A stretch of 64,000 bases of DNA from contig NZ_CP116413.1 in assembly GCF_030064675.1 (NCBI RefSeq), positions 3,814,001 through 3,878,000 of the forward strand, in the 5' to 3' direction. The position numbers and the translations under genes are program-made. The stretch's first letter is position 1. The number at the start of each line of letters is the position of its first letter. Source of the DNA: Crossiella sp. CA-258035. GTDB taxonomy: Bacteria; Actinomycetota; Actinomycetes; Mycobacteriales; Pseudonocardiaceae. The notes beneath the pieces are model-generated. The model saw only the letters and a program-made list of their open reading frames with translations. It had not been told where the DNA came from and searched no databases. Below are positions 1 through 64,000 of this stretch, one piece after another.

Positions 1-117
1 GCCGCAGGCCCGCGCATCGGCCAGGGTCCGGTCCCAGAAGGCGTCGAAGTCCGGTGGTGGCAGGGATTCCGGGCGATAGCGGGTGAGCTCGTCGAGCGCG
101 AGGTCGGTCAAGGGCAT
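1..117 (-). CDS. AXE1-type acetyl xylan esterase, N-terminal fragment cut by window edge
   Basis: Only the first 39 codons are in the window; the rest lies beyond position 1. The reading begins with ATG at 117 and translates to MPLTDLALDELTRYRP followed by a PDFDAFWDRTLADAR-like stretch. This is the typical N-terminus of the AXE1/cephalosporin-C deacetylase family of alpha/beta-hydrolases (DEL..YRP then DF..FW..TL..AR). No signal peptide is visible, so a cytoplasmic enzyme is likely. It follows the GH3 gene on the same strand with a 16-base gap, so the two are probably co-transcribed. Role inferred: deacetylation of imported acetylated oligosaccharides. The catalytic Ser, Asp and His lie outside the window and cannot be checked. 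Confidence 0.75.
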   Translation of the reverse strand, partial: MPLTDLALDELTRYRPESLPPPDFDAFWDRTLADARACG

Positions 118-133
118 GGCGGTTCCCCCGGTC

Positions 134-2980
134 TCAGGCCTGCGGGCTGAAGCGGAAGGCGGAGAGCCGGAAATCGCCGTGCAGCAACACTTGCAGGTCG
201 TGCACACCCTCCAGTACCGCCGGGAGGTCGGCCGCGGTGTTCGTCCAGGCGTAGCGGCCGCCGGTGACCGGCACCGTGATCCAGGCCAGCAGCCGGTCGG
301 CGGCCCGGAACTCCAGCCGGGCCTCGCCCGGGTCGTCCTCCGTCCGCGAGACCTCGGCCTCCACCCGGCAGGCGCCGGAGAGGTCGACGGAGCGGAACCA
401 CAGCGTCGCGGGCTCCGCCGGGTCCGCCGGGGTGACCGCGTCGCCGGTGGTGCGGGTGGCGTCGATGAGGGCGATGCCCGCGTAGTCGTCGAAGTCGACG
501 GCCGCGATGCGCCGGTCCACGCCCGCCCGGCAGGCCGGGGCCGTGCCGGTCACGGTGAGCGGCGCGACGAGCACCACGTGCTCGGCGGAGCGGCCGATCA
601 GCACCCGGTACCCGCCGGGGTCGACGGCGAAGGCGCCAGTGGTGACGTCCCAGTGCGCCAGCGCCTCGGCGGGCAGCCAGAAGGTCAGCTCCTCGCTCTC
701 GCCGGGCACCAGCCAGACCTTGGCGAAGTCGGCCAGCCGCAGCCGGGGCGCCTGGTACCGGGCATCCAGCGCCTGCACGTAGAGCTGGACCACCTCGCAG
801 CCCGTCCGGGCGCCGGTGTTGGTCAGCGTCACCGAGACCTCGACCGAACCGTCCTGGGCCACGGTGTCCGAGGACAGCTTCAGGTCCTGGTAGGTGAACT
901 CGGTGTAGGACAGGCCGTGGCCGAAGGGGTACAGCGGCGCGGCCCGGTGGTACTGGTAGGTCCAGCCAGCCTTGATGATGTCGTAGTCCAGCGGGTGCGG
1001 CAGCTCGTCCCCGCCGCGGTACCAGGTCTGCGGCAGCCGTCCGCTGGGCTCGGCCGTGCCGAGCAGCACGGCGGCCAGCGCGTGGCCTGACTCCTGCCCG
1101 CCGTGGGAGGTCCACACCACGGCGGGCAGGTGCTCATCGGCCCAGTCCAGGGCGTAGGGGTAGCTGCTCATCACGACCAGCGCGGTCTCCGGCCGGACCA
1201 CCGAAACCTTGCGCAGCAACGACTCCTGGGCCTCGGGCAGCGCGATGCCCTTGCGGTCCTCGGTTTCCCGGCCGTGGATGAGGGGGTGGTTGCCGAGCAC
1301 GACCACCGCGGCGTCGGCCGTCCCGGCGGCGGCCAGTGCCTCGGCCGCGCCGTCGCGCAGCAGCTCGCGCTGCCAGCGCTCGGCCTCCGCCGGGTTCTCG
1401 GCGGTGACGCTCACCCGGCCGTCGACCGGATCGACCACGGCGTAGCGGCCGGTGAGGACGTTGCGCAGCAGCACGGTGTCCGCGCCCGCGGGTTCCAGCC
1501 GGAAGGTCTCGCGTACCTCCCAGGTCTTGATCACGTCCTGGTCGGCGGCGAGCGTGTCGCCGTCCTTGAGGCTCAGGTAGCGCCCGGTGTCCGCGGAGCG
1601 CAGGGTCAGCACCCCGTCGCCCCAGTCCAGCACGTCGAAGGCGGTCTTGCCCAGCACCTCGCCGGTCGTGTTGGCGCGCAACGCGATCCGGTCCGCGCCG
1701 TCGGCCACGACCACCTCGCCGCCGTGCCCGGCCAGCGCCGCCCGCAGGCCGTCGGCGACCGTGACCGCGTAGGGCAGGGTGCCGCTGTACCAGTCCTCGC
1801 ACAGCACGTCGGCCAGCGGGCCGACCACCGCGATCCGCCGCGCCTTGGTCGCGTCCAGCGGCAGCACACCGTTGTTGCGCAACAACACCGTCGACTCGGT
1901 GGCGGCCCGCAGCGCGAGCGCCTGGTGCGCGGGGCAGTTGATGACCTCGGGGCCGATGGCGGCGTAGGGGTCCAGCTCGGGGTCGAACTCGCCGAGCCGG
2001 AAGCGGATCTCCAGCTGCCGCCGGACCGCGCGGTCCACGTCGGCCTCCTCGAGCAGGCCGCGCTCCAGTGCCGCGCGCAGCCGTCCGACCGGGGTGGCGC
2101 TGTCCTCGCCGTGGTCGGTGAAGCTGTCGATGCCGGCCTTGAGCGCGGCGGCGTGCGACTCGGCGTGGTCGTCGAAGTAGTGCTCGGGGTCGACCAGGTT
2201 CGACGGCGCCTCGGCGTCGCTGACCACGAACAGCTCGTGCCCGGTCGGCTCGGCCCAGCGCCGCAGCTCCTCGTTGATCAGCGGGCTGACGTGGCAGGGG
2301 CGGCCGTTGACCAGGTTGTAGCCGGCCATCGCGCCGGTGGCCGCGCCCGCGGCGACCACGGGGCGGAAGGCGGCCAGGTCGTACTCGTGCAGCACCCGGG
2401 GGCGCAGAGCGGAGGAGGTGACGCAGCGGTCGTCCTCGTTGTTGTAGGCCAGGAAGTGCTTGAGCACCGGCGCCGCGCGCAGGAAGCGCGGGTGGTCCCC
2501 GGCCAGGCCCTGGCAGAAGGCCAGCCCGACGCGCGCGGTGTGCGCCGGGTCCTCGGAGTAGCCCTCCTCGTTGCGCCCCCAGCGCGGGTCGCGCAGCAGG
2601 TTCAGCACCGGCGCCCACGCCTGCAGGCTGTGCGGGCCGGTGCCGATGGCCGGTTCGCGGTGGTGGTGGAAGGCCCGCAGCTCGACCGAGGTCGCCTCGG
2701 CCACCCGGCGCACCAGCTCCTCGTCCCAGCTCGCGCCCAGCCCCACCGCCTGCGGGAAGACGGTGGCCTGCCCGATCCAGGCGACCCCGTGCAGGGCCTC
2801 GGACCCGGTCCGGAACGCGCCAAGGCCCAGGCGGGGCACGGCGGGCGCGTACTGGTGCAGCATCGCGATCCGCTCGTCGAGGGTGAGCCTGCCGAGCAGG
2901 TCCTCGACGCGCTCGCGCGTGGGGCGCGCGGGGTCGCGGAACGGCAGCCGCTCAATGGCGTAGGCGGACTCAGAACTCAC
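134..2980 (-). CDS. Family GH3 beta-glucosidase/beta-xylosidase with inserted trefoil-like segment and CBM6-like tail
   Basis: 948 residues from GTG at 2980, which has a GAGGGG ribosome-binding site about 8 bases upstream; the open frame extends further but without support. The N-terminal TIM-barrel part carries LKHFLAYNNE and the nucleophile motif VVSDAEAP (Asp near residue 255). The second GH3 domain is split by about 130 residues with two similar blocks, LRSADTGRYLSL and LRNVLTGRYAVV, resembling a fascin/beta-trefoil fold. After it come the VVLGNHP and GRLPQTWY GH3 motifs, a fibronectin-III-like domain, and a C-terminal beta-sandwich (IAAVDFDDYAGI onward) resembling CBM6. No signal peptide, so it probably acts in the cytoplasm on imported oligosaccharides. 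Divergent from the importer operon across a shared promoter with two LacI-type operators. Exact substrate (glucosyl or xylosyl) cannot be read from the sequence. Confidence 0.88.
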   Translation of the reverse strand: MSSESAYAIERLPFRDPARPTRERVEDLLGRLTLDERIAMLHQYAPAVPRLGLGAFRTGSEALHGVAWIGQATVFPQAVGLGASWDEELVRRVAEATSVELRAFHHHREPAIGTGPHSLQAWAPVLNLLRDPRWGRNEEGYSEDPAHTARVGLAFCQGLAGDHPRFLRAAPVLKHFLAYNNEDDRCVTSSALRPRVLHEYDLAAFRPVVAAGAATGAMAGYNLVNGRPCHVSPLINEELRRWAEPTGHELFVVSDAEAPSNLVDPEHYFDDHAESHAAALKAGIDSFTDHGEDSATPVGRLRAALERGLLEEADVDRAVRRQLEIRFRLGEFDPELDPYAAIGPEVINCPAHQALALRAATESTVLLRNNGVLPLDATKARRIAVVGPLADVLCEDWYSGTLPYAVTVADGLRAALAGHGGEVVVADGADRIALRANTTGEVLGKTAFDVLDWGDGVLTLRSADTGRYLSLKDGDTLAADQDVIKTWEVRETFRLEPAGADTVLLRNVLTGRYAVVDPVDGRVSVTAENPAEAERWQRELLRDGAAEALAAAGTADAAVVVLGNHPLIHGRETEDRKGIALPEAQESLLRKVSVVRPETALVVMSSYPYALDWADEHLPAVVWTSHGGQESGHALAAVLLGTAEPSGRLPQTWYRGGDELPHPLDYDIIKAGWTYQYHRAAPLYPFGHGLSYTEFTYQDLKLSSDTVAQDGSVEVSVTLTNTGARTGCEVVQLYVQALDARYQAPRLRLADFAKVWLVPGESEELTFWLPAEALAHWDVTTGAFAVDPGGYRVLIGRSAEHVVLVAPLTVTGTAPACRAGVDRRIAAVDFDDYAGIALIDATRTTGDAVTPADPAEPATLWFRSVDLSGACRVEAEVSRTEDDPGEARLEFRAADRLLAWITVPVTGGRYAWTNTAADLPAVLEGVHDLQVLLHGDFRLSAFRFSPQA

Positions 2981-3008
2981 GGAGCAACCCCTCAGGTCAG
3001 ATGCTGTG

Positions 3009-3022
3009 TTGAAGCGCTTCGA
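3009..3022. promoter_or_regulatory. LacI-type operator, copy 1
   Basis: The sequence TTGAAGCGCTTCGA contains the perfect palindrome GAAGCGCTTC with the central CG step typical of LacI-family sites. It lies 29 bases upstream of the GH3 start, in the divergent GH3/solute-binding-protein intergenic region. The LacI-type regulator encoded at 6762-7799 is the obvious candidate to bind it; that pairing is inferred. Confidence 0.7.
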
Positions 3023-3096
3023 CATTGGCATGCAGGGGTTTTGCCTGTCAACGTCTTGTTACGACGGTGTCAAGTCATTACTCTCCCCCCAATCCG

Positions 3097-3110
3097 TTTA
3101 AGCGCTTCGA
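3097..3110. promoter_or_regulatory. LacI-type operator, copy 2
   Basis: The sequence TTTAAGCGCTTCGA shares 13 of 14 bases with the copy at 3009-3022 and keeps the AAGCGCTT palindrome. It is 31 bases upstream of the solute-binding-protein ATG. Centre-to-centre distance to copy 1 is 88 bases, which could allow looping or independent control of the two divergent transcripts. Confidence 0.7.
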
Positions 3111-3141
3111 CGCACTTCAATGACGAAGGACCGGTTCCGTC

Positions 3142-4824
3142 ATGGGTATCGAGATCAACCGCAGGAACTTCTTAACCGCCGCCGCCTCGGTCGCGGGAGC
3201 CATCGCGGCCGGCCCGCTGCTGTCGGCCTGCGGCGGCGGCCCGCAGCAGCGGGCCGGCACCAACACCGACGCCGGTCTCAAGGCCGCGCTGCCCGCCCAC
3301 GTGCCGCACACCGCGATCAAGCCGGACATCCCCTCGGTGATCGGCGGCCCGGACACCTTCACCGACCCCGGCTTCCTCAGCTACCCGGCCAACCGGGTCG
3401 CCACCGTGAGCGGGGTGCCGGGCAAGGGCGGCAAGTACTCCGCGGTCACGCCGCTGTGGGGCACCGTGCCGCCGGCCGGGAACTCCTTCTACCAGGCCAT
3501 GCACAAGGCGCTGGGCGTCGAGCTGACCATGCGGCCGGCGGACGGCAACAACTACGCCACCATGGTCCCGACCATGACCGCGGCCAAGAAGCTGCCCGAC
3601 TGGATCCAGCTGCCCGCCTGGTGGAACCCGAACTTCAACGTCGGCGGGCTGGCCGGCACGCAGCTGGCGGACCTGACGCCCTACCTCTCCGGCGACAACA
3701 TCAAGAAGTACCCCAACCTCGCGGCCCTGTCCCCGGGCGCCTGGCGGACCGGCGTCTGGGGCGACAAGCTGTACGGGATCCCCTCCTTCTCCACCGGCTT
3801 CCAGGTCGCGGGCCTGATCTACTACCGGCGCGACGTGTTCGAGGCCAGGGGCATCCGTGCCGATGAGGTCAAGTCTGCCGAGGACCTGATGAGCCTGGGC
3901 AAGGAGCTGACCGACGCCAAGCGCGGCGTGTGGGCCTTCGACGACGTGTGGACCTACATCTACACCTCCTTCGGCGCGCCGCTGAAGTGGCGGGTGGACA
4001 ACGGAAAGCTGGTGCACGCCTACGAGACGCCGGAGTACCTGGAGGCGCTCAACTGGAACCACCGGCTGGCCACCTCCGGCTACCTGCACCCCGACGCGCT
4101 GGCTGGTAACAACGTCGACGCGGTCACCCGCTTCTACGCCGGGAAGACGCTGATCCAGGGCGGCGGGCAGGGCGCGTGGAACCTCACCGACCACCAGGCG
4201 GGCGGCGCGGCGAACCGGGACTACCGGCGCGGGGCGTTCAACTTCTTCGCCGCCGACGGCAAGAGCAAGCCGGTGGTCTACCAGGGCCCCTCCACCAACC
4301 TGGTCAGCTACCTCAACATCAACCTCAAGCCCGAGCAGATCGAAGAGCTGCTGGCGGTGGCGAACTACCTGGCCGCGCCGTACGGGTCGGCCGAGTACAC
4401 GATGGTCAACTTCGGGGTCGAGGGCACGCACCACACGATGGCCAACGGGGTGCCCACGTTCACCGACGAGGGCAAGAAGATGGTCCAGGCGCAGACCTAC
4501 CCGTTCCTGGCCACCCCGGCCTCGGTGATCAGCAACCCCGGCGGGGAGGTCGTCACCAGGGACTACACCAGCTGGCAGGCCGCCAACATGCAGGCCCTGG
4601 CCAAACCGGTGTTCTGGAACATGAACTTCAGCATGCCGCAGGCGCAGGCCTCGGCACTGGCCGCGCAGTCGGTGGAGGACACCGTCAAGGACTGCTACCA
4701 CGGCAAGAAGAAGGTCGCCGACGTGCAGGCCGCCATCGCCAGCTGGAAGTCCACCGGCGGCGGGGACCGGCTGACCCAGTGGATGACCGAGAACGTGCTG
4801 CAGAAGTTCGGCACCGGGCAGTGA
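3142..4824 (+). CDS. Extracellular solute-binding lipoprotein of a sugar ABC importer (LplA/YtcQ type)
   Basis: 560 residues. The N-terminus has a twin-arginine segment (INRRNFLTAAAS), a hydrophobic stretch and a lipobox LSAC with the acylated Cys at residue 30, so it is probably a Tat-exported lipoprotein on the outer face of the membrane. The length and body (VVYQGPSTNLVSYLNIN, EYTMVNFGVEGTHH) fit the large binding proteins that pair with LplB/LplC permeases. A GAAGGA site lies upstream of the ATG. The stop overlaps the GTG of the next gene by four bases. With xyloglucan-active enzymes all around, the ligand is probably a xyloglucan oligosaccharide (inference). No ATPase gene is present, so a shared MsiK/MsmX-type ATPase is expected. 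Confidence 0.9.
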   Translation: MGIEINRRNFLTAAASVAGAIAAGPLLSACGGGPQQRAGTNTDAGLKAALPAHVPHTAIKPDIPSVIGGPDTFTDPGFLSYPANRVATVSGVPGKGGKYSAVTPLWGTVPPAGNSFYQAMHKALGVELTMRPADGNNYATMVPTMTAAKKLPDWIQLPAWWNPNFNVGGLAGTQLADLTPYLSGDNIKKYPNLAALSPGAWRTGVWGDKLYGIPSFSTGFQVAGLIYYRRDVFEARGIRADEVKSAEDLMSLGKELTDAKRGVWAFDDVWTYIYTSFGAPLKWRVDNGKLVHAYETPEYLEALNWNHRLATSGYLHPDALAGNNVDAVTRFYAGKTLIQGGGQGAWNLTDHQAGGAANRDYRRGAFNFFAADGKSKPVVYQGPSTNLVSYLNINLKPEQIEELLAVANYLAAPYGSAEYTMVNFGVEGTHHTMANGVPTFTDEGKKMVQAQTYPFLATPASVISNPGGEVVTRDYTSWQAANMQALAKPVFWNMNFSMPQAQASALAAQSVEDTVKDCYHGKKKVADVQAAIASWKSTGGGDRLTQWMTENVLQKFGTGQ

Positions 4825-5765
4825 GCACGCCACCAGCGCCCCCCACGGCACGACCGAGGCTGAGTTGGCGGGTCCGGCTGCGGCGGGACCGGTCCCTGCT
4901 GCTGATGACGGTGCCCGCGGTGCTCCTGCTGCTGGTCTTCAACTACGTGCCACTGTTCGGCATCGTCACCGCCTTCCAGGAGTACGACCCGCTGGCCGGG
5001 GTCTGGGCCAGCGAATGGGTCGGGTTCGAGCAGTTCCAGCGGCTCTTCGGCGACCCGCTGTTCTGGGGCGCGCTGCAGAACACGCTCTACCTCAGCTTCG
5101 TCCAGCTGGCGCTGTTCTTCCCGGTGCCGATCGCGCTGGCGATGCTGCTCAACTCGCTGCTGTCGCAACGGCTGCGCAACTTCATCCAGGCCGTGGTCTA
5201 CCTGCCGCACTTCTTCTCCTGGGTGCTGGCCGTCACGATCTTCCAGCAGATGCTCGGCGGGGTAGGCGCGCTCAACCAGTTCTTGCGCGGCAACGACATC
5301 GGCACCTGGGACATCATGACCAACCCGGACACCTTCGCGCTCCTGGTCACCTCGCAGGCGATCTGGAAGGAGGCCGGCTGGGGGATCATCGTCTTCCTGG
5401 CCGCGCTGGCCGCCATCAACACCGACCTGTACGAGGCGGCCGCGGCCGACGGCGCCAGTCGCTGGCGCCGGATGTGGCACATCACGCTGCCCGGCCTGCG
5501 CGGGGTGATCGTGCTGATGCTGGTGCTGCGCCTGGGAAACGCGCTGACCGTCGGGTTCGAGCAGTTCCTGGTCCAGCGGGACGCGGTCGGCCACGACGCG
5601 GCGGACGTGCTGGACACCTTCGCCTTCTACTACGGCATCGCCACCGGCAACTACAGCTACGGCGCGGCCGCGGGCCTGTTCAAGAGCGTCATCTCGCTGC
5701 TGCTCATCTGGGGCGCGAACAAGCTGGCGCACGCCTTCGGTGAAGACGGGTTGTACCGGAAATGA
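4821..5765 (+). CDS. Sugar ABC transporter permease (LplB type)
   Basis: 314 residues from GTG at 4821, which overlaps the preceding stop (GTGA). After a basic Pro-rich N-terminus (RPRLSWRVRLRRD) there are about six hydrophobic segments, beginning with LLLMTVPAVLLLLVFNYVP. The ATPase-docking EAA loop is visible as YEAAAADGASRWRRMWHITLPG near residue 215, the standard MalF-like signature. FQEYDPLAGVWASEWVGFEQF in the first periplasmic loop is typical of LplB-type CUT1 permeases. It forms the import channel with the next gene product. Confidence 0.92.
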   Translation: MSTPPAPPTARPRLSWRVRLRRDRSLLLMTVPAVLLLLVFNYVPLFGIVTAFQEYDPLAGVWASEWVGFEQFQRLFGDPLFWGALQNTLYLSFVQLALFFPVPIALAMLLNSLLSQRLRNFIQAVVYLPHFFSWVLAVTIFQQMLGGVGALNQFLRGNDIGTWDIMTNPDTFALLVTSQAIWKEAGWGIIVFLAALAAINTDLYEAAAADGASRWRRMWHITLPGLRGVIVLMLVLRLGNALTVGFEQFLVQRDAVGHDAADVLDTFAFYYGIATGNYSYGAAAGLFKSVISLLLIWGANKLAHAFGEDGLYRK

Positions 5766-6736
5766 CCAACACACTCACGATCGAACGCACGCGGGGGAAC
5801 GCGGGCGCGACCGGATCGGCGCCGCGTCGGAAGAAGCGGTCTGCCCGCCCGCCGTGGGAGGAGCCGCCGACGGCCGTCGGCCAGACCGCCAAGGGCCTGA
5901 CCCTCGGCGGGCTGATGCTGGTCATGCTGGTGCCGCTGTGGATCATCGTGGTGACCAGCCTGTCCACCCAGGCCGCGGTCAACCGCGCGGGCGGCCTGGT
6001 GCTCTGGCCGGACGGCCTGACCGTCGAGGCGTACCGGGTGATGCTGGAGGACCCGACCGTGCGATCGGCGCTGGTGGTGAGCCTCGGCATCACCGCGGTC
6101 GGCACGGTGGTCTCGCTGGTGGTGTCGATCCTGTGCGCCTACGGCCTGTCCAGGTCCGGTTCGTTCGGCCACCGCTTCGTGCTCATCCTGCTGATCGTCA
6201 CCATGTTCGTCAGCGGCGGCCTGATCCCGACCTTCCTGGTGGTCACCGGGCTCGGTGGCTACGGCGAGTGGTGGGCGCTGATCCTGCCCAGCGCGGTGTC
6301 GGTGTTCAACATCCTCATCCTGCGCTCCTTCTACTCCTCGACCTCCGCCGACCTGATCGAGGCCGCCCGGATCGACGGCGCGGGGGAGTGGCGGATCCTG
6401 TGGTCCATCGTGCTGCCCACCTCGCGCGCGGTGACCGCGGTGATGGCGCTGTTCTACGGCGTCGGCTACTGGAACTCCTTCTTCAACGTGATGTTGTACA
6501 TGCCCACCGACGCGGAGAAGTGGCCGCTGCAGTACGTGCTGTTCACCTACGTCAACCGGGGCAACGGACTACCCGGCTCGGTCAACGCGGGCTTCGGCAC
6601 CCAGTTCGCCCAGACCGCGCCGCTGTCGCTGCAGATGGCGGTGGTGGTGCTGACCCTGGTGCCGCTGCTGATCGTCTACCCCTTCGTGCAGAAGCACTTC
6701 CGCACCGGTGTGCTCACCGGCGCGATCAAGGGCTGA
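5762..6736 (+). CDS. Sugar ABC transporter permease (LplC/YtcP type)
   Basis: 324 residues; ATG at 5762 overlaps the previous stop (ATGA), indicating translational coupling. The first ~45 residues are basic and Pro-rich, followed by six predicted membrane segments. The EAA motif appears as IEAARIDGAGEWRILWSIVLPTS. The C-terminus VQKHFRTGVLTGAIKG is the near-invariant ending of YtcP/LplC permeases (HF..G...GAVKG), so the protein is complete. Partner of the 4821-5765 permease. Confidence 0.93.
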   Translation: MTNTLTIERTRGNAGATGSAPRRKKRSARPPWEEPPTAVGQTAKGLTLGGLMLVMLVPLWIIVVTSLSTQAAVNRAGGLVLWPDGLTVEAYRVMLEDPTVRSALVVSLGITAVGTVVSLVVSILCAYGLSRSGSFGHRFVLILLIVTMFVSGGLIPTFLVVTGLGGYGEWWALILPSAVSVFNILILRSFYSSTSADLIEAARIDGAGEWRILWSIVLPTSRAVTAVMALFYGVGYWNSFFNVMLYMPTDAEKWPLQYVLFTYVNRGNGLPGSVNAGFGTQFAQTAPLSLQMAVVVLTLVPLLIVYPFVQKHFRTGVLTGAIKG

Positions 6737-6761
6737 GCCCAGGAAGCAGGAACACCCGACC

Positions 6762-7799
6762 ATGGCGACAATCGCCGATGTGGCCAGGCACGCGGGCGTG
6801 TCGGCCAGCACGGTCAGCTACGTGCTCAGCGGCAAGCGCTCGGTCTCCGCGGAGACCAGGCGCCGTGTCGAGCGCTCGGTGACCGAGCTGGGCTACCACC
6901 CCAACGCGGGCGCGCGGGCACTGGCCGGTCGCCGCTCGCACATCATCGCCCTGGTGGTGCCGCTGCGCACCGACGTCTACGTGCCGATCATGATGGAGAT
7001 CGCCGTCTCGGTCACCATGTCGGCCCGGCAGCACGGGTACGACGTGCTGCTGGTGACCAACGACGAAGGACCCGACGGGGTGCGCCGGATCGTGGGCAGC
7101 GGACTGGCCGACGGCGTGATCCTGATGGACGTCGAGCTGGCCGACGAGCGGGTGCCCGCGCTGCGCGAGCTGGGCGCCCAGGCCGCGCTCATCGGGCTGC
7201 CGGACGACCCGCGCGGACTGTCCTGTGTGGACCACGACTTCGCCTCGGCAGGCGCGCTGTGCGCCGACCACCTGGCGGAGCTGGGCCACCGGGAGGTCGC
7301 CTTCATCGGCTACGGCTCCGGCGTCTACCACCGGCACGCCGGGTACGCCGAGCGCACGCTCACCGGCTTCCGCGAACGCGCGGAGCAGCGCGGGCTGCGG
7401 TTCGTGCACCGTTCCTGCGAGGGCACCTACGAGAGCACCGCGGGCGCGCTCACCCGCGTGCTGGCCGACCGGCCGGGCACCACCGGTTTCGTGGTGCAGA
7501 ACGAGGGCGCGATCGGCCCGCTGCTGAGCCTGCTGCGCTCCAGCGGGCGCACGGTGCCCGAGGACGCCTCGGTCATCGCGCTCTGCCCCGAACAGCTCGT
7601 CGAGCAGTACGCGCCCCGGCTCACCGCGGTGACCGGCCCGGCCAAGGAGCTCGGCCGGGTGGCCGTCGAGCAGCTGATGAGCAGGCTGGCCACGGCCACC
7701 CGCGAGGCGCCACCGCAGGACGAGCTGGTGCTGCTGGACCCGGTCCTGACCGTCCGGGAGAGCACCGGTCCCGCACCACGACTGGCCGCACATCCGTGA
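6762..7799 (+). CDS. LacI-family transcriptional regulator of the xyloglucan locus
   Basis: 345 residues from ATG at 6762, with AGGAAGCAGG upstream. The N-terminal HTH reads TIADVARHAGVSASTVSYVLSG, followed by the hinge helix (NAGARALAGRRS) and a periplasmic-binding-protein-like sensor domain (IIALVVPLRTDVYVPIMMEI; GHREVAFIGYG). It sits inside the transporter/hydrolase operon, 25 bases after the permease stop and 44 bases before the GH31 gene. It most likely represses from the two AAGCGCTT operators at 3009 and 3097 and releases on binding a xyloglucan-derived sugar; the inducer is not known. Confidence 0.9.
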   Translation: MATIADVARHAGVSASTVSYVLSGKRSVSAETRRRVERSVTELGYHPNAGARALAGRRSHIIALVVPLRTDVYVPIMMEIAVSVTMSARQHGYDVLLVTNDEGPDGVRRIVGSGLADGVILMDVELADERVPALRELGAQAALIGLPDDPRGLSCVDHDFASAGALCADHLAELGHREVAFIGYGSGVYHRHAGYAERTLTGFRERAEQRGLRFVHRSCEGTYESTAGALTRVLADRPGTTGFVVQNEGAIGPLLSLLRSSGRTVPEDASVIALCPEQLVEQYAPRLTAVTGPAKELGRVAVEQLMSRLATATREAPPQDELVLLDPVLTVRESTGPAPRLAAHP

Positions 7800-7843
7800 C
7801 GCCACCGCTGAACCCCACCATCCCCGAGCGCGAGGAGCGCCGC

Positions 7844-9880
7844 ATGTCCCCGCACTTCCGAGACCTCGGCGACGCCCTGGAATGGCGCGCCAAAGGCGAG
7901 ACCCTGCGCGTGCAGGCGTGGGGCCCGGACGCCGTCCGGGTCAGGGCCACCCCAGGCGGACCGCTGCTGGAAGATCTACCCGGCGCGCTGCTGGAGGCGC
8001 CGCCGGAGGGCGGCAAGGCGGAGATCACCATCGCCGAGCACCACGCGGTCCTGGTCAACGGCGAGATCACGGTCCGGATCGACGCCGACAGCGAGGGCCT
8101 GCTCACCCCGGAGCTGTCCCCGACCGCGGGCCGGCTGACCTTCCTGCGCAGCGCCGACGGCAGCGAGCTGCTCGCCGAGCAGCCCGCCCACTTCTGGTGG
8201 CCGGGGCCGCGGCTGGCCACCGCCACCGGCAACGGCTACCACCGGCTGGAGCAGCGTTTCCGCGCCTACCCGGGGGAACGGCTGCACGGCCTCGGCCAGC
8301 ACACCCACGGCCTGTTCAACCAGAAGGGCGCGGTGGTCGACCTGGTGCAGCGCAACGGCGAGGTCACCATCCCGGTGCTGGTCTCCAACCGGGGCTACGG
8401 CCTGCTGTGGAACTCACCGGCCATCGGCCGCGTCGAGCTGGCGGAGACCGGCACCCGCTGGGTGGCCGACAGCGCCCGCCAGATCGACTACTGGATCACC
8501 GCCGGTCAGCCCGCCGAGGTGCTGCGCCGCTACGCCGACGCCACCGGTCACGCGCCCGAACTGCCCGAGTGGGCCTCGGGTTTCTGGCAGTGCAAGCTGC
8601 GCTACCGCACCCAGGAGGAGCTGCTGGAGGTCGCCCGCGAGCACCGGCGGCGCGGGCTGCCGCTGTCGGTGATCGTCTGCGACTTCTTCCACTGGACCCA
8701 TCTCGGCGAGTGGCGGTTCGACCCGGCCGAGTGGCCGGACCCGGCGGGCATGGTCCGCGAGCTGGACGAGATGGGCGTCAAGCTGATGGTCTCGGTCTGG
8801 CCCTCGGTCAGCCCGGCCAGCGAGAACTACCACGCCATGCTGGATGCGGGCCTGTTCATCGGCACCGAGTACGGGCCGATGGCGCACGCCGACTGGCCGG
8901 ACAAGGGCCTGGGCGCCTACTCCGCCCAGGTCGCCTTCTACGACGCCACCAACCCGGAGGCCCGCGAGTTCGTCTGGGAGCGGCTGCGGCAGCACTACCA
9001 GGAGCTCGGCATCACGGTCTTCTGGCTGGACGCGGGCGAACCGGAGCTCAAGCCCGGTCACCAGAACGGCCTGCGCTACCACGCCGGGCCCGGCCTGGAG
9101 GTCGGCAACCTCTACCCCCGCGAGAACGCCCGCATGGTGCACGACGGCCTGCGCGCGGCAGGGGAGCACGAGATCATCTCGCTCAACCGCTCCACCTGGG
9201 CCGGCGCGCAGCGCTACGGCGCGGCGCTGTGGTCCGGCGACATCGCCACCGACTTCGCCTCGCTGCGCACCCAGATCAAGGCCGGGCTGAACGTGATGAT
9301 GTCCGGAATCCCGTGGTGGACCACGGACATCGGTGGCTTCCACGGCGGCGACCCGGACGATCCCGCCTACCGCGAGGTGCTGGTGCGCTGGTTCCAGTAC
9401 GGGACCTTCTGCCCGCTGTTCCGGCTGCACGGCTTCCGCGGCTCCGAACAGATGCTGGAGCCCGCGATGACCGGGCTGGCCAACGAGATCTGGTCCTACG
9501 GCGAGGAGGCGTATCCGATCCTGGCCGAGCACCTGCGGCTGCGGGAACGCCTGCGCCCGTACGTGATGCGCCAGATGCGCACCGCCGCGGAGACCGGTCT
9601 GCCGCCGATGCGGCCGCTGTTCCTGGAGTTCCCGGAGGATCCGCGGTCCTGGCTGGTCGAGGACGAGTTCCTGCTCGGCCCCGACCTGCTCGTCGCCCCC
9701 GTCACCGAGGCGGGAGCCCGCGAGCGCGCCGTGCACCTGCCCGCGGGCGCGCGGTGGACCGACGCGTGGACCGGACAGGAGCACCAGGGCGGGCAGACGG
9801 TGACCGTGGCGGCCCCGATCGAGCGCATCCCGCTGTTCCTGCGCGACGGCGCGCGGCTGCCGGTGCTGGCGGAGTCATGA
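7844..9880 (+). CDS. Family GH31 alpha-xylosidase (alpha-glucosidase superfamily)
   Basis: 678 residues from ATG at 7844 (GCGAGGAGCG upstream). The N-terminal GH31 beta-sandwich carries GERLHGLGQHTHG. The barrel has CDFFHWTHLGEWRFD, followed by WPDP, a pattern seen in alpha-xylosidases. The nucleophile is Asp ~396 in VFWLDAGEPE and the likely acid/base is Asp ~466 in LWSGDIATD. No signal peptide, so cytoplasmic. It would remove the non-reducing-end alpha-1,6-xylose from imported xyloglucan oligosaccharides. The stop overlaps the GH42 start (ATGA). Alpha-glucosidase activity is the main alternative; the GH5 and GH42 neighbours favour xylosidase. Confidence 0.88.
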   Translation: MSPHFRDLGDALEWRAKGETLRVQAWGPDAVRVRATPGGPLLEDLPGALLEAPPEGGKAEITIAEHHAVLVNGEITVRIDADSEGLLTPELSPTAGRLTFLRSADGSELLAEQPAHFWWPGPRLATATGNGYHRLEQRFRAYPGERLHGLGQHTHGLFNQKGAVVDLVQRNGEVTIPVLVSNRGYGLLWNSPAIGRVELAETGTRWVADSARQIDYWITAGQPAEVLRRYADATGHAPELPEWASGFWQCKLRYRTQEELLEVAREHRRRGLPLSVIVCDFFHWTHLGEWRFDPAEWPDPAGMVRELDEMGVKLMVSVWPSVSPASENYHAMLDAGLFIGTEYGPMAHADWPDKGLGAYSAQVAFYDATNPEAREFVWERLRQHYQELGITVFWLDAGEPELKPGHQNGLRYHAGPGLEVGNLYPRENARMVHDGLRAAGEHEIISLNRSTWAGAQRYGAALWSGDIATDFASLRTQIKAGLNVMMSGIPWWTTDIGGFHGGDPDDPAYREVLVRWFQYGTFCPLFRLHGFRGSEQMLEPAMTGLANEIWSYGEEAYPILAEHLRLRERLRPYVMRQMRTAAETGLPPMRPLFLEFPEDPRSWLVEDEFLLGPDLLVAPVTEAGARERAVHLPAGARWTDAWTGQEHQGGQTVTVAAPIERIPLFLRDGARLPVLAES

Positions 9881-11871
9881 GCACCCGTCGCCTGGTCGAG
9901 CGGCTCGGCGGGCTCGCCTTCGGCGGGGACTACAACCCCGAGCAGTGGGACGAGCCGGTGTGGCAGGAGGACGACGAGCTGATGCGCCGGGCCGGGGTCA
10001 ACCTGGCCACGGTCGGCGTGTTCTCCTGGGCGCTACTGGAACCGGAGGAGGGCCGCTACGACTTCGGCGGGCTGGACGCCCACCTGGACCGCTTGCACGC
10101 CAACGGGATCGCGGTCGACCTGGCCACCCCGACCGCCTCCCCGCCGCCGTGGTTCACCCTGGCCCACCCGGACGCGCTGCCGGTCTCCGCCGACGGCACC
10201 AGGCTGGTGCACGGCAGCCGGGACACCTACTGCCTGGCCGCCCCGGCCTACCGCGAGGCAGCCCGCCGGATCGCCTCCGCGCTCGCGCAACGCTATGGCG
10301 ACCACCCGGCGGTGGCACTGTGGCACGTGCACAACGAGTACGTGACGCTGTGCTGGTGCGAGCACACCGCCGCCGCCTTCCGCGCGTGGCTGGTTGCCCG
10401 GCACGGCTCCCTCGAAGCGCTCAACGAGGCGTGGGGCACCGCGTTCTGGAGCCAGCGCTACACCAGCTGGGAGCAGGTGCTGCCGCCGCGGGCGACCCAG
10501 TGGCACCACAACCCCGGGCAGGCACTGGACTTCCGCCGCTTCTTCTCCGACGAGGTGGTCGCCGCCTACCGCGAGCAGCGCGAGGCGATCCGCGCGCACA
10601 GCGACCGGCCGGTGACCACCAACCTGATGCTGCCCGGCTACCAGAACGTGGACCTGTGGGCGCTGGGCCGGGAGGTGGACCTGGTCGCCATCGACCACTA
10701 CCCGGCCGCGCCCGGCCTGGACGCGGCCGCGGACACCGCCTTCGGCGCGGACCGGGCCCGCTCCTTCGCCGGTGGCCGGCCCTGGCTGCTGATGGAACAG
10801 GGCACCAACACCGTCTACGCGGGCGATCGGACGCTGCACAAGGAACCGGGGGAGGTCCTGCGGCACTCCCTCGGCCACATCGCGCGCGGTTCGGAGGGCG
10901 CGCTGTTCTTCCAGTGGCGGCAGTCCAAAGCCGGCGCGGAGCAGTGGCACTCGGCGATGGTCCCGCACGCCGGGCCGGACAGCCGGATCTTCCGCGAGGT
11001 GACCGAGACCGGTGCGGCGGTCGCCCGGCTGGCCGAGCTGGCCGGGTCCACGGTCACCGCCGAGGTGGCCGTGCTGCACGACTCCGACGCCTGGTGGGCG
11101 CTGGAGTCCGACGGGCTGCCCTCACCCGAGCTGGACTACCACGCGGCGCTGCGCCGGGCGCACCGCGCGCTGTGGGATGCGGGCGTCACCGCCGACTTCG
11201 CGCATCCGGAAGCCGACCTCAGCCGCTACCGGCTGGTGCTGGCCCCGGCGCTGGCCCTGCTCTCCGAGGCCGGGGCGGTGAACCTGCGCCGTTACGTCGC
11301 CGACGGCGGCACGCTGCTGGTCCAGCACTTCAGCGGCGTGCTCGACGAGCGCATGCACGCCCGGCTCGGCGGCTACCCGGCCGCGCCGCTGCGGGAGACG
11401 CTGGGCATCCGGGTCGAGGAACACCGGCCGCTGGGCCGGGACGAGCGGATCGTGCTCTCCGACGGCTCCACGGCCACCGCCTGGAGTGAGCTGCTGCGCG
11501 CCGAGCGCGCGGAGCCGGTGCTGGCCTACACCCACGGCATGCTGGCCGGGGCCCCGGCGCTGACCCGGCGCCGCTTCGAGTTCGGCCAGGGCTGGTACCT
11601 GTCCACCCGCCTCGATGACCCCGGCTACGCCGCGCTGGTCACCCGGCTGCTGACCGAGACCGGCGTGGGTCCCGACCTGCCGGACCTGCCGCCGGGGGTG
11701 GAGGCGGTCACCCGCCGCGCCGAGGAGGGCCGCCGCTGGCACTTCCTGCTCAACCACCGCGCCGAGCCGGTGCCGCTGCCCGCGGCCGCACACGACCTGC
11801 TCACCGGGACAGAAGTGCGGGAGCTGCCGCCCGGAGGTTGCGCGGTGCTCAGGAGAGGAGCCGAGGGGTGA
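9877..11871 (+). CDS. Family GH42 beta-galactosidase
   Basis: 664 residues from the ATG at 9877, which overlaps the GH31 stop. Hallmarks: GGDYNPEQWDEPVWQED at the N-terminus, the acid/base Glu ~154 in WHVHNEY, and the nucleophile Glu ~307 in LLMEQGTNT. A trimerisation domain (TAEVAVLHDSDAWWALE) and a small C-terminal beta domain follow, as in full-length GH42 enzymes. No signal peptide. In this context it would take beta-1,2-galactose off xyloglucan side chains. The stop overlaps the GTG of the GH43 gene. Confidence 0.92.
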   Translation: MSTRRLVERLGGLAFGGDYNPEQWDEPVWQEDDELMRRAGVNLATVGVFSWALLEPEEGRYDFGGLDAHLDRLHANGIAVDLATPTASPPPWFTLAHPDALPVSADGTRLVHGSRDTYCLAAPAYREAARRIASALAQRYGDHPAVALWHVHNEYVTLCWCEHTAAAFRAWLVARHGSLEALNEAWGTAFWSQRYTSWEQVLPPRATQWHHNPGQALDFRRFFSDEVVAAYREQREAIRAHSDRPVTTNLMLPGYQNVDLWALGREVDLVAIDHYPAAPGLDAAADTAFGADRARSFAGGRPWLLMEQGTNTVYAGDRTLHKEPGEVLRHSLGHIARGSEGALFFQWRQSKAGAEQWHSAMVPHAGPDSRIFREVTETGAAVARLAELAGSTVTAEVAVLHDSDAWWALESDGLPSPELDYHAALRRAHRALWDAGVTADFAHPEADLSRYRLVLAPALALLSEAGAVNLRRYVADGGTLLVQHFSGVLDERMHARLGGYPAAPLRETLGIRVEEHRPLGRDERIVLSDGSTATAWSELLRAERAEPVLAYTHGMLAGAPALTRRRFEFGQGWYLSTRLDDPGYAALVTRLLTETGVGPDLPDLPPGVEAVTRRAEEGRRWHFLLNHRAEPVPLPAAAHDLLTGTEVRELPPGGCAVLRRGAEG

Positions 11872-13355
11872 GCCTGACCAACCCGGTGGTCCCGGGCATG
11901 CACCCCGATCCCAGCGTCTGCCGGGTTGACGAGGACTACTACCTGGTGTGCTCCAGCTTCGAGTACTTCCCCGGCGTGCCCGTCTTCCACAGCCGGGACC
12001 TGGTGCACTGGCGGCAGATCGGCAACGCGCTGGACCGGCCCAGCCAGCTGGACCTGGCCACCGTGTGGTCCTCGGCCGGGATCTACGCGCCCACGCTGCG
12101 CCACCACGACGGCCGGTTCTGGCTGATCGTGACGAACGTGAGCGAGGGCGGCGGCAACATGCTGTGCACCGCAACGGATCCGGCCGGTCCGTGGTCGGAT
12201 CCGTTGTGGCTGCCCGATGTCGTGGGCATCGACCCGGACCTGGCCTGGGACGCCGAGGGCAACTGCTGGTGCACGGTCGCCGGGGTGAGCCAGTACCGCA
12301 TCGACCCGCACACCGGGGAAACCTTCGGCCCAGCCCGGAAACTGTGGTCCGGCACCCCCGGCGCGAAGGCCCCGGAGGCGCCGCACCTGTACCGGATCGG
12401 CGACTACTGGTACCTGCTCATCGCCGAGGGCGGCACCGAACGCGGCCACGGGGTCTCCATCGCTCGGAGCTCATCTCCCAACGGCCCGTTCGAGCCCTGC
12501 CCGGCCAACCCGATCCTGACCCACCGCAGCACCGACGAGCCCATCCAGAACACCGGCCACGCCGACCTGGTGCAGGGCCCCGACGGCTCGTGGTGGATGG
12601 TGCTGCTGGGCGTGCGGCCCGGCGGCGGCACCCCCGGCTGGCACGTGCTCGGCCGGGAGACCTTCCTGGCCCCGGTCACCTGGACCGAGGACTGGCCCGT
12701 GGTCGGCGACCTGGCTCCGGCTCTGCCTGCGCCGCCCTGGCCGCTGCACCCCTTCCCCGCCGAGCCGGGCCTGGACGAGTTCGACCCCGGCGAGCTGCGG
12801 CCGCACTGGGTGTCCCCGCGCGAACGCCTCGAAACGCACTGCACCACAACGGAACGGCTCGGCTGGCTGACCCTGCGGGCCCGCGGCGGTTCCCTGGACG
12901 CGCTCGATGCGGTCTTCCTCGGCCGCCGCCAGCAACACCTCTCCTGCCGGGTGCGCGCGCTCATCGATCCCGCCGACGGCAGCGGCGGCCTCGCGGTCCG
13001 CTTCGACGAGCGGCACCACTACGAGATCGAGGCGGGCGCAGGAGAAGTGCGGGTGCTCGCCCGGATCGGCCAGCTGCGCACGGTGGTGGCCTCCCGGCCG
13101 GTGCCCGCCGGACCCCTGGTCCTGGGCATCGAGGTGGACGCCACGCGGGAGCTCGTGGACGCCCGTTCCGGGCCGGACGTCCTCTCCTTCGGCCTGGTGG
13201 AGCCGGATGGCGGCTTCACCGTGCTGGGCACGCTCGACGGCCGCTACCTCTCCACCGAGGTGGCGGGCGGCTTCACCGGCCGGGTCATCGGCATGTACGC
13301 CTCGGCGGGAACCGTGCGCTTCGACTGGTTCGACTACGCGGGTGACCACCTCTGA
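11868..13355 (+). CDS. Family GH43 beta-xylosidase/alpha-L-arabinofuranosidase
   Basis: 495 residues from GTG at 11868 (AGGAGAGGAG upstream; GTGA overlap with GH42). The five-bladed propeller signature is clear: NPVVPGMHPDPSVCRVDEDYYL with the base Asp 14, a second Asp ~122 in GIDPDLAWD, and the acid Glu ~187 in LLIAEGGTERGH. The last ~200 residues form a concanavalin-like domain (GH43_C2 type; LSCRVRALIDPADGSGGLAVRF). No signal peptide. It would remove xylose or arabinose from imported oligosaccharides; the sequence does not decide between them. Confidence 0.9.
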   Translation: MSLTNPVVPGMHPDPSVCRVDEDYYLVCSSFEYFPGVPVFHSRDLVHWRQIGNALDRPSQLDLATVWSSAGIYAPTLRHHDGRFWLIVTNVSEGGGNMLCTATDPAGPWSDPLWLPDVVGIDPDLAWDAEGNCWCTVAGVSQYRIDPHTGETFGPARKLWSGTPGAKAPEAPHLYRIGDYWYLLIAEGGTERGHGVSIARSSSPNGPFEPCPANPILTHRSTDEPIQNTGHADLVQGPDGSWWMVLLGVRPGGGTPGWHVLGRETFLAPVTWTEDWPVVGDLAPALPAPPWPLHPFPAEPGLDEFDPGELRPHWVSPRERLETHCTTTERLGWLTLRARGGSLDALDAVFLGRRQQHLSCRVRALIDPADGSGGLAVRFDERHHYEIEAGAGEVRVLARIGQLRTVVASRPVPAGPLVLGIEVDATRELVDARSGPDVLSFGLVEPDGGFTVLGTLDGRYLSTEVAGGFTGRVIGMYASAGTVRFDWFDYAGDHL

Positions 13356-13387
13356 CCATCCCAATCGACGAAGATTGTGAGGGTTCC

Positions 13388-15112
13388 ATGTTGCGATTAC
13401 TCAGAAACCGCTCGATCTGCCATCGGATCGGCGCACTGCTGGCCGGGGTCACGACCCTGGCCGCGAGCCTCACCCTGGTGACGGCGAACGGGGCCAGCGC
13501 CGAAGAACAGGCACCGGCCAACGCGATGGCACACGTGGCGGCGATGCAGCCCGGCTGGAACCTGGGCAACACCCTGGACTCCACCGGCGAGGACGAGACC
13601 TCCTGGGGCAACCCGCGGATCACCCAGGCGTTGCTGCGCAACGTGAAGGCGCAGGGCTTCAAGAGCATCCGCATCCCGGTGACCTGGACCCAGCACACCG
13701 GGCCCGCGCCGGACTACCCGATCAAGCCTGCCTACCTGGACCGGGTCAAGGAGGTCGTCGGCTGGGCGCTGGCCGAGGGCCTCTACGTGATGGCCAACCT
13801 GCACCACGACTCCTGGCAGTGGATCTCGACCATGCCGGCCGACCGCGCCGGTGTGCTCAACCGCTACAACAAGCTGTGGATCCAGCTGGCCGCCGCCTTC
13901 AAGGGTTTCTCCCCGACCAGGCTGACCCTGGAGAGCGTCAACGAGCCGCAGTTCACCGGCAGCTCGGGCGCGGCGCAGAACGCCGAGCTGCTGCACGAGC
14001 TCAACGCCTCCTTCCGGGACATCGTGCGCCGCTCCGGCGGCAACAACGCCCGGCGCCTGCTCGTGCTGCCCACCCTGCACACCTCTTCCGAGCAGGCGCG
14101 GCTGGACGAGCTGGCGGCCTCGATCCGCGGGTTCAACGACCCCAACCTGATCGCCACCGTGCACTACTACGGCTACTGGCCGTTCAGCGTGAACGTCGCG
14201 GGCGGCACGCACTTCGACGCCACCGCGCAGAAGGACGTCACCGACTCCTTCGACCGGGTGCACAACACCTTCATCGCGCGCGGCGTGCCGGTGATCCTCG
14301 GCGAGTACGGCCTGCTCGGCTTCGACCGGCACACCGGGACCATCCAGCAGGGCGAGAAGTTGAAGTTCTTCGAGTACCTCGGCCACCACGCGCGCCAGCG
14401 CAAGATCACCACGATGCTGTGGGACAACGGCCAGCACCTGGGCCGCAACTCCTTCCAGTGGAGCGATCCCGAGCTGTGGGCGCAGATCAAGTCGAGCTGG
14501 CGGACCCGCTCGGCCACCGCCGCCACCGACCAGGTGTTCAGCGCCCGGTCCAGCGCTGTCACCGCCAAGACGATCACGTTGAACCTCAACGGAACCTCGT
14601 TCACCGGGCTGCGCCACGGCAACACCGAACTGGTGCGCGGCCGGGACTACACCGTCTCCGGGGACCAGCTCACCCTGACCGCCTCGGCGATCACCAGGCT
14701 GAGCGGATCACGGGAGTACGGCGTCAACGCGGTGCTCTCGGCCCGCTTCGCCAACGGCCTGCCGTGGCGGATCAACCTCGTCACCCACGACCAGCCGATC
14801 CTGGCCGCTGCCAACGGAACCACGGCCGCCTTCGCCATCCCGACCACCTTCCGCGGTGACCTGCTGGCCACCATGGAGGCCAAGTACGACGACGGCAGCA
14901 ACGCGGGCCCGCACGACTGGACCCCGTTCAAGGAGTACGACCGCGCGTTCGCGCCCAACTACGCCGGCAACGCCACCACCCTGACCGCGGACTTCTTCGC
15001 CGCGGTCAAGGACAACGCCAGGGTGACGCTGACCTTCCACTACTGGAGCGGCGTCAAGCTGACCTACCACGTCACCAAGTCGGGCAGCACGGTCACCGGC
15101 ACGACGGCCTGA
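13388..15112 (+). CDS. Secreted GH5 endo-beta-1,4-glucanase/xyloglucanase with Ig-like and CBM46-type modules
   Basis: 574 residues. A signal peptide ends near residue 38 (NGASA|EEQ). The GH5 barrel shows GWNLGNTLDS, acid/base Glu ~186 in ESVNEPQF and nucleophile Glu ~306 in ILGEYGLLG, a subfamily-4-like pattern. After about residue 380 comes an X2/Ig-like module (TITLNLNGTSF, YTVSGDQLTLT), then a ~100-residue C-terminal module ending VTLTFHYWSGVKLTYHV. The order GH5-Ig-CBM46 is that of Bacillus halodurans Cel5B. It probably cleaves the xyloglucan backbone outside the cell. A short gap (32 bases) separates it from the GH43 gene, and a hairpin follows its stop. Confidence 0.88.
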   Translation: MLRLLRNRSICHRIGALLAGVTTLAASLTLVTANGASAEEQAPANAMAHVAAMQPGWNLGNTLDSTGEDETSWGNPRITQALLRNVKAQGFKSIRIPVTWTQHTGPAPDYPIKPAYLDRVKEVVGWALAEGLYVMANLHHDSWQWISTMPADRAGVLNRYNKLWIQLAAAFKGFSPTRLTLESVNEPQFTGSSGAAQNAELLHELNASFRDIVRRSGGNNARRLLVLPTLHTSSEQARLDELAASIRGFNDPNLIATVHYYGYWPFSVNVAGGTHFDATAQKDVTDSFDRVHNTFIARGVPVILGEYGLLGFDRHTGTIQQGEKLKFFEYLGHHARQRKITTMLWDNGQHLGRNSFQWSDPELWAQIKSSWRTRSATAATDQVFSARSSAVTAKTITLNLNGTSFTGLRHGNTELVRGRDYTVSGDQLTLTASAITRLSGSREYGVNAVLSARFANGLPWRINLVTHDQPILAAANGTTAAFAIPTTFRGDLLATMEAKYDDGSNAGPHDWTPFKEYDRAFAPNYAGNATTLTADFFAAVKDNARVTLTFHYWSGVKLTYHVTKSGSTVTGTTA

Positions 15113-15130
15113 CCCACCCAGGCCGCGGTG

Positions 15131-15166
15131 GTACGCGGGGAGCCCCACTCCGGGCTTCCCGCGTAC
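15131..15166 (+). terminator. Hairpin terminator after the GH5 gene
   Basis: A 15-base-pair inverted repeat (GTACGCGGGGAGCCC paired with GGGCTTCCCGCGTAC, one G-T pair) has a six-base loop and starts 18 bases after the GH5 stop. There is no T-run, as is common in actinomycetes. It may limit read-through into the esterase gene, whose start is only 26 bases beyond. Confidence 0.7.
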
Positions 15167-15191
15167 CCGCACACCCATGGAGGAACTCAGC

Positions 15192-16280
15192 ATGCACCGG
15201 TACCGATCAGCGGCAGCCACGGCCCTCGCCGCCGTGCTGACCGCGACCCTCAGCAGCGCCCCGGCTGCCGCGGCCGCGCCACTGGACCAGGCGCACACCG
15301 CGGGCCGGGTCACCAATTCCGTGCAGTACACCTGGCCCGGCGTCTACTTCGAAGGCCGCTTCCGCGGCACCGGAGTCGGCATCGTGCTCAACGACACGGT
15401 GAACGACTACGAGGTGCAGGTCGACGGCAAGACCGTCGCCACCCTGGTGACACCGGGCCGGACCACGCACTGGGTGCGCGGCCTGAGCAACGGCCCGCAC
15501 CGCGTCCGGCTGGTCAAGCGCACCGAGAGCACCTGGGCCGCGGGGGAGTTCGGCGGTTTCGTGGCCGCGCCCGGCGGCGCGATCCTGGCAAAGCCGCCCG
15601 CGCGCGCCAGGCAGGTCGAGTTCATCGGCGACTCGATGACCGCGGGCTACGGCAACATGTCCACCTCGCGCGACTGCTCGGCCACCGGCGGCGTCAGCCG
15701 CAACACCAACACCGACCAGAGCTTCGGCGCGCTCACCGCCCGCGCCCTCAACGCCGACTACCAGGTCAACGCGCAGTCCGGCCTGGGCATGGTGCGCAAC
15801 TACAACGGCGGTTCCCCGGAGATCACCTACCGCACCTTCTACGACCGCGCGCTGCAACACGTGCCCGGTGACGTGTGGCGCAACCCCTCCTGGCGACCGC
15901 AGCTGGTCGTGGTCGGCCTGGGCGCCAACGACTTCTCCACCGCGATCAACCCCGGCGAGCAGTGGACCCCGGAACGCCTGGTCGCGGCCTACAAGTCCGC
16001 CTACCACGGGTTCCTGGACAAGCTGCGGGCCCGCTACGGCCCCGGCACCACGATCGTGGTCAGCGCCACCGCGGTGTCCAGCACCACCACCTTCGCCGAC
16101 GCCACCGGGCAGGTCGTGCAGGAGCGCAACCGCAAGGGGGACAACCGGATCCGCCACTGGTTCTACAACGACCCGGCGCTGGACCGCCTCGGCTGTGACT
16201 GGCACTTCTCCCAGCGCGACCACCGGCTGATCTCCGGCCTGCTCACCAACTACCTGGCCAAGCTGCCCCTGGGTTGGTGA
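15192..16280 (+). CDS. Secreted CE2-type SGNH carbohydrate esterase
   Basis: 362 residues; ATG 15192 is chosen over ATG 15177 because GGAGGAACTC lies directly upstream of it. A signal peptide ends around residue 28 (APAAAAAP). An N-terminal jelly-roll domain (VQYTWPGVYFEGRF, YEVQVDGKTVATLV) precedes the SGNH hydrolase with block I FIGDSMTAGYGN (Ser ~148), GLGANDF, and the C-terminal CDWHFSQRDH catalytic Asp-His. This order is diagnostic of carbohydrate esterase family 2. It probably removes acetyl groups from extracellular hemicellulose, helping the GH5 enzyme next door. Confidence 0.85.
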   Translation: MHRYRSAAATALAAVLTATLSSAPAAAAAPLDQAHTAGRVTNSVQYTWPGVYFEGRFRGTGVGIVLNDTVNDYEVQVDGKTVATLVTPGRTTHWVRGLSNGPHRVRLVKRTESTWAAGEFGGFVAAPGGAILAKPPARARQVEFIGDSMTAGYGNMSTSRDCSATGGVSRNTNTDQSFGALTARALNADYQVNAQSGLGMVRNYNGGSPEITYRTFYDRALQHVPGDVWRNPSWRPQLVVVGLGANDFSTAINPGEQWTPERLVAAYKSAYHGFLDKLRARYGPGTTIVVSATAVSSTTTFADATGQVVQERNRKGDNRIRHWFYNDPALDRLGCDWHFSQRDHRLISGLLTNYLAKLPLGW

Positions 16281-16301
16281 CGGCGGTCCAGCGCCGCGTG
16301 C

Positions 16302-17330
16302 TCAGCGGTCCCAGCGGGTCGCGCGGCTGAAGGTGCGCGGGTCGCCGCTGAGGCCGACGACCGTGCCGGAGTTGTTCACCCCGGCGGCGATCCCCGCCTC
16401 CTCATCGTGCAGCACCGGCAGCACGGTGAGGGTGCCGTCCAGCTCGCGCAGCACGGCCCTGCTGTCGCCGAGCTCGTGGAAGCGCGACTCGATGGTGATC
16501 AGCCCGTCGTCGTTGATGTCGTTGGCGATCCCCGCGCGGCCACCGGGGACCAGGCCGAGGTCGGTGACGGTGCCGTCGAGGTTCCAGCGCACCGGCCTGC
16601 TGCCGGAGAGACCGACGATCACCCCGTGCCGGTTGACCGCCTCGGCGCGGTTGGAGGTCTGGCCCGGCAGCGCGGGCAGCGGCGTGACGGTGCCGTCCGG
16701 CAGCCACCGGACCGCGACCTGGTTGTTGCCCAGGTTGGAGGAACCCACCGCGGTGCCGTCCGCGCCGACCGCGCGGACCAGGGACCGCTCGTGCCCCGGC
16801 AGCGGGTCCAAAATGGACATCGCGCCGTCGGGACTCCAGCGCAGACCGCGCTCGAACCACTTGTCCTCGGTGTAGTAGGAGGACTGGCCGACCACCACAC
16901 CGTCGTCGTTGACCCCGACGGCGTAACCGCTGCTGTTCCCCTGCTCGTTGACCGGCAGGGTGAGCACCTCGACCCGGCCCTGGGCGTCCCAGCGCACCGG
17001 CCGCTCCAGCTCCGGGTCCTGGGCGTCACCCACCACGACCCCGCTGCTGTTGACCGCCCAGGCCTGCGTGGTCTTGCGCCCCTCCGGCCGGGCCAGCTCG
17101 GTCATCGAGCCGTCCCGTTCCCAGCGCACGGCCCGCCGGTAGTCGCTGTTCCTTGACTCGCCGACGATGACCCCGTGGTCGTTGATCGCGGTGGCGTGCG
17201 AGCTGCCGGTGCCGGGCAGCACCCCCAGATCGGCAGGCGTGGCCGCGGCCATGGCCGGTGTGGCGCCGCCGATGACCAGCAGCGCGGTCAGCGCGAGCGT
17301 GCCCGCGACGGACGCACGTCGAATGCGCAC
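16302..17330 (-). CDS. Secreted HAF-repeat protein
   Basis: 342 residues with a signal peptide (LALTALLVIGGATPAMA). The mature part consists of about seven ~45-residue units of the form INDHGVIVGESR...RAVRW...DG, for example VNSSGVVVGDAQ, VNDDGVVVGQSS, VNRHGVIVGLSG and VNNSGTVVGLSG. These match HAF extracellular repeats and probably form a beta-propeller. No catalytic residues are evident. It converges with the esterase gene (21 bases between stops) and is transcribed alone. Function unknown. Confidence 0.78.
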   Translation of the reverse strand: MRIRRASVAGTLALTALLVIGGATPAMAAATPADLGVLPGTGSSHATAINDHGVIVGESRNSDYRRAVRWERDGSMTELARPEGRKTTQAWAVNSSGVVVGDAQDPELERPVRWDAQGRVEVLTLPVNEQGNSSGYAVGVNDDGVVVGQSSYYTEDKWFERGLRWSPDGAMSILDPLPGHERSLVRAVGADGTAVGSSNLGNNQVAVRWLPDGTVTPLPALPGQTSNRAEAVNRHGVIVGLSGSRPVRWNLDGTVTDLGLVPGGRAGIANDINDDGLITIESRFHELGDSRAVLRELDGTLTVLPVLHDEEAGIAAGVNNSGTVVGLSGDPRTFSRATRWDR

Positions 17331-17474
17331 GAAGATGTCCTTCCCCAGTGGGTTGAGCTTCCCGCGGAGCGTATATCGCCCCTGACAGGAACAGGCCAGT
17401 GGAGCGATCCCGCCGGTCCGGCTGCCCTAGCGTGGACCGCGACACCGGAAGACTCGGAGTGCGAGGGCAAGGCG

Positions 17475-17936
17475 ATGGCGAAGATCGGGGAGTACCCACG
17501 GGTTCGCCTGACGCACGTGCACAGCGAGGAGGAGCGCGAGTACCTCGTCGTCGCCACGCACAAGATCCGGTACTCACTGCACCAGATCCCGGTGCCGAGG
17601 CCGGCCACCGGTGTGGTGGTGGACACGGTGGCGTGCGGCTCCTGCGACGCGCGCCTGGAGGTGCGGGTGTTCAGTCCGGCCCAGCGGCTGCGGGCGAAGC
17701 TGCGCTGGCTCGCGGTGCTGCTGGTGGGTGCGGTGATCGCCGCCGTGGCCACCTCCGCCCTGGTCGCCCTGGACCAGGCGGACGACCTGAGCGGGTCGCC
17801 GATGCTGCTGTGGCTGCTCACCAACGCCGTCGGCCTCGGCGCGGTGGTCACGGGCGGTGTGTTCCTGTGCACCGAGGACGGCGTGCGGCTCCCGTCGTTC
17901 TGGCGCGACGCCAGCCACCGGCTCCGCCGCTGGTGA
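17475..17936 (+). CDS. Small two-helix membrane protein of unknown function
   Basis: 153 residues from ATG 17475. The N-terminal ~70 residues are soluble and contain a CGSC pair (VACGSCDARLEVRV) that could bind metal or form a disulfide. Two hydrophobic helices follow (LRWLAVLLVGAVIAAVATSA and LLWLLTNAVGLGAVVTGGVF), then a basic tail. Divergent from the HAF gene. No family recognised. Confidence 0.6.
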   Translation: MAKIGEYPRVRLTHVHSEEEREYLVVATHKIRYSLHQIPVPRPATGVVVDTVACGSCDARLEVRVFSPAQRLRAKLRWLAVLLVGAVIAAVATSALVALDQADDLSGSPMLLWLLTNAVGLGAVVTGGVFLCTEDGVRLPSFWRDASHRLRRW

Positions 17937-17964
17937 ACCGCCCGCTGCGATCTAGAGTGGGCTG

Positions 17965-18315
17965 GTGCCGCTAGTGGAGATCACCCATGCCCCGGAAGTC
18001 GCTGAGTCCGTCCTCCGCGAGCTCGGCTCGGTGTTGCCGCACCTGGTGTCGGTAGCGGTGGAATGCCCGGAGGAACCGTACGACGGCGACCTGCGACCGG
18101 GGGATGTGGAGATCCGGTTCCGGCAGCTGGGACCACTGGACCGCTGCGGGCTGCCCGTGGTGATCGAGATCCGGTCGAAGTGGTTCGAGAGCAGGGCGGC
18201 CAACCGGCAGGAACGGGTGGACCGGCTGCACGCCGACATCACGGCCGCCACCGGGCTGGCGGACTTCGGCGTGTACCTGTCGCTGCCGGTGGCCGCTTGG
18301 GCGCAGGGGGACTAG
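17965..18315 (+). CDS. Hypothetical small protein
   Basis: 116 residues from GTG 17965, 28 bases after the preceding gene on the same strand. Mixed alpha/beta composition (VEITHAPEVAESVLRELG; VEIRFRQLGPLDRCGLPVVIEI). The pattern, starting with a beta strand and containing a central acidic-to-hydrophobic strand, recalls tautomerase-like folds, but the N-terminal catalytic proline position (Met-Pro) is only weak support. Function not assigned. Confidence 0.5.
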   Translation: MPLVEITHAPEVAESVLRELGSVLPHLVSVAVECPEEPYDGDLRPGDVEIRFRQLGPLDRCGLPVVIEIRSKWFESRAANRQERVDRLHADITAATGLADFGVYLSLPVAAWAQGD

Positions 18316-18467
18316 CGCGCCGAAGTCGGGGTGCGGCCGTAGCCCTGCCGCCGAAGCAGCCCAGGAAGAAGTGAGCCACCGGCCGGTCCGCGGCCAGCCC
18401 GCGGGCTCCGGCACCACTTCCGCCGGATCCGGCCGCGCCAGGTGCTCGGTGCGGGGACCGCTTGTGT

Positions 18468-20384
18468 TCAGCTCGCCGCGCGTTCGGCCAGCACCCGGGC
18501 CAGCTCCGCCGAGGGCACCTCCGGCACCCGCTCGGTCTGCGCGACCAGCGCCCACCGGTCGCCGTCCTCGGCCGGTGACCAGTGCGCCGCGGTGTCCAGG
18601 TGGTGCCGCACCAGCCGGGACAGCGCGGCGTGGCAGGCGGGTTCGCCGTCCTCGGTGAGGGCGTGCGCGCGGGCGGTGCGGCGCAGCGGGGCGCGCAACC
18701 GGTAGCGGCCCTCGGTGACCGGTTCGAGCAGGTGCGCCTCGACGAATGCGTCCACCAGGTCCTCGGTGGTGGCAGGATCGCGGTCCAGGATCGCGGTGGC
18801 GGCGGACAGGGTGAGGGTGTCGCCGTCGGGCACGGCGAGCAGGCGCAGCGCGCGGGCCGGTTCCGGTGCCAGGGCGCGCAGGGTGGCGGCGTAGGGGTCC
18901 TCGGCGGCCGGGGTGACCGGGGTGGTGAGGCGGCGGACCGCGGTGGCCAGGCTCCAGTCCGGGCGGGCGGCCAGCCGGGCGGCCACGTTGTGCAGCACCT
19001 GGGGCAGGCCGTCGGCGTGCGCGAGCAGGGCCTCGACCGCGCTGGGGTCGGTGGCCAGGCGGTCGGCGCCGATGGTGCGCGCCAACAGTTCCCGCGACTC
19101 CCCGGGGGTCAGCGCGGGCAGGGTGTGCCAGCGGGCGTGCGCCAGCTCGTGCAGCCGCTGCCGGGCGGTGAGCAGCACGGCGGGTCCGGAGGTGCCGGGC
19201 AGCACCGCGCGCACCCGGGCCTCGTCCACCGCGTCGTCGGCGAGCAGCAGGATGCGCCGCCCGCAGGTGAGCGTGCGCCACAACGTGATCCGCTCGGCGC
19301 CGGAGTCGGGGACCTCGGTGACGCCGAGCGCGCGCAGCAGCACCGGCAGCGGATCGGGAGTGGATGCGCCGCGCAGGTAGACGTAGAACTGCCCGTCCGG
19401 GAAGTGCTCGGCCACCAGGTGTGCCAGGTGCACCGCGGCGGTGGTCTTGCCGATGCCGGGCGCACCGGTGAGCGCGTGCACCGGCACGCCCTTCTCCTGC
19501 GGGCGCAGCTGCGCGGCGATCCCGGCGAGCAGCTCGTGGTGGCCGGTGAACTCGGGCAGGTCCGGTGGCAGCTGCATGGGCAGGCGGGCGCGCTCGGCGG
19601 TGCTGAGCGGGCGCACCGGGGTCGGGCCGGACAGGCCGGGATCGGCGCGCAGGATCCGCCGCTGCATCTCGCGCAGCTCCGCGCCGGGGTCCAGGCCGAG
19701 TTCGTCGGTGAACAACCGGACCGCGTCCTGGTACAGCTCCAGCGCCTCGGCCTGCCTGCCGGCGCGGTAGAGGCCCAGCATGACCATCGTGCGGGCGCGT
19801 TCGCGCAGCGGCTCCTCGATGATCAGCGAGCTGAGCGCGGCCACGGCCTCGGTGTGCCTGCCCAGCTCCAGGTCGGCGGCGGCCAGGTCCTCCACCGCGG
19901 TCAGCCGCAGCTCGCGCAGCCGCACCCGCTCCCGCTCGGCGTAGTCCCCGCGCACCCCGGCCAGCGGCGTGCCCTGCCACAGCTCCAGCGCCGCCCGCAG
20001 CGCGCCGGCCTCGGCGTCCAGGTCACCGGTGCGCCGGGCCTCGCGGGCGGTGGACAGGTGCGCCTGGAAGTCGGCCAGGTCCAGCTGACCCGGCGCGGTG
20101 GGCAGCGCGTAGCCACCGGCGACCGAGCGGATCACGGTGGCCGGGCGGCCGTCGCCGAGCGCGCGGCGCAGCTTGGAGACGTAGGAGCGCACCATGCCGC
20201 CCACCGCCGGCGGCGGGCTGGCCCCCCACACCGCGTCCACCAGCGCGTCCTGGGTGGCCACCGTGCCGCCGTGCAGCAGCAGCACACCCAGCAGCGCGCG
20301 CTGCTGCGGCGCGCCGAGGTCGGCCTCGGCCCCGTCCAGCCATGCCCGCACCGGACCCAGCAGCTCGAACCGCAACCCCGCGCT
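18468..20384 (-). CDS. SARP-family regulator with NB-ARC-type ATPase (AfsR-like)
   Basis: 638 residues from GTG at 20384; GTG codons slightly upstream are possible. An OmpR-type winged helix (LRFELLGPVRAWLDG; GGMVRSYVSKLRRALGD) is followed by a bacterial transcriptional activation domain of TPR-like helices (LADFQAHLSTAREARR; YQDAVRLFTDELGLDPGAELR). An ATPase domain follows, with Walker A GAPGIGKT (Lys ~313) and LLLADDAVDEARV as Walker B. The C-terminal TPR region of full-length AfsR (~1000 residues) is absent. SARP proteins usually activate secondary-metabolite genes; no cluster adjoins it here, so the target is unknown. Confidence 0.85.
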   Translation of the reverse strand, partial: SAGLRFELLGPVRAWLDGAEADLGAPQQRALLGVLLLHGGTVATQDALVDAVWGASPPPAVGGMVRSYVSKLRRALGDGRPATVIRSVAGGYALPTAPGQLDLADFQAHLSTAREARRTGDLDAEAGALRAALELWQGTPLAGVRGDYAERERVRLRELRLTAVEDLAAADLELGRHTEAVAALSSLIIEEPLRERARTMVMLGLYRAGRQAEALELYQDAVRLFTDELGLDPGAELREMQRRILRADPGLSGPTPVRPLSTAERARLPMQLPPDLPEFTGHHELLAGIAAQLRPQEKGVPVHALTGAPGIGKTTAAVHLAHLVAEHFPDGQFYVYLRGASTPDPLPVLLRALGVTEVPDSGAERITLWRTLTCGRRILLLADDAVDEARVRAVLPGTSGPAVLLTARQRLHELAHARWHTLPALTPGESRELLARTIGADRLATDPSAVEALLAHADGLPQVLHNVAARLAARPDWSLATAVRRLTTPVTPAAEDPYAATLRALAPEPARALRLLAVPDGDTLTLSAATAILDRDPATTEDLVDAFVEAHLLEPVTEGRYRLRAPLRRTARAHALTEDGEPACHAALSRLVRHHLDTAAHWSPAEDGDRWALVAQTERVPEVPSAELARVLAERAAS

Positions 20385-20453
20385 CACCAGCCCCACCCTA
20401 TGCACGTCCCGCCGCCGGTTCCCCTCCCGCACGACCCCAACCCGGTGACCGCG

Positions 20454-21053
20454 TCAGACGGGGCCCGATGCCGACCGGAGCACGGCCGAGGCGGCGGTCG
20501 CGAGCGTGTGCGCCTCCAACTCGAGCCGTGCCTGGTCGCCGGGAAGAGCACGTTCGGTCAGCAGGCCGTTGACGACGGTCAGCAGGAAGCGGGCCTGGTG
20601 TTCGAGCACGCCGGGGGCGAGCGCGCCCTCTTCGCGGAGGACGGCCAGCCACTTCTCGACGCGGTGCACGGCAAGTCGTTCGAGGGACAGGAAAGCATGG
20701 GTGGCGCCCTCGGACGGGGGTGATGCGATGTAGGCGTCGTACTGCGCGCGCCAGTGGTCGCGTGCCTGATCGCCCGTCCCCACCTGCGCCATCAGCAGCC
20801 GCAGGCAGGCCACGAGCCGTTTGTCAGGAGTGCGCGCGGTGTCCTGCATCGGGTCGTCGGGCAGGTCGACGTCGTAGATGCCGGCGACCACGGTGTCGAG
20901 CAGCTCCCGCTGCGTCGGGAAGAAGTGTCGCAGCGACCCGGTGCTCACGCCGGCGCGTGCGGCGACCGCGCGCACGCTCAGCCTGGCCGTCGGATCCTCG
21001 CCGAGCATGGTCGCCGCGGCGATCAGGATCTTGTCTCGCGTGTTGTGCGGCAT
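20454..21053 (-). CDS. TetR-family transcriptional regulator
   Basis: 199 residues from ATG 21053; GTG 21065 would add four residues. The HTH reads VRAVAARAGVSTGSLRHFFPTQRELL. The C-terminal ligand-binding half (ACLRLLMAQVGTGDQARDHWRAQY) fits TetR_C. It is divergent from the CPBP-protease gene, and two copies of a 15-base dyad lie between them. It probably represses itself and the protease operon; the ligand is unknown. Confidence 0.88.
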   Translation of the reverse strand: MPHNTRDKILIAAATMLGEDPTARLSVRAVAARAGVSTGSLRHFFPTQRELLDTVVAGIYDVDLPDDPMQDTARTPDKRLVACLRLLMAQVGTGDQARDHWRAQYDAYIASPPSEGATHAFLSLERLAVHRVEKWLAVLREEGALAPGVLEHQARFLLTVVNGLLTERALPGDQARLELEAHTLATAASAVLRSASGPV

Positions 21054-21093
21054 CGGTCCGTTCACTCCGTTCGGCGCTCGCTCCGGCCCTTGT

Positions 21094-21137
21094 TAGCACA
21101 GCGTGCTACGGTGTGAAGAAACTAGTACAGTGTGATA
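21094..21137. promoter_or_regulatory. Two TetR-type operator copies in a divergent promoter
   Basis: TAGCAC-AGC-GTGCTA at 21094-21108 is a perfect 6-3-6 inverted repeat. A diverged copy TAGTAC-AGT-GTGATA at 21123-21137 matches it at 12 of 15 positions. Spacing is 29 bases (about three helical turns), so two dimers could bind one face of the DNA. They lie between the TetR gene and the CPBP gene. Binding by the neighbouring TetR protein is inferred. Confidence 0.65.
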
Positions 21138-21160
21138 GTCGAAGAGTGTGAGGAGCAGAC

Positions 21161-22162
21161 ATGACGGTCACCGACCGCGACCCCTGGCTCTTGCGGGGTG
21201 ACCGTCCCCTGTGGACGCCCGCGGTGCCGGCGGGCCTGGAGTACCACCGGGTCTACGCGTCCGAGAAGCGGCGCATCCTGCGTGGGATTGTCGCGATTGT
21301 GCTGCTGGTGGCCGGGTTCGTCGGGTTCGCGGTCCTGTTCCAGCGTCTCTCGGAGGTCCTCGACGCCGCTGTGTTCGCACGGTCCGGGCCCTCGACGCCG
21401 CTACGTCAGGCCGCGGGTGCGCTGGGGCTGACCGCGTTGATCCCGTACAGCATGCTGGTGCAGCGTGTCCTCTACGGCGTGCCCGCGGGGTCGCTGCACT
21501 CGGTGGCGGGGCGGTTCCGGTTCGGTGTCCTCGGCCGCGCGCTGCTGGTGTTCGGCCCGCTCCTGCTGGTCGTGATCGCGGTGGGGTCGCTGGGGGCCGG
21601 CGACCCTGTTCCGTGGACGAGCGCCGATCTGGTCTGGTTCTTCGTCATCGGGATGCTGCTGACCCCTCTCGCCGCGGCGGGGGAGGAGTACGGGTTCCGG
21701 GGCCTGATGTTCCGTGTGCTCGGGGGCTGGACCCGCGGGGCCCGCTCCGGCGCGGTCCTCGGCATCGTCGTGACGACCGTGCTGTTCTCGCTCGCGCACG
21801 GATCGCTCGATCCGTTCCTGTTCGCCTCCTACCTCGTGCTGTTCTCCTCGATGGCGATCGTCACCTGGCGCACGGGCGGGCTGGAGGTCGCGGTCGTCCT
21901 GCACGCCGTCTACAACGTGACCTTCCTCGTGCTCGCCACGACCCTGCACGTCGACGTGGGCGGCGAGCTCGCGACCCGGTCGGAGGCGGTCGGTTCGTGG
22001 GTCAACCTCGTCCCCAGCGCGGCGCTGGTCGTCATCACCGCCATCGTCTGGTGGATGACCCGCAGGACCGGCCCCGCGCGCACACCCGGGAACGAGGAGC
22101 CGGCACGCGGTACGCGCGCCGGCGGACCGGAGGCCGGCTGCGGGGAGGGGCAGCAGTCATGA
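21161..22162 (+). CDS. CPBP-family intramembrane metalloprotease
   Basis: 333 residues from ATG 21161 (GTGAGGAGCAG upstream). About eight hydrophobic segments. The conserved motif 1 EEYGFR (Glu 175-Glu 176-x-x-x-Arg 180) lies at the end of a helix, and a later HGSLDPFLF supplies the second His motif of the CPBP (Abi/CAAX-protease) family. The C-terminal ~30 residues are Pro/Gly-rich and polar. The stop overlaps the next ATG by four bases. Substrate unknown. Confidence 0.85.
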   Translation: MTVTDRDPWLLRGDRPLWTPAVPAGLEYHRVYASEKRRILRGIVAIVLLVAGFVGFAVLFQRLSEVLDAAVFARSGPSTPLRQAAGALGLTALIPYSMLVQRVLYGVPAGSLHSVAGRFRFGVLGRALLVFGPLLLVVIAVGSLGAGDPVPWTSADLVWFFVIGMLLTPLAAAGEEYGFRGLMFRVLGGWTRGARSGAVLGIVVTTVLFSLAHGSLDPFLFASYLVLFSSMAIVTWRTGGLEVAVVLHAVYNVTFLVLATTLHVDVGGELATRSEAVGSWVNLVPSAALVVITAIVWWMTRRTGPARTPGNEEPARGTRAGGPEAGCGEGQQS

Positions 22163-22812
22163 GCGCGAGCTGGAACCAACGCCGGCTGGCCAAGCGCGCG
22201 GAGCCCGGCGACGGGCGGGCGCTCAAGCCCTTCCGCTGGTGGCAGATGGTGCGGCGCTCGGTGTTGTCGATCACCCTCCCGGTCCACGGACGTCCGGTCG
22301 TGCACACCGTCGAGGTCAGACACGGCGGGGACGCCGAGTCCGGCGTGGTGCGGGCCGGGCTCTACCTCAACGGCCGCCTCCAGTTGGAGTCGAAGCTGCC
22401 GGCGCGTTTTCCGGTCGCGGGCGGTCACATCGAGGTCCGCAAGAGCGAGGCAGGCATGCGCCGCTGCCACTTCCTCAGCGACGACGGCACGGTGCGGCCT
22501 CTCGTGCCCGACCCGCGATCGGCCGAAGGGCGACGCATGCGCTTCGCGCGCGAGCATCCCGCCGCCAGCGGGCTCATCGGCGCCGTCTCGATCCTGATGC
22601 TGCTCATCGGTCTCGGGTTGAACCTGCTGCAGATGGCAGAACCGATCTCCCAGATCCCGCCGATCGCCGCCACGCTGGGCACGTTCGAGTCACCGCTGCG
22701 GCTGCCGGTGTGGCTCAACCTGACACTCGGTGTCGGCGCCGCGGTCGGCGCCATCGAGCGCGCGATGCGCATGCGCTACCACTGGCTCCTCGACAGCGGC
22801 GCCGGCACCTAG
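22159..22812 (+). CDS. Hypothetical membrane protein coupled to the CPBP protease
   Basis: 217 residues; ATG 22159 overlaps the protease stop (ATGA), so the two are co-translated. The N-terminal ~130 residues form a soluble domain with beta-rich character (VLSITLPVHGRPVVHTVEVRH; AGLYLNGRLQLESKLP). Two membrane helices follow (SGLIGAVSILMLLIGLGLNLL and LPVWLNLTLGVGAAVGAI), then a short basic tail. No family recognised. It could be a substrate or partner of the protease (inference only). Confidence 0.7.
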   Translation: MSASWNQRRLAKRAEPGDGRALKPFRWWQMVRRSVLSITLPVHGRPVVHTVEVRHGGDAESGVVRAGLYLNGRLQLESKLPARFPVAGGHIEVRKSEAGMRRCHFLSDDGTVRPLVPDPRSAEGRRMRFAREHPAASGLIGAVSILMLLIGLGLNLLQMAEPISQIPPIAATLGTFESPLRLPVWLNLTLGVGAAVGAIERAMRMRYHWLLDSGAGT

Positions 22813-23040
22813 CCGCCACAGGCCAGACAGCGCCGCGGTCGCTCCCAGTACCGAAGGCCACGGCGTGCTCCTGCGCGGGCACCCAGCTCGCGCGGCGGCA
22901 GCCGTAACCCCGCCGCAGCGGGTTCAGCTCCCATACCCGAGGTAACGAAGAAATAACGGTCGGTGATGGACCCGATCCGTGCTCCCCCCGACGCCGAATG
23001 CGAGGTGTTCGACCGCCCACCCGGAAGAGAGAAGCCAGTC

Positions 23041-23694
23041 ATGACCAACACCGCCCGCCGCACCACCGCCACCCTCGGCGTCGCCTCGATCGCCCTGCTC
23101 GCCGCGGCCTGCGGTTCCGGCGACATGGCAGGCAACTCCAGCACCCCCTCTGCCGCCCCGAGCAGCGCCGCGGCCCCCACCTCCAGCGCGATGGCCGACC
23201 CCGCCCGCGACCTGGTCGGCCCCGGCTGCGCCGACTACGCCAAGTTGGCCCCCAGCGGCGGCGGCTCGGTCACCGGCATGGCGGCGGACCCGGTCGCGGT
23301 CGCCGCAAGCAACAACCCCCTGCTCAAGACCTTGGTCAGCGCCGTCTCCGGCAAGCTCAACCCCAAGGTCAACCTGGTCTCCACCCTCAACGGCGGCGAG
23401 TTCACCGTCTTCGCCCCCGTCGACTCGGCCTTCGCCAAGATCGACCCCGCCACCATCGAAAAGCTCAAGACCGACGACGCCCTGCTGACCAAGATCCTCA
23501 CCTACCACGTGCTCCCCGGCCAGATCACCCCCGACAAGATCGCCGGCGACCAGAAGACGGTGCAGACCGGCGTGCTGAAGGTGACCGGCGCAGGCAACAC
23601 CCTCAAGGCCAACGACGCCAACGTCATCTGTGGCGGCGTGCACACCGCCAACGCCACCGTCTACCTCATCGACTCAGTCCTCATGCCTAAGTAA
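23041..23694 (+). CDS. Fasciclin (FAS1)-domain lipoprotein
   Basis: 217 residues from ATG 23041; the frame is open upstream but GGAAGAGAGAAG just before this ATG supports it. Lipobox LLAAAC with Cys 24, then a Ser/Ala/Pro-rich linker and one FAS1 domain ([64 protein letters not shown]). Resembles the Mpt83/Mpt70 class of actinobacterial surface proteins, thought to act in adhesion. Monocistronic, with a hairpin after the stop. Confidence 0.88.
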
Positions 23695-23704
23695 CCCCCG
23701 CCCC

Positions 23705-23743
23705 CCGGCCGCCAGAGCCCGCGACAATCCCTCCGGCGGCCGG
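23705..23743 (+). terminator. Possible terminator after the fasciclin gene
   Basis: CCGGCCGCC at 23705 pairs perfectly with GGCGGCCGG at 23735, with a 21-base loop, starting 11 bases after the stop codon. The long loop and absence of a T-run make this moderate evidence. Confidence 0.45.
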
Positions 23744-23859
23744 CCCCGCGACCCACTCCCGCCCCGCCCCAGACCAGCGGTTATGCTGACTCCAGCGCCG
23801 CCGCCCCGCCTTGGTTCACCCGATTGAGTGCGGTGATCCAAAACGAAAGGCAACCAAAA

Positions 23860-24300
23860 CCGGGGTTCGAGCGTTCCGCAGAGGAACGGTGGCGGCGGCG
23901 GACCCCGTCAGGGGCGGCAACGCGCGGCCCAGATCGCCCGGCGAGCCGTCGCAGCCGTCGGCCAGGGGCCTCGCCACGGAGCGCGTCGAGGCCACAGCAC
24001 CGTCAGCCCCGCCGACGCTTGGTCGCTCGCCGAACCCACTGCCACGCCCGCCCCGCCCGCTCCGCCCAGCCCAGCCCAGCCCGTCGCGATCGCCGCGCCC
24101 GCTCCGCGCAGTCCGCCGCGATCGCCCCGCTTCGCCCGTCCCGCCGCGGTCGCCGCGCCCAGCCCACCGCGCCCAGCCCACCGCGATCGTCGCGACCGCC
24201 TCGCCACGATCGCCCGCCCCGCCCCGCCCTGCCACGATCGCCCCGCCGCCGTCGCGATCGCCCCGCCCCGGCCGCCGAACCTACTCACCGGTCGGTCCCG
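23860..24300. repeat. Low-complexity C-rich stretch with repeated CGATCG
   Basis: From 23744 to 24564 there is no supported gene. The centre is strongly C-rich and G-poor on the + strand (runs of cccgccccgc type), with six CGATCG palindromes within about 170 bases (24083-24256) and a 14-base direct duplication (CCGCGCCCAGCCCA at 24153 and 24167). Open frames here give only Arg/Pro- or Gly/Arg-rich products in several frames at once, as expected of low complexity. Nothing else is seen up to the inverted repeat at 24411. Confidence 0.6.
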
Positions 24301-24410
24301 CCCCGCCCCATCCCCGGTGGTCACAGCCCCACCCCCGCAACCTGAATTCACAGGTTCTTTGTGGCAGATCTGGTGTGAATCGGGCGCTCGGTGGTGTAGT
24401 GCGGCTCGCC

Positions 24411-24431
24411 CTTTGTATGGTTCCTACAAAG
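24411..24431. promoter_or_regulatory. Inverted repeat upstream of the fused acyl-CoA carboxylase gene
   Basis: CTTTGTA at 24411 and TACAAAG at 24425 form a 7-7-7 inverted repeat in an unusually AT-rich stretch about 134 bases before the carboxylase GTG. The placement suggests an operator in the promoter or leader. No regulator gene is adjacent, so the binding factor is unknown. Confidence 0.45.
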
Positions 24432-24564
24432 CAAGGGCCTCGGCATGCGCGATCCGGAACATAGTTGAGCCGGGCTCCAATCCAGCAGGGTATACAGCGG
24501 TGCAGGCGACGCTCCGGGACCCGGACGTCGCCTTCCGCGTGCGGGTAATTGGGAGGCTCAGCCG

Positions 24565-27500
24565 GTGTTCAGTCGTGTCGCCATCGTCAACCGTGGAGAG
24601 GCCGCGATGCGGCTCATCCACGCCGTCCGGGATCTGTCGGCGGAAACCGGGCAGCGGATCGAGACGGTGGCCCTCTACACCGACGCCGACCGCAGCGCGA
24701 CCTTCGTCCGGGAGGCCGATGTCGCCTATCCGCTCGGTCCGGCCTCGGCCCGGCCCTACCTCGACTACGCGGTGCTGGAAAAAGCGCTGGTCGAGACCAA
24801 GGCCGATGCCGCGTGGGTCGGCTGGGGCTTCGTCGCCGAGGACCCGGTGTTCGCCGAGCTGTGCGAGAAGATCGGGGTCACCTTCGTCGGGCCGAGCGCT
24901 GAGGCCATGCGGCAGCTCGGGGACAAGATCGGCGCGAAGCTGATCGCCGAGGAGGTCGGGGTTCCGGTCGCGCCGTGGAGTCGTGGCGAGGTCGCGACCC
25001 TGGACGACGCGTTGCGGGCCGGGGAGCAGATCGGCTATCCGCTGATGCTCAAGGCGACCGCGGGCGGCGGCGGCCGCGGTATCCGCCGGGTCGACTCGCA
25101 CGAGCAGCTGACCGAGGCCTACCAGCTGACCCGGCAGGAGGCCGAGCGCGCGTTCGGCTCCGGCGTGGTGTTCCTGGAGCGGCTGGTCACCGGGGCGCGG
25201 CACGTCGAGGTGCAGGTCATCTCCGACGGCCAGACCGCCTGGGCGCTCGGTGTGCGCGACTGCTCGGTGCAGCGGCGCAATCAGAAGATCATCGAGGAGT
25301 CCGCCTCGCCGGTGCTGGCGCCAGCGCAGACCGCTGAGCTGAAGGCATCCGCCGAGCGGCTCGCGGTCAAGGTCGGCTACCGCGGCGCCTGCACGGTGGA
25401 GTTCCTCTACCACCCGGGCGAGAAGCTGTTCGCGTTCCTGGAGGTCAACACCCGCCTCCAGGTCGAGCACCCGATCACCGAGATCACCACCGGCACCGAC
25501 CTGGTCCGGCTCCAGCTGCACGTGGCCGGTGGCGGTCTGCTGGAGGGCGAGCAGCCCGCCGAGCTCGGCCACGCCGTGGAGGCCCGGCTCAACGCCGAGG
25601 ACCCCGACCGCGACTTCGCCCCCGCCCCCGGCCGGATCACCCGGCTGACCCTGCCCGCCGGACCCGGCATCCGGGTGGACACCGGCGTCTCCGAGGGCGA
25701 CACCATCCCGGGCGACTTCGACTCCATGATCGCCAAGATCATCGCCTACGGCCGGGACCGCGAGCAGGCGCTGGGCAGGCTGCGCCGCGCGATGGCCGAG
25801 ACCACCGCGATCATCGAGGGCGGCGCGACCAACAAGAGCTTCGTGCTCGACCTGCTCGACCAGCCCGAGGTGGTCCAGGCCACCGCGGACACCGGCTGGA
25901 TCGACCGGGTCCGCGGCGAGGGCCGGCTGGTCAACCACCGGCACTCCGCGATCGCGCTGGCCGCGGCCGCCATCGAGGCGTACCAGGACGAGGAGGAGGT
26001 CAGCACCCAGCGGCTGATCTCCACCGCGCACGGTGGCCGCCCGCAGGCCCAGCACGAGGTGGGCCGCCCGCTGGACCTCAAGCTTCGCGGCGTCGGCTAC
26101 CGGGTGTGGGTGGCCAGGGTCGGTCCGCAGCGGTTCCGGGTCGGCGTCTCCGGCGGCGGCGAGGTGCACCACGCCGACGTCGAGGTCGAGCGCTTCGACC
26201 AGCACTGCGGCCAGATCCTGGTCAACGGCCGCCGGTTCCGGCTGGTCTCGGCCACGCACGGGCCCATCCACCTGGTCGAGGTGGACGGCGTCACGCACCG
26301 GATCAGCCGCGACGAGGGCGGCGTGGTCCGCGCCCCTGCCCCCGCGCTGGTGGTGGCCACCCCGCTGGCCGCCGGTGACGAGGTCGAGTCCGGCGCGCCG
26401 ATCCTGGTGCTGGAAAGCATGAAGATGGAGATGGTGCTGCGCGCGCCGTTCCGCGCCAAGGTCCGCGAGTGCCCGGTGTCGGTGGGCAGCCAGGTGGAGA
26501 CCGGCACCCCGCTGATGCGCCTGGAGCCGCTGGCCGAGGAGGGCGCGGAGGTGGAAGCCGCCGCCGAGACCGGCGCGGTGGAGATCGACCTGCCCGCCGA
26601 ACCCCTCGGCGTGTCCGCGGCCGAGCGCGCCGAGCGCGGCCTGCAGGACCTGCGCAGCCTGCTGCTGGGCTACGACGTCGACCCGCACGACCGCGGCCGC
26701 GTGCTCAGCCAGTACCTGGCCGCCCGCGCCGAGCTGGGCAGCAGGCCGCTGCCGGGCGAGCTGGAGCTGCTCACCGTCTTCGCCGACCTCTCCGAGCTCA
26801 GCCGCAACAAGCCGGGCAACGAGCTCGACGTCGAGCCGCACAGCCCGGTGCACAGCCCGCGCGAGTACTTCCACAGCTACCTGCAGAGCCTGGACGTGGA
26901 GCGCGCCGGGGTCACCGAGGGCTTCCAGGCCAAGCTGCAGCAGGTGCTCACCCACTACGGCGTCACCGCCCTGGACCGCACCCCGGAGCTGGAGGCCGCG
27001 GTCTTCCGGATCTTCCTGGCCCAGCAGCGCACCGCCACCGACGTCGCGGTGGTCTCGGAGGTGCTGCGCCAGTGGCTGGCCGGCGCGCCGCCGCTGGAGT
27101 CGATGCGGGAGAGCGCCGGTCTGACCCTGGAACACCTGGTGCAGGCCACCCAGGTGCGCTTCCCGGCGGTCTCGGACCTGGCCCGCGGCGTGGTGTTCCG
27201 CTGGTTCGCCCAGCCGCTGCTGCGCCGCACCCGCGCCAAGGTCTACGCCGAGGTCCGTAGCGAGCTGCGCTACCTCGACCGCAACCCCGACGCCCCGGAC
27301 CGCGCCGAGCGGATCCAGGCCATGGTGTCCTGCTCCGAGCCGCTGGTCCGGCTGATCGGCCAGCGCATCGGACGGCCCGGCCGGGACCACGCGCCGCTGC
27401 TGGAGGTGCTGACCCGCCGCTACTACGGCAACCGCTGGCTGTCCGGGGTGACCGCGCGGCAGACCGCGGGCTGCCCGTTCGTCACCGCCGAGCACACCGG

Positions 27501-30048
27501 CCCGGACGGGGTGGCCCGCGTGGTCACCACCGCGGTGGACATCGACTCCCTGCCCGCGGCCATCGGCGCGCTGGGCAGTTTCGCCGACGGGGTGGCCGAC
27601 GGTGAGCTGGTCGCCGACCTCTACGTCACCTGGGAGGACCAGCCCGACGCGGAGGCCATGTCGGTGCGGCTGGGTGAGCTGCTCACCGAGCACCCGCCGC
27701 CCTCGGCCATCCGCCGGATCACTACCGCGGTGGCCGGCACCAGCGGCGCGGTGATGCACCACCACTTCACCTTCCGCCCCGACGGCGACGGCTTCGCCGA
27801 GGACCGGCTGATCCGCGGGCTGCACCCGCAGATCGCCGACCGGCTCCAGCTGCAACGCCTGCGCGAGTTCGACCTCACCCGGCTGCCCTCGGCCGATGAG
27901 GAGATCTACCTCTTCCGCGCGGTGGCCAAGACCAACCCGGCCGACGAGCGGCTGATCGCGATGGGCCAGGTCCGCGACCTGACCCCGCTGCGCGAGTCCG
28001 AGGGCCGCCTGGTCGCGCTGCCCGCGCTGGAGGACGCGATCACCACCTGCCTGGGCGCGATCCGTGACATCCAGGCGCAGCGCCCGCAGAACAAGCGGTT
28101 CGACACCAACCGGATCATGATGTATGTCTGGCCGTCGACCGAGCTGTCCACCGACGAGCTGAACCAGCTGACTCAGCGCATCCTGCCCACCGCCACCGGC
28201 GCCGGGCTGGAGGAGGTCCAGTTCCTGGCCCGCCGCCGCACCGCGAACCGCGAGCTGGCCGAGGTGTCGGTGCGGATCACCCTGGAGCCGGGCAACGGCG
28301 CGCACCTGCACGTGGGCGAGCCGGACACCGAACCGGTGCGGCCGCTGGACGACTACCGGCAGAAGGTGTTGCGCGCGGCTCGCCGCGGCAACGTCTACCC
28401 CTACGAGTTGACCGACCTGCTGGCCGGCAACCAGGGCGTGTTCACCGAGCACGACCTGGACGAGCGCGGCGTGCTGGTGCCGGTGGACCGGCCCAAGGGC
28501 AAGAACTCCGCCGCGATCGTGGCCGGGGTGGTCAGCACGCCCACCGAGCGGCACCCCGAGGGCGTGACCAGGGTGGTGCTGCTGGGCGACCCGACCAAGG
28601 CGCTGGGCGCGCTCTCGGAGCCGGAGTGCTCCCGGGTGATCGCCGCGCTGGACCTGGCCGAGCGGATGCGGGTGCCGCTGGAGTGGTTCGCGCTCTCCTC
28701 CGGCGCCCGGATCTCGATGTCCTCCGGCACCGAGAACATGGACTGGGTGGCCACCGCGCTCAAGCGGATCGTGGAGTTCACCCAGGCCGGTGGCGAGATC
28801 AACATCGTGGTCGCCGGGATCACCGTGGGCGCGCAGCCGTACTGGAACGCCGAAGCCACGATGCTCATGCACACCAAGGGCATCCTGGTGATGACGCCGG
28901 ACTCGGCGATGGTGCTCACCGGCAAGCAGTCGCTGGACTTCTCCGGCGGTGTTTCGGCCGAGGACAACTTCGGCATCGGCGGCTACGACCGGGTGATGGG
29001 CCCCAACGGCCAGGCCCAGTACTGGGCGCCGAACCTGGCCGGCGCGCGCGATGTGCTGATGTCGCACTACGACCACACCTACGTGGTGCCCGGTGAGACC
29101 GCGCCGCGGCGGGCGGTGACCAACGACCCGGTCGACCGGGACGTCACGCCGTACCCGCACGCCATCGTGGGCAGCGACTTCAGCACCGTCGGGGAGATCT
29201 TCTCCGCCGAGCACAACCCGGACCGCAAGAAGCCGTTCGACATCCGCACCGTGATGCGCGCGCTGTCCGACCAGGACCACCCGGTGCTGGAGCGCTGGGC
29301 CGGCATGGCCGACGCGGAAACGTCCGCGGTGCAGGACGTGCACATCGGCGGCTACCCGGTCTGCCTGATCGGCATCGAGTCCCGTTCGGTGCCCCGCCGT
29401 GGGTTCCCGCCCACCGACGGCCCGGACACCTACACCGCGGGCACCCTGTTCCCGCGTTCGTCGAAGAAGACCGCGCGGGCGATCAACTCCGCCTCCGGCA
29501 ACCGCCCGCTGGTGGTGCTGGCCAACCTGTCGGGCTTCGACGGCTCCCCGGAGTCGATGCGCAAGCTGCAGCTGGAGTACGGCGCGGAGATCGGCCGGGC
29601 GATCGTCAACTTCGAGGGCCCGATCGTGTTCTGCGTGATCTCGCGCTACCACGGCGGCGCGTTCGTGGTGTTCTCCAAGGCGCTCAACCCGAACATGACC
29701 GTGCTGGCGCTGGAGGGCTCCTTCGCCTCGGTGCTCGGCGGCGCGCCCGCGGCGGCGGTGGTGTTCTCCGGCGAGGTGAACAACCGCACCGCCAACGACC
29801 CGAGGGTGGCCGAGCTGCAAGCGATGGTCACCGCGGCCAGCGGCGCGGAGCGGGCCGGGCTGAACACCCAGCTGGCCGAGGTGCGTTCCTCGGTGCGGGC
29901 GGAGAAGGTGGGCGAGGTGGCCGCGGAGTTCGACCGGGTGCACAGCATCCAGCGCGCGGTCGAGGTCGGCTCGGTGGACGCGATCATCAGTGTGGCCGAG
30001 CTGCGGCCGCGGATCATCGAGGCCATCGAACACGGCATGAAGCGCTGA
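24565..30048 (+). CDS. Fused single-chain biotin-dependent acyl-CoA carboxylase (BC-BCCP-CT)
   Basis: 1827 residues from GTG 24565 (GGGAGG about 9 bases upstream). The first ~460 residues are biotin carboxylase (FSRVAIVNRGEAAMRLIHAVR, ATP-grasp KATAGGGGRGIRR, VQRRNQKIIEESASP, EVNTRLQVEHPITE). A biotinyl domain has ESMKMEM with the biotinylated Lys ~620. A ~700-residue middle region resembles the ACC central region of eukaryotic-type enzymes. The C-terminal ~500 residues are the carboxyltransferase (SSGARISMSSGTENMDW, LANLSGFDGSPESM, FVVFSKALNPNMTVLALEGSFASVLGG). It would make malonyl- or methylmalonyl-CoA in one polypeptide, whereas actinobacteria normally use separate AccA/AccB/AccD/AccE subunits. 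Monocistronic, ending at a strong hairpin. Acyl specificity is not decided by sequence. Confidence 0.9.
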   Translation: MFSRVAIVNRGEAAMRLIHAVRDLSAETGQRIETVALYTDADRSATFVREADVAYPLGPASARPYLDYAVLEKALVETKADAAWVGWGFVAEDPVFAELCEKIGVTFVGPSAEAMRQLGDKIGAKLIAEEVGVPVAPWSRGEVATLDDALRAGEQIGYPLMLKATAGGGGRGIRRVDSHEQLTEAYQLTRQEAERAFGSGVVFLERLVTGARHVEVQVISDGQTAWALGVRDCSVQRRNQKIIEESASPVLAPAQTAELKASAERLAVKVGYRGACTVEFLYHPGEKLFAFLEVNTRLQVEHPITEITTGTDLVRLQLHVAGGGLLEGEQPAELGHAVEARLNAEDPDRDFAPAPGRITRLTLPAGPGIRVDTGVSEGDTIPGDFDSMIAKIIAYGRDREQALGRLRRAMAETTAIIEGGATNKSFVLDLLDQPEVVQATADTGWIDRVRGEGRLVNHRHSAIALAAAAIEAYQDEEEVSTQRLISTAHGGRPQAQHEVGRPLDLKLRGVGYRVWVARVGPQRFRVGVSGGGEVHHADVEVERFDQHCGQILVNGRRFRLVSATHGPIHLVEVDGVTHRISRDEGGVVRAPAPALVVATPLAAGDEVESGAPILVLESMKMEMVLRAPFRAKVRECPVSVGSQVETGTPLMRLEPLAEEGAEVEAAAETGAVEIDLPAEPLGVSAAERAERGLQDLRSLLLGYDVDPHDRGRVLSQYLAARAELGSRPLPGELELLTVFADLSELSRNKPGNELDVEPHSPVHSPREYFHSYLQSLDVERAGVTEGFQAKLQQVLTHYGVTALDRTPELEAAVFRIFLAQQRTATDVAVVSEVLRQWLAGAPPLESMRESAGLTLEHLVQATQVRFPAVSDLARGVVFRWFAQPLLRRTRAKVYAEVRSELRYLDRNPDAPDRAERIQAMVSCSEPLVRLIGQRIGRPGRDHAPLLEVLTRRYYGNRWLSGVTARQTAGCPFVTAEHTGPDGVARVVTTAVDIDSLPAAIGALGSFADGVADGELVADLYVTWEDQPDAEAMSVRLGELLTEHPPPSAIRRITTAVAGTSGAVMHHHFTFRPDGDGFAEDRLIRGLHPQIADRLQLQRLREFDLTRLPSADEEIYLFRAVAKTNPADERLIAMGQVRDLTPLRESEGRLVALPALEDAITTCLGAIRDIQAQRPQNKRFDTNRIMMYVWPSTELSTDELNQLTQRILPTATGAGLEEVQFLARRRTANRELAEVSVRITLEPGNGAHLHVGEPDTEPVRPLDDYRQKVLRAARRGNVYPYELTDLLAGNQGVFTEHDLDERGVLVPVDRPKGKNSAAIVAGVVSTPTERHPEGVTRVVLLGDPTKALGALSEPECSRVIAALDLAERMRVPLEWFALSSGARISMSSGTENMDWVATALKRIVEFTQAGGEINIVVAGITVGAQPYWNAEATMLMHTKGILVMTPDSAMVLTGKQSLDFSGGVSAEDNFGIGGYDRVMGPNGQAQYWAPNLAGARDVLMSHYDHTYVVPGETAPRRAVTNDPVDRDVTPYPHAIVGSDFSTVGEIFSAEHNPDRKKPFDIRTVMRALSDQDHPVLERWAGMADAETSAVQDVHIGGYPVCLIGIESRSVPRRGFPPTDGPDTYTAGTLFPRSSKKTARAINSASGNRPLVVLANLSGFDGSPESMRKLQLEYGAEIGRAIVNFEGPIVFCVISRYHGGAFVVFSKALNPNMTVLALEGSFASVLGGAPAAAVVFSGEVNNRTANDPRVAELQAMVTAASGAERAGLNTQLAEVRSSVRAEKVGEVAAEFDRVHSIQRAVEVGSVDAIISVAELRPRIIEAIEHGMKR

Positions 30049-30055
30049 CCAGCGC

Positions 30056-30083
30056 GGGCACCGGCCAGCCGTGGCCGGTGCCC
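30056..30083 (+). terminator. Hairpin terminator after the fused carboxylase gene
   Basis: GGGCACCGGCCA and TGGCCGGTGCCC form a perfect 12-base-pair stem with a 4-base loop (GCCG), starting 8 bases after the stop. It ends 17 bases before the AraC-type regulator start, separating the two transcripts. Confidence 0.75.
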
Positions 30084-30100
30084 GCCACCAGGGAGCCGGG

Positions 30101-31105
30101 ATGAGTGAGCAGGCTTCGCCGCTGGGCCGGGAAGTGCTCAGCGGAGCAAGCCTTGAGGTGCTGGAAGCGCTCTACCGCGAGTACTCGCCGCCCGAGCTGC
30201 CCTGGATCAACGCCGCCACCCCGAAATCGGCGCGGTTCTGGGTCACCTTCCTGGCCGGAGTGCCGGATCCGAGCCTGCCCTACGGCATGGGCACCTCACT
30301 GGCCGACACCGCCGGCGACGCCGAGTTCGAGGTGCGCGGGCGGGCCAGGCCGGACCACTACGTGATCCGGACCTTCCCCGGCGGCAGCGGGCACTTCCAG
30401 GTCGACGGCCTGGAACCGGCGGACAGCCTGGTGCAGTCGCCGCGGCAGCGGCACCGGCAGGTGGTGCCCGCGCGGACCTGGGTGCGGGAGCTGGTGCTGC
30501 CCAAGGCCAGGGTGACCGAGGCGCTGCGGGTACGGCTGGGGGAGGAGCCAAGCACGGACCTGCGCTTCGATCCGGTGCTGCGCCAGGGGATTCCGGCCGT
30601 GACCGGGCTGGTGGAGCTGATCAACGGCTGGGCGGACCCGGTGCGCGCGCAGCTGCTGGCCAGCTCGCCGTTGGCATTGCGGCACTTCGAGCAGCTGCTG
30701 GTGCAGGCCCTGCTGGACGCGCAGCCGCACGAGCTGAGCGAGCAGCTGGACCGGCACGCCGCCGGCCTGCCCATGGCCGCGGTGCGGCGGGCGATGGTCT
30801 ACTGCGAGGAGCACGCGGACCGGCCGATCACGGTGCCGGACATGGCCGCGGCGGCTGGGGTCGCGGTGCGGCAGTTGCAGCGCAGCTTCCAGGAACACCT
30901 CGGCATGGGCCCGCTGGAATACCTGCGGCGGGTGCGGCTGGACAACGTGCACCAGGAGCTGCTCGCGGTCGCCTGCGGCCGGGCCGGCGGCACGGTGGCC
31001 GAGATCGCGCGCCGCTGGGGGTTCACCCACCAGGGCCGGTTCGCCCAGTACTACCGGGAGACCTACGGCTGCCCGCCGTCGCAGACCCTGCGCCAGCCGG
31101 GCTGA
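30101..31105 (+). CDS. AraC-family transcriptional regulator
   Basis: 334 residues from ATG 30101, which has GGGAG upstream; the open frame starts earlier but without a site. The N-terminal ~220 residues are a cupin-like/AraC-ligand-binding-type domain (FWVTFLAGVPDPSLPYGMGTS). The C-terminal double HTH is clear: ITVPDMAAAAGVAVRQLQRSF and TVAEIARRWGFTHQGRFAQYY, ending RETYGCPPSQTLRQ. Its 3' end overlaps the convergent DeoR/LacI-type gene by 83 bases. Ligand and target unknown. Confidence 0.85.
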   Translation: MSEQASPLGREVLSGASLEVLEALYREYSPPELPWINAATPKSARFWVTFLAGVPDPSLPYGMGTSLADTAGDAEFEVRGRARPDHYVIRTFPGGSGHFQVDGLEPADSLVQSPRQRHRQVVPARTWVRELVLPKARVTEALRVRLGEEPSTDLRFDPVLRQGIPAVTGLVELINGWADPVRAQLLASSPLALRHFEQLLVQALLDAQPHELSEQLDRHAAGLPMAAVRRAMVYCEEHADRPITVPDMAAAAGVAVRQLQRSFQEHLGMGPLEYLRRVRLDNVHQELLAVACGRAGGTVAEIARRWGFTHQGRFAQYYRETYGCPPSQTLRQPG

Positions 31106-32141
31106 CCGAGGTCGCGCCGCAGGAGGAGCGCACGATCAGACGTGGCACCATGCGCACGTGCCGCACCGGCGCGGCCGGGTTGCGCAGGTGCGCCAGCAGC
31201 AGTTCGGCGGCGCAGCGGCCCAGGTGTGCCTTGGGTGGGGCCACCGCGGTCAGTGGCGGGTCGGCCAGCGCGGCCACCTCGTCGTCGTAGGAGACCACCG
31301 CGAAATCCGTTGGCAGCAGGTAGTTTTGCGCGCGCAACCGCTGGAGCAGCAGCGCGGCGTCCTGGTCGCTGTGCACCAGCGCGGCCGTGGTTCCGGTCCG
31401 CGCGCACTCCTCGATCAGCGCGGACACCGCCTCGGCCCGCTCGTCCTGGCCGACCGCGAGCACCGGAGCGGCGGAAAGTCCCAGTGCGGCAACGGCTTCC
31501 GCGTGACCTGCCAGGATTCCCGGCCTGGTCGGCGTGTCCACCGCGAGCAGCGCCACGCCCCGGTGGCCGAGTCCGGCCAGGTGGGCCACCGCCCTGGCCG
31601 CGCCCGCCGCGTGGTCGGAGCGCACGGAGTCCACTTCGGACAGATCAAGTCCGCTGACCTGCCGCTCCAGCACCACGCACGGCACGCCCAGCTCGCGCAC
31701 CCAGTCCCGCATCACGGTGCCCGGCGCGGGAGTCAGCAGCAGTCCGCGCGCGCCAGCCTCCACCATCGCCCGCGCCTGTCGCCACTGCTCCTGCTCGTCG
31801 TAGCGGGACACCTGGAGCACCAGCCTGCCCCCGGCGGCGGCCAGCGCGGACTGCGCGCCGCGGATCATGTCCGGGAAGTAGAAGGCGGTCGACGGCGACA
31901 CCATGCCGACCACGACCTCCTCAGGCTCCGCCGCCGCGGCCTTCCGGGTGGCCAGCACCGCCGCGCCGCCGTGCACCCTGGTGAGCAGGCCGCGCTCGGC
32001 CAGGTGGCCGATGTCGCGCCGGACCGTCATGCCCGAGACACCCAGCAGGGCGGCCAGTTCCGCGGCGCGCACCGACCGGCGTCTGCGCACCTCGGCCAGG
32101 ATGAGCTCGTGCCGCTCCTGCGGCAGCCGGGCCTCGTTCAC
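31023..32141 (-). CDS. Hybrid regulator: DeoR-type HTH plus LacI-type sugar sensor
   Basis: 372 residues from GTG 32141 (AGGGGTGG upstream). The N-terminus is a DeoR winged helix (PQERHELILAEVRRRRSV, ALLGVSGMTVRRDIGHLAERG). From about residue 70 a LacI/GalR-like periplasmic-binding fold follows (VVVGMVSPSTAFYFPDMIRGAQ, GHRGVALLAVDTPTRPG, DFAVVSYDDEVAALADPPLTAV). The last ~25 residues are a low-complexity Ser/Gly/Arg tail, overlapping the AraC gene on the other strand. Divergent from the polysaccharide lyase, whose promoter holds a dyad; it most likely controls that gene and itself. Confidence 0.85.
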   Translation of the reverse strand: MNEARLPQERHELILAEVRRRRSVRAAELAALLGVSGMTVRRDIGHLAERGLLTRVHGGAAVLATRKAAAAEPEEVVVGMVSPSTAFYFPDMIRGAQSALAAAGGRLVLQVSRYDEQEQWRQARAMVEAGARGLLLTPAPGTVMRDWVRELGVPCVVLERQVSGLDLSEVDSVRSDHAAGAARAVAHLAGLGHRGVALLAVDTPTRPGILAGHAEAVAALGLSAAPVLAVGQDERAEAVSALIEECARTGTTAALVHSDQDAALLLQRLRAQNYLLPTDFAVVSYDDEVAALADPPLTAVAPPKAHLGRCAAELLLAHLRNPAAPVRHVRMVPRLIVRSSCGATSVSPAGAGSATAGSRRSPGSTGRTGPGG

Positions 32142-32157
32142 CGCCACCCCTGTCTGT

Positions 32158-32169
32158 GCACATTTGTGC
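32158..32169. promoter_or_regulatory. Operator-like dyad between hybrid regulator and lyase
   Basis: GCACA-TT-TGTGC is a perfect 5-2-5 inverted repeat lying 17 bases upstream of the regulator start and 76 bases upstream of the lyase start. It is the only strong dyad I see in the 103-base divergent region. Binding by the adjacent DeoR/LacI hybrid is inferred. Confidence 0.6.
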
Positions 32170-32244
32170 GGTTGTCTGCGGAAAGGTTGACCGTTGGGGC
32201 ATCTTGGTCGGAGGGTGCGAAGGAGCACAAGTAGGGAGGCCGCG

Positions 32245-34983
32245 ATGTCTTTCCCCCTGTCCCGCCGCCAGCTCCTGCTCGCCACCGGCGCCCTCGCCGC
32301 CGTGCCACTGGGCGCGGCCTCGACTGCCACCGAGTTCGACACCCTGCGCCAGCGCTGGGCGAACGCCCTCACCGGCGGCGCGATCAACCCGGCCGACCCG
32401 GTCTTCCGCACCGCACTGTCCACTTTGGACAACCAGGCCCGGCGGCACCGGGACACCATGACCGGCTCGCTGTGGCCGGACCTGCCGCTGGGCTCCTCCT
32501 CGGCCAACCTGACCGCCAGCTTCACCCGCCTCCGCCTGATGGCCCTGGCGCACGCCACCCCAGGCACCTCGGTGACCGGCGATCCGCAGCTGGCCGCCCA
32601 GATCGTCAACGGGATGTCCGTGCTCGGCGGCACCTACCGGGCCGGGCAGCGGCAGTACGGCAACTGGTGGGACTGGGAAATCGGCTCCCCGCAAGCACTC
32701 CTGGACCTCTGTGTGCTGCTGGCGGTCCCGGCCACCCAGCTCGCCGCGCACCTGGCTGCCGTCGACCACTTCGTGCCCACGCCCTACCGGATGATGCCCG
32801 CCAGGAAGGTCTCCACCGGCGCGAACCGCGCGGACCTGGCCCTGGTGGTCGCCCTGCGCGGCATCCTCGGCGGCAAGGCCGAGGCGCTGGCCGTGGCCAG
32901 GGACAGCCTGTCCGACCTGTTCCCCTACACCCGCACCGGCGACGGGATGTACGCCGACGGCTCGTTCGTCCAGCACGACACCGTGCCCTACACCGGCACC
33001 TACGGCCACGTCATCCTCAACCGGCTGGCCCAGCTGTTCCTGCTGCTGGCCGGATCCAGCTGGGACGTCACCGATCCGTTGCGCGCCAACGTCCACGCCT
33101 CGGTCCCGGCGGCCTACGCGCCGATGGTCTTCCGCGGCCGGGTCTTCGACTTCGTGCGCGGCCGGGCCATCTCCCGCACCGGCGAACGCGACGCCGACGA
33201 CGGCCTGTACTTCGCCTGGGACCTGTTGCTGCTGGCCAACTCCGGCCACCCCGAGCTGCGTTCGCTGGCCAAGACCTGGCTGCTGGCCAACACCGCCCGG
33301 CCGGTCAGCGCGCACGGCACGGTCGCCCAGATCGCCCTGGCCGCACCGGTGCTGGCCGATGCGAGCATCCCGGTGCGGCCGGAACCGGTGGGGCACCAGC
33401 AGTTCCCCAGCATGGACCGGGTGGTGCACCGCGGCCCCGGCTGGGCGCTGGCCATCGCGCTGAACTCGGCCAGGATGAACCGGTTCGAGTCGATGAACGG
33501 GGAGAACCTGCGCGGCTGGCACACCACCGAGGGCATGACCTACCTGTACACCACGGCCCGGCCCGGCGACTTCACCGACGAGTTCTGGCCCACCGTCGAC
33601 CCCTATCGCCTGCCCGGCACCACGATCAGCGCCACTCGGCTCGCCGACGGCGCGGGCGCGGCCTCCCTGCCCAGCACCACCTGGGCCGGTGGCGCGTCCC
33701 TGTCCGGCAAGCACGGTGCCGTGGGCCTGGACCTCCAGGCGCACCAGAACACCGTGACCGCCAAGAAGTCCTGGTTCTGCCTCGGCGAGGTGGTCCTCGC
33801 GCTCGGCGCGGGCATCACGGGCGTGGACCGGGTGGAAACCGTGCTGGAGAACCGCAACGGCGCACCCGAGCTCACCACCGGCGGCCCGCCCGAGCGCACC
33901 GGCTGGCTGGCCATCGATGGCGTCGGCGGCATCGTCTTCCCCACCCCGACCGCCGTGCACACCCTGCGCGAGCAGCGCACCGGGCGCTGGCGCGACATCA
34001 GCACCACCGGACCGGCCACCGCGATCACCCGCCCCTACCTGACGCTGTGGCTGGACCACGGCGTCAACCCCACCGGAGCCTCCTATGCCTACCTTCTGCT
34101 GCCCGGCGCGTCCGCCGACACCACCAAGGCCTACGCCGCCAGTCCTGAAGCCAGGGTGCTGGCGAACACCGCGGCCGTGCAGGCAGTGACCGACCGCCGC
34201 ACCGGCATCACCGCGGCCAACTTCTTCACCGCCGGGACCGCCGCCGGGATCACCGTGGACGGCCCCGCTTCCGTGCTGGCCCAAGACCAGGGCGGCGCGC
34301 TCACCCTCGCGGTCGCCGACCCGACCAGGGCCGCCGCGACCCGGCTGGTTGAGCTGGCCCGCAACGGTTTCCGGCTCGCCGAACCCGCGCCCGGCTGCAC
34401 CCTGCTCAGCTCCGCCCCCACGGTCAAGCTGCTCGTCGAGACCGGCGGAACCCTCGGCGCGACCAGGACGATCCGCCTCACCCGCGGCACCCAGCCGGCC
34501 CGCCGCGCCGAGTTCCGGACGGCCGAGGCCGACACCTACGTCCGCGACGGCGCCCACGCGAACACCAACTACGACAACGAATCAAGCCTGGTGATCAAGC
34601 GCGTCGCCAGTGGCGCGGGCTACACCCGCCAGGCCCTGCTGCGCTTCGCCCTGCCCAGTGGCCGGATCGACCGCGCGGTGCTGTGGGTCAAGGGCCGGGT
34701 CGAGGACTCCGGCGGCACCCAGACCGGCGTGCGCGCCTACGGCATCAGCCCGGACTGGGACCCGGCCACGGTCACCTGGAACACCAGGCCCGCTCTCGGC
34801 CCCGCCGCGGGCACGGCGACCGCCTGCACCGCCACCGACTGGCTCGCCTTCGACGTGACCGCGCTGGTGTCCGGCGGCAAGCTGGCGGTCGCGCTGTACC
34901 AGGACGAGCCCGGCCTCGCCGTGGTCACCAACGGCCCGGCGACCCTCCAGGTGGTGCTCGGAAACCAGCTGGACCTGGGTTGA
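32245..34983 (+). CDS. Secreted polysaccharide lyase family 8 (hyaluronate/chondroitin lyase type) with C-terminal DNRLRE-like domain
   Basis: 912 residues from ATG 32245 (GGGAGG upstream). A twin-arginine signal (PLSRRQLLLATGALAAV) precedes the alpha/alpha toroid (YGNWWDWEIGSP). The PL8 catalytic residues are present: Asn ~194 (TGANRADL), His ~244 (FVQHD) and Tyr ~253 (GTYG), with the 50- and 9-residue spacings of pneumococcal hyaluronate lyase, plus MNRFESMNGEN. A beta-sandwich follows. The last ~155 residues (FRTAEADTYVRDG, VTWNTRPALG, WLAFDVTALV) look like a DNRLRE/CBM-like surface domain. It cleaves acidic polysaccharide outside the cell; hyaluronan, chondroitin and xanthan are all possible. 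Confidence 0.88.
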   Translation: MSFPLSRRQLLLATGALAAVPLGAASTATEFDTLRQRWANALTGGAINPADPVFRTALSTLDNQARRHRDTMTGSLWPDLPLGSSSANLTASFTRLRLMALAHATPGTSVTGDPQLAAQIVNGMSVLGGTYRAGQRQYGNWWDWEIGSPQALLDLCVLLAVPATQLAAHLAAVDHFVPTPYRMMPARKVSTGANRADLALVVALRGILGGKAEALAVARDSLSDLFPYTRTGDGMYADGSFVQHDTVPYTGTYGHVILNRLAQLFLLLAGSSWDVTDPLRANVHASVPAAYAPMVFRGRVFDFVRGRAISRTGERDADDGLYFAWDLLLLANSGHPELRSLAKTWLLANTARPVSAHGTVAQIALAAPVLADASIPVRPEPVGHQQFPSMDRVVHRGPGWALAIALNSARMNRFESMNGENLRGWHTTEGMTYLYTTARPGDFTDEFWPTVDPYRLPGTTISATRLADGAGAASLPSTTWAGGASLSGKHGAVGLDLQAHQNTVTAKKSWFCLGEVVLALGAGITGVDRVETVLENRNGAPELTTGGPPERTGWLAIDGVGGIVFPTPTAVHTLREQRTGRWRDISTTGPATAITRPYLTLWLDHGVNPTGASYAYLLLPGASADTTKAYAASPEARVLANTAAVQAVTDRRTGITAANFFTAGTAAGITVDGPASVLAQDQGGALTLAVADPTRAAATRLVELARNGFRLAEPAPGCTLLSSAPTVKLLVETGGTLGATRTIRLTRGTQPARRAEFRTAEADTYVRDGAHANTNYDNESSLVIKRVASGAGYTRQALLRFALPSGRIDRAVLWVKGRVEDSGGTQTGVRAYGISPDWDPATVTWNTRPALGPAAGTATACTATDWLAFDVTALVSGGKLAVALYQDEPGLAVVTNGPATLQVVLGNQLDLG

Positions 34984-34996
34984 TACCGTCTACGGC

Positions 34997-35470
34997 ATGG
35001 GTGGGGAGATGAAGCTGGCCGAGGCGCTGGCCCTGCGCGCCGAGGCGAGCAAGCGGATCGAGCAGCTGCGCTCGCGCATCGTGGCGAACGCGCGCTACCA
35101 GGAGGGCGAGACGCCCAGCGAGGACGCCACCGCCCTGCTCGCCGAGGCCGATCTCGCGCTGACCGAGCTGGAGGACCTGATCCGCCGGATCAACCGCACC
35201 AACGCGGCCACCCGGCTCGGCGAGGGCACCCTGACCGACGCGCTGGCCCGCCGCGACGTGCTGCGCCTGCGGCACAAGGTGCTCACCTCGGCCGCCGACG
35301 CCGCCGCCGGGCGGGGCAACGACTACCGCCAGCTCCGCTCCGAGCTGCGCCAGCTGTCCGCCCTGCCGGTGACCGAGCTGCGCGCCGAGGCCGACCGGGT
35401 GGCCGCCGAGCTGCGCCAGGTCGACGTCGGCATCCAGCGCGCCAACTGGGAGGTCGACCTGCTCGGCTGA
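34997..35470 (+). CDS. DIP1984-family protein
   Basis: 157 residues; ATG 34997 or ATG 35009 (four codons later). Almost entirely helical and charged (ALALRAEASKRIEQLRSRI, LTELEDLIRRINRTNAATRLG, RDVLRLRHKVLTSAADAA), probably an antiparallel coiled coil. The pattern, including NARYQEGE and INRTN, matches the DIP1984 family of small actinobacterial proteins of unknown role. It starts 13 bases after the lyase stop and may be co-transcribed. Two hairpins follow. Confidence 0.75.
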   Translation: MGGEMKLAEALALRAEASKRIEQLRSRIVANARYQEGETPSEDATALLAEADLALTELEDLIRRINRTNAATRLGEGTLTDALARRDVLRLRHKVLTSAADAAAGRGNDYRQLRSELRQLSALPVTELRAEADRVAAELRQVDVGIQRANWEVDLLG

Positions 35471-35490
35471 GGAACGCGGAAAGCGGGTAG

Positions 35491-35508
35491 TCGCCTTCGG
35501 GAAGGCGA
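35491..35508 (+). terminator. Hairpin after the DIP1984-family gene
   Basis: TCGCCTTC and GAAGGCGA form a perfect inverted repeat with a tight turn (effectively a CGGG tetraloop), flanked by a second outer pairing (CGGGT with ACCCG). It starts 21 bases after the stop. A transcription terminator is the simplest reading. Confidence 0.65.
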
Positions 35509-35520
35509 GCACAACCCGGC

Positions 35521-35542
35521 GAATCGGCGGGATCTCCGATTC
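35521..35542 (+). terminator. Second hairpin in the same gap
   Basis: GAATCGG at 35521 pairs with CCGATTC at 35536 over an 8-base loop. Together with the preceding hairpin it could form a tandem terminator; it also abuts the tRNA-like remnant. Confidence 0.4.
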
Positions 35543-35592
35543 ACTGTGGTCGCGCCGGGGGCGGGTGCGAGGGGGTTCGATTCCCCCAGTGA
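35541..35592 (+). other. tRNA T-arm-like remnant
   Basis: GGGGG-TTCGATT-CCCCC at 35571-35587 is a canonical tRNA T-arm, including the invariant TTCGA loop. Six bases (TCACTG, 35541-35546) pair with CAGTGA at 35587-35592, mimicking an acceptor stem. Only ~24 bases lie between, too few for D and anticodon arms, so this is not a complete tRNA. It may be a degraded tRNA or half of an integration site. Chance resemblance is possible. Confidence 0.35.
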
Positions 35593-35713
35593 CATCGCAT
35601 GCCCAGCACGACGCACAGGTGACCGCGCACGCGGCACAGTTCACCACCACGTGCTGGTTCCCGAGGACGATGAGGGTGGGCAAGGGGTTTTTCCGCGTGG
35701 TTACAGTGGACTG

Positions 35714-36301
35714 GTGAGATCACAGCTCCGCACCGTCGCCCGGTCGATCACCGTGGTCGGCGCCGCGATCGGCGTCCTGGTGGCGGCCTTCGTGGTGATC
35801 GTCGTCTGGTGGTTCGCCGGTCTGGTGCTGTTGCTCGGCGGGCAGGTGCTGCCGGGCTGGGCACTCGGCGGCGTGCTGCTGGTGCTCTCGGCGACCTTGT
35901 GGCGCTACGGCGTGGCGACCCGCCTGCCCGAAGCCAAGATCCGGCGGGTGCTGCCCCGCTGGAGCGTGGTGTGGACGGCCGTGCTGACTGGGCTGGGCGC
36001 GCTTCTCGGCGCGCTGGGCGACCTGAACGCCGACTACCGGGTGCTCGAACCGCCCGGCCCGAACGGCTGCCAGGCCGTGGTCCGGGAGACCTCGTTCCTG
36101 TTCTCGGGCAACGGAGAGGTCTACGCTGTCCAGTTCGCCGGGATCGGACTGCGCCAAGGGTCCTGGTTCGCCGACGACGGTGGCCGCCCGGTCGCCCAGG
36201 GTGACTACGAGCTGACCTGGGGCAGTTCGGGCATCCTCACCGTCCGGGGCACGCCCGGCAACCCGGTCTACCCCGGGCTGCACGACCTCGGGTGTTCCTG
36301 A
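35714..36301 (+). CDS. Hypothetical membrane protein
   Basis: 195 residues from GTG 35714; the longer open frame runs back through the tRNA-like element and is not credible. Three hydrophobic segments (ITVVGAAIGVLVAAFVVIVV, VLPGWALGGVLLVLSATLW, VVWTAVLTGLGALLGALG) precede a ~100-residue extracytoplasmic domain with two Cys (NGCQAVV and the C-terminal LGCS) that may pair. No family recognised. Its 3' end overlaps the SARP fragment. Confidence 0.6.
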   Translation: MRSQLRTVARSITVVGAAIGVLVAAFVVIVVWWFAGLVLLLGGQVLPGWALGGVLLVLSATLWRYGVATRLPEAKIRRVLPRWSVVWTAVLTGLGALLGALGDLNADYRVLEPPGPNGCQAVVRETSFLFSGNGEVYAVQFAGIGLRQGSWFADDGGRPVAQGDYELTWGSSGILTVRGTPGNPVYPGLHDLGCS

Positions 36302-36800
36302 CCGTGCTGCGGATAGCGGTGCTGGGCCCGCTCCGGGTGCTCGGCGAGGACGGCGAACCGGTGGAGATCGCCGGTGCCCGGCTGCGCGCGCTTCTGGGCA
36401 GACTGGCGCTGTCACCGGGCCGCGCGGTGCCCGCCGACACCCTCATCGAGGACATCTGGGGCACCGAACCCGCGGGCAACGCGAACACCCTGCACGCGCT
36501 GGTGCACCGACTGCGCCGGGCCCTGCCGACGGCGGTGATCGAGTCGCTGCCGATGGGCTACCGCCTCGCCCTGCCCGCCGGCCAGGTGGACGCGCACCGC
36601 TTCGAAGAGCTTGCCGCACAAGGCAGGCGCGAACTCGCGGCGGACCGGCACGAACACGCGGCGGCGACACTGGCGGAGGCGCTCGGGCTGTGGCACGGGG
36701 CCGCGTTCGCCGACGTGCGCGCACCCTTCGCCGAGACCGCCGCCGTGCGGCTGGCCGAGCTGCGGGTGACCGCCACCGAGGACCGCTTCGAGGATCAGGG
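36292..36800 (+). pseudogene. Truncated SARP-family regulator
   Basis: Starts at GTG 36292 (or 36304). The winged helix ([36 protein letters not shown]) and the first helices of the activation domain (VDAHRFEELAAQGRRELA) are intact. Similarity stops near LAELRVTATEDRFE (~36795), where other SARPs continue for at least 80 residues. The frame runs on to 37029 only as an Arg/Ser-rich antisense shadow of the reductase fragment. A truncated protein could still bind DNA, but loss of the BTAD domain suggests a dead gene. Confidence 0.65.
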
Positions 36801-36826
36801 TGTGCAGCTCGTCGAGGCACATGCTC

Positions 36827-37710
36827 TCAGTAGCGTACGTCGCTCTGCAGCAGCGGTGGGTAGATCCCGGACGGCGCACCGTCCACAGTGGACCCGGCGA
36901 ACTGGAGCATCCGGCTCAGCTCCCCGTTCAGCGACGCGGGGTAGTTCAGCCGCGGCGCGGAGATCTTGTCCAGCCTGGCCAGCTGCTCGGCGGACGGCGT
37001 CACCTCCAGTCCGGCGAGGTTGTCGGTGAGGTGGCCGATCCGGCGCGCGCCCACGATCGGCACCACGGTGCCCGGGCGGGACCGCAGCCAGGCCAGTGGC
37101 ACCGCGGCCGGGGTGCTGCCGAGCTCCGCGGCGACCTCGGTCACCGCCTCGATGACGGTGAACTCCGCTTCGCTGGGACCACCGACGTAGGCACTCCGCG
37201 CGGAGTCGGCGACCTGCGCGCCGCGCCGGTACTTGCCGGAGAGAAGCCGTTCTCCATCGGGCTCCACGGCACCAGCGCCATGTCATGGTCCTGGGCCAGT
37301 GGCGCGAGCTCGCCCTCCACCGTGCGGGCCAGCAGCGAGTACTCCACCTGCAACGCGATCGGCGGCGTCCAGCCCCTGAGCTGCGCCATGGTCTGCGCCT
37401 GCGCGGTGACCCAGGCGGGGGTGTTGGAGAAGCCGAGGTAGCGGATCTTGCCCGCGCGGACCAAGTCGTCCAGCGTGCGCATGGTCTCCTCGATCGGGGT
37501 GGACCGGTCCCAGTTGTGCAGCCAGTACAAGTCCAGGTGGTTGGTGCGCAGGCGGCGCAGGGTCTGCTCCAGCTGGGGGGTGATCGAGTCGCGGCCCGCG
37601 CCGTCGCCGTTGGGGTCGCCGGGGTGGAAGTTGAAGAAGAACTTCGAGGCCAGCACCACGCGGTCCCGCCTGCCGGGGGTGGCGGCGAGGAGCCGGGCCA
37701 GCGGCGATAG
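36827..37710 (-). pseudogene. Aldo/keto reductase remnant: N-terminally truncated and frameshifted
   Basis: Two frames together give one aldo/keto reductase lacking its start. The upstream frame has RRDRVVLASKFFF, LRRLRTNHLDLYWLHNWD and IRYLGFSNTPAW up to LVPWSPMENG. The downstream frame resumes with LLSGKYRRG and ends ISAPRLNYPAS...PPLLQSDVRY. Restoring one C near 37246 would rejoin them. The first ~60 residues (first strand, catalytic Asp and Tyr) are missing, replaced by unrelated sequence near 37710. It abuts the truncated SARP gene, so the whole interval looks like a deletion scar. A sequencing error could explain the frameshift but not the missing N-terminus. Confidence 0.75.
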
Positions 37711-37840
37711 CAAGATCCGGGCGCTGGCTTGCCCAATCCTCTCCGTCTGCGGCGAAGGAGGCCGCCCGCGGATGGCGGGATTGCCCGCGCGCTGAGCGGG
37801 TAGGCCCCGCCTGAGCGAGTCGATGGCGGAGGTGGACGGG

Positions 37841-38836
37841 ATGTCGACGGAGCAGACGGGAACCGGGGTGCAGGAGGGAACCGGGGCGCGGGCGGCGAAG
37901 CCGACCGAGCTGCCCAAGCGGTCGTGGAAGCAGGTGCTCAGGCGCACCATCGCCGGGTTCAGCAAGGACAACCTGAGCGACTGGGCCGCGGCGCTGACCT
38001 ACTACAGCGTGCTCTCCCTGTTCCCCGGCCTGCTGGTGCTCACCGCCGTGCTCGGCCTGCTCGGGCCCTCGGCGACCCAGACCCTGATCGACAACATCAA
38101 CACGGTCGTGCCGGGGCAGGGCAAGGACATCCTGGTCAACGCCATCGGCGAGCTGCAACGCTCGCAGGCTTCCGGGCTGCTCGCGATTGTGGGCCTGGCC
38201 GGTGCGCTGTGGTCGGCCTCCGGCTACATCGCCGCGTTCATGCGCGCCTCGAACGCGATCTACGAGATGCCCGAGGGCCGTCCGCTGTGGAAGACCGCGC
38301 CGCTGCGGCTGGGCCTGACGCTGGCGGTGGTCGTGGTGCTGGCGCTGTGCGCGGCCGGGGTGGTCGCCACCGGCGCGCTGGCCGAGGGGATCGGGCAGCT
38401 GCTGGGGGTCGGCTCCACCGGGGTGCTGGTGTGGGACATCGCCAAGTGGCCGATCATCGCCGCGCTGGTGGCCCTGGTGTTCGCGCTGCTGTACTGGGCC
38501 GCGCCGAACGTGCGGCAGCCGCGCTTCCGCTGGCTGAGCCCCGGCGGCGCGCTGGCGGTGCTGCTGTGGGTGCTGGCCTCGGCCGGGTTCGCGCTGTACG
38601 TGGCGAACTTCGGCTCCTACAACAAGACCTACGGCGCGCTGGCCGGGGTGATCGTGTTCCTGGTGTGGCTGTGGATCACCAACCTGGCCGTGCTGCTGGG
38701 CGCCGAGCTCGACGCCGAACTGGCCCGCGGCAAGCGGATCGCCGACGGCCAGCCCGCCGAGCAGGAGCCGTTCCTCCCCGCCAGGGACACCAGGGCGATG
38801 GCGGCGGAGGAACGGCCTGCCGTGCCGGAACGCTGA
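37841..38836 (+). CDS. YihY/BrkB-family inner membrane protein
   Basis: 331 residues from ATG 37841, preceded by GGAGG at good spacing; ATG 37823 is an alternative. Six predicted helices with the family motifs LSDWAAALTYYSVLSLFPGLLVL, LWSASGYIAAFMRASNAIY, LLYWAAPNVRQPRFRWLSPG and the last-helix LVWLWITNLAVLLGAELDAEL. Once called ribonuclease BN in error; the real function of the family is unknown. Acidic C-terminal tail. Converges with the phosphate transporter gene (10 bases between stops). Confidence 0.9.
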   Translation: MSTEQTGTGVQEGTGARAAKPTELPKRSWKQVLRRTIAGFSKDNLSDWAAALTYYSVLSLFPGLLVLTAVLGLLGPSATQTLIDNINTVVPGQGKDILVNAIGELQRSQASGLLAIVGLAGALWSASGYIAAFMRASNAIYEMPEGRPLWKTAPLRLGLTLAVVVVLALCAAGVVATGALAEGIGQLLGVGSTGVLVWDIAKWPIIAALVALVFALLYWAAPNVRQPRFRWLSPGGALAVLLWVLASAGFALYVANFGSYNKTYGALAGVIVFLVWLWITNLAVLLGAELDAELARGKRIADGQPAEQEPFLPARDTRAMAAEERPAVPER

Positions 38837-38846
38837 GCGCCCCGGC

Positions 38847-39836
38847 TCAGAACAGCGAGATCAGCCCGTAGGTGCCCGCCGCGACCGCGGCCGAGGCCGG
38901 CAGGGTGAGCACCCAGCCCTTGGCGATGTCCGCGGCCACCGACCAGCGCACCGCGGAGCGGCGGGTGGTTGCGCCCACGCCCATCACCGCGGAGGTGATC
39001 ACGTGCGTGGTGGAGATCGGCGCGCCGAAGGCGAACGCGGTCAGGTACAGCACCGAGGAGGCGGAGACCTCGGCGGCGAACCCGTGCGCCGGGGTCAGGT
39101 GGAAGATCCGCCTGCCCATGGTGCGCATGATCCGCAGGCCACCGGCGTAGGTGCCCGCGCCCAGGGCCAGCGCGCAGACCAGCACCACCCAGAACGGCAC
39201 GTGGTAGCCGGTCTGCTGGTGGCCGATGACCAGGGCCAGCACGATCACGCCCATGCTCTTCTGCGCGTCCTGCAGCCCGTGCCCCAGCGCCAGGCTGGCC
39301 GAGGAGATGATCTGGGCCTTGCGCATGCCCCGGCCGACCCGGTGCATGTTGCCGTTGCGGAAGATCCACATGATCGCGGTCATCACCCCGTAGCCCAGCA
39401 GCAGGCCGACCGTGGGTGAGATGATCATCGGCACGACCACCTTCATCAGCACCCCGGACCAGTGCACGGTGGTGGCCGAGGCCAGCGCCGCGCCCACCAG
39501 GCCGCCGATCAGGGCGTGCGAGGAGGAGGACGGCAGCCCGAAGTACCAGGTGATCAGGTTCCACACGATCGCGCCGACCAGCGCGGCCAGCACCACGTGC
39601 AGCCCGTGGTCGCCGTCCGGGGTGTCGATCACCCCGGAGGCCACGGTGACCGCGACCGCGGTGCCCAGCAGCGCGCCGATGAGGTTCATCACCGCGGCCA
39701 TGGCCAGCGCGGCCCGCAGGGTGAGCGCGCGGGTGGAGACCGCGGAGGCGATCGCGTTGGCCGCGTCGTGGAAGCCGTTGGTGAAGTCGAAGCCCAGGGC
39801 GAGCACGATCACCACGACCAGCGTGATGTCCAGCAT
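38847..39836 (-). CDS. pit: PiT-family low-affinity inorganic phosphate transporter
   Basis: 329 residues. Both internal PiT signatures are present: GFDFTNGFHDAANAIASAV in the first half and LGHGLQDAQKSMGVI in the second, with about ten membrane segments. Imports phosphate with a co-ion, probably H+ or Na+. The ATG overlaps the last base of the upstream DUF47 stop (TGATG), so the two are translated together, the usual pairing for this family. Confidence 0.93.
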   Translation of the reverse strand: MLDITLVVVIVLALGFDFTNGFHDAANAIASAVSTRALTLRAALAMAAVMNLIGALLGTAVAVTVASGVIDTPDGDHGLHVVLAALVGAIVWNLITWYFGLPSSSSHALIGGLVGAALASATTVHWSGVLMKVVVPMIISPTVGLLLGYGVMTAIMWIFRNGNMHRVGRGMRKAQIISSASLALGHGLQDAQKSMGVIVLALVIGHQQTGYHVPFWVVLVCALALGAGTYAGGLRIMRTMGRRIFHLTPAHGFAAEVSASSVLYLTAFAFGAPISTTHVITSAVMGVGATTRRSAVRWSVAADIAKGWVLTLPASAAVAAGTYGLISLF

Positions 39837-40456
39837 CAGGATTCCTTGACCGCGATGGTGCGCACCACGTCCGCGATGTGCTCGAAGGCGTCGGCGGCCG
39901 CCTCCAGCTGGTCGACGACCTCCTTGAGCTTGATGACCTCCAGCGCCTCGGTCCGCCCGTCGAACAGGCGGGAGAGCAGCTGGCGGTACACCTTGTCCGC
40001 CTCGTCCTCCAGCGAGTTGATCTCGACCCAGTAATCGGTCAGCCCGTGCGGGTCGGCCAGCCGCTTCATCGCCCCCGCGGTCAGCTGCGCGGCCCTGCTC
40101 AGCAGCTCCACCTGGTGGTCAACGCCCTCGGGCAGCACGTCCACCCGGTACACCACGGTCAGGTCCACCGCGGCGTCCATGTCGTCGACCACGTCGTCCA
40201 GCCGGGTGGCCAGCCGGTAGATGTCCTGGCGGTCGAAGGGGGTGACGAAGGAGCGGTCCAGCAGCTCGATGATCTCGTGCGTGGCCTTGTCCCCGGTGTG
40301 CTCCAGCTCGTGCATGCGCTCGGCCAGCTCGGCCCGGCGCTCATCGGGTGAGCGCACGAACTCCCGCAGCACCTCGGCACTCGCGGCGATGTTGTTGCCG
40401 ATGTCGGCGAACAGCTCGAAGAAACGCGGGCTGGTGGGTCTCCGGCTCAGTCGCAT
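39836..40456 (-). CDS. DUF47/PhoU-like partner of the phosphate transporter
   Basis: 206 residues from ATG 40456; the frame is open further upstream without support. All-helical PhoU-like protein with the metal-binding pattern ELEHTGDKATHEI and LDDVVDDMDAAVD, repeated later as INSLEDEADKVY and LKEVVDQLEAAAD. Members of this family are encoded beside Pit transporters and are thought to regulate them. Divergent from the glutaminase gene across 132 bases. Confidence 0.9.
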   Translation of the reverse strand: MRLSRRPTSPRFFELFADIGNNIAASAEVLREFVRSPDERRAELAERMHELEHTGDKATHEIIELLDRSFVTPFDRQDIYRLATRLDDVVDDMDAAVDLTVVYRVDVLPEGVDHQVELLSRAAQLTAGAMKRLADPHGLTDYWVEINSLEDEADKVYRQLLSRLFDGRTEALEVIKLKEVVDQLEAAADAFEHIADVVRTIAVKES

Positions 40457-40588
40457 GTGGTCAGCACACCCCGTTGTGATCGTCGCGTCGTGTCCGCCGG
40501 GGAACCTACCCGGCGCACCGAATCGTTCGCACACCGTCCACCCTGTGTTCACCGGGTACGGTCGGCCGGGCGGGTACGAAGGAGTGTC

Positions 40589-41536
40589 ATGGCCGTGTCA
40601 GAGCAGCAGGTCACCGGCTCAGGGGACCTGGTCGCCGTGCTGGCGAGCGTCTTCGCCGAGGTCGCGCCGGGCGCGGGCGGGCAGGGCCGGGTGGCCGACT
40701 ACATCCCGGCGCTGTCCGAAGTGGACCCCGGCGGTTTCGGCTTCGCCGCCGCGGACCTGGCCGGGCGGGCGGTGGGGGTGGGGGACTGGCAGGCGCCGTT
40801 CTCCATCCAGAGTGTGTCCAAGGTGTTCTCCCTCGCCCTGGTGCTGGCCGCGGAGGGCGAGGCGCTGTGGCGGCGGGTGGGGCGCGAGCCCTCGGGCAAC
40901 CCGTTCAACTCGCTGGTGCAGCTGGAGTACGAGAGCGGAATTCCGCGGAACCCTTTCATCAACGCCGGCGCGCTGGTGGTGACCGACCGGCTGCTCTCCC
41001 TCACCGGGGACGCCCGGGGCGCGGTGCGCGATTTCCTGCGGGCGGAGAGCGGGAACGAGCGGGTCGACTTCGATGTCTCGGTGGCCCGTTCGGAGACCGC
41101 GCACGGCGACCGGAACGCGGCTTTGGCGCATCTGATGGCCAGTTATGGCAATCTGGAGAATCCCGTGCCGCAGGTGCTCGAACACTATTTCTGGCAGTGC
41201 TCGATCACGATGAGCTGCCGGGATCTCGCCTTGGCCGGTTCGTTCCTCGCCCGGCACGGCGTGCGCGCGGATGGTTCACGGTTGTTGTCGCGCAGCGAGG
41301 CGAAAAGGGTCAACTCGGTCATGCTGACCTGTGGCGCCTATGACGCGGCCGGGGAGTTCGCCTACCGGGTCGGGCTGCCCGGCAAGAGCGGGGTCGGCGG
41401 CGGCATCCTGGCCGTGGTGCCGGGGCGGTACTCGCTGTGCACGTGGAGCCCGGCGCTGGACGAGCGTGGGAACTCGGTCGCCGGCGTGGCCGCGTTGGAC
41501 CGGTTCACCACGCTCACCGGGCTTTCGGTGTTCTAA
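40589..41536 (+). CDS. glsA: Glutaminase
   Basis: 315 residues from ATG 40589 (GAAGGAG upstream). Serine-dependent beta-lactamase-like glutaminase with the catalytic Ser 75-x-x-Lys 78 in SIQSVSKVFSL, FNSLVQLEYESGIPRNPFINAGA, and LPGKSGVGGGILAVVPG near the C-terminus. Full length compared with bacterial YbgJ/YbaS-type enzymes (~310). Converts L-glutamine to glutamate and ammonia in the cytoplasm. Monocistronic. Confidence 0.93.
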   Translation: MAVSEQQVTGSGDLVAVLASVFAEVAPGAGGQGRVADYIPALSEVDPGGFGFAAADLAGRAVGVGDWQAPFSIQSVSKVFSLALVLAAEGEALWRRVGREPSGNPFNSLVQLEYESGIPRNPFINAGALVVTDRLLSLTGDARGAVRDFLRAESGNERVDFDVSVARSETAHGDRNAALAHLMASYGNLENPVPQVLEHYFWQCSITMSCRDLALAGSFLARHGVRADGSRLLSRSEAKRVNSVMLTCGAYDAAGEFAYRVGLPGKSGVGGGILAVVPGRYSLCTWSPALDERGNSVAGVAALDRFTTLTGLSVF

Positions 41537-41934
41537 CCGGTCAGCACGTCCTCCTCGACTCTCGGCGGCCAGGCCCCCGATCCCTCCAGAATCCGCGCTC
41601 TGGTCCGGCTGAGCTGGATCCGGACCTTTCCGGCTCTGGTCACCGTGTGCTGCGCCGTCACCTGGCCGCTCCTCTGCGTCGATGCGTTCCCCTCACCGCA
41701 AGAGCATGCGCCGGAACCACCCCCGAGGACATGGTGGAAACACCACGAGAAGATAGCCGCGGGGCCTGTGGAATACCGCAGTAATGGCTGTGTTGCGCCC
41801 GCTTAAAGGAATTCGAAAGGGCGGTGCCCGGGCAAGAGTGTGGGATCGTGAAGGCAATTCTGGAGTACGGTTCTGGTGCCGGTCCGAAAGGGTTCGGCGA
41901 ATCCCCCAGAAAACTCCCTACCTAAGGAGCTGTC
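41537..41934 (+). promoter_or_regulatory. Leader and promoter region of the lanthipeptide cluster
   Basis: 398 bases without a supported gene. The first ~190 bases are GC-rich and featureless. At 41734-41751 lies the GTGG-N5-CCAC element that recurs at 50723. From about 41785 the sequence becomes more AT-rich, and CTAAGGAG at 41922 is a good ribosome-binding site for lanA. Small open frames here overlap lanA out of frame and are not credible. Confidence 0.5.
41734..41751. promoter_or_regulatory. Shared 18-bp dyad element, copy upstream of lanA
   Basis: GTGGAAACACCACGAGAA contains the dyad GTGG-AAACA-CCAC and is identical, base for base, to 50723-50740 upstream of the small LuxR-type gene. 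It ends 183 bases before the lanA start. A binding site for a common regulator is inferred; the small LuxR protein or one of the LAL proteins downstream are candidates. Confidence 0.5.
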
Positions 41935-42159
41935 ATGGACATTGTGCGCGTGTGGAAGGACGCGGAGTACCGGCGTTCGCTGGGCATCGTGGCGCACCCG
42001 GCCGGTGAGGTGAACCTCTCCGACGCCGCACTGGCCAACGTGGCCGGTGGCGCCCGCCCGACCTGGGTCTGCCCGAGCAAGGTCGTGTGCCAGACCACGC
42101 CCACCACGACCACCACGACCACCGCGCAGACCGCCAAGAGCGTCTGCGTCTGCCCGTAA
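41935..42159 (+). CDS. lanA: Class II lanthipeptide precursor with poly-threonine core
   Basis: 74 residues. The leader (1-39) has the mersacidin/lichenicidin style: DIVRVWKDAEYRRSL, then HPAGEVNLSD and the double-glycine site NVAGG, cut after Gly 39. The 35-residue core starts ARPTWVCPSKVVC and ends KSVCVCP. It has four Cys (46, 52, 71, 73), ten Thr after Cys 52, and Thr 43, Ser 48 and Ser 69. The WVC start and VCxC end resemble actagardine, but the CTxTxEC lipid II motif is replaced by CPSKVVC, and residues 54-63 are TTP followed by seven Thr. The Thr run is encoded by three copies of a 9-base unit (ACCACGACC, first copy with CCC), pointing to slippage expansion. Modified by LanM and exported by LanT. 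Confidence 0.9.
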   Translation: MDIVRVWKDAEYRRSLGIVAHPAGEVNLSDAALANVAGGARPTWVCPSKVVCQTTPTTTTTTTAQTAKSVCVCP

Positions 42160-42166
42160 GAGACCC

Positions 42167-42202
42167 GCCGGGGCCGCGCCTGAGCACTGGCGCGGCCCCG
42201 GC
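42167..42202 (+). terminator. Attenuator hairpin between lanA and lanM
   Basis: GCCGGGGCCGCGCC and GGCGCGGCCCCGGC form a perfect 14-base-pair stem with an 8-base loop, starting 7 bases after the lanA stop. There is no T-run. Such hairpins commonly let precursor mRNA outnumber the downstream enzyme mRNA and protect its 3' end. Confidence 0.7.
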
Positions 42203-42260
42203 GCGCCACGCCACCGTCCCGCCGCCGCACCCGGCGCCAGCACCCGAGGAGGCAGGCCGC

Positions 42261-45200
42261 ATGTCCGCGCCTACCCACGACGTTCCCGCCGACCCGGCGA
42301 CCGCGCCCGACCTGCCCTGGGAACGCGCCGCCACCCTCGCCGAGCGCCAGCTCGGCTCCGGCCCAGGACCGGTCCCGGCCGCGGACCTGGCCGTGGGCGC
42401 CCGCCGCCTCGAGCTGTGGCGCGAGCTGCCGCCCTTCCAGGTCGAGGAGGAGGAGTTGGACCGGGCCTTCGCCCCGGTCGGGGTCACCGCGGCGCGGCTG
42501 GCCTGCCTGCTCGGCGAACCCCCTGACCGGCTGCGCGAGCGGCTGGCCGGGGAACCCGGCTGGGTGCGGCAGTTCGCCGCCGCGCTGACCGAGGACCGGC
42601 CGCTGCCAGCCGAGGTGGACGTGCTGCCGGACCAGCTCGCCCTGGCCGAGGTGCTGCGGCCCCAGCTGCGGCAGGCGCTGCGCTGGCTGGCCGCCGCGCT
42701 GGACTGGTCGGAGCTGCCCGCGGGGCTGCTCACCGTGCTGGCCGCGAGCCTGCCGATCCCGGTGCTGGCCCACGCGGTGCAGCGCACCCTCACCCTGGAG
42801 CTCAACGTGGCCAGGGTGCGGGGCCGCCTGGCCGGGGACACCCCCGAGCAGCGGTTCCGGTCCTTTGTGGACTCACTGCGGGAGCAGGAGACCGCGCTGG
42901 CGGTGTGGCGGGAGTACCCGGTGCTGGCCCGCTACGTGCAAGGCATCCTGAACCGCTGGCTCGCCACCAGGGTCGAGTTCGCCCAGCACCTGCGCGCCGA
43001 CCGCGCCGAGATCGTCGCCACCGTGCTCGAGGGCGTGGATCCCGGGCAGGTCAGCGAGGTGGTCTTCGGCTCGGGCGACACCCACCGCGGCGGCCGCAGC
43101 GTGGCCATCGTGCGCTTCGAGCGCGCCACCGTGGTGTTCAAACCCCGCTCGCTGGCGGTGGACCTGGTGTTCAACCGCTTCCTGGACTGGTTCAACCGGC
43201 AGCGCCCGGCGCACCCGTTGCGCGCGCTGCGGGTGCTCGACCGCGGGGACCACGGCTGGGTGGAGTTCGCCGCCACCGGCCCGTGCGCCACCAGGGCGGA
43301 GCTGCACGCCTTCTACTGGCGCACCGGCGCCCTGCTCGGGCTGCTGCATTCCCTGCGCGCCACCGACTTCCACATCGAGAACATCATCGCGGCCGGTCCG
43401 CACCCGGTGCTGGTCGACATGGAAGCCCTGTTCCACACCAATCCCTGGGACGCGGGCGCGGCCGACCCCTCACCGCCGGAGCAGGCATTCGCCGAGTCGG
43501 TGCTGATGGTCGGCCTGCTGCCGCAGCCGATGGTGTTGCGGGACAAGGAAGGCAAGAGCTTCAGCGCGGACATGTCCGGGGTCGCCGGGCGCGGCGGCCA
43601 GAGCCTGGAACCGGTGCCGGTGCTGGACGGGATGGGCACCGACGAGATGCGCGTGGTCAACCGGCACATCGACACCGAGGGCTCGGACAACCTGCCCCGC
43701 CTTGTCGACGGCGGCGCGATCCGGGTGCAGGAGTTCGCCGGGGCGGTCCGGGACGGCTTCGAGTTCAGCTACCGGCGCATCCTGGCCGACCGCGGCACGC
43801 TGCTCGCCGACTCCGGGCTGATCGAGGAGTTCGGCGAGATCACCCTGCGACTGATCCTGCGCCCCACCCGCTTCTACGCCAGGGTGATGGAGGAGAGCCT
43901 GCACCCGGACTTCCTGCGCGACGCGCCCGACCGGCAGCGCGCGCTGGCCCGGCTGTGCGAGGCGCCCAAGGACATGCCGCACGGGGCCGAGGTGCTCGCC
44001 GCGGAGCTGCGCGCGATGTGGCTGGGCGACATCCCGTTCTTCGAGTTCACCCCCGGCGCGCGGACGGTGGTCCTGGACGACGGCCAGGAACTGCCCGGGG
44101 TGCTGGCACAAGCCCCACTGGAGCTGGTGCGGGCACGGATCGAGCGGATGGGCGAGACCGATCTGCGCCGCCAGCTCGACCTGATCAGGGACTCCTTCCT
44201 GGTGCTGGAAGCGGGTCCCGAGGCGGGTGCGGCCCGCAGGGTGCGACCGGCGGACCTCGCCGGGGACAAGGCCGCACCCGCCGAACACCCGGCCACCAAG
44301 GCGGAACTGCTCGCCGCGGCCGAGTCGGTCGGCGCGGCGCTGGAGGCCGGTGCGCTGCGGGAGGGGCGGCGGATCGGCTGGCTGGGCATCGACCTGGTCG
44401 ACGAACGGCACTGGCAGATCCTGCCCGGCGCCCAGGACCTCTACGGCGGACTCGCCGGGGTCGGCCTGTTCCTGGCCTACCTGGCCCGGCACACCGGGCG
44501 GGACCGCTGGCACGCGCTGGCCACCGCGGTCGCCGACGAGGTGGCCCTGCTGACCGAGCGCAGCGGCGAGGAGTGGGCGAAGCTGCCCGAACGGCAGCGG
44601 GACAACCTCATCCGCGAACTCCCCTGGGACATCGGCGGTTTCGGCGACCTGGCCGGGGGCGCGTACTACCTCGCGCACGCCGCGGCTGTGCTGGAGCGGC
44701 CCGAGCTCGCCGACCACGCGGCCGGGCTGCTGCCGATGCTGAGCGAGGTGGTGCACCGGGACGAGCAGTACGACGTGCTCGGCGGCTCGGCGGGCGCGAT
44801 CCTCGCCCTGCTCGCCCTGGCCGACAGTCCACATCGGACAGACGCGCTGCGGGTGGCCAACCAGGCCGGCGCGCACCTGCTGGCCAACCGGGTGGAGACC
44901 GACCTGGGCTACGGCTGGCTCGCCCCCGCCGCCGGCCAGCCGCTCACCGGCCTCTCCCACGGCAACGCGGGCATCGCGATGGCGCTGGCCCGGCTGCACG
45001 CGCACACCCCGCGCGCGGACTACCTGACCACCCTGCTCGGCGCACTGGCCCACGAGAACGGCCACTACCTGCCCGAGGCCGCGAACTGGCTGGACCTCAG
45101 GGAGCTCAGCCCGCAGGGCAGCACCAGCTACGCCTGGTGCCACGGCGCGCCGGGCATCGCACTGACCCGGCACGACCTGCTGCGGCACGACTTCCTGGCC

Positions 45201-45545
45201 GGGCACGCCCACCGGCTGCGCGCCGACCTGGCCGCCGCCGCGCACACCACCGCGGCGGTGCAGCGGGCCGCCGCGCAGACCGGCGGGCTGGCCAACCACG
45301 GCCTGTGCCACGGCGAGCTGGGCAACCTGGACGTGCTGCTCACCACCGGCGGCCTGGCCGAGTCGGAGCTGGGCAGGCTGGTGGCCGGTCAGCTCGCCAC
45401 CGCGCGGACCGGCTGGCGCTGCGCGGTGCCCGAGGGCACCAGCACCCCCGGCCTGATGCTCGGCCTGGCCGGGATCGGCTACGCGCTGCTGCGCTTCGCC
45501 GAACCCGCCGCCACCCCCTCGGTGCTGCTGCTGGACAAGCCATGA
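42261..45545 (+). CDS. lanM: Class II lanthipeptide synthetase LanM
   Basis: 1094 residues from ATG 42261 (GAGGAGG upstream); the frame is open back into lanA but without a start site. The N-terminal ~650 residues are the kinase-like dehydratase (VVFKPRSLAVDLVFN, TDFHIENIIAAGPHPVLVDMEALFHTN, LILRPTRFY), which phosphorylates and eliminates Ser/Thr. The C-terminal LanC-like cyclase carries the zinc ligands Cys ~960 (WCHGAPG), Cys ~1016 and His ~1017 (GLCHGELGN), plus GLSHGNAGIAMAL. Complete for the family (900-1100). The stop overlaps the next ATG. Confidence 0.95.
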   Translation: MSAPTHDVPADPATAPDLPWERAATLAERQLGSGPGPVPAADLAVGARRLELWRELPPFQVEEEELDRAFAPVGVTAARLACLLGEPPDRLRERLAGEPGWVRQFAAALTEDRPLPAEVDVLPDQLALAEVLRPQLRQALRWLAAALDWSELPAGLLTVLAASLPIPVLAHAVQRTLTLELNVARVRGRLAGDTPEQRFRSFVDSLREQETALAVWREYPVLARYVQGILNRWLATRVEFAQHLRADRAEIVATVLEGVDPGQVSEVVFGSGDTHRGGRSVAIVRFERATVVFKPRSLAVDLVFNRFLDWFNRQRPAHPLRALRVLDRGDHGWVEFAATGPCATRAELHAFYWRTGALLGLLHSLRATDFHIENIIAAGPHPVLVDMEALFHTNPWDAGAADPSPPEQAFAESVLMVGLLPQPMVLRDKEGKSFSADMSGVAGRGGQSLEPVPVLDGMGTDEMRVVNRHIDTEGSDNLPRLVDGGAIRVQEFAGAVRDGFEFSYRRILADRGTLLADSGLIEEFGEITLRLILRPTRFYARVMEESLHPDFLRDAPDRQRALARLCEAPKDMPHGAEVLAAELRAMWLGDIPFFEFTPGARTVVLDDGQELPGVLAQAPLELVRARIERMGETDLRRQLDLIRDSFLVLEAGPEAGAARRVRPADLAGDKAAPAEHPATKAELLAAAESVGAALEAGALREGRRIGWLGIDLVDERHWQILPGAQDLYGGLAGVGLFLAYLARHTGRDRWHALATAVADEVALLTERSGEEWAKLPERQRDNLIRELPWDIGGFGDLAGGAYYLAHAAAVLERPELADHAAGLLPMLSEVVHRDEQYDVLGGSAGAILALLALADSPHRTDALRVANQAGAHLLANRVETDLGYGWLAPAAGQPLTGLSHGNAGIAMALARLHAHTPRADYLTTLLGALAHENGHYLPEAANWLDLRELSPQGSTSYAWCHGAPGIALTRHDLLRHDFLAGHAHRLRADLAAAAHTTAAVQRAAAQTGGLANHGLCHGELGNLDVLLTTGGLAESELGRLVAGQLATARTGWRCAVPEGTSTPGLMLGLAGIGYALLRFAEPAATPSVLLLDKP

Positions 45546-45976
45546 GCGAGCTGCCGGAAGGCCTGTACCGGCCGGAAGCGGTGCGCGCGCACCAGGAGTC
45601 CCCGCGCGGCCGGGAGGACAAGCCCGCCGCGCCGATCCGGCCGCGCTGGTGGCCGGCCTGGACCGCGGTCAGCGTGCTGGCCGCCGCGGTCGCGGTGTGC
45701 TGGCTGGTGCGGGTGCCGGTGACCGCGCGCGCCACCGTGGTCTCGGTGGACGGCGATGTGGTGGTGGCCGAGGTGACCAACGGCGAACGGCCGCACGCCG
45801 GGCTGCGCGCGCAGGTGGTCACCCAGACCGGCACCGTCACCGGACTGGTGGTGGCCGACTCGCCGGAGCTGCGTCTGCGGGTGCAGCCGCCGCCCGGCGG
45901 GCTGGCGCTGGAGCGGATCTCGGCGATCGCGATCCCCTCCGGCAGCCGTTCGCTGCTGCTGGACCTGCTGGGGTGA
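45542..45976 (+). CDS. Miniature HlyD-like membrane protein of the lanthipeptide operon
   Basis: 144 residues; ATG 45542 overlaps the lanM stop. The N-terminus ELPEGLYRPEAVRAHQ resembles the start of bacteriocin-export accessory (HlyD-like) proteins. One membrane helix (WWPAWTAVSVLAAAVAVCWLV) is followed by a ~80-residue beta domain (ATVVSVDGDVVVAEVTNGERPHAGL, RISAIAIPSGSRSLL) like a lipoyl/barrel half. The long coiled coil and the rest of a normal adaptor (400+ residues) are absent. Placed directly before lanT, it may assist the transporter (inference). Confidence 0.7.
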   Translation: MSELPEGLYRPEAVRAHQESPRGREDKPAAPIRPRWWPAWTAVSVLAAAVAVCWLVRVPVTARATVVSVDGDVVVAEVTNGERPHAGLRAQVVTQTGTVTGLVVADSPELRLRVQPPPGGLALERISAIAIPSGSRSLLLDLLG

Positions 45977-45987
45977 GGGGAGTGCAC

Positions 45988-48129
45988 GTGCGCAAGCGCC
46001 GGATCAGGGTGGAACTGCAGAACACCACCGCCGAGTGCGGGCTGGTCTGCCTGGCGATGATCCTGTCCCACCACGGCTGCGACCTGTCCTCCCAGGAGCT
46101 GCGCGACGGGATCGGCACCGGACGGGACGGCACCAGCGCGCTGGAGCTGCTGCGGGTGGCCAGGGAATGGGGACTGCACGCCGAGGCCAGACGACTCGAA
46201 CCCGCCGATCTGTCCACAATGGACGTTCCAGTGATCCTGCACTGGGAGTTCAGCCACTTCGTGGTGCTGGAGCGCTACACCCCGGACCGGATCACCATCA
46301 TCGACCCGGCCGAGGGCAGGCGGGTGGTCACCGCCGAGGAGTTCGACCGCGGCTTCACCGGCGTGGTGCTCCTCTTCCGGCCCACCCCGGCGCTGCCCCG
46401 CCGCCGCAGGCACACCCTGCGCGCGCTGATCTCCTTCGTGCGCACGGTCTTCCCCAAGGCCAGGGCCGCGCTGGGGCTGGTGGTGCTGTGCTCGGTGCTG
46501 CTGGTGCTGCTCGGCCTGCTGCCCGCGCTGCTCACCCAGTACCTGGTGGACGAGGTGGTGCCGGCGGGGGAGCAGGGCACGCTGACCGCGCTCGGCCTCG
46601 GCCTGGTCGCCTTCGTCGCCGGACAGGCCATGACCGGCTACGGCCGGGCGGAACTGTTGGTGTACCTGCAAACCAGGACAAGCCGGAACCTGTCCACGAA
46701 GTTCCTGCGGCGGCTGGTGGACCTGCCGTACTCCTACTTCCAGCTGCGCACCGGCGGTGACCTGCTGAGCCGCTTCGGCAGCAGCGAGGTGATCCGGGAC
46801 CTGGTCACCGCCCAGTTCCTCGCCCTGGTCCTGGACGGCGCGCTGGTGCTGCTCTACCTCGGCGTGCTCTTCGCCGGATCGGCGGCCTTCGCGCTGGTGG
46901 TCGCGGCCACCGGGGTGCTGAACCTGCTGGTGCTGTGGCTGTTCGCGCGGCGGGCGCACGAGCTGACCGAGATGCAGCTCTCCCGGATGGCGCACACCCA
47001 GAGCTACCTGCTGGAGACCGTGGTCGGGGTGGAGACGATCAAGGCATCCGGCGCGGAGGACCGGGCCTACCAGCGGTGGTCGCGGATGTTCGACCGGCAG
47101 CTGAGGGTGAGCATGGACCGGCAGTCCCTGGACAACCACATGGACCTGTGGCTGACCGTGCTGCGCGCCGGGATGCCGTTGGGGCTGCTGTGGTTCGGCG
47201 CGCACCTGGTGCTCTCCGGCGACCTCGGCCTGGGCCAGATGCTGGCGATGAACACCCTGGCCGGTTCGGTGTTCGCGCCGCTGACCTCGCTGGCGCTGAG
47301 CGCGAAGTCCTTCCAAACCGTGGGCGTGCACCTGACCCGGATTCAGGACGTGCTGCGCGAGGCGCCCGAGCAGCCGGACCGGAAGATGTTGCTGCGACCT
47401 AAGATCACCGGCGCGATCGAGCTGGACCGGGTCTCCTTCCGCTACGGCCCGGAGGCCGACCCCGCGGTCAGCGAGGTCTCGGTGCGCTGCCCGGCGGGCT
47501 CCAAGATCGCCATCGTGGGCCGCACCGGCTCCGGCAAGAGCACCCTGGCCCGGCTCATGCTCGGCCTGTACCGGCCCAGCTCGGGCACCGTGTGTTTTGA
47601 CGGCGTGCCAACGGAGCTGCTCGACCTGACCGCGCTGCGCGGGCAGTGCGGGGTCGTCATGCAGACCCCGCACATCTACAGCGGCTCGATCCTGGAGAAC
47701 CTGACCCTCAAGGTGCCCGACGCCCCGTTCGCCGAGGTGGTGCGCGCCGCGGTGCTGGCCGAGGTGCACGAGGACCTGATGCGGATGCCGTTGAACTACC
47801 ACACGATGCTCTCCGAAGGCGGCGCCGGACTCTCCGGCGGCCAGCTGCAACGGGTGGCCATCGCCCGCGCGGTGCTGGGCAAACCGAGGATCCTGCTCTT
47901 CGACGAGGCCACCAGCCACCTGGACGCGGCCACCGAGCTGGCGGTGCAGCGCAACCTGGACGAGCTGGGCAGCACCCGGATCGTGATCGCGCACCGGCTG
48001 AGCACGGTGCGCAACGCCGACCTGATCATCGTGATGGACAACGGCCGCATCGCCGAGCTCGGCACCCACGAGCAGCTGCTGCGCGACGGCGGACCCTACT
48101 GCACGCTGGTGGAGTCCCAGCTCACCTGA
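45988..48129 (+). CDS. lanT: Lanthipeptide ABC transporter with C39 peptidase domain (LanT)
   Basis: 713 residues from GTG 45988, chosen because GAGGGG is 7 bases upstream; GTG 45982 would add two residues. The C39 peptidase domain has the catalytic Cys 17 (TAECGLVCLAMIL), His ~90 (FSHFVVLE) and Asp ~106 (IIDPAEG), so it should cut after the Gly-Gly of LanA. A six-helix transporter domain follows, then the ATPase with Walker A GRTGSGKST (Lys ~517), LSGGQLQRVAIARA, ILLFDEATSHLD and the H-loop IAHRLSTV. Removes the leader and exports the modified core. Last gene of the operon. Confidence 0.95.
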   Translation: MRKRRIRVELQNTTAECGLVCLAMILSHHGCDLSSQELRDGIGTGRDGTSALELLRVAREWGLHAEARRLEPADLSTMDVPVILHWEFSHFVVLERYTPDRITIIDPAEGRRVVTAEEFDRGFTGVVLLFRPTPALPRRRRHTLRALISFVRTVFPKARAALGLVVLCSVLLVLLGLLPALLTQYLVDEVVPAGEQGTLTALGLGLVAFVAGQAMTGYGRAELLVYLQTRTSRNLSTKFLRRLVDLPYSYFQLRTGGDLLSRFGSSEVIRDLVTAQFLALVLDGALVLLYLGVLFAGSAAFALVVAATGVLNLLVLWLFARRAHELTEMQLSRMAHTQSYLLETVVGVETIKASGAEDRAYQRWSRMFDRQLRVSMDRQSLDNHMDLWLTVLRAGMPLGLLWFGAHLVLSGDLGLGQMLAMNTLAGSVFAPLTSLALSAKSFQTVGVHLTRIQDVLREAPEQPDRKMLLRPKITGAIELDRVSFRYGPEADPAVSEVSVRCPAGSKIAIVGRTGSGKSTLARLMLGLYRPSSGTVCFDGVPTELLDLTALRGQCGVVMQTPHIYSGSILENLTLKVPDAPFAEVVRAAVLAEVHEDLMRMPLNYHTMLSEGGAGLSGGQLQRVAIARAVLGKPRILLFDEATSHLDAATELAVQRNLDELGSTRIVIAHRLSTVRNADLIIVMDNGRIAELGTHEQLLRDGGPYCTLVESQLT

Positions 48130-48185
48130 CCGCCCACCTCGCCGCAGCCGCAAACCCGCAGGCGTGTTGGCCGTTGTCGTACAGG

Positions 48186-48221
48186 GTGTTGGCCGAACTG
48201 GTACGCCCGTTCGGCCAACAC
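48186..48221 (+). terminator. Terminator hairpin of the lanthipeptide operon
   Basis: GTGTTGGCCGAAC pairs perfectly with GTTCGGCCAACAC (13 base pairs, 10-base loop) 56 bases after the lanT stop. Its right arm is also the first GGCCAACAC of the tandem repeat that follows, and another inverted half (GTGTTGGCCGTTGT) lies at 48164. Confidence 0.65.
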
Positions 48222-48305
48222 AGCGTCCACAACGGCCAACACAGCGTCCACAACGGCCAACACGGCGTCCACAACGGCCAACACGGCGTCCACAACGGCC
48301 AACAC
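48213..48305. repeat. 21-bp tandem repeat, about 4.4 copies
   Basis: Units of 21 bases begin GGCCAACAC and end GTCCACAAC at 48213, 48234, 48255 and 48276, with a partial fifth at 48297. The first two units have AGC and the last two GGC at bases 10-12; otherwise they are identical. There is no spacer, so it is not a CRISPR array. It lies between the convergent lanT and DUF1579-like genes. Because 21 is a multiple of three, each frame encodes a 7-residue repeat, none supported as a protein. Confidence 0.9.
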
Positions 48306-48310
48306 ACTGC

Positions 48311-48763
48311 TCAGGGCTTCCGCTGGAACTCCATGATCCAGTTGGACTCCCAGGTCTGGCCCTCGTCGGCGGAGAACTCCTGTTCCCAGCGGGCGGAGTC
48401 CGCGGTGATCGCCGACCAGGTGAAGCGCACCAGCACCGGCTTGCCCTCGTGCTCGTCCTCGCCGTGGAAGCGGCCCAGTCCGTCGGTGAAGCCGCCCACC
48501 ACGGGCGGGCCGAGCAGCCCGGTGCGGCTGTTCGCCCAGTAGATCGACCACTCCCGGCGCTCCGGGTCGAACAGCCGCAGGGTGAGGCCCCGGCTGCCCA
48601 GGGTGGGGAAGACGATCTCGTCGAGGCAGCCGCCGCCGTCGAAGACCGACTGGGCGGTGGAGGTGCCGGGGAAGGACACCCAGTCCGGGCAGTCGGCGAG
48701 CCACTGCTCGCGGCGGTGGTTGGTCACGTGCCAGGAGCCGGTGAGGAAGTCGAAGTCGTTCAT
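48311..48763 (-). CDS. DUF1579-like beta-barrel protein
   Basis: 150 residues from ATG 48763. Begins NDFDFLTGSWHVTNHR, followed by CLDEIVFPTLGSRGLTLRLFDPERREWSIYW and ends WESNWIMEFQRKP. This resembles DUF1579-type small calycin-like barrels, which are single-domain proteins of unknown role. The stop codon directly abuts the 21-bp repeat. Expressed divergently from nothing obvious; it follows the rox-like gene on the same strand with 37 bases between. Confidence 0.7.
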   Translation of the reverse strand: MNDFDFLTGSWHVTNHRREQWLADCPDWVSFPGTSTAQSVFDGGGCLDEIVFPTLGSRGLTLRLFDPERREWSIYWANSRTGLLGPPVVGGFTDGLGRFHGEDEHEGKPVLVRFTWSAITADSARWEQEFSADEGQTWESNWIMEFQRKP

Positions 48764-48800
48764 GCCGACGATCCTCACCGGCCAACCCTGACACCTACTG

Positions 48801-50369
<1,569 letters not shown>

Positions 50370-50414
50370 TCACCCATCCCGGTCGCACTTCGCACTGGTC
50401 ACCGGCGGCGTCGG

Positions 50415-50660
50415 CTAACGCTCCACAAAGGACTCGGCCACCCGGGGCGGCCAGGACCCGGCGAGCAGGATGCCTGCCGCGTAGGCGCGGGCGACCAGCG
50501 CGACCCGGTTCGGCGCGGACAGCGAACGCTGCATCGCGGCCAGGTGGTACTCCACGCCGCGCGCGCTCAGCCGCAGCCGCACCGCCAGGCGGTGGGTGGT
50601 CTCGCCGCGGGCGATCCCCTCCAGGATCCGGGCGCGCGTCGCGCTCAACTCCGAGGTCAT
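50415..50660 (-). CDS. Stand-alone LuxR-type HTH protein
   Basis: 81 residues from ATG 50660, preceded by GGAGGGTGGGAAG. It consists almost wholly of a LuxR/GerE HTH (LSATRARILEGIARGETTHRLAVRLRLSARGVEYHLAAMQR) with no receiver, ligand or ATPase domain. Short stand-alone GerE proteins act as DNA-binding regulators in actinomycetes. Its 5' region holds the 18-bp dyad shared with the lanA promoter. It follows the LAL gene on the same strand with an 86-base gap. Confidence 0.75.
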   Translation of the reverse strand: MTSELSATRARILEGIARGETTHRLAVRLRLSARGVEYHLAAMQRSLSAPNRVALVARAYAAGILLAGSWPPRVAESFVER

Positions 50661-50722
50661 CTTCCCACCCTCCGCAGTCCAACAGGCCCCCGATCATCGG
50701 CGCTCCGCACGTCGTGGGCACC

Positions 50723-50740
50723 GTGGAAACACCACGAGAA
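50723..50740. promoter_or_regulatory. Shared 18-bp dyad element, copy upstream of the small LuxR gene
   Basis: Exact copy of 41734-41751, lying 63-80 bases upstream of the small LuxR start, between it and the stop of the LAL gene. Here the dyad is one pair longer (CGTGG-AAACA-CCACG). Autoregulation by the LuxR protein together with control of lanA would explain the pairing. Confidence 0.5.
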
Positions 50741-50746
50741 CAGGAC

Positions 50747-53455
50747 TCAACCAGGCCGGATCGGGTAGACGTCGCGGAGCTCGGCCCGTCCGGTCACACC
50801 GAGTTTCCGGTAGATCGCGGAGAGGTGACCCTCCACCGTCCGCTGGGTCAGGTCCAGCCGGGCGGCGATGTCCCGGTTCGTGCAACCGCTTACCGCCAGC
50901 TCGGCCACCCGCGCCTCCCTGGCGGTCAGCGCCCCCGGCCCGGTCACCGGCCGTGGCTGGGCCGGTGCGCCGAGCGCGGCCAGCCGGTCCCGCGTCAGCG
51001 AGACCAGCCGGCAGGCCCCGCACTCCCAGGCCACCGCGCCGGCCCGCGCCAGGCTCTCCCGCGCCAGCCGGGTCCGCCCGGCCGCCTGCTGCGCGGCGCC
51101 CAGGTCGGCCAGCGTCCTGGCCAGCTCCAGCCGGGCACCGGCGCGGTGCAGCGCGGCCGCTGACTCGTGCAGCAGCTCCTGCCCGCGACTGCCCCCGGCG
51201 ACCACGCCGAGGGTGCGCAACGCGACCCCGATGGCCTGGTCCGAGCCCCACTCGGTGGCCAGCTCGTAGGCCTGGTCGGCCAGCTCCCGCGCCCGGTGCA
51301 GGTCGTTGCGGGCCAGGTGCGCCCGCGCGGCCCAGGACCGCCAGTCGGGCACGGCCGGGTTGCGGTGGCCCATCCTGGCCTGGCGTTCCCCGCAGGTCAG
51401 CAGGTCGGCCAGCCCGCCGTCGAGGTCACCCCGGACGATCCGCGCGCGACCCCTGGCCAGCAGGTAGGGATTCCACAGGTAGGAGGCCTCCAGTGCGGGC
51501 GTCGGGGTGACCGCGTCCAGCAGCCGGGCGGCCTGCGCCGGGCGGTCCCGGTCGAGCAGCGACTCGGCGAGCAGGCCGAGCGGGACCAGGTGCGGGAAGC
51601 TGGTGACCTCGGCCGGCAGCAGGTCGAAGGTCGCGCGCACGGTGCGGATGGTGGCCCGCAGGTCGCCCTGGACGAAGGAGACCGCGGCCCGGCAGGTCAG
51701 CATGATCGCCCGCCCGAACCCGGAGTCCTCCCGCGCGATCGCGGCGTCGGCGCACTCGGCGGCGCGCTGGGTGTGTCCGGCCCAGAGCAGCGCCCAGACC
51801 GGGGCGGCCGCGGCGACGCCGTCGAGGGGGGCAGGGCTGGGAGCGAGGGCTTGGGTGGCCAGGTCGGCGGCGGCGGTGGCGGAGCCGCCGAAGAGGGCGG
51901 TGGCGAAGGCCAGCGCGCCGAGCAGCGACCGCTCACCCGCGCTGCCTGCCTCGCCTGCGGCGCTCGCCTCTCGCAGCCGCCAGGCCTCCGCCCGAGCCTC
52001 GGGTGCGGTGTTCTCCTCCAGCACCGCCCAGGTCAGCCGCCGGGCGTCCAGCACCAGCGCCGACTCCCGGTCCACCGGCCGCAGCCGTTCCGCGGTGCGC
52101 GCCAGCACCCGCACCGCCTCGTCCACCCTGGACTCGCGGACCAGGTTGTCCCCCAGCACTTCCGCCACCTCGCGGCAGCGGGCCGGTTCGGTCAGCTCGT
52201 CCAGCGCCAGCGCCAGGTAGCGCGCGCCGGCCGCCGGGCGCACCATCGACTCCGCCATGCCCAGTGCCACCAGCACGTCCAGCCGTTCCTCGCCCGGTGG
52301 CGGTTCGGCCAGTGCCCGGCGCAGGTAGTGCGCGGCGGCCTCCGGGGCTCCGCGCAGGGTGGCCTGGTCGGCGGCCGCGCGCAGGGTTCTGGCCTGCCAG
52401 GTCACGCCCGACGGGGGGAGTCGGACCAGGTGGGCGGCGACCTGTTCCGCCGGGGCGCCTGCCGCGTCCAGCAGCCGGGCGGCCGCGCGGTGCAGCTCGC
52501 CGCGGCGGGCGGGCGGCACGCCCTGGTAGACCGCCTCGCGCAGCTGGGCGTGCGACCAGCGCAGCGCGTGTTCGGCGAGCAAACCCAAGGCGCGCAGCTC
52601 TGCCGCGCACCGCCTGGCCCCTTCTTCGTCCACTGTGGACAGTTCTGCGGGTAGGGCGATGTCCGGCGCTTCGCCGAGCACGGCCAGGGTCTCGGCGAAG
52701 CGCCGGATCTCCGGCGGGAACCCGGACAGCCAGTCCAGCACCGAACGCCCGAATGCCTGCCCGGTGAACCCGGCCGGGGCCGCCGCTCGCCGCAGCAGCA
52801 CCGCCAGCAGTGGGTTGCCGCCGGTGAGCTGGTGGCTGCCGGGCACGGCGCTGCCGACCAGCCGCGCCGCGGCCGACTCGCTCAGCGGGCCCAGGGCGAG
52901 CTGGGCGCAGCCGTCGGCGGGGGCGCTGGGTTGCAGGATCAGTTGCAGCAGCGGCAGTTCGGGGTGTCTGCGGCGCAGGTGGGCCAGCCAGCGCAGGGAG
53001 GGCTCGTCGGCCAGGTGGGCGTCGTCGACCACCAGCACCAGCGTGCCGCCCGCCCGGTCGGCCACCGCGCGGGTGAGCTCGCTCAGCCCGAGCGGCACCG
53101 CGAACGGGTCCCCGTGCTCCTCCAGCCCGGTCAGCACCGCGCGGGCCGCCCGCGCCCGCCCGGCGAACAACCCGTCCGCGTCCGGCCCGGCCAGCACCGG
53201 TTCGAACAGCTGCCGGACCACGCCGAAGGCGAACTCCCGCTCCAGCTCGTCGCAGCGGGCGCGCAGCACCGGCACGTCCGGCGGCACCCGCTCGGCCAGG
53301 AAGGTCCGTACCAGGCTGGTCTTGCCGATACCGGCCGGACCGGTCACGTACACGGTGCGGCCCGCGCCCGCGCGCACCCGCGCGAACTCGGCGGCGAGCC
53401 GGTCCAGTTCGGCCTCGCGTTCCAGCAGCGGGCCGGGCAGGGCCAGCTCAGACAT
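50747..53455 (-). CDS. LAL-family (large ATP-binding LuxR) regulator 1
   Basis: 902 residues from ATG 53455. Walker A VTGPAGIGKTSLV (Lys ~45) and Walker B TLVLVVDDAHLADEP near the N-terminus, a long helical TPR-like middle (VAAHLVRLPPSGVTWQARTLRAAADQA), and a C-terminal LuxR HTH (LTAREARVAELAVSGCTNRDIAARLDLTQRTVEGHLSAIYRKLGV). LAL proteins usually switch on sugar-use or secondary-metabolite genes in response to a small ligand and ATP. The start overlaps the 3' end of the next LAL gene by 8 bases, so the two form one operon. Confidence 0.9.
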   Translation of the reverse strand: MSELALPGPLLEREAELDRLAAEFARVRAGAGRTVYVTGPAGIGKTSLVRTFLAERVPPDVPVLRARCDELEREFAFGVVRQLFEPVLAGPDADGLFAGRARAARAVLTGLEEHGDPFAVPLGLSELTRAVADRAGGTLVLVVDDAHLADEPSLRWLAHLRRRHPELPLLQLILQPSAPADGCAQLALGPLSESAAARLVGSAVPGSHQLTGGNPLLAVLLRRAAAPAGFTGQAFGRSVLDWLSGFPPEIRRFAETLAVLGEAPDIALPAELSTVDEEGARRCAAELRALGLLAEHALRWSHAQLREAVYQGVPPARRGELHRAAARLLDAAGAPAEQVAAHLVRLPPSGVTWQARTLRAAADQATLRGAPEAAAHYLRRALAEPPPGEERLDVLVALGMAESMVRPAAGARYLALALDELTEPARCREVAEVLGDNLVRESRVDEAVRVLARTAERLRPVDRESALVLDARRLTWAVLEENTAPEARAEAWRLREASAAGEAGSAGERSLLGALAFATALFGGSATAAADLATQALAPSPAPLDGVAAAAPVWALLWAGHTQRAAECADAAIAREDSGFGRAIMLTCRAAVSFVQGDLRATIRTVRATFDLLPAEVTSFPHLVPLGLLAESLLDRDRPAQAARLLDAVTPTPALEASYLWNPYLLARGRARIVRGDLDGGLADLLTCGERQARMGHRNPAVPDWRSWAARAHLARNDLHRARELADQAYELATEWGSDQAIGVALRTLGVVAGGSRGQELLHESAAALHRAGARLELARTLADLGAAQQAAGRTRLARESLARAGAVAWECGACRLVSLTRDRLAALGAPAQPRPVTGPGALTAREARVAELAVSGCTNRDIAARLDLTQRTVEGHLSAIYRKLGVTGRAELRDVYPIRPG

Positions 53456-56237
53456 GGTCGCCGACCCTCGGTAGCTGCCCGCGGCCGCTGATGCCGAGCT
53501 TGCGGTAGGTCGTGCTCAGGTGCGTTTCCACGGTCCGCAGGGTCAGGTGCAGCTCCTCGGCGATGCGGCGGTTGGAGTACCCGGTCACGGCCAGCTCGGC
53601 CACCCGCCGCTCGCCCCGGGACAGCGCCTGCAACCCGGCGGCCGGCCGGGCAGGCGGCCGCCCGCCCACGGCGATGAGCTCCTCCCGCGCGGTGGCGGCC
53701 AGCCCGCCCGCGCCGCAGCGGTGCGCGATGACCAGGGCCTGCCGGAAGGCGGCGCGCGCGGAGAGCTGGTCGCCGAGCTGGGCCCGCAGCGTCCCGGTGT
53801 CCAGCAGCGCGGCGGTCAGCTCCAGCGGAGTACTGGGACCCTCGAGCAGCCGGGTGGCCTCGCCGAGCAGGTCCAGCCCGGCCTGCCCGCCGGTGGCCAG
53901 CCCGAGCAGGCCCAGCGCGGAACCGACCGCCCGCGCCGTGCCCCAGCGCCGCGCCGCGGCAAGCGCTTCCCCGGCGACCTCTCGGGCCTGCTCGCGCTCG
54001 CCGAGGGTGCGCAGGGCGCGCACCGCCCAGCCGCGCCAGGGCACCATCACCGGGTTGTCGTGACCGGCCTCGCGCAACCGCGCCCCGAGCGCCAGCACCT
54101 GGTCCAGGCCGGCCCGGGTCTCGCCGCGGCTGAGCAGGATCCGGGCCTTGGCCAGCTGGAAGTACCCGTCCGCCTGCACCGCGGCCGTGGGCGCGGCATG
54201 CGTGGCCAGCAGGTCCGCCGCCTCGGCGACCCGGCCCTGGTCGAGCAGGATCGAGCCGTGGATGGCCAGCTCCACCACCTGCTGGAACCCGGCCAGCTCC
54301 GCGGGCACCAGCTCGTGGGTCTGCGCGGCGAAACCGGCCGCCTCGGCCAGCCTGCCCGCGAAGTGGCTGACCCTGGCGCGCAACGCCAGGTGCAGCCCGA
54401 GCCCGATGACCGCGTGCGTGCGCCGCGCCCCGGCGATCGCCTCATCGGCGAAGCGCGCGGCGAGCTCCAGCTCATCGGCCCAGGTCAGCACCGCGATGCT
54501 GGAACAGGTCAGCGGGTTGGCCAGCTCCGCGGCCGGGGTGGCCCGCAACGCCCGCCCGGCCAGCTCCGCCACCCGCGCCGCCGAGTCGTTGTAGAGCGCT
54601 TTCCCGTGCGCCAGCGCCACCAGCGTGACCTGTTCCCCTGGTGTGTCCCCGGCGATCCCGCGCCCGTCCCGGGCCAGCACCTCGTCCCGCTGCTCGGCCG
54701 AGCAGTCCGCCTCCATCATCAGCTGACGGCCGCGCAGCACCCTGGCGATCTCCGGCTCGGCCCGCTCGGCCACCCGGCCGAGGACCTCGATCGCCTCGTC
54801 CTCCCGGCCGCGCCCGGCCAGCAGCTCCGACAGCACCGCGGCCACCCGGCAGGCGGTGGGCTGGTCCTGGATCTCCGGCAGCACCGCGCACAACCGCTCG
54901 ATGCTCGCGGCCGGGTCCACGAACGCCGAGGCCAGCCCGTGCCGGACCCGCACCGCCACCCGGTCGGCCACCGGCGGCGGCTCGGCCAGCGCGCGGGCCA
55001 GGTGCTCGGCGGCCACATCCGGCGCGCCCCGGCCGATGGCCTGGGTGGCCGCGGCGGTCAGCATGCTCACCGTCCACGCATCCCCGGCCGGCGCGGCCTG
55101 GCGCAGGTGCGCGCACACCTGTTCCAGCGGCGCGCCGTCGTCGTTGAGCAGGGTGGCCGCCCTGCGGTGCCACTGGTCCCGCTGCCGCGGTGAGAGCTGG
55201 GCGTAGACGATGTCGCGCAGCAGCGGGTGGCTCCACCGCAGCGGTGGTTCCTGGCGCACCAGACCCAGCTGCCGCAACAGTTCCCCGGCCCGGCGGCAGT
55301 CAGCCGGATCCACCTCGGCCACCCGCGCGAGCAGCCCGGGATCGGGGCACTCGCCCAGCACCGCGAGCGCGCCCGCGCAGTCCCGCCCGGTCTGGTCGAA
55401 CTCGGCCAGCCAGTCCCGGATGGTCTGGGCGAACCGCTGCCCGGTGAACCGCGCCAGCCGCCACTCGCCCAGGGGATCCTCGGCCAGCGACCGCAGCAAA
55501 GCCCGCAGCAGCAACGGGTTCCCGCCGGTGGCCTGGTGACAGGCCCGTGCCAGCTCCGGCCTCGGCGGTTCCGGCAACGTCTCGGCCAGGCAGCGGGCCA
55601 GTGCCGCCTCGCTGAGCAGGCCGGGCCGGATCAGCACGCAGTGCGGATCGGTGGCCAGCGCGGCCAGCGGATCGGGCCACTCCACCCACTCGCCGAGCCG
55701 CCGGGTGAGCAGGAACAGCACCCGGTGCCCGGCCAGCCGTCTGCTCGCGTACCGCAGCCAGCGCGCCGAGGCCGCGTCGGCCAGGTGCGCGTCGTCCACC
55801 ACCAGCACCAGCGGTCCGCGGCGGGCCAGGCGCGCGCACAGCCAGTACAGCCCGTGCAGCACCGCGAACGGCGCCTCCTCCGGCGGCACCTCGCCGGAGT
55901 CGGTCGCGGCGGTGAGCACCCGCGCCGCGGGCTGCGCGGGTCCGGCGAGCAGTTCGGCCCGTGCCCCGGCATCGGCCAGCAGCGGCCCCAAAAGCCGGCG
56001 CACCATCCCGAAGGCGACTTGGCGTTCCCATTCCCCGCACCGCGCCCGCAACACGGTCACCCGGTCCGCGGGCAAGCCGTCGGCGAAATGCTCGACCAGA
56101 CTCGTCTTCCCGATTCCGGCCGGACCCTCCACCAGCACCACCCGCGACTGCCCCGCCGCGACCAGCGCCGCCTGTTCAGCCAGCTGAACAAGCTCGCGGT
56201 CCCGGTCCAGCAGAACAGAGGAGGCACACGTTCCCAT
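53448..56237 (-). CDS. LAL-family regulator 2
   Basis: 929 residues from ATG 56237. Same layout as the downstream paralogue: Walker A VEGPAGIGKTSLV (Lys ~44), Walker B LVLVVDDAHLADA, helical middle, and C-terminal HTH (LSRGERRVAELAVTGYSNRRIAEELHLTLRTVETHLSTTYRKLGI). The shared order and wording suggest a tandem duplication followed by divergence. First gene of the pair. Confidence 0.9.
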   Translation of the reverse strand: MGTCASSVLLDRDRELVQLAEQAALVAAGQSRVVLVEGPAGIGKTSLVEHFADGLPADRVTVLRARCGEWERQVAFGMVRRLLGPLLADAGARAELLAGPAQPAARVLTAATDSGEVPPEEAPFAVLHGLYWLCARLARRGPLVLVVDDAHLADAASARWLRYASRRLAGHRVLFLLTRRLGEWVEWPDPLAALATDPHCVLIRPGLLSEAALARCLAETLPEPPRPELARACHQATGGNPLLLRALLRSLAEDPLGEWRLARFTGQRFAQTIRDWLAEFDQTGRDCAGALAVLGECPDPGLLARVAEVDPADCRRAGELLRQLGLVRQEPPLRWSHPLLRDIVYAQLSPRQRDQWHRRAATLLNDDGAPLEQVCAHLRQAAPAGDAWTVSMLTAAATQAIGRGAPDVAAEHLARALAEPPPVADRVAVRVRHGLASAFVDPAASIERLCAVLPEIQDQPTACRVAAVLSELLAGRGREDEAIEVLGRVAERAEPEIARVLRGRQLMMEADCSAEQRDEVLARDGRGIAGDTPGEQVTLVALAHGKALYNDSAARVAELAGRALRATPAAELANPLTCSSIAVLTWADELELAARFADEAIAGARRTHAVIGLGLHLALRARVSHFAGRLAEAAGFAAQTHELVPAELAGFQQVVELAIHGSILLDQGRVAEAADLLATHAAPTAAVQADGYFQLAKARILLSRGETRAGLDQVLALGARLREAGHDNPVMVPWRGWAVRALRTLGEREQAREVAGEALAAARRWGTARAVGSALGLLGLATGGQAGLDLLGEATRLLEGPSTPLELTAALLDTGTLRAQLGDQLSARAAFRQALVIAHRCGAGGLAATAREELIAVGGRPPARPAAGLQALSRGERRVAELAVTGYSNRRIAEELHLTLRTVETHLSTTYRKLGISGRGQLPRVGDHV

Positions 56238-56391
56238 CAGCGCCCTTTCGATCCACCGCGCGATTCTTGGCCAGGTTAGCCCGTGAATGTCATGAACCTG
56301 TCATCGTGCTGTCGACCGGAAGTGCTAATCCACATAGGGATGATTGATCCGGCGGTTCATTAGTCCGTTTTTATTTTTGCCTTGAAAAAAG

Positions 56392-56432
56392 CAACGCGGG
56401 TTATTCAAAACGAAAGCACAGCCCCGCGTTGC
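56392..56432. promoter_or_regulatory. Inverted repeat in AT-rich promoter region
   Basis: GCAACGCGGG at 56391-56400 pairs with CCCGCGTTGC at 56423-56432 (10 of 10), with 22 AT-rich bases between. The 276-base gap 56238-56513 holds this repeat, a TTGAAAA-rich stretch near 56381, and the palindrome at 56438; GC content there is far below that of the neighbours. Confidence 0.45.
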
Positions 56433-56437
56433 GGGCG

Positions 56438-56453
56438 TCTAGCGATCGCTAGA
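56438..56453. promoter_or_regulatory. Perfect 16-bp palindrome upstream of the NAD(P)-binding protein gene
   Basis: TCTAGCGATCGCTAGA is a perfect palindrome centred 68 bases before the start at 56514. The size and position suit a dimeric repressor. No regulator that would bind it is identified; LAL regulator 2 is the nearest, transcribed the other way. Confidence 0.55.
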
Positions 56454-56513
56454 TCCGGTCTGGCGCCTTCTGGATGAGCGCCGAGAGCCGGCGCGGGGAG
56501 GACTTGAGCACTC

Positions 56514-57338
56514 ATGACGATCCTGGTTACCGGAGCGACCGGCACGGTGGGGCGACAGATCGTGGGCCAGCTGGTGGCCGCGGGGCACCGAGTGCGGGCG
56601 CTGACCCGGCGGCCGGAGCAGGCCGGGCTGCCCGCCGAGGTGGAGCTCGCCCGCGGCGACCTGTCCAACCCGGCCAGCGTGGAGCCCGCCCTGGAGGGGG
56701 TCACCGGGCTGCACCTGATCACCGTGGACGGCGAGGGCGTGCTGCAGACCGGCGAGGAGCTGGTGGCGCTGGCCAAGCGGGCCGGGGTGCGGCGGGTCAG
56801 CGTGCTCAGCGGCTGGGAGGAGAGCAGCGTCGAGCGCGCGCTCAACGCCAGCGACCTGGGCTGGACCTGGGTGCGGCCGGCGGAGTTCATGGCCAACGCC
56901 ACCGAGTGGGCCGAGGAGATCCGCGCCGAGGGCCGGGTCCGGCTCTTCGGCAACGCGCCCAGCGCGGTGGTGCACGAGGCCGACATCGCGGCGGTGGCGG
57001 TGGCCGCGCTCACCCAGGACGGGCACGCGGGCCAGACCTATCTGCTCACCGGTCCCGAGTCGCTCACCGCGACCGAGCGGATCGAGTGCCTGGCCAGCGC
57101 CATCGGCAAGCCGATCGAGGTGGTGCACCTGACCGAGGCGCAGTACCGGGAGCAACTGGCCTCCTTCGGCTTCGACGAGGGCTACATCGACTTCGCCGTC
57201 CAGCTCGGCGCCAGCCCGCCGGAGGCCGGGCAGCGCCCGCTGCCCACGGTCGCTGAGGTGGCCGGACGGCCCGCGCTCACCTTCGCCGAGTGGGCCGCCG
57301 CGAACGCCGAGCTGTTCCAGACTCAGGAGAACCGATGA
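56514..57338 (+). CDS. NmrA-like NAD(P)-binding protein
   Basis: 274 residues from ATG 56514 (GGGGAGGA upstream). Rossmann start [20 protein letters not shown] with the GxxGxxG pattern, then the second strand [14 protein letters not shown]. The active-site Tyr of classical SDRs is not obvious; the middle has SVLSGWEES and [15 protein letters not shown], typical of NmrA/atypical SDR proteins that act as redox sensors or reductases. The stop overlaps the epoxide hydrolase start (ATGA). Confidence 0.85.
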
Positions 57339-58438
57339 CCTTCACCCCCTTCCGCATCGCAGTTCCGGAGGCGGACCTGGCCGACCTGCGGGCCCGGTTG
57401 CTGGCCACCCGCTGGCCCGCCGAGCTGCCCGGCGTCGGCTGGGCCCGCGGGGTGCCCCTGGGCTACCTGCGCGAGCTGGCCGAGTACTGGCGCACCGGCT
57501 ACGACTGGCGGGCGCACGAGTCGGCGCTCAACGAGCACCCGCAGTTCACCACCGTCATCGACGGGCAGACCGTGCACTTCCAGCACATCCGCTCGGCCGA
57601 TCCGGCGGCGACCCCGCTGGTGCTGCTGCACGGCTGGCCGGGCTCGTTCGTGGAGTTCCAGGACGTCATCGGCCTGCTCACCGACGCCTTCCACCTGGTG
57701 ATCCCGTCCCTGCCGGGGTTCGGCTTCTCCGCGCCACTGACCGAGGCCGGCTGGTCGCCGCGGCGGATGGCGGGCGCGCTCACCGAGCTGATGGCCAGGC
57801 TGGGCTATCAGCGCTACGGCGTGCAGGGCGGGGACGCCGGTTCCTGGGTCGGCCCGGAGATGGGCAGGCTGGCCCCGGAACGGGTGCTCGGCGTGCACCT
57901 CAACGCGATGATCTCCTTCCCGAACGGTGAGGAGGGCGAGTTCGACGACCTGAGCGAGGCGGACCTGGCTCGCTGGACCGCGATGCAGGAGTTCAACGAC
58001 GGCTACCTCCAGGTCAACTCCAAGCGTCCGCAGACGGTGGCCTACGCCCTGCACGACTCCCCGGCCGGGCAGCTGGCCTGGATCGTGGAGAAGTTCAAGG
58101 AGCTGACCGCGCCGGAGGAGGGCCTGCCGGAGGAAGCCGTTGCCAGGGACCGGATGCTGACCAACATCAGCCTGTACTGGCTGACCGGCACCGCGGGCTC
58201 GTCCGCTCAGATCTACTACGAGAGCATGACGCCCGACCCTCCTGGCGAGCCGACGGTGAGCGGGGTGCCGACCGCGGTGCTGGTGTCCACAATGGACGTC
58301 ACGGTCCGGCCGTGGGCCGAACGCGACCACCACATCGTGCGGTGGACCGAGATCGACCGCGGCGGGCACTTCCTGGCCATGGAACAACCGAAGTTGTTCG
58401 CGGCGGATGTCCGGGAGTTCTTCAGCCAGTTGCGCTGA
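57335..58438 (+). CDS. Epoxide hydrolase with EHN domain
   Basis: 367 residues from ATG 57335, overlapping the previous stop. The N-terminal EHN domain ([47 protein letters not shown]) is followed by an alpha/beta hydrolase with the oxyanion motif HGWPGSF, nucleophile Asp ~167 (QGGDAGSW) and His ~345 ([11 protein letters not shown]). Microsomal-type epoxide hydrolase family. It converts epoxides to diols in the cytoplasm; paired with the NAD(P)-binding protein it may detoxify a reactive metabolite (inference). Confidence 0.9.
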
Positions 58439-58444
58439 CTCCCC

Positions 58445-58478
58445 GCCTGCCCGCCCGCCTCACCACGGGCGGGCAGGC
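58445..58478. terminator. Bidirectional terminator between convergent genes
   Basis: GCCTGCCCGCCCG and CGGGCGGGCAGGC form a perfect 13-base-pair stem with an 8-base loop, starting 6 bases after the epoxide hydrolase stop and ending 9 bases before the stop of the convergent LAL-like gene. It can serve both. Confidence 0.8.
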
Positions 58479-58487
58479 CTTCCGCGC

Positions 58488-61400
58488 TTACAACCGCCAG
58501 GTCATCGGCGTCGCGGGGCGGTAGCGGCAGATCGAGCCGGTGAACACCGAGGCCCGCAGGTGCGCGGCCAGCTCGGGATGGCTGGAGTCCAAGCGGCGCA
58601 AGGTGTCCCGGATGCGGTTGGTGACCGCCTTGCGGGCGCGCTCGGCCTCGTCGCCGAGGCGGCGGGACCGGCCGAGCAGTCCGGTGGCCGCGCGCAGCTC
58701 GTCGATCAGCGCCTGCCGTTCCCGCTCCAGGCGTTCGGCGCGGGCGTCGTCGAAGGTGTCCTCGATCTGTTCGTCGAGGGCGGCCAGGCGGGATCGGTAG
58801 GCGGCTTTGGCGGCGTCGTCCAGGACCGGATCGCTGCCCAGGGCAGGGGCGGAGCCGGGGGAGAGCAGTTGCACGGCAGGGGCTTCCCGGTCCGGCGCGC
58901 TGAGCAGGTGGTGCAGGTCCTGCAAACCCTTCGCGTCGGGCAGGTGGGTGGTGTGGCCGGCGAAGGTGAGCTGCCAGCCGGTGGGGGAGCGGCGGAAGAC
59001 GTTGTCCGGGGCAGGGATGGGGCCGGCGGGGGCGTGGTTGGTGTGATCGCGCGGGGGTGCGGTCACCGGCTGGGGCAGGGTCATGCCGAGTCCGGCGGCT
59101 TCCCGCTCCGCTTCCGTGAGCAGTGCCGTGCCGGACGGATCTCCTTGTGCGAGCAGGGCGTGGGCCAGGTCGGCGCGGGCCTCGGCGGCCCAGGGCCGCG
59201 CGCCCAGGGTGGTGGCGGCGGTGAGGGCGGCTTCGGCGTGCGCGGTGGCTTGCGGCCAGTCGCCCAGGGCGGTGCTGAGCTTGGCCAGCCAGGTGCGGAT
59301 CGGGGCCTCCAAGACCACCGTGCCGGTGATCGCCCAGCGGTCGGCCTGCGGCAGCAGCTCGGCGTGGATCTCGGCGAGCCGGTCCGGATCACCTGACAAC
59401 AGGGCGGTCTCCACCCGCAGGCGCAGCCACAGCGCGGTGCTCCACCGCGACGGCGTGCCTTCTTCGGCCAGCAGGCGGGTGGCGGTGGCCAGGTCGCCGC
59501 GCCTGGTGGCGGACAGGCCGTCCAGCAGCGGCATGAACTCAGGGTTCCGGCCGGCCAGCACGCGGTCGAGGTCGGCGAGGTCGCCCTGGCGGACTGCGAT
59601 GGCGGCCCGGTGCGCGGTCCACAGGTCGGCCGCGGAGAAGTAGGGCTGGTCGCCGATGCCGCGGGCCCGGTCGGCGTGCGCGCGGGCGGCGGTGAAGTCG
59701 CCGCGCAGGGTGGCCAGCAGGCACTGGGTGACCTCGGCCTCGTGCCGGTGCACCGGCAGACCGCTCTGCTCGGCCATGGCCAGCAGCCTGCGGTGGCCGG
59801 CCAGGTGCGCCGGGTCGCCCAGCTCCAGGTAGGCCCCGGCGCGCCAGGCGGTGGCCTCGAAGGCCAGGTCCTCGTCCTGGGTGCGCTGGGCCAGCTCCAG
59901 CAGCTCGGTGGTCAGGTCCAGGCGGGTGTGCACGGTGTCCATCGACCACAGGAAGCCCAGGTGGTTGACCAGGGCGAAGCGCAGCGCGTTGTCATCACCG
60001 GCCTGGCGGGCCAGGTCGGCGGCGTGCCGGGCCAGCACGTTGGCGGTCTGGTCGTCCTCGGCGGAGGAGCCGGGCAGCAGCCTGGCCTGCGTCTCGCGGA
60101 TGAAGGCCAGCTGGTCGGGGTCGGCGCTGTCGTGGCGGGTCAGCCAGGTCAGGGTGAGCGCGGTGCGGGTCAGCAGGTCGGGGTCGTCCAGGTCGCGGGC
60201 GGTGGCCATCGCGGTGCGGAAGGCCGCGCGGGCGGTGCCCCGCTCACCGGCCAGGTGCGCCGACTCGCCTAGGTGCAGCTGGACCCGGTTGCGCTCGGTC
60301 TCCCGCGCGTGCGGCAGCGCGTTGCGGTAGTGCCGGGCGGCCTCGTCGAAGGCGAACCGGGCGGTGGCGTCCTGGGCGGCCCGCAGCTGGTGCCGCAGCA
60401 CCTCGGCCGAGGGCAGCGCGGTCGCGCCGTGGTGGGCGTGGTGGGCCAGCTCGGCCGGCATCAGCAGCTCGTGCGCGATCTCGGCGCGGATCACCGCGGC
60501 GTGCCGCTCGGCCGGTGTGGACAGTCCACTTCGGACGGTGTCGCGCAGCAGCTCGTGCTGGAACCGCACCTGCTCGCCCTCGGCCCGGATCAGTCGCGCG
60601 GCCAGCGCCTGGTCCAGCAGCCGGGCCACCGGCAGCCCGGGGTGCAGCGCGGCGAGCAGGTCGCGGTGCGCGCTGCGGCCCAGGATCGCCACCGTGCCGA
60701 GCAGGTCCACCACCTGCTCCGGCAGCCGGGACAGCCTGCGCCGCAACAGGGCGGTGATGCCGGGGTCCAGGGTGTCCAGCGGGCTGCCGCCCTGCCACAG
60801 CCGGGCGGTCTGCTCGACGAAGAACGGGTTGCCCTCGGTGCGCCGGTGGATCCGGGTGACCAGCTCGGCCTCGGGGTCCAGGCCGGTGGTGCGCTGGATC
60901 AGCGCGCCGACCGCCTGCTCGTCCAAGCCGCCCAGCGGCAGCTGGACCGCCTTGGCGGACAACGCGGGCAGGGTGCCGGCCAGCGGATGGCCGGGGTCGT
61001 TGACCTCGTTGTCCCGGTAGGTGGCCACGATGGCCAGCGGGGTGCGCGCGCTGTGCTGGACCACGAACTCCAGCAGCGCCACCGAGGCAGCGTCGGCCCA
61101 GTGCAGGTCCTCCAGCACCAGCAGCACCGGGGTCCGCGCGGCCAGCGTGGTCAGCAGCCCGGTGAGCGCGTCGGCCAGCGGGAACGCCGCCGGTTCCCGC
61201 TCGCCCAGCAACGCCTCCAGGGCCGGTGCGGCGGCCGCCCACTCGGCGGGGGTGGCGGCGGCGCGCAGGGCCCGGCTCACCTGCACCCACGGCCACCGGT
61301 CCGGCACCCCCGCGTCGCCCCAGCACGCCCCGGTGAGCACCAGCGCGCCGGTCTCCGCGGCCACCGCGCTGACCAGGCTGGTCTTGCCAATCCCGGCCTC

Positions 61401-61490
61401 CCCGGTGACCAGGGCGAACCCGCCGCCGCGCACCAGCGAGCACAGGGCGGCCGAGGCCGTGTCGCGACCGAGCAGCTCTGGGGTGAACAC
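58488..61490 (-). CDS. LAL-like AAA ATPase with TPR region and no HTH
   Basis: 1000 residues from GTG 61490, placed just before the domain start (FTPELLGRDTASAAL); the frame extends upstream to 61718 without recognisable sequence, and the ribosome-binding site is weak. Walker A VTGEAGIGKTSLV (Lys ~36), Walker B VLLVLEDLHWADAAS, then long helical repeats. The C-terminal ~150 residues hold WQLTFAGHTTHLPDAKGLQDLHHLLS and the ending TNRIRDTLRRLDSSHPELAAHLRASV, a domain seen in other actinomycete ATPases, not a LuxR HTH. It probably acts as a signalling ATPase. Convergent with the epoxide hydrolase gene. Confidence 0.8.
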   Translation of the reverse strand: MFTPELLGRDTASAALCSLVRGGGFALVTGEAGIGKTSLVSAVAAETGALVLTGACWGDAGVPDRWPWVQVSRALRAAATPAEWAAAAPALEALLGEREPAAFPLADALTGLLTTLAARTPVLLVLEDLHWADAASVALLEFVVQHSARTPLAIVATYRDNEVNDPGHPLAGTLPALSAKAVQLPLGGLDEQAVGALIQRTTGLDPEAELVTRIHRRTEGNPFFVEQTARLWQGGSPLDTLDPGITALLRRRLSRLPEQVVDLLGTVAILGRSAHRDLLAALHPGLPVARLLDQALAARLIRAEGEQVRFQHELLRDTVRSGLSTPAERHAAVIRAEIAHELLMPAELAHHAHHGATALPSAEVLRHQLRAAQDATARFAFDEAARHYRNALPHARETERNRVQLHLGESAHLAGERGTARAAFRTAMATARDLDDPDLLTRTALTLTWLTRHDSADPDQLAFIRETQARLLPGSSAEDDQTANVLARHAADLARQAGDDNALRFALVNHLGFLWSMDTVHTRLDLTTELLELAQRTQDEDLAFEATAWRAGAYLELGDPAHLAGHRRLLAMAEQSGLPVHRHEAEVTQCLLATLRGDFTAARAHADRARGIGDQPYFSAADLWTAHRAAIAVRQGDLADLDRVLAGRNPEFMPLLDGLSATRRGDLATATRLLAEEGTPSRWSTALWLRLRVETALLSGDPDRLAEIHAELLPQADRWAITGTVVLEAPIRTWLAKLSTALGDWPQATAHAEAALTAATTLGARPWAAEARADLAHALLAQGDPSGTALLTEAEREAAGLGMTLPQPVTAPPRDHTNHAPAGPIPAPDNVFRRSPTGWQLTFAGHTTHLPDAKGLQDLHHLLSAPDREAPAVQLLSPGSAPALGSDPVLDDAAKAAYRSRLAALDEQIEDTFDDARAERLERERQALIDELRAATGLLGRSRRLGDEAERARKAVTNRIRDTLRRLDSSHPELAAHLRASVFTGSICRYRPATPMTWRL

Positions 61491-61839
61491 GCTCCCATTA
61501 TCGCGGAACAGCGACGACCGCGGAATCTTGACCCGTTTGATTCCCCGCCGAGCGAGCGCGGATATCTTTTTCGCGAATTCGACGGAACGGGCTGCGAGCG
61601 TTCGCCGCCTCGCGGTCGTCCGATTGTCGGATGGCTCGTCGCGCCTGGTAGACCCACCCGCGGCTGTCGTTTCGCTCACATCCAAGTTCTGGATGCGGGT
61701 GTCGCCACAATTGCCCACCGGCTATCGTTGCCGGTCGATAGCAGGGGTACCAAAAAGCCTCCGGCACTGACCGCGATTTCCGGTCCGGTCCTGCCGTACA
61801 CTAACTCGTCACGACGGGACGGTCACAGGAAGGACGGTA
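61491..61839. promoter_or_regulatory. Divergent promoter region with inverted repeat
   Basis: 349 bases between divergent genes. GCTATCG at 61721 and CGATAGC at 61736 form a 7-base-pair dyad with an 8-base loop. TCCGA-TTG-TCGGA at 61619-61631 is a second. TACACT near 61797 could be the -10 hexamer of the HTH-nSTAND gene. No gene is supported here. Confidence 0.4.
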
Positions 61840-64000
61840 GTGCCGCGGCCAGAGCTGCCAGTGGATCCGGACGCCGGAGAGTTGCAGCGCTTCGCCTACG
61901 AGCTGCGGCGGTTGCGGGAGAAGGCGGGGAACCCCTCCTACCGGGACCTCGCCCGCGTGGTGCACTACTCGGTGAGCACGCTCTCCGAGGCCGCGCGCGG
62001 CCGCCGGCTGCCCAGCCTGGCGGTGACCCTCGCCTACGTCCGCGCCTGTGGCGGCCGTGAGGAGGAGTGGGAGCAGCGCTGGCGGGAGCTGGCCAAGGAG
62101 ATCGACCTCGGCGCGCTGGCCGGGCTGGAGCCGGAGGCCCAGGACTCGCCCTACGTCGGGCTCACCGCCTTCGGGCCGGGGGAGGCGGACCGCTTCTTCG
62201 GCAGGCAGGTGCTGATCGACCAGGTGCTGGACCTGCTCGCGGCGCGGCCCCTGGTGGTGGTGGTCGGGGCCTCGGGTTCCGGCAAGTCCTCGCTGCTGCG
62301 GGCAGGGGTGCTGCCCAGGCTGGCCGAGGGCGTGCTGCTCACCCCTGGACCGCATCCGATGGACGAGGTCGCCTTCCTGCTCGACGGCGCGCGCCCGGCC
62401 GAGGGCGAGCTGGTGCTGGTGGTGGACCAGTTCGAGGAGCTGTTCACCCGCTGCCACGACCCGGCCGAGCGGCAGCGCTTCGTCACCGCGCTCACCTCGG
62501 CCGCGGCCACCACCGGCGGCCGGGTCAAGGTGGTGCTCGGGCTGCGCGCGGACTTCTACGCGCACTGCGCCCGCTACCCGGAGCTGGCCGAAGCCTTGCA
62601 GGACGGGCAGATCCTGGCCACGCCGATGACCGCGGAGGAGCTGCGGCAGGCGATCACCCGGCCCGCGGTCGGCGCGGGCTGCGCGGTGGAGACGGCGCTG
62701 GTGGCCCGGCTGGTCAGCGAGGCGGCCGGGCAGCCAGGGGTGCTGCCGCTGCTCTCGCACGCGCTGGTGGAGACCTGGCGGCGGCGCCGCGGCAACACCC
62801 TCACCCTGGCCGGTTACGAGGCCAGCGGCGGGATCGAGGGCGCGATCGGGCAGACCGCGGAGACCGTCTACAACAGCCTCACCGAGGCCCAGCAGGACCT
62901 GGCCCGGCAGGTGTTCCTGCGGCTGATCGAGCTCGGCGAGGGCACCGAGGACACCAAGCGCCGGGTCTCCCGCGCCGAGCTGGACACCGGCGAGGACGAC
63001 CTGACCGTGGTGCTGGAACGCCTGGCGCAGGCCAGGTTGCTCACCCTCAACCAGGACAGCGCGGACCTCGCGCACGAGGCGATCATCCGCTGCTGGCCCA
63101 GGCTGCGGGAATGGCTGACCGAGGACCGGGACGGCCTGCGCACCGCGCGCAGGCTCGGCGAGGCCGCCGAGGAGTGGGAGCGGCTGGACCGCGACCCCGG
63201 CGCGCTCTACCGCGGCGCGCAGCTCACCCTGGCCACCGACTGGGCCCAGCGCGGCCGGGACCGGTTGCTCAACCACCGGGAGGCCGACTTCCTGGCCGCC
63301 AGCACCGCCGCCGAGCAGAAGGAGGTGCGCAGCAGGCGGCAGCGGGACCGGCGGCTTCGGCAGCTGGTGGCGCTGCTGACCACGTTGCTGCTGCTGGCGG
63401 GCGCGGCCACCGGGTACGCGGTGTGGGCCCAGCAGGAGGCCACCGCGCAGCGCACCGCCGCGCTGGCGCAGAAGGCGGTGGTGCAGGCCGAGGCGATCCG
63501 GGCCAGCAACCCGTCACTGTCCTGGCAGCTGCGGCTGGCCGCCTACCGCACCGACGGCTCGCGGGATGCCGCCGACAGCGTGCGCGGCACCTCCGCGGAG
63601 GCCTTCAGCACCAGCATCACCGCGCACAGCAGGGCCACCTCGGCCACCCTGTTCCACCCCACCGAGCCGATCCTGGTCACCGCGGGCGCCGCCGATGACA
63701 AGGTGGTGCGGGTGTGGGACGTGCGGGACCGGAACCGGCCCCAGCTTCTGTCCACAATGGAGGGTCATCTCTTCGGGCTGCACAACGCGGAGTTCAGCGC
63801 CGACGGCAGGATGCTGGCCACCGCGGGCCTGGACCGCAACATCCGGCTGTGGGACCTCACCGATCCGCGCCGCCCGCGTTCGCTGGCCCTGATCGCCGGG
63901 CACGGCGGCAACATCCAGGACGTCTCCTTCAACGCCGACGGCCGGGTGCTGGCCAGCGTCTCGGTGGACAAGACGTTGCGGCTGTGGGACATCGCCAACC
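61840..64000 (+). CDS. HTH-nSTAND ATPase with WD40 repeats, cut by window end
   Basis: At least 720 residues from GTG 61840 (AGGAAGG upstream); the gene continues past 64000. Residues ~10-70 form a helix-turn-helix (FAYELRRLREKAGNPSYRDLARVVHYSVSTLSEAARGRRLP). An nSTAND1-type ATPase has Walker A VGASGSGKSSLL (Lys ~149) and Walker B ELVLVVDQFEELFTRC. One membrane helix lies at ~508-530 (LVALLTTLLLLAGAATGYAVWA). WD40 repeats begin near residue 600 (DDKVVRVWDVRD, GLDRNIRLWDLTD, VDKTLRLWDIAN). The layout is a common actinomycete signalling/STAND protein: the WD40 propeller senses a signal on the far side of the membrane. Signal unknown. Confidence 0.85.
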   Translation, partial: MPRPELPVDPDAGELQRFAYELRRLREKAGNPSYRDLARVVHYSVSTLSEAARGRRLPSLAVTLAYVRACGGREEEWEQRWRELAKEIDLGALAGLEPEAQDSPYVGLTAFGPGEADRFFGRQVLIDQVLDLLAARPLVVVVGASGSGKSSLLRAGVLPRLAEGVLLTPGPHPMDEVAFLLDGARPAEGELVLVVDQFEELFTRCHDPAERQRFVTALTSAAATTGGRVKVVLGLRADFYAHCARYPELAEALQDGQILATPMTAEELRQAITRPAVGAGCAVETALVARLVSEAAGQPGVLPLLSHALVETWRRRRGNTLTLAGYEASGGIEGAIGQTAETVYNSLTEAQQDLARQVFLRLIELGEGTEDTKRRVSRAELDTGEDDLTVVLERLAQARLLTLNQDSADLAHEAIIRCWPRLREWLTEDRDGLRTARRLGEAAEEWERLDRDPGALYRGAQLTLATDWAQRGRDRLLNHREADFLAASTAAEQKEVRSRRQRDRRLRQLVALLTTLLLLAGAATGYAVWAQQEATAQRTAALAQKAVVQAEAIRASNPSLSWQLRLAAYRTDGSRDAADSVRGTSAEAFSTSITAHSRATSATLFHPTEPILVTAGAADDKVVRVWDVRDRNRPQLLSTMEGHLFGLHNAEFSADGRMLATAGLDRNIRLWDLTDPRRPRSLALIAGHGGNIQDVSFNADGRVLASVSVDKTLRLWDIAN

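What the first reader, a model, noticed from the sequence alone, without database searches (positions are those of the whole stretch)
41935..42159. Lanthipeptide precursor with an actagardine-like frame and an inserted threonine run
The leader and the WVC...VCxC layout place it near mersacidin/actagardine, but the CTxTxEC lipid II ring is lost and a TTP-T7 segment separates the two Cys pairs. Three 9-base units (ACCACGACC type) encode the run, so it looks like a repeat expansion. If LanM dehydrates it, the core would carry up to seven consecutive Dhb residues, which I do not know from a described lanthipeptide.
Basis: partly seen in the sequence, partly recalled or inferred. Interest (0 to 1): 0.85.

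Follow-up and report, generated by a model that had tools for sequence, protein, structure and literature searches.

The report
Threonine-run lanthipeptide precursor in Crossiella
An actinobacterium carries a complete gene set for a small ring-containing peptide whose middle is an unusual run of threonines, kept in sister species; whether the run is chemically changed in the product is unknown.

Summary
Window 41935-42159 (+) encodes a 74-residue class II lanthipeptide precursor: TIGR03898 (mersacidin/lichenicidin) leader, GG site, four Cys, and TTP-T7 between the Cys pairs. An intact LanM, a small protein and a peptidase-type LanT follow. The genome is a Crossiella. Four of 5 genus genomes searched have the precursor, 74 aa each, with Thr runs of 7, 5, 6 and 6. 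Length is constant, so the 9-base repeat does not point to a recent expansion. Of 39 usable leader-family peptides read, only the 4 Crossiella cores have three or more Thr in a row. The nearest characterised relative I met is roseocin; the actagardine likeness is slight and the lipid II motif is absent. Each Cys can close on an invariant Ser/Thr outside the run (T43, S48, T66, S69), so the run is most likely a linker, at least partly dehydrated to Dhb. Ring pattern and dehydration are inferred; no product is known. In strain SN42 of the same species LanM is missing.

The parts
41924..41929 (+). AAGGAG, likely ribosome-binding site of the precursor
   Evidence: read; five bases before ATG
41935..42051 (+). 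leader peptide, residues 1-39, ending in GG
   Evidence: TIGR03898 residues 2-39, 40.9 bits; dN/dS 0.12 against each of two species
42052..42156 (+). core peptide, residues 40-74: 4 Cys, 13 Ser/Thr
   Evidence: cleavage after GG39 is inferred from the double-Gly site and the C39 peptidase
42094..42123 (+). 9-base tandem repeat, 3.3 copies, codons 54-63 (TTP-T7)
42103..42123 (+). seven Thr codons T57-T63; T59-T63 are Thr in 4 of 4 orthologues
42166..42203 (+). perfect 15-bp hairpin between lanA and lanM; role inferred: partial terminator or mRNA-stabilising stem
   Evidence: -40.3 kcal/mol, z -5.56; stem kept in two other species, one pair C-G in the window, U-A in S99.2, U-G in G001
42261..45545 (+). 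LanM lanthipeptide synthetase, 1094 aa
   Evidence: TIGR03897 784.1 bits, cut-off 304; PF13575 and PF05147 over cut-off; alignments to LicM2 and CylM; motifs located
45542..45976 (+). small protein: one long hydrophobic helix, then a beta-strand domain; role unknown, a transport accessory is a guess
   Evidence: no family in NCBIfam or Pfam at E 0.01; AlphaFold2 mean pLDDT 67.9; best Foldseek matches are F1-ATPase subunits over about 79 columns, query TM-score about 0.40, best E 1.6e-4
45973..48129 (+). LanT: C39 peptidase, ABC membrane and ATPase domains
   Evidence: PF03412, PF00664, PF00005 over cut-off; start GTG 45973
50747..53455 (-). LuxR-type ATPase regulator; possible regulator of the cluster, because window 50433-52453 follows lanT directly in G001 and nearly so in S99.2
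   Evidence: PF13191 and PF00196; DNA matches of 73.8% and 74.8%

Best explanation
The ORF is the single precursor of a Crossiella class II lanthipeptide. The leader docks on LanM, which dehydrates Ser/Thr of the core and closes the four Cys; LanT removes the leader after GG39 and exports the product. Likely rings: T43-C46, S48-C52, and an overlapping C-terminal pair T66-C71 and S69-C73. The Thr run is not needed for any ring; it is a linker of fixed length between the N-terminal and C-terminal ring pairs, and at least part of it is dehydrated to Dhb. Shown: ORF, leader family, intact LanM and LanT, conservation in the genus. Inferred: ring pattern, cleavage site, extent of dehydration, antibacterial role.
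For: Leader TIGR03898 over cut-off. LanM over cut-off, with K294, D369, H371, N374 and D386 aligned to CylM K274, D347, H349, N352 and D364, and C1016/H1017 to C911/H912 in a weak second stretch (2.2 bits); C960 rests on the LicM2 alignment (roles from passages of PMC4550811). LanT with C39 domain. Cluster syntenic in two further species: 81.3% DNA identity over 41925-48134 in G001 and 80.8% over 41834-48226 in S99.2. Precursor 74 aa in 4 of 4; core dN/dS 0.33 and 0.35; codons 59-66 with 2 synonymous and 0 non-synonymous differences against each of two species. T43, S48, T66, S69 and all four Cys invariant in 4 of 4. A class II product with two separate rings and two overlapping C-terminal rings formed from SSLATPCKRC is published (PMC13343206, abstract and passages).
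Against: No mass, no expression data, no product. Four orthologues only, one of them the same species by the tool's label, so conservation has little power. Known LanM products leave some Ser/Thr untouched: Ser12 of roseocin alpha, Ser3/Thr4 of TlaA1. T57 and T58 are Leu in some orthologues. In Crossiella sp. SN42, the nearest genome, LanM is missing, and G002 has no precursor match.
Confidence: 0.6

Rival explanations
1. The Thr run stays as plain threonine: a flexible polar spacer that LanM skips; only the four ring-forming residues, and perhaps T54/T55, are dehydrated.
For: All Cys can be satisfied outside the run. Incomplete dehydration is published for class II products (passages). T57 and T58 are replaced by Leu in orthologues, so single hydroxyls there are dispensable.
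Against: A mere spacer would be expected to accept Ala, Ser, Gly or Pro; T59-T63 are Thr in 4 of 4, but four sequences are few.
Confidence: 0.3
2. The run is a by-product of slippage in an ACC/ACG repeat, with no selected role.
For: 9-base tandem repeat with 3.3 copies; ACN runs occur at 11 places in the genome at background rate.
Against: No length change among 4 orthologues; different codon order under the same Thr; substitutions and not indels.
Confidence: 0.08
3. The peptide is one half of a two-peptide lantibiotic, as in roseocin, with a partner elsewhere.
For: 53% identity over 47 columns (leader plus TWxC) to the first precursor of the roseocin-type locus; some relatives carry two or three precursors beside LanM.
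Against: No second convincing match in the own genome: the next hits have E of 0.0449 or more (searched with this precursor only). One leader-family peptide in each of the syntenic loci L025 and L066 that read.
Confidence: 0.1
4. The locus is decaying and makes nothing.
For: SN42 lacks LanM, the small protein and the LanT peptidase part; G002 has no precursor match.
Against: Three of 5 genus genomes keep a full, syntenic set, with pairwise dN/dS below 1 for each of the four genes (0.12-0.84).
Confidence: 0.12

Closest known systems
Roseocin, two-peptide lantibiotic of Streptomyces roseosporus
   Same: 53% identity over 47 columns covering leader and TWxC; LanM 40% and LanT 49% identical in L079. 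L079 is taken as a roseocin locus because its second precursor holds SGVLGTLGCC and SGWTVCGLAC, printed for roseocin alpha in PMC10027976 (passages); that its first precursor is the beta peptide is inferred.
   Different: One precursor, not two; no common core beyond TWxC; no Thr run in the roseocin-type peptides.
Actagardine / mersacidin type
   Same: Leader family TIGR03898; WVC and VCxC in the core (likeness to actagardine recalled, from no call).
   Different: The lipid II motif TxTxEC, given for mersacidin in PMC7268733 (passages), is absent; Thr run present.
TlaA1/TlaA2 of Thermoactinomyces sp. DSM 45891 (PMC13343206)
   Same: Four Cys; two separate rings, then two overlapping C-terminal rings; extra dehydroamino acids.
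   Different: Different sequence and no Thr run in the parts that I saw; the ring pattern here is inferred.
Ser/Thr-rich LanM-type substrates with LanJ reductases (Nostoc punctiforme peptide; bicereucin, recalled as Ser/Thr-rich)
   Same: More Ser/Thr than Cys, so many residues may be dehydrated (PMC5808125, passages).
   Different: Those systems reduce dehydro residues to D-amino acids with LanJ; no LanJ was seen among the genes kept with this cluster.

Membership tests
Class II lanthipeptide cluster | LanM with dehydratase (DUF4135) and LANC-like domains | tested here: met
   TIGR03897 784.1 bits; PF13575 and PF05147 over cut-off
Class II lanthipeptide cluster | LanM catalytic and zinc residues | tested here: met
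   residue roles from passages of PMC4550811; first zinc Cys by the LicM2 alignment only
Class II lanthipeptide cluster | Precursor with double-Gly site and Ser/Thr and Cys in the core beside LanM | tested here: met
Class II lanthipeptide cluster | (Methyl)lanthionine in the product | not testable with these tools
   needs MS
Mersacidin/lichenicidin leader family (TIGR03898) | score over the curated cut-off | tested here: met
   40.9 bits against 23.5
Mersacidin/actagardine lipid II binders | core motif TxTxEC | tested here: not met
   absent from the core and from the 3 orthologues
Two-component lantibiotic (roseocin type) | two different precursors for the LanM | tested here: not met
   one leader-family peptide in L025 and in L066; no further match in the own genome below E 0.0449. 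A partner with an unrelated leader is not excluded.
D-amino-acid lanthipeptides (LanJ) | LanJ reductase in the cluster | tested here: inconclusive
   none among lanA, lanM, small protein, lanT or the ten neighbouring ORFs scanned, where the only redox gene is a FAD hydroxylase absent from this place in G001 and S99.2; reductases elsewhere were not searched

The most novel reading that the evidence does not exclude
LanM dehydrates most of the run, giving five to seven consecutive Dhb: a stiff, unsaturated rod that holds an N-terminal and a C-terminal ring pair at a fixed distance. This would be a new architecture for a lanthipeptide.
Probability: 0.3. Interest if true: 0.7.

Novelty: new variant of a known kind. 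Interest (0 to 1): 0.45.

Why it matters
The biosynthetic machinery is ordinary, so the unusual core can be tested directly by co-expression. It asks how far a LanM can go along an uninterrupted run of threonines, and whether a poly-Dhb rod occurs in nature. Natural variants with 5, 6 and 7 Thr in a row are at hand for comparison.

Tried and rejected
Recent repeat expansion: rejected on constant length and codon order. Actagardine membership: rejected on the missing lipid II motif. TIGR04497 (ATP-grasp target, 19.6 bits, cut-off 32) and TIGR03793 (12.4 bits, cut-off 50.9): below cut-off, set aside. Pfam gave nothing for the precursor. The viral collection gave no relative, phages none, plasmids three cyanobacterial records matching 51-53% of the query, the leader. 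The genome-contig scan used two leader patterns only and found 2 Crossiella loci, so it says little about cores like this one behind other leaders. The DNA alignment had two of its four loci on the wrong strand; I drew nothing from it. Structure of the small protein: middling confidence, 11 Foldseek matches at E <= 0.001, the listed ones F1-ATPase subunits; no function drawn. No Rfam match over threshold in 40500-49000; no sigma-70-like promoter and no T-tailed terminator in 41530-42300 by simple scan.

Literature: ten searches. None of TTTTTTAQ, TWVCPS, AQTAKSVC was found; no paper held lanthipeptide, class II and poly-Thr together. The two papers were seen as listings only. Of the nine papers (lanthipeptide with TTTTTT) I read passages of one, PMC4550811, for LanM residues, and did not look at the TTTTTT places. 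Papers seen as 'find' passages: PMC10027976, PMC7268733, PMC13343206 (with its abstract), PMC9415966, PMC11519912, PMC5808125, PMC9872173 (not used), PMC4550811. No paper was read whole.

Rows dropped: 43 rows printed; four left out before counting (two repeat rows with E above 1, one hit cut short inside the leader, one cut by the locus edge), leaving 39: 4 Crossiella, 35 others. The 35 include near-identical roseocin-type variants and some weak or Cys-poor peptides, and the profile was built from 13 leaders of the same loci.

Full report
What is there. Window 41935-42159 (+) is an ATG-TAA frame of 74 residues. Residues 2-39 match TIGR03898, mersacidin/lichenicidin family type 2 lantibiotic, with 40.9 bits against a cut-off of 23.5. 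After GG39 the core holds Cys46, Cys52, Cys71 and Cys73 and 13 Ser/Thr, with T54 T55 P56 T57-T63 between the Cys pairs. The frame is real: AAGGAG lies five bases before the start, and against each of two other species dN/dS is 0.12 for the leader and 0.33 and 0.35 for the core.

Surroundings. A perfect 15-bp hairpin (42166-42203) follows the stop codon. In the two more distant species the stem persists; one pair is C-G in the window, U-A in S99.2 and U-G in G001. Then come LanM 42261-45545, a small protein 45542-45976 and LanT with a C39 peptidase 45973-48129, each of the last two overlapping the gene before it by four bases. Upstream lies a glutaminase gene; downstream, on the other strand, lie a FAD hydroxylase and LuxR-type genes. 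The cluster is kept at 81.3% DNA identity over 41925-48134 in G001 and at 80.8% over 41834-48226 in S99.2; the next stretch of both loci matches window 50433-52453 and 50436-52400 (LuxR genes), without the FAD hydroxylase region between. A LuxR-type ATPase regulator is therefore a neighbour in three species and a candidate regulator.

LanM. It aligns with LicM2 and CylM. Lys294, Asp369, His371, Asn374 and Asp386 stand at CylM Lys274, Asp347, His349, Asn352 and Asp364, which PMC4550811 describes as conserved active-site residues (passages). Cys1016/His1017 meet CylM Cys911/His912 in a second stretch of only 2.2 bits; Cys960 rests on the LicM2 alignment. The DxHxxN motif is intact in the two orthologues too; a first test read false only because the motif used was too strict.

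Who has it. The host is a Crossiella: the same-species genome G004 has the contig length of Crossiella sp. SN42, and G003 that of Crossiella sp. S99.2. In the genus search 4 of 5 genomes (own one included) have the precursor at E <= 0.001 and G002 has none. All four are 74 aa; the stretch from residue 54 reads TTPTTTTTTT (window), TTPTLTTTTT (SN42), TTQLTTTTTT (G001) and TTQLTTTTTT (S99.2). Of 346 family genomes 13 match at E <= 0.001: the four Crossiella and nine others with weak matches, the best at 9.0e-7. Of 394 class genomes 9 match at E <= 0.01, and only the own one over the full length. TIGR03898 was over its cut-off in 6 of 394 class genomes and in 9 of 256 genomes of the genus of G684. 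From the loci held I read 39 usable leader-family peptides: the 4 Crossiella cores have longest Thr runs of 7, 5, 6 and 6; the longest among the other 35 is 2. These searches sample species, and only this leader family was compared; cores behind other leaders were not.

Repeat or constraint. The 9-base repeat is genuine in the window, but the length is the same in all four orthologues, the codon order differs (G001 codons 54-63: ACG ACC CAG CTG ACC ACG ACC ACC ACC ACC), and the changes are substitutions. Codons 59-66 show 2 synonymous and 0 non-synonymous differences against each of two species. This fits constraint on length and, more weakly, on Thr identity; eight codons in so few sequences prove little. 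ACN runs of this length also occur elsewhere in the genome at background rate.

Likely product. T43, S48, T66, S69 and all four Cys are invariant in 4 of 4, so each Cys can close on a residue outside the run: T43-C46, S48-C52, and overlapping T66-C71 and S69-C73. A class II product with two separate rings and two overlapping C-terminal rings is known (PMC13343206, abstract and passages). The run is then a linker, T54-T63. Whether LanM dehydrates it is open. Published cases go both ways: seven dehydrations in TlaA2, mostly five and six in TlaA1; an undehydrated Ser12 in roseocin alpha; [quoted passage not shown] I put 0.3 on five or more consecutive Dhb and 0.3 on a mainly unmodified run; the rest lies between.

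Loss in one strain. In SN42 the precursor is 98.6% identical, but the DNA then jumps twice, to a short stretch from the start of lanM and then to the middle of lanT. LanM and the small protein gave no match in the 16-kb locus and LanT only from residue 182 of P0005 on, so its peptidase domain is missing. No LanM match at E <= 1e-100 was found in that genome, where two candidates were scored. The first jump lies at a 7-base repeat. Unless the assembly is wrong, this strain cannot make the product with this cluster.

Known or new. [quoted passage not shown] I saw no class II cluster in what was shown. My searches of the held library found no description of this core; most papers of subscription journals are not held. 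It is a class II lanthipeptide with an ordinary leader and enzymes and an unusual Thr-run core found so far only in Crossiella: a variant of a known kind.

Noticed in passing
window 48160-48310: 21-base tandem repeat (4.5 copies, 97% matches) with inverted copies beside it; the own genome holds 99 matching pieces at E <= 0.001, some overlapping on both strands: a dispersed repeat family.
   Followed up: partly
L024 7990-9890 (Crossiella sp. SN42): lanM, the small gene and the LanT peptidase part are missing behind an almost unchanged precursor; first junction at a 7-base repeat.
   Followed up: partly
L016, L017, L027, L125, L126: A conserved class II core around GCNTKTCVxxRGNS occurs in two genomes of the window's family and three of another family (genus of G684); it looks like a separate lanthipeptide family.
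   Followed up: no
L068 10280-11470 and L070 9580-10460: Each locus has three different leader-family precursors beside one LanM match, possibly multi-component lantibiotics.
   Followed up: no
window 50415-53455: LuxR-type genes that lie next to lanT in G001 and S99.2 but behind a FAD hydroxylase region in the window; candidate regulators.
   Followed up: partly
window 42166-42203: Hairpin between lanA and lanM kept across species with a change on both sides of one pair.
   Followed up: yes
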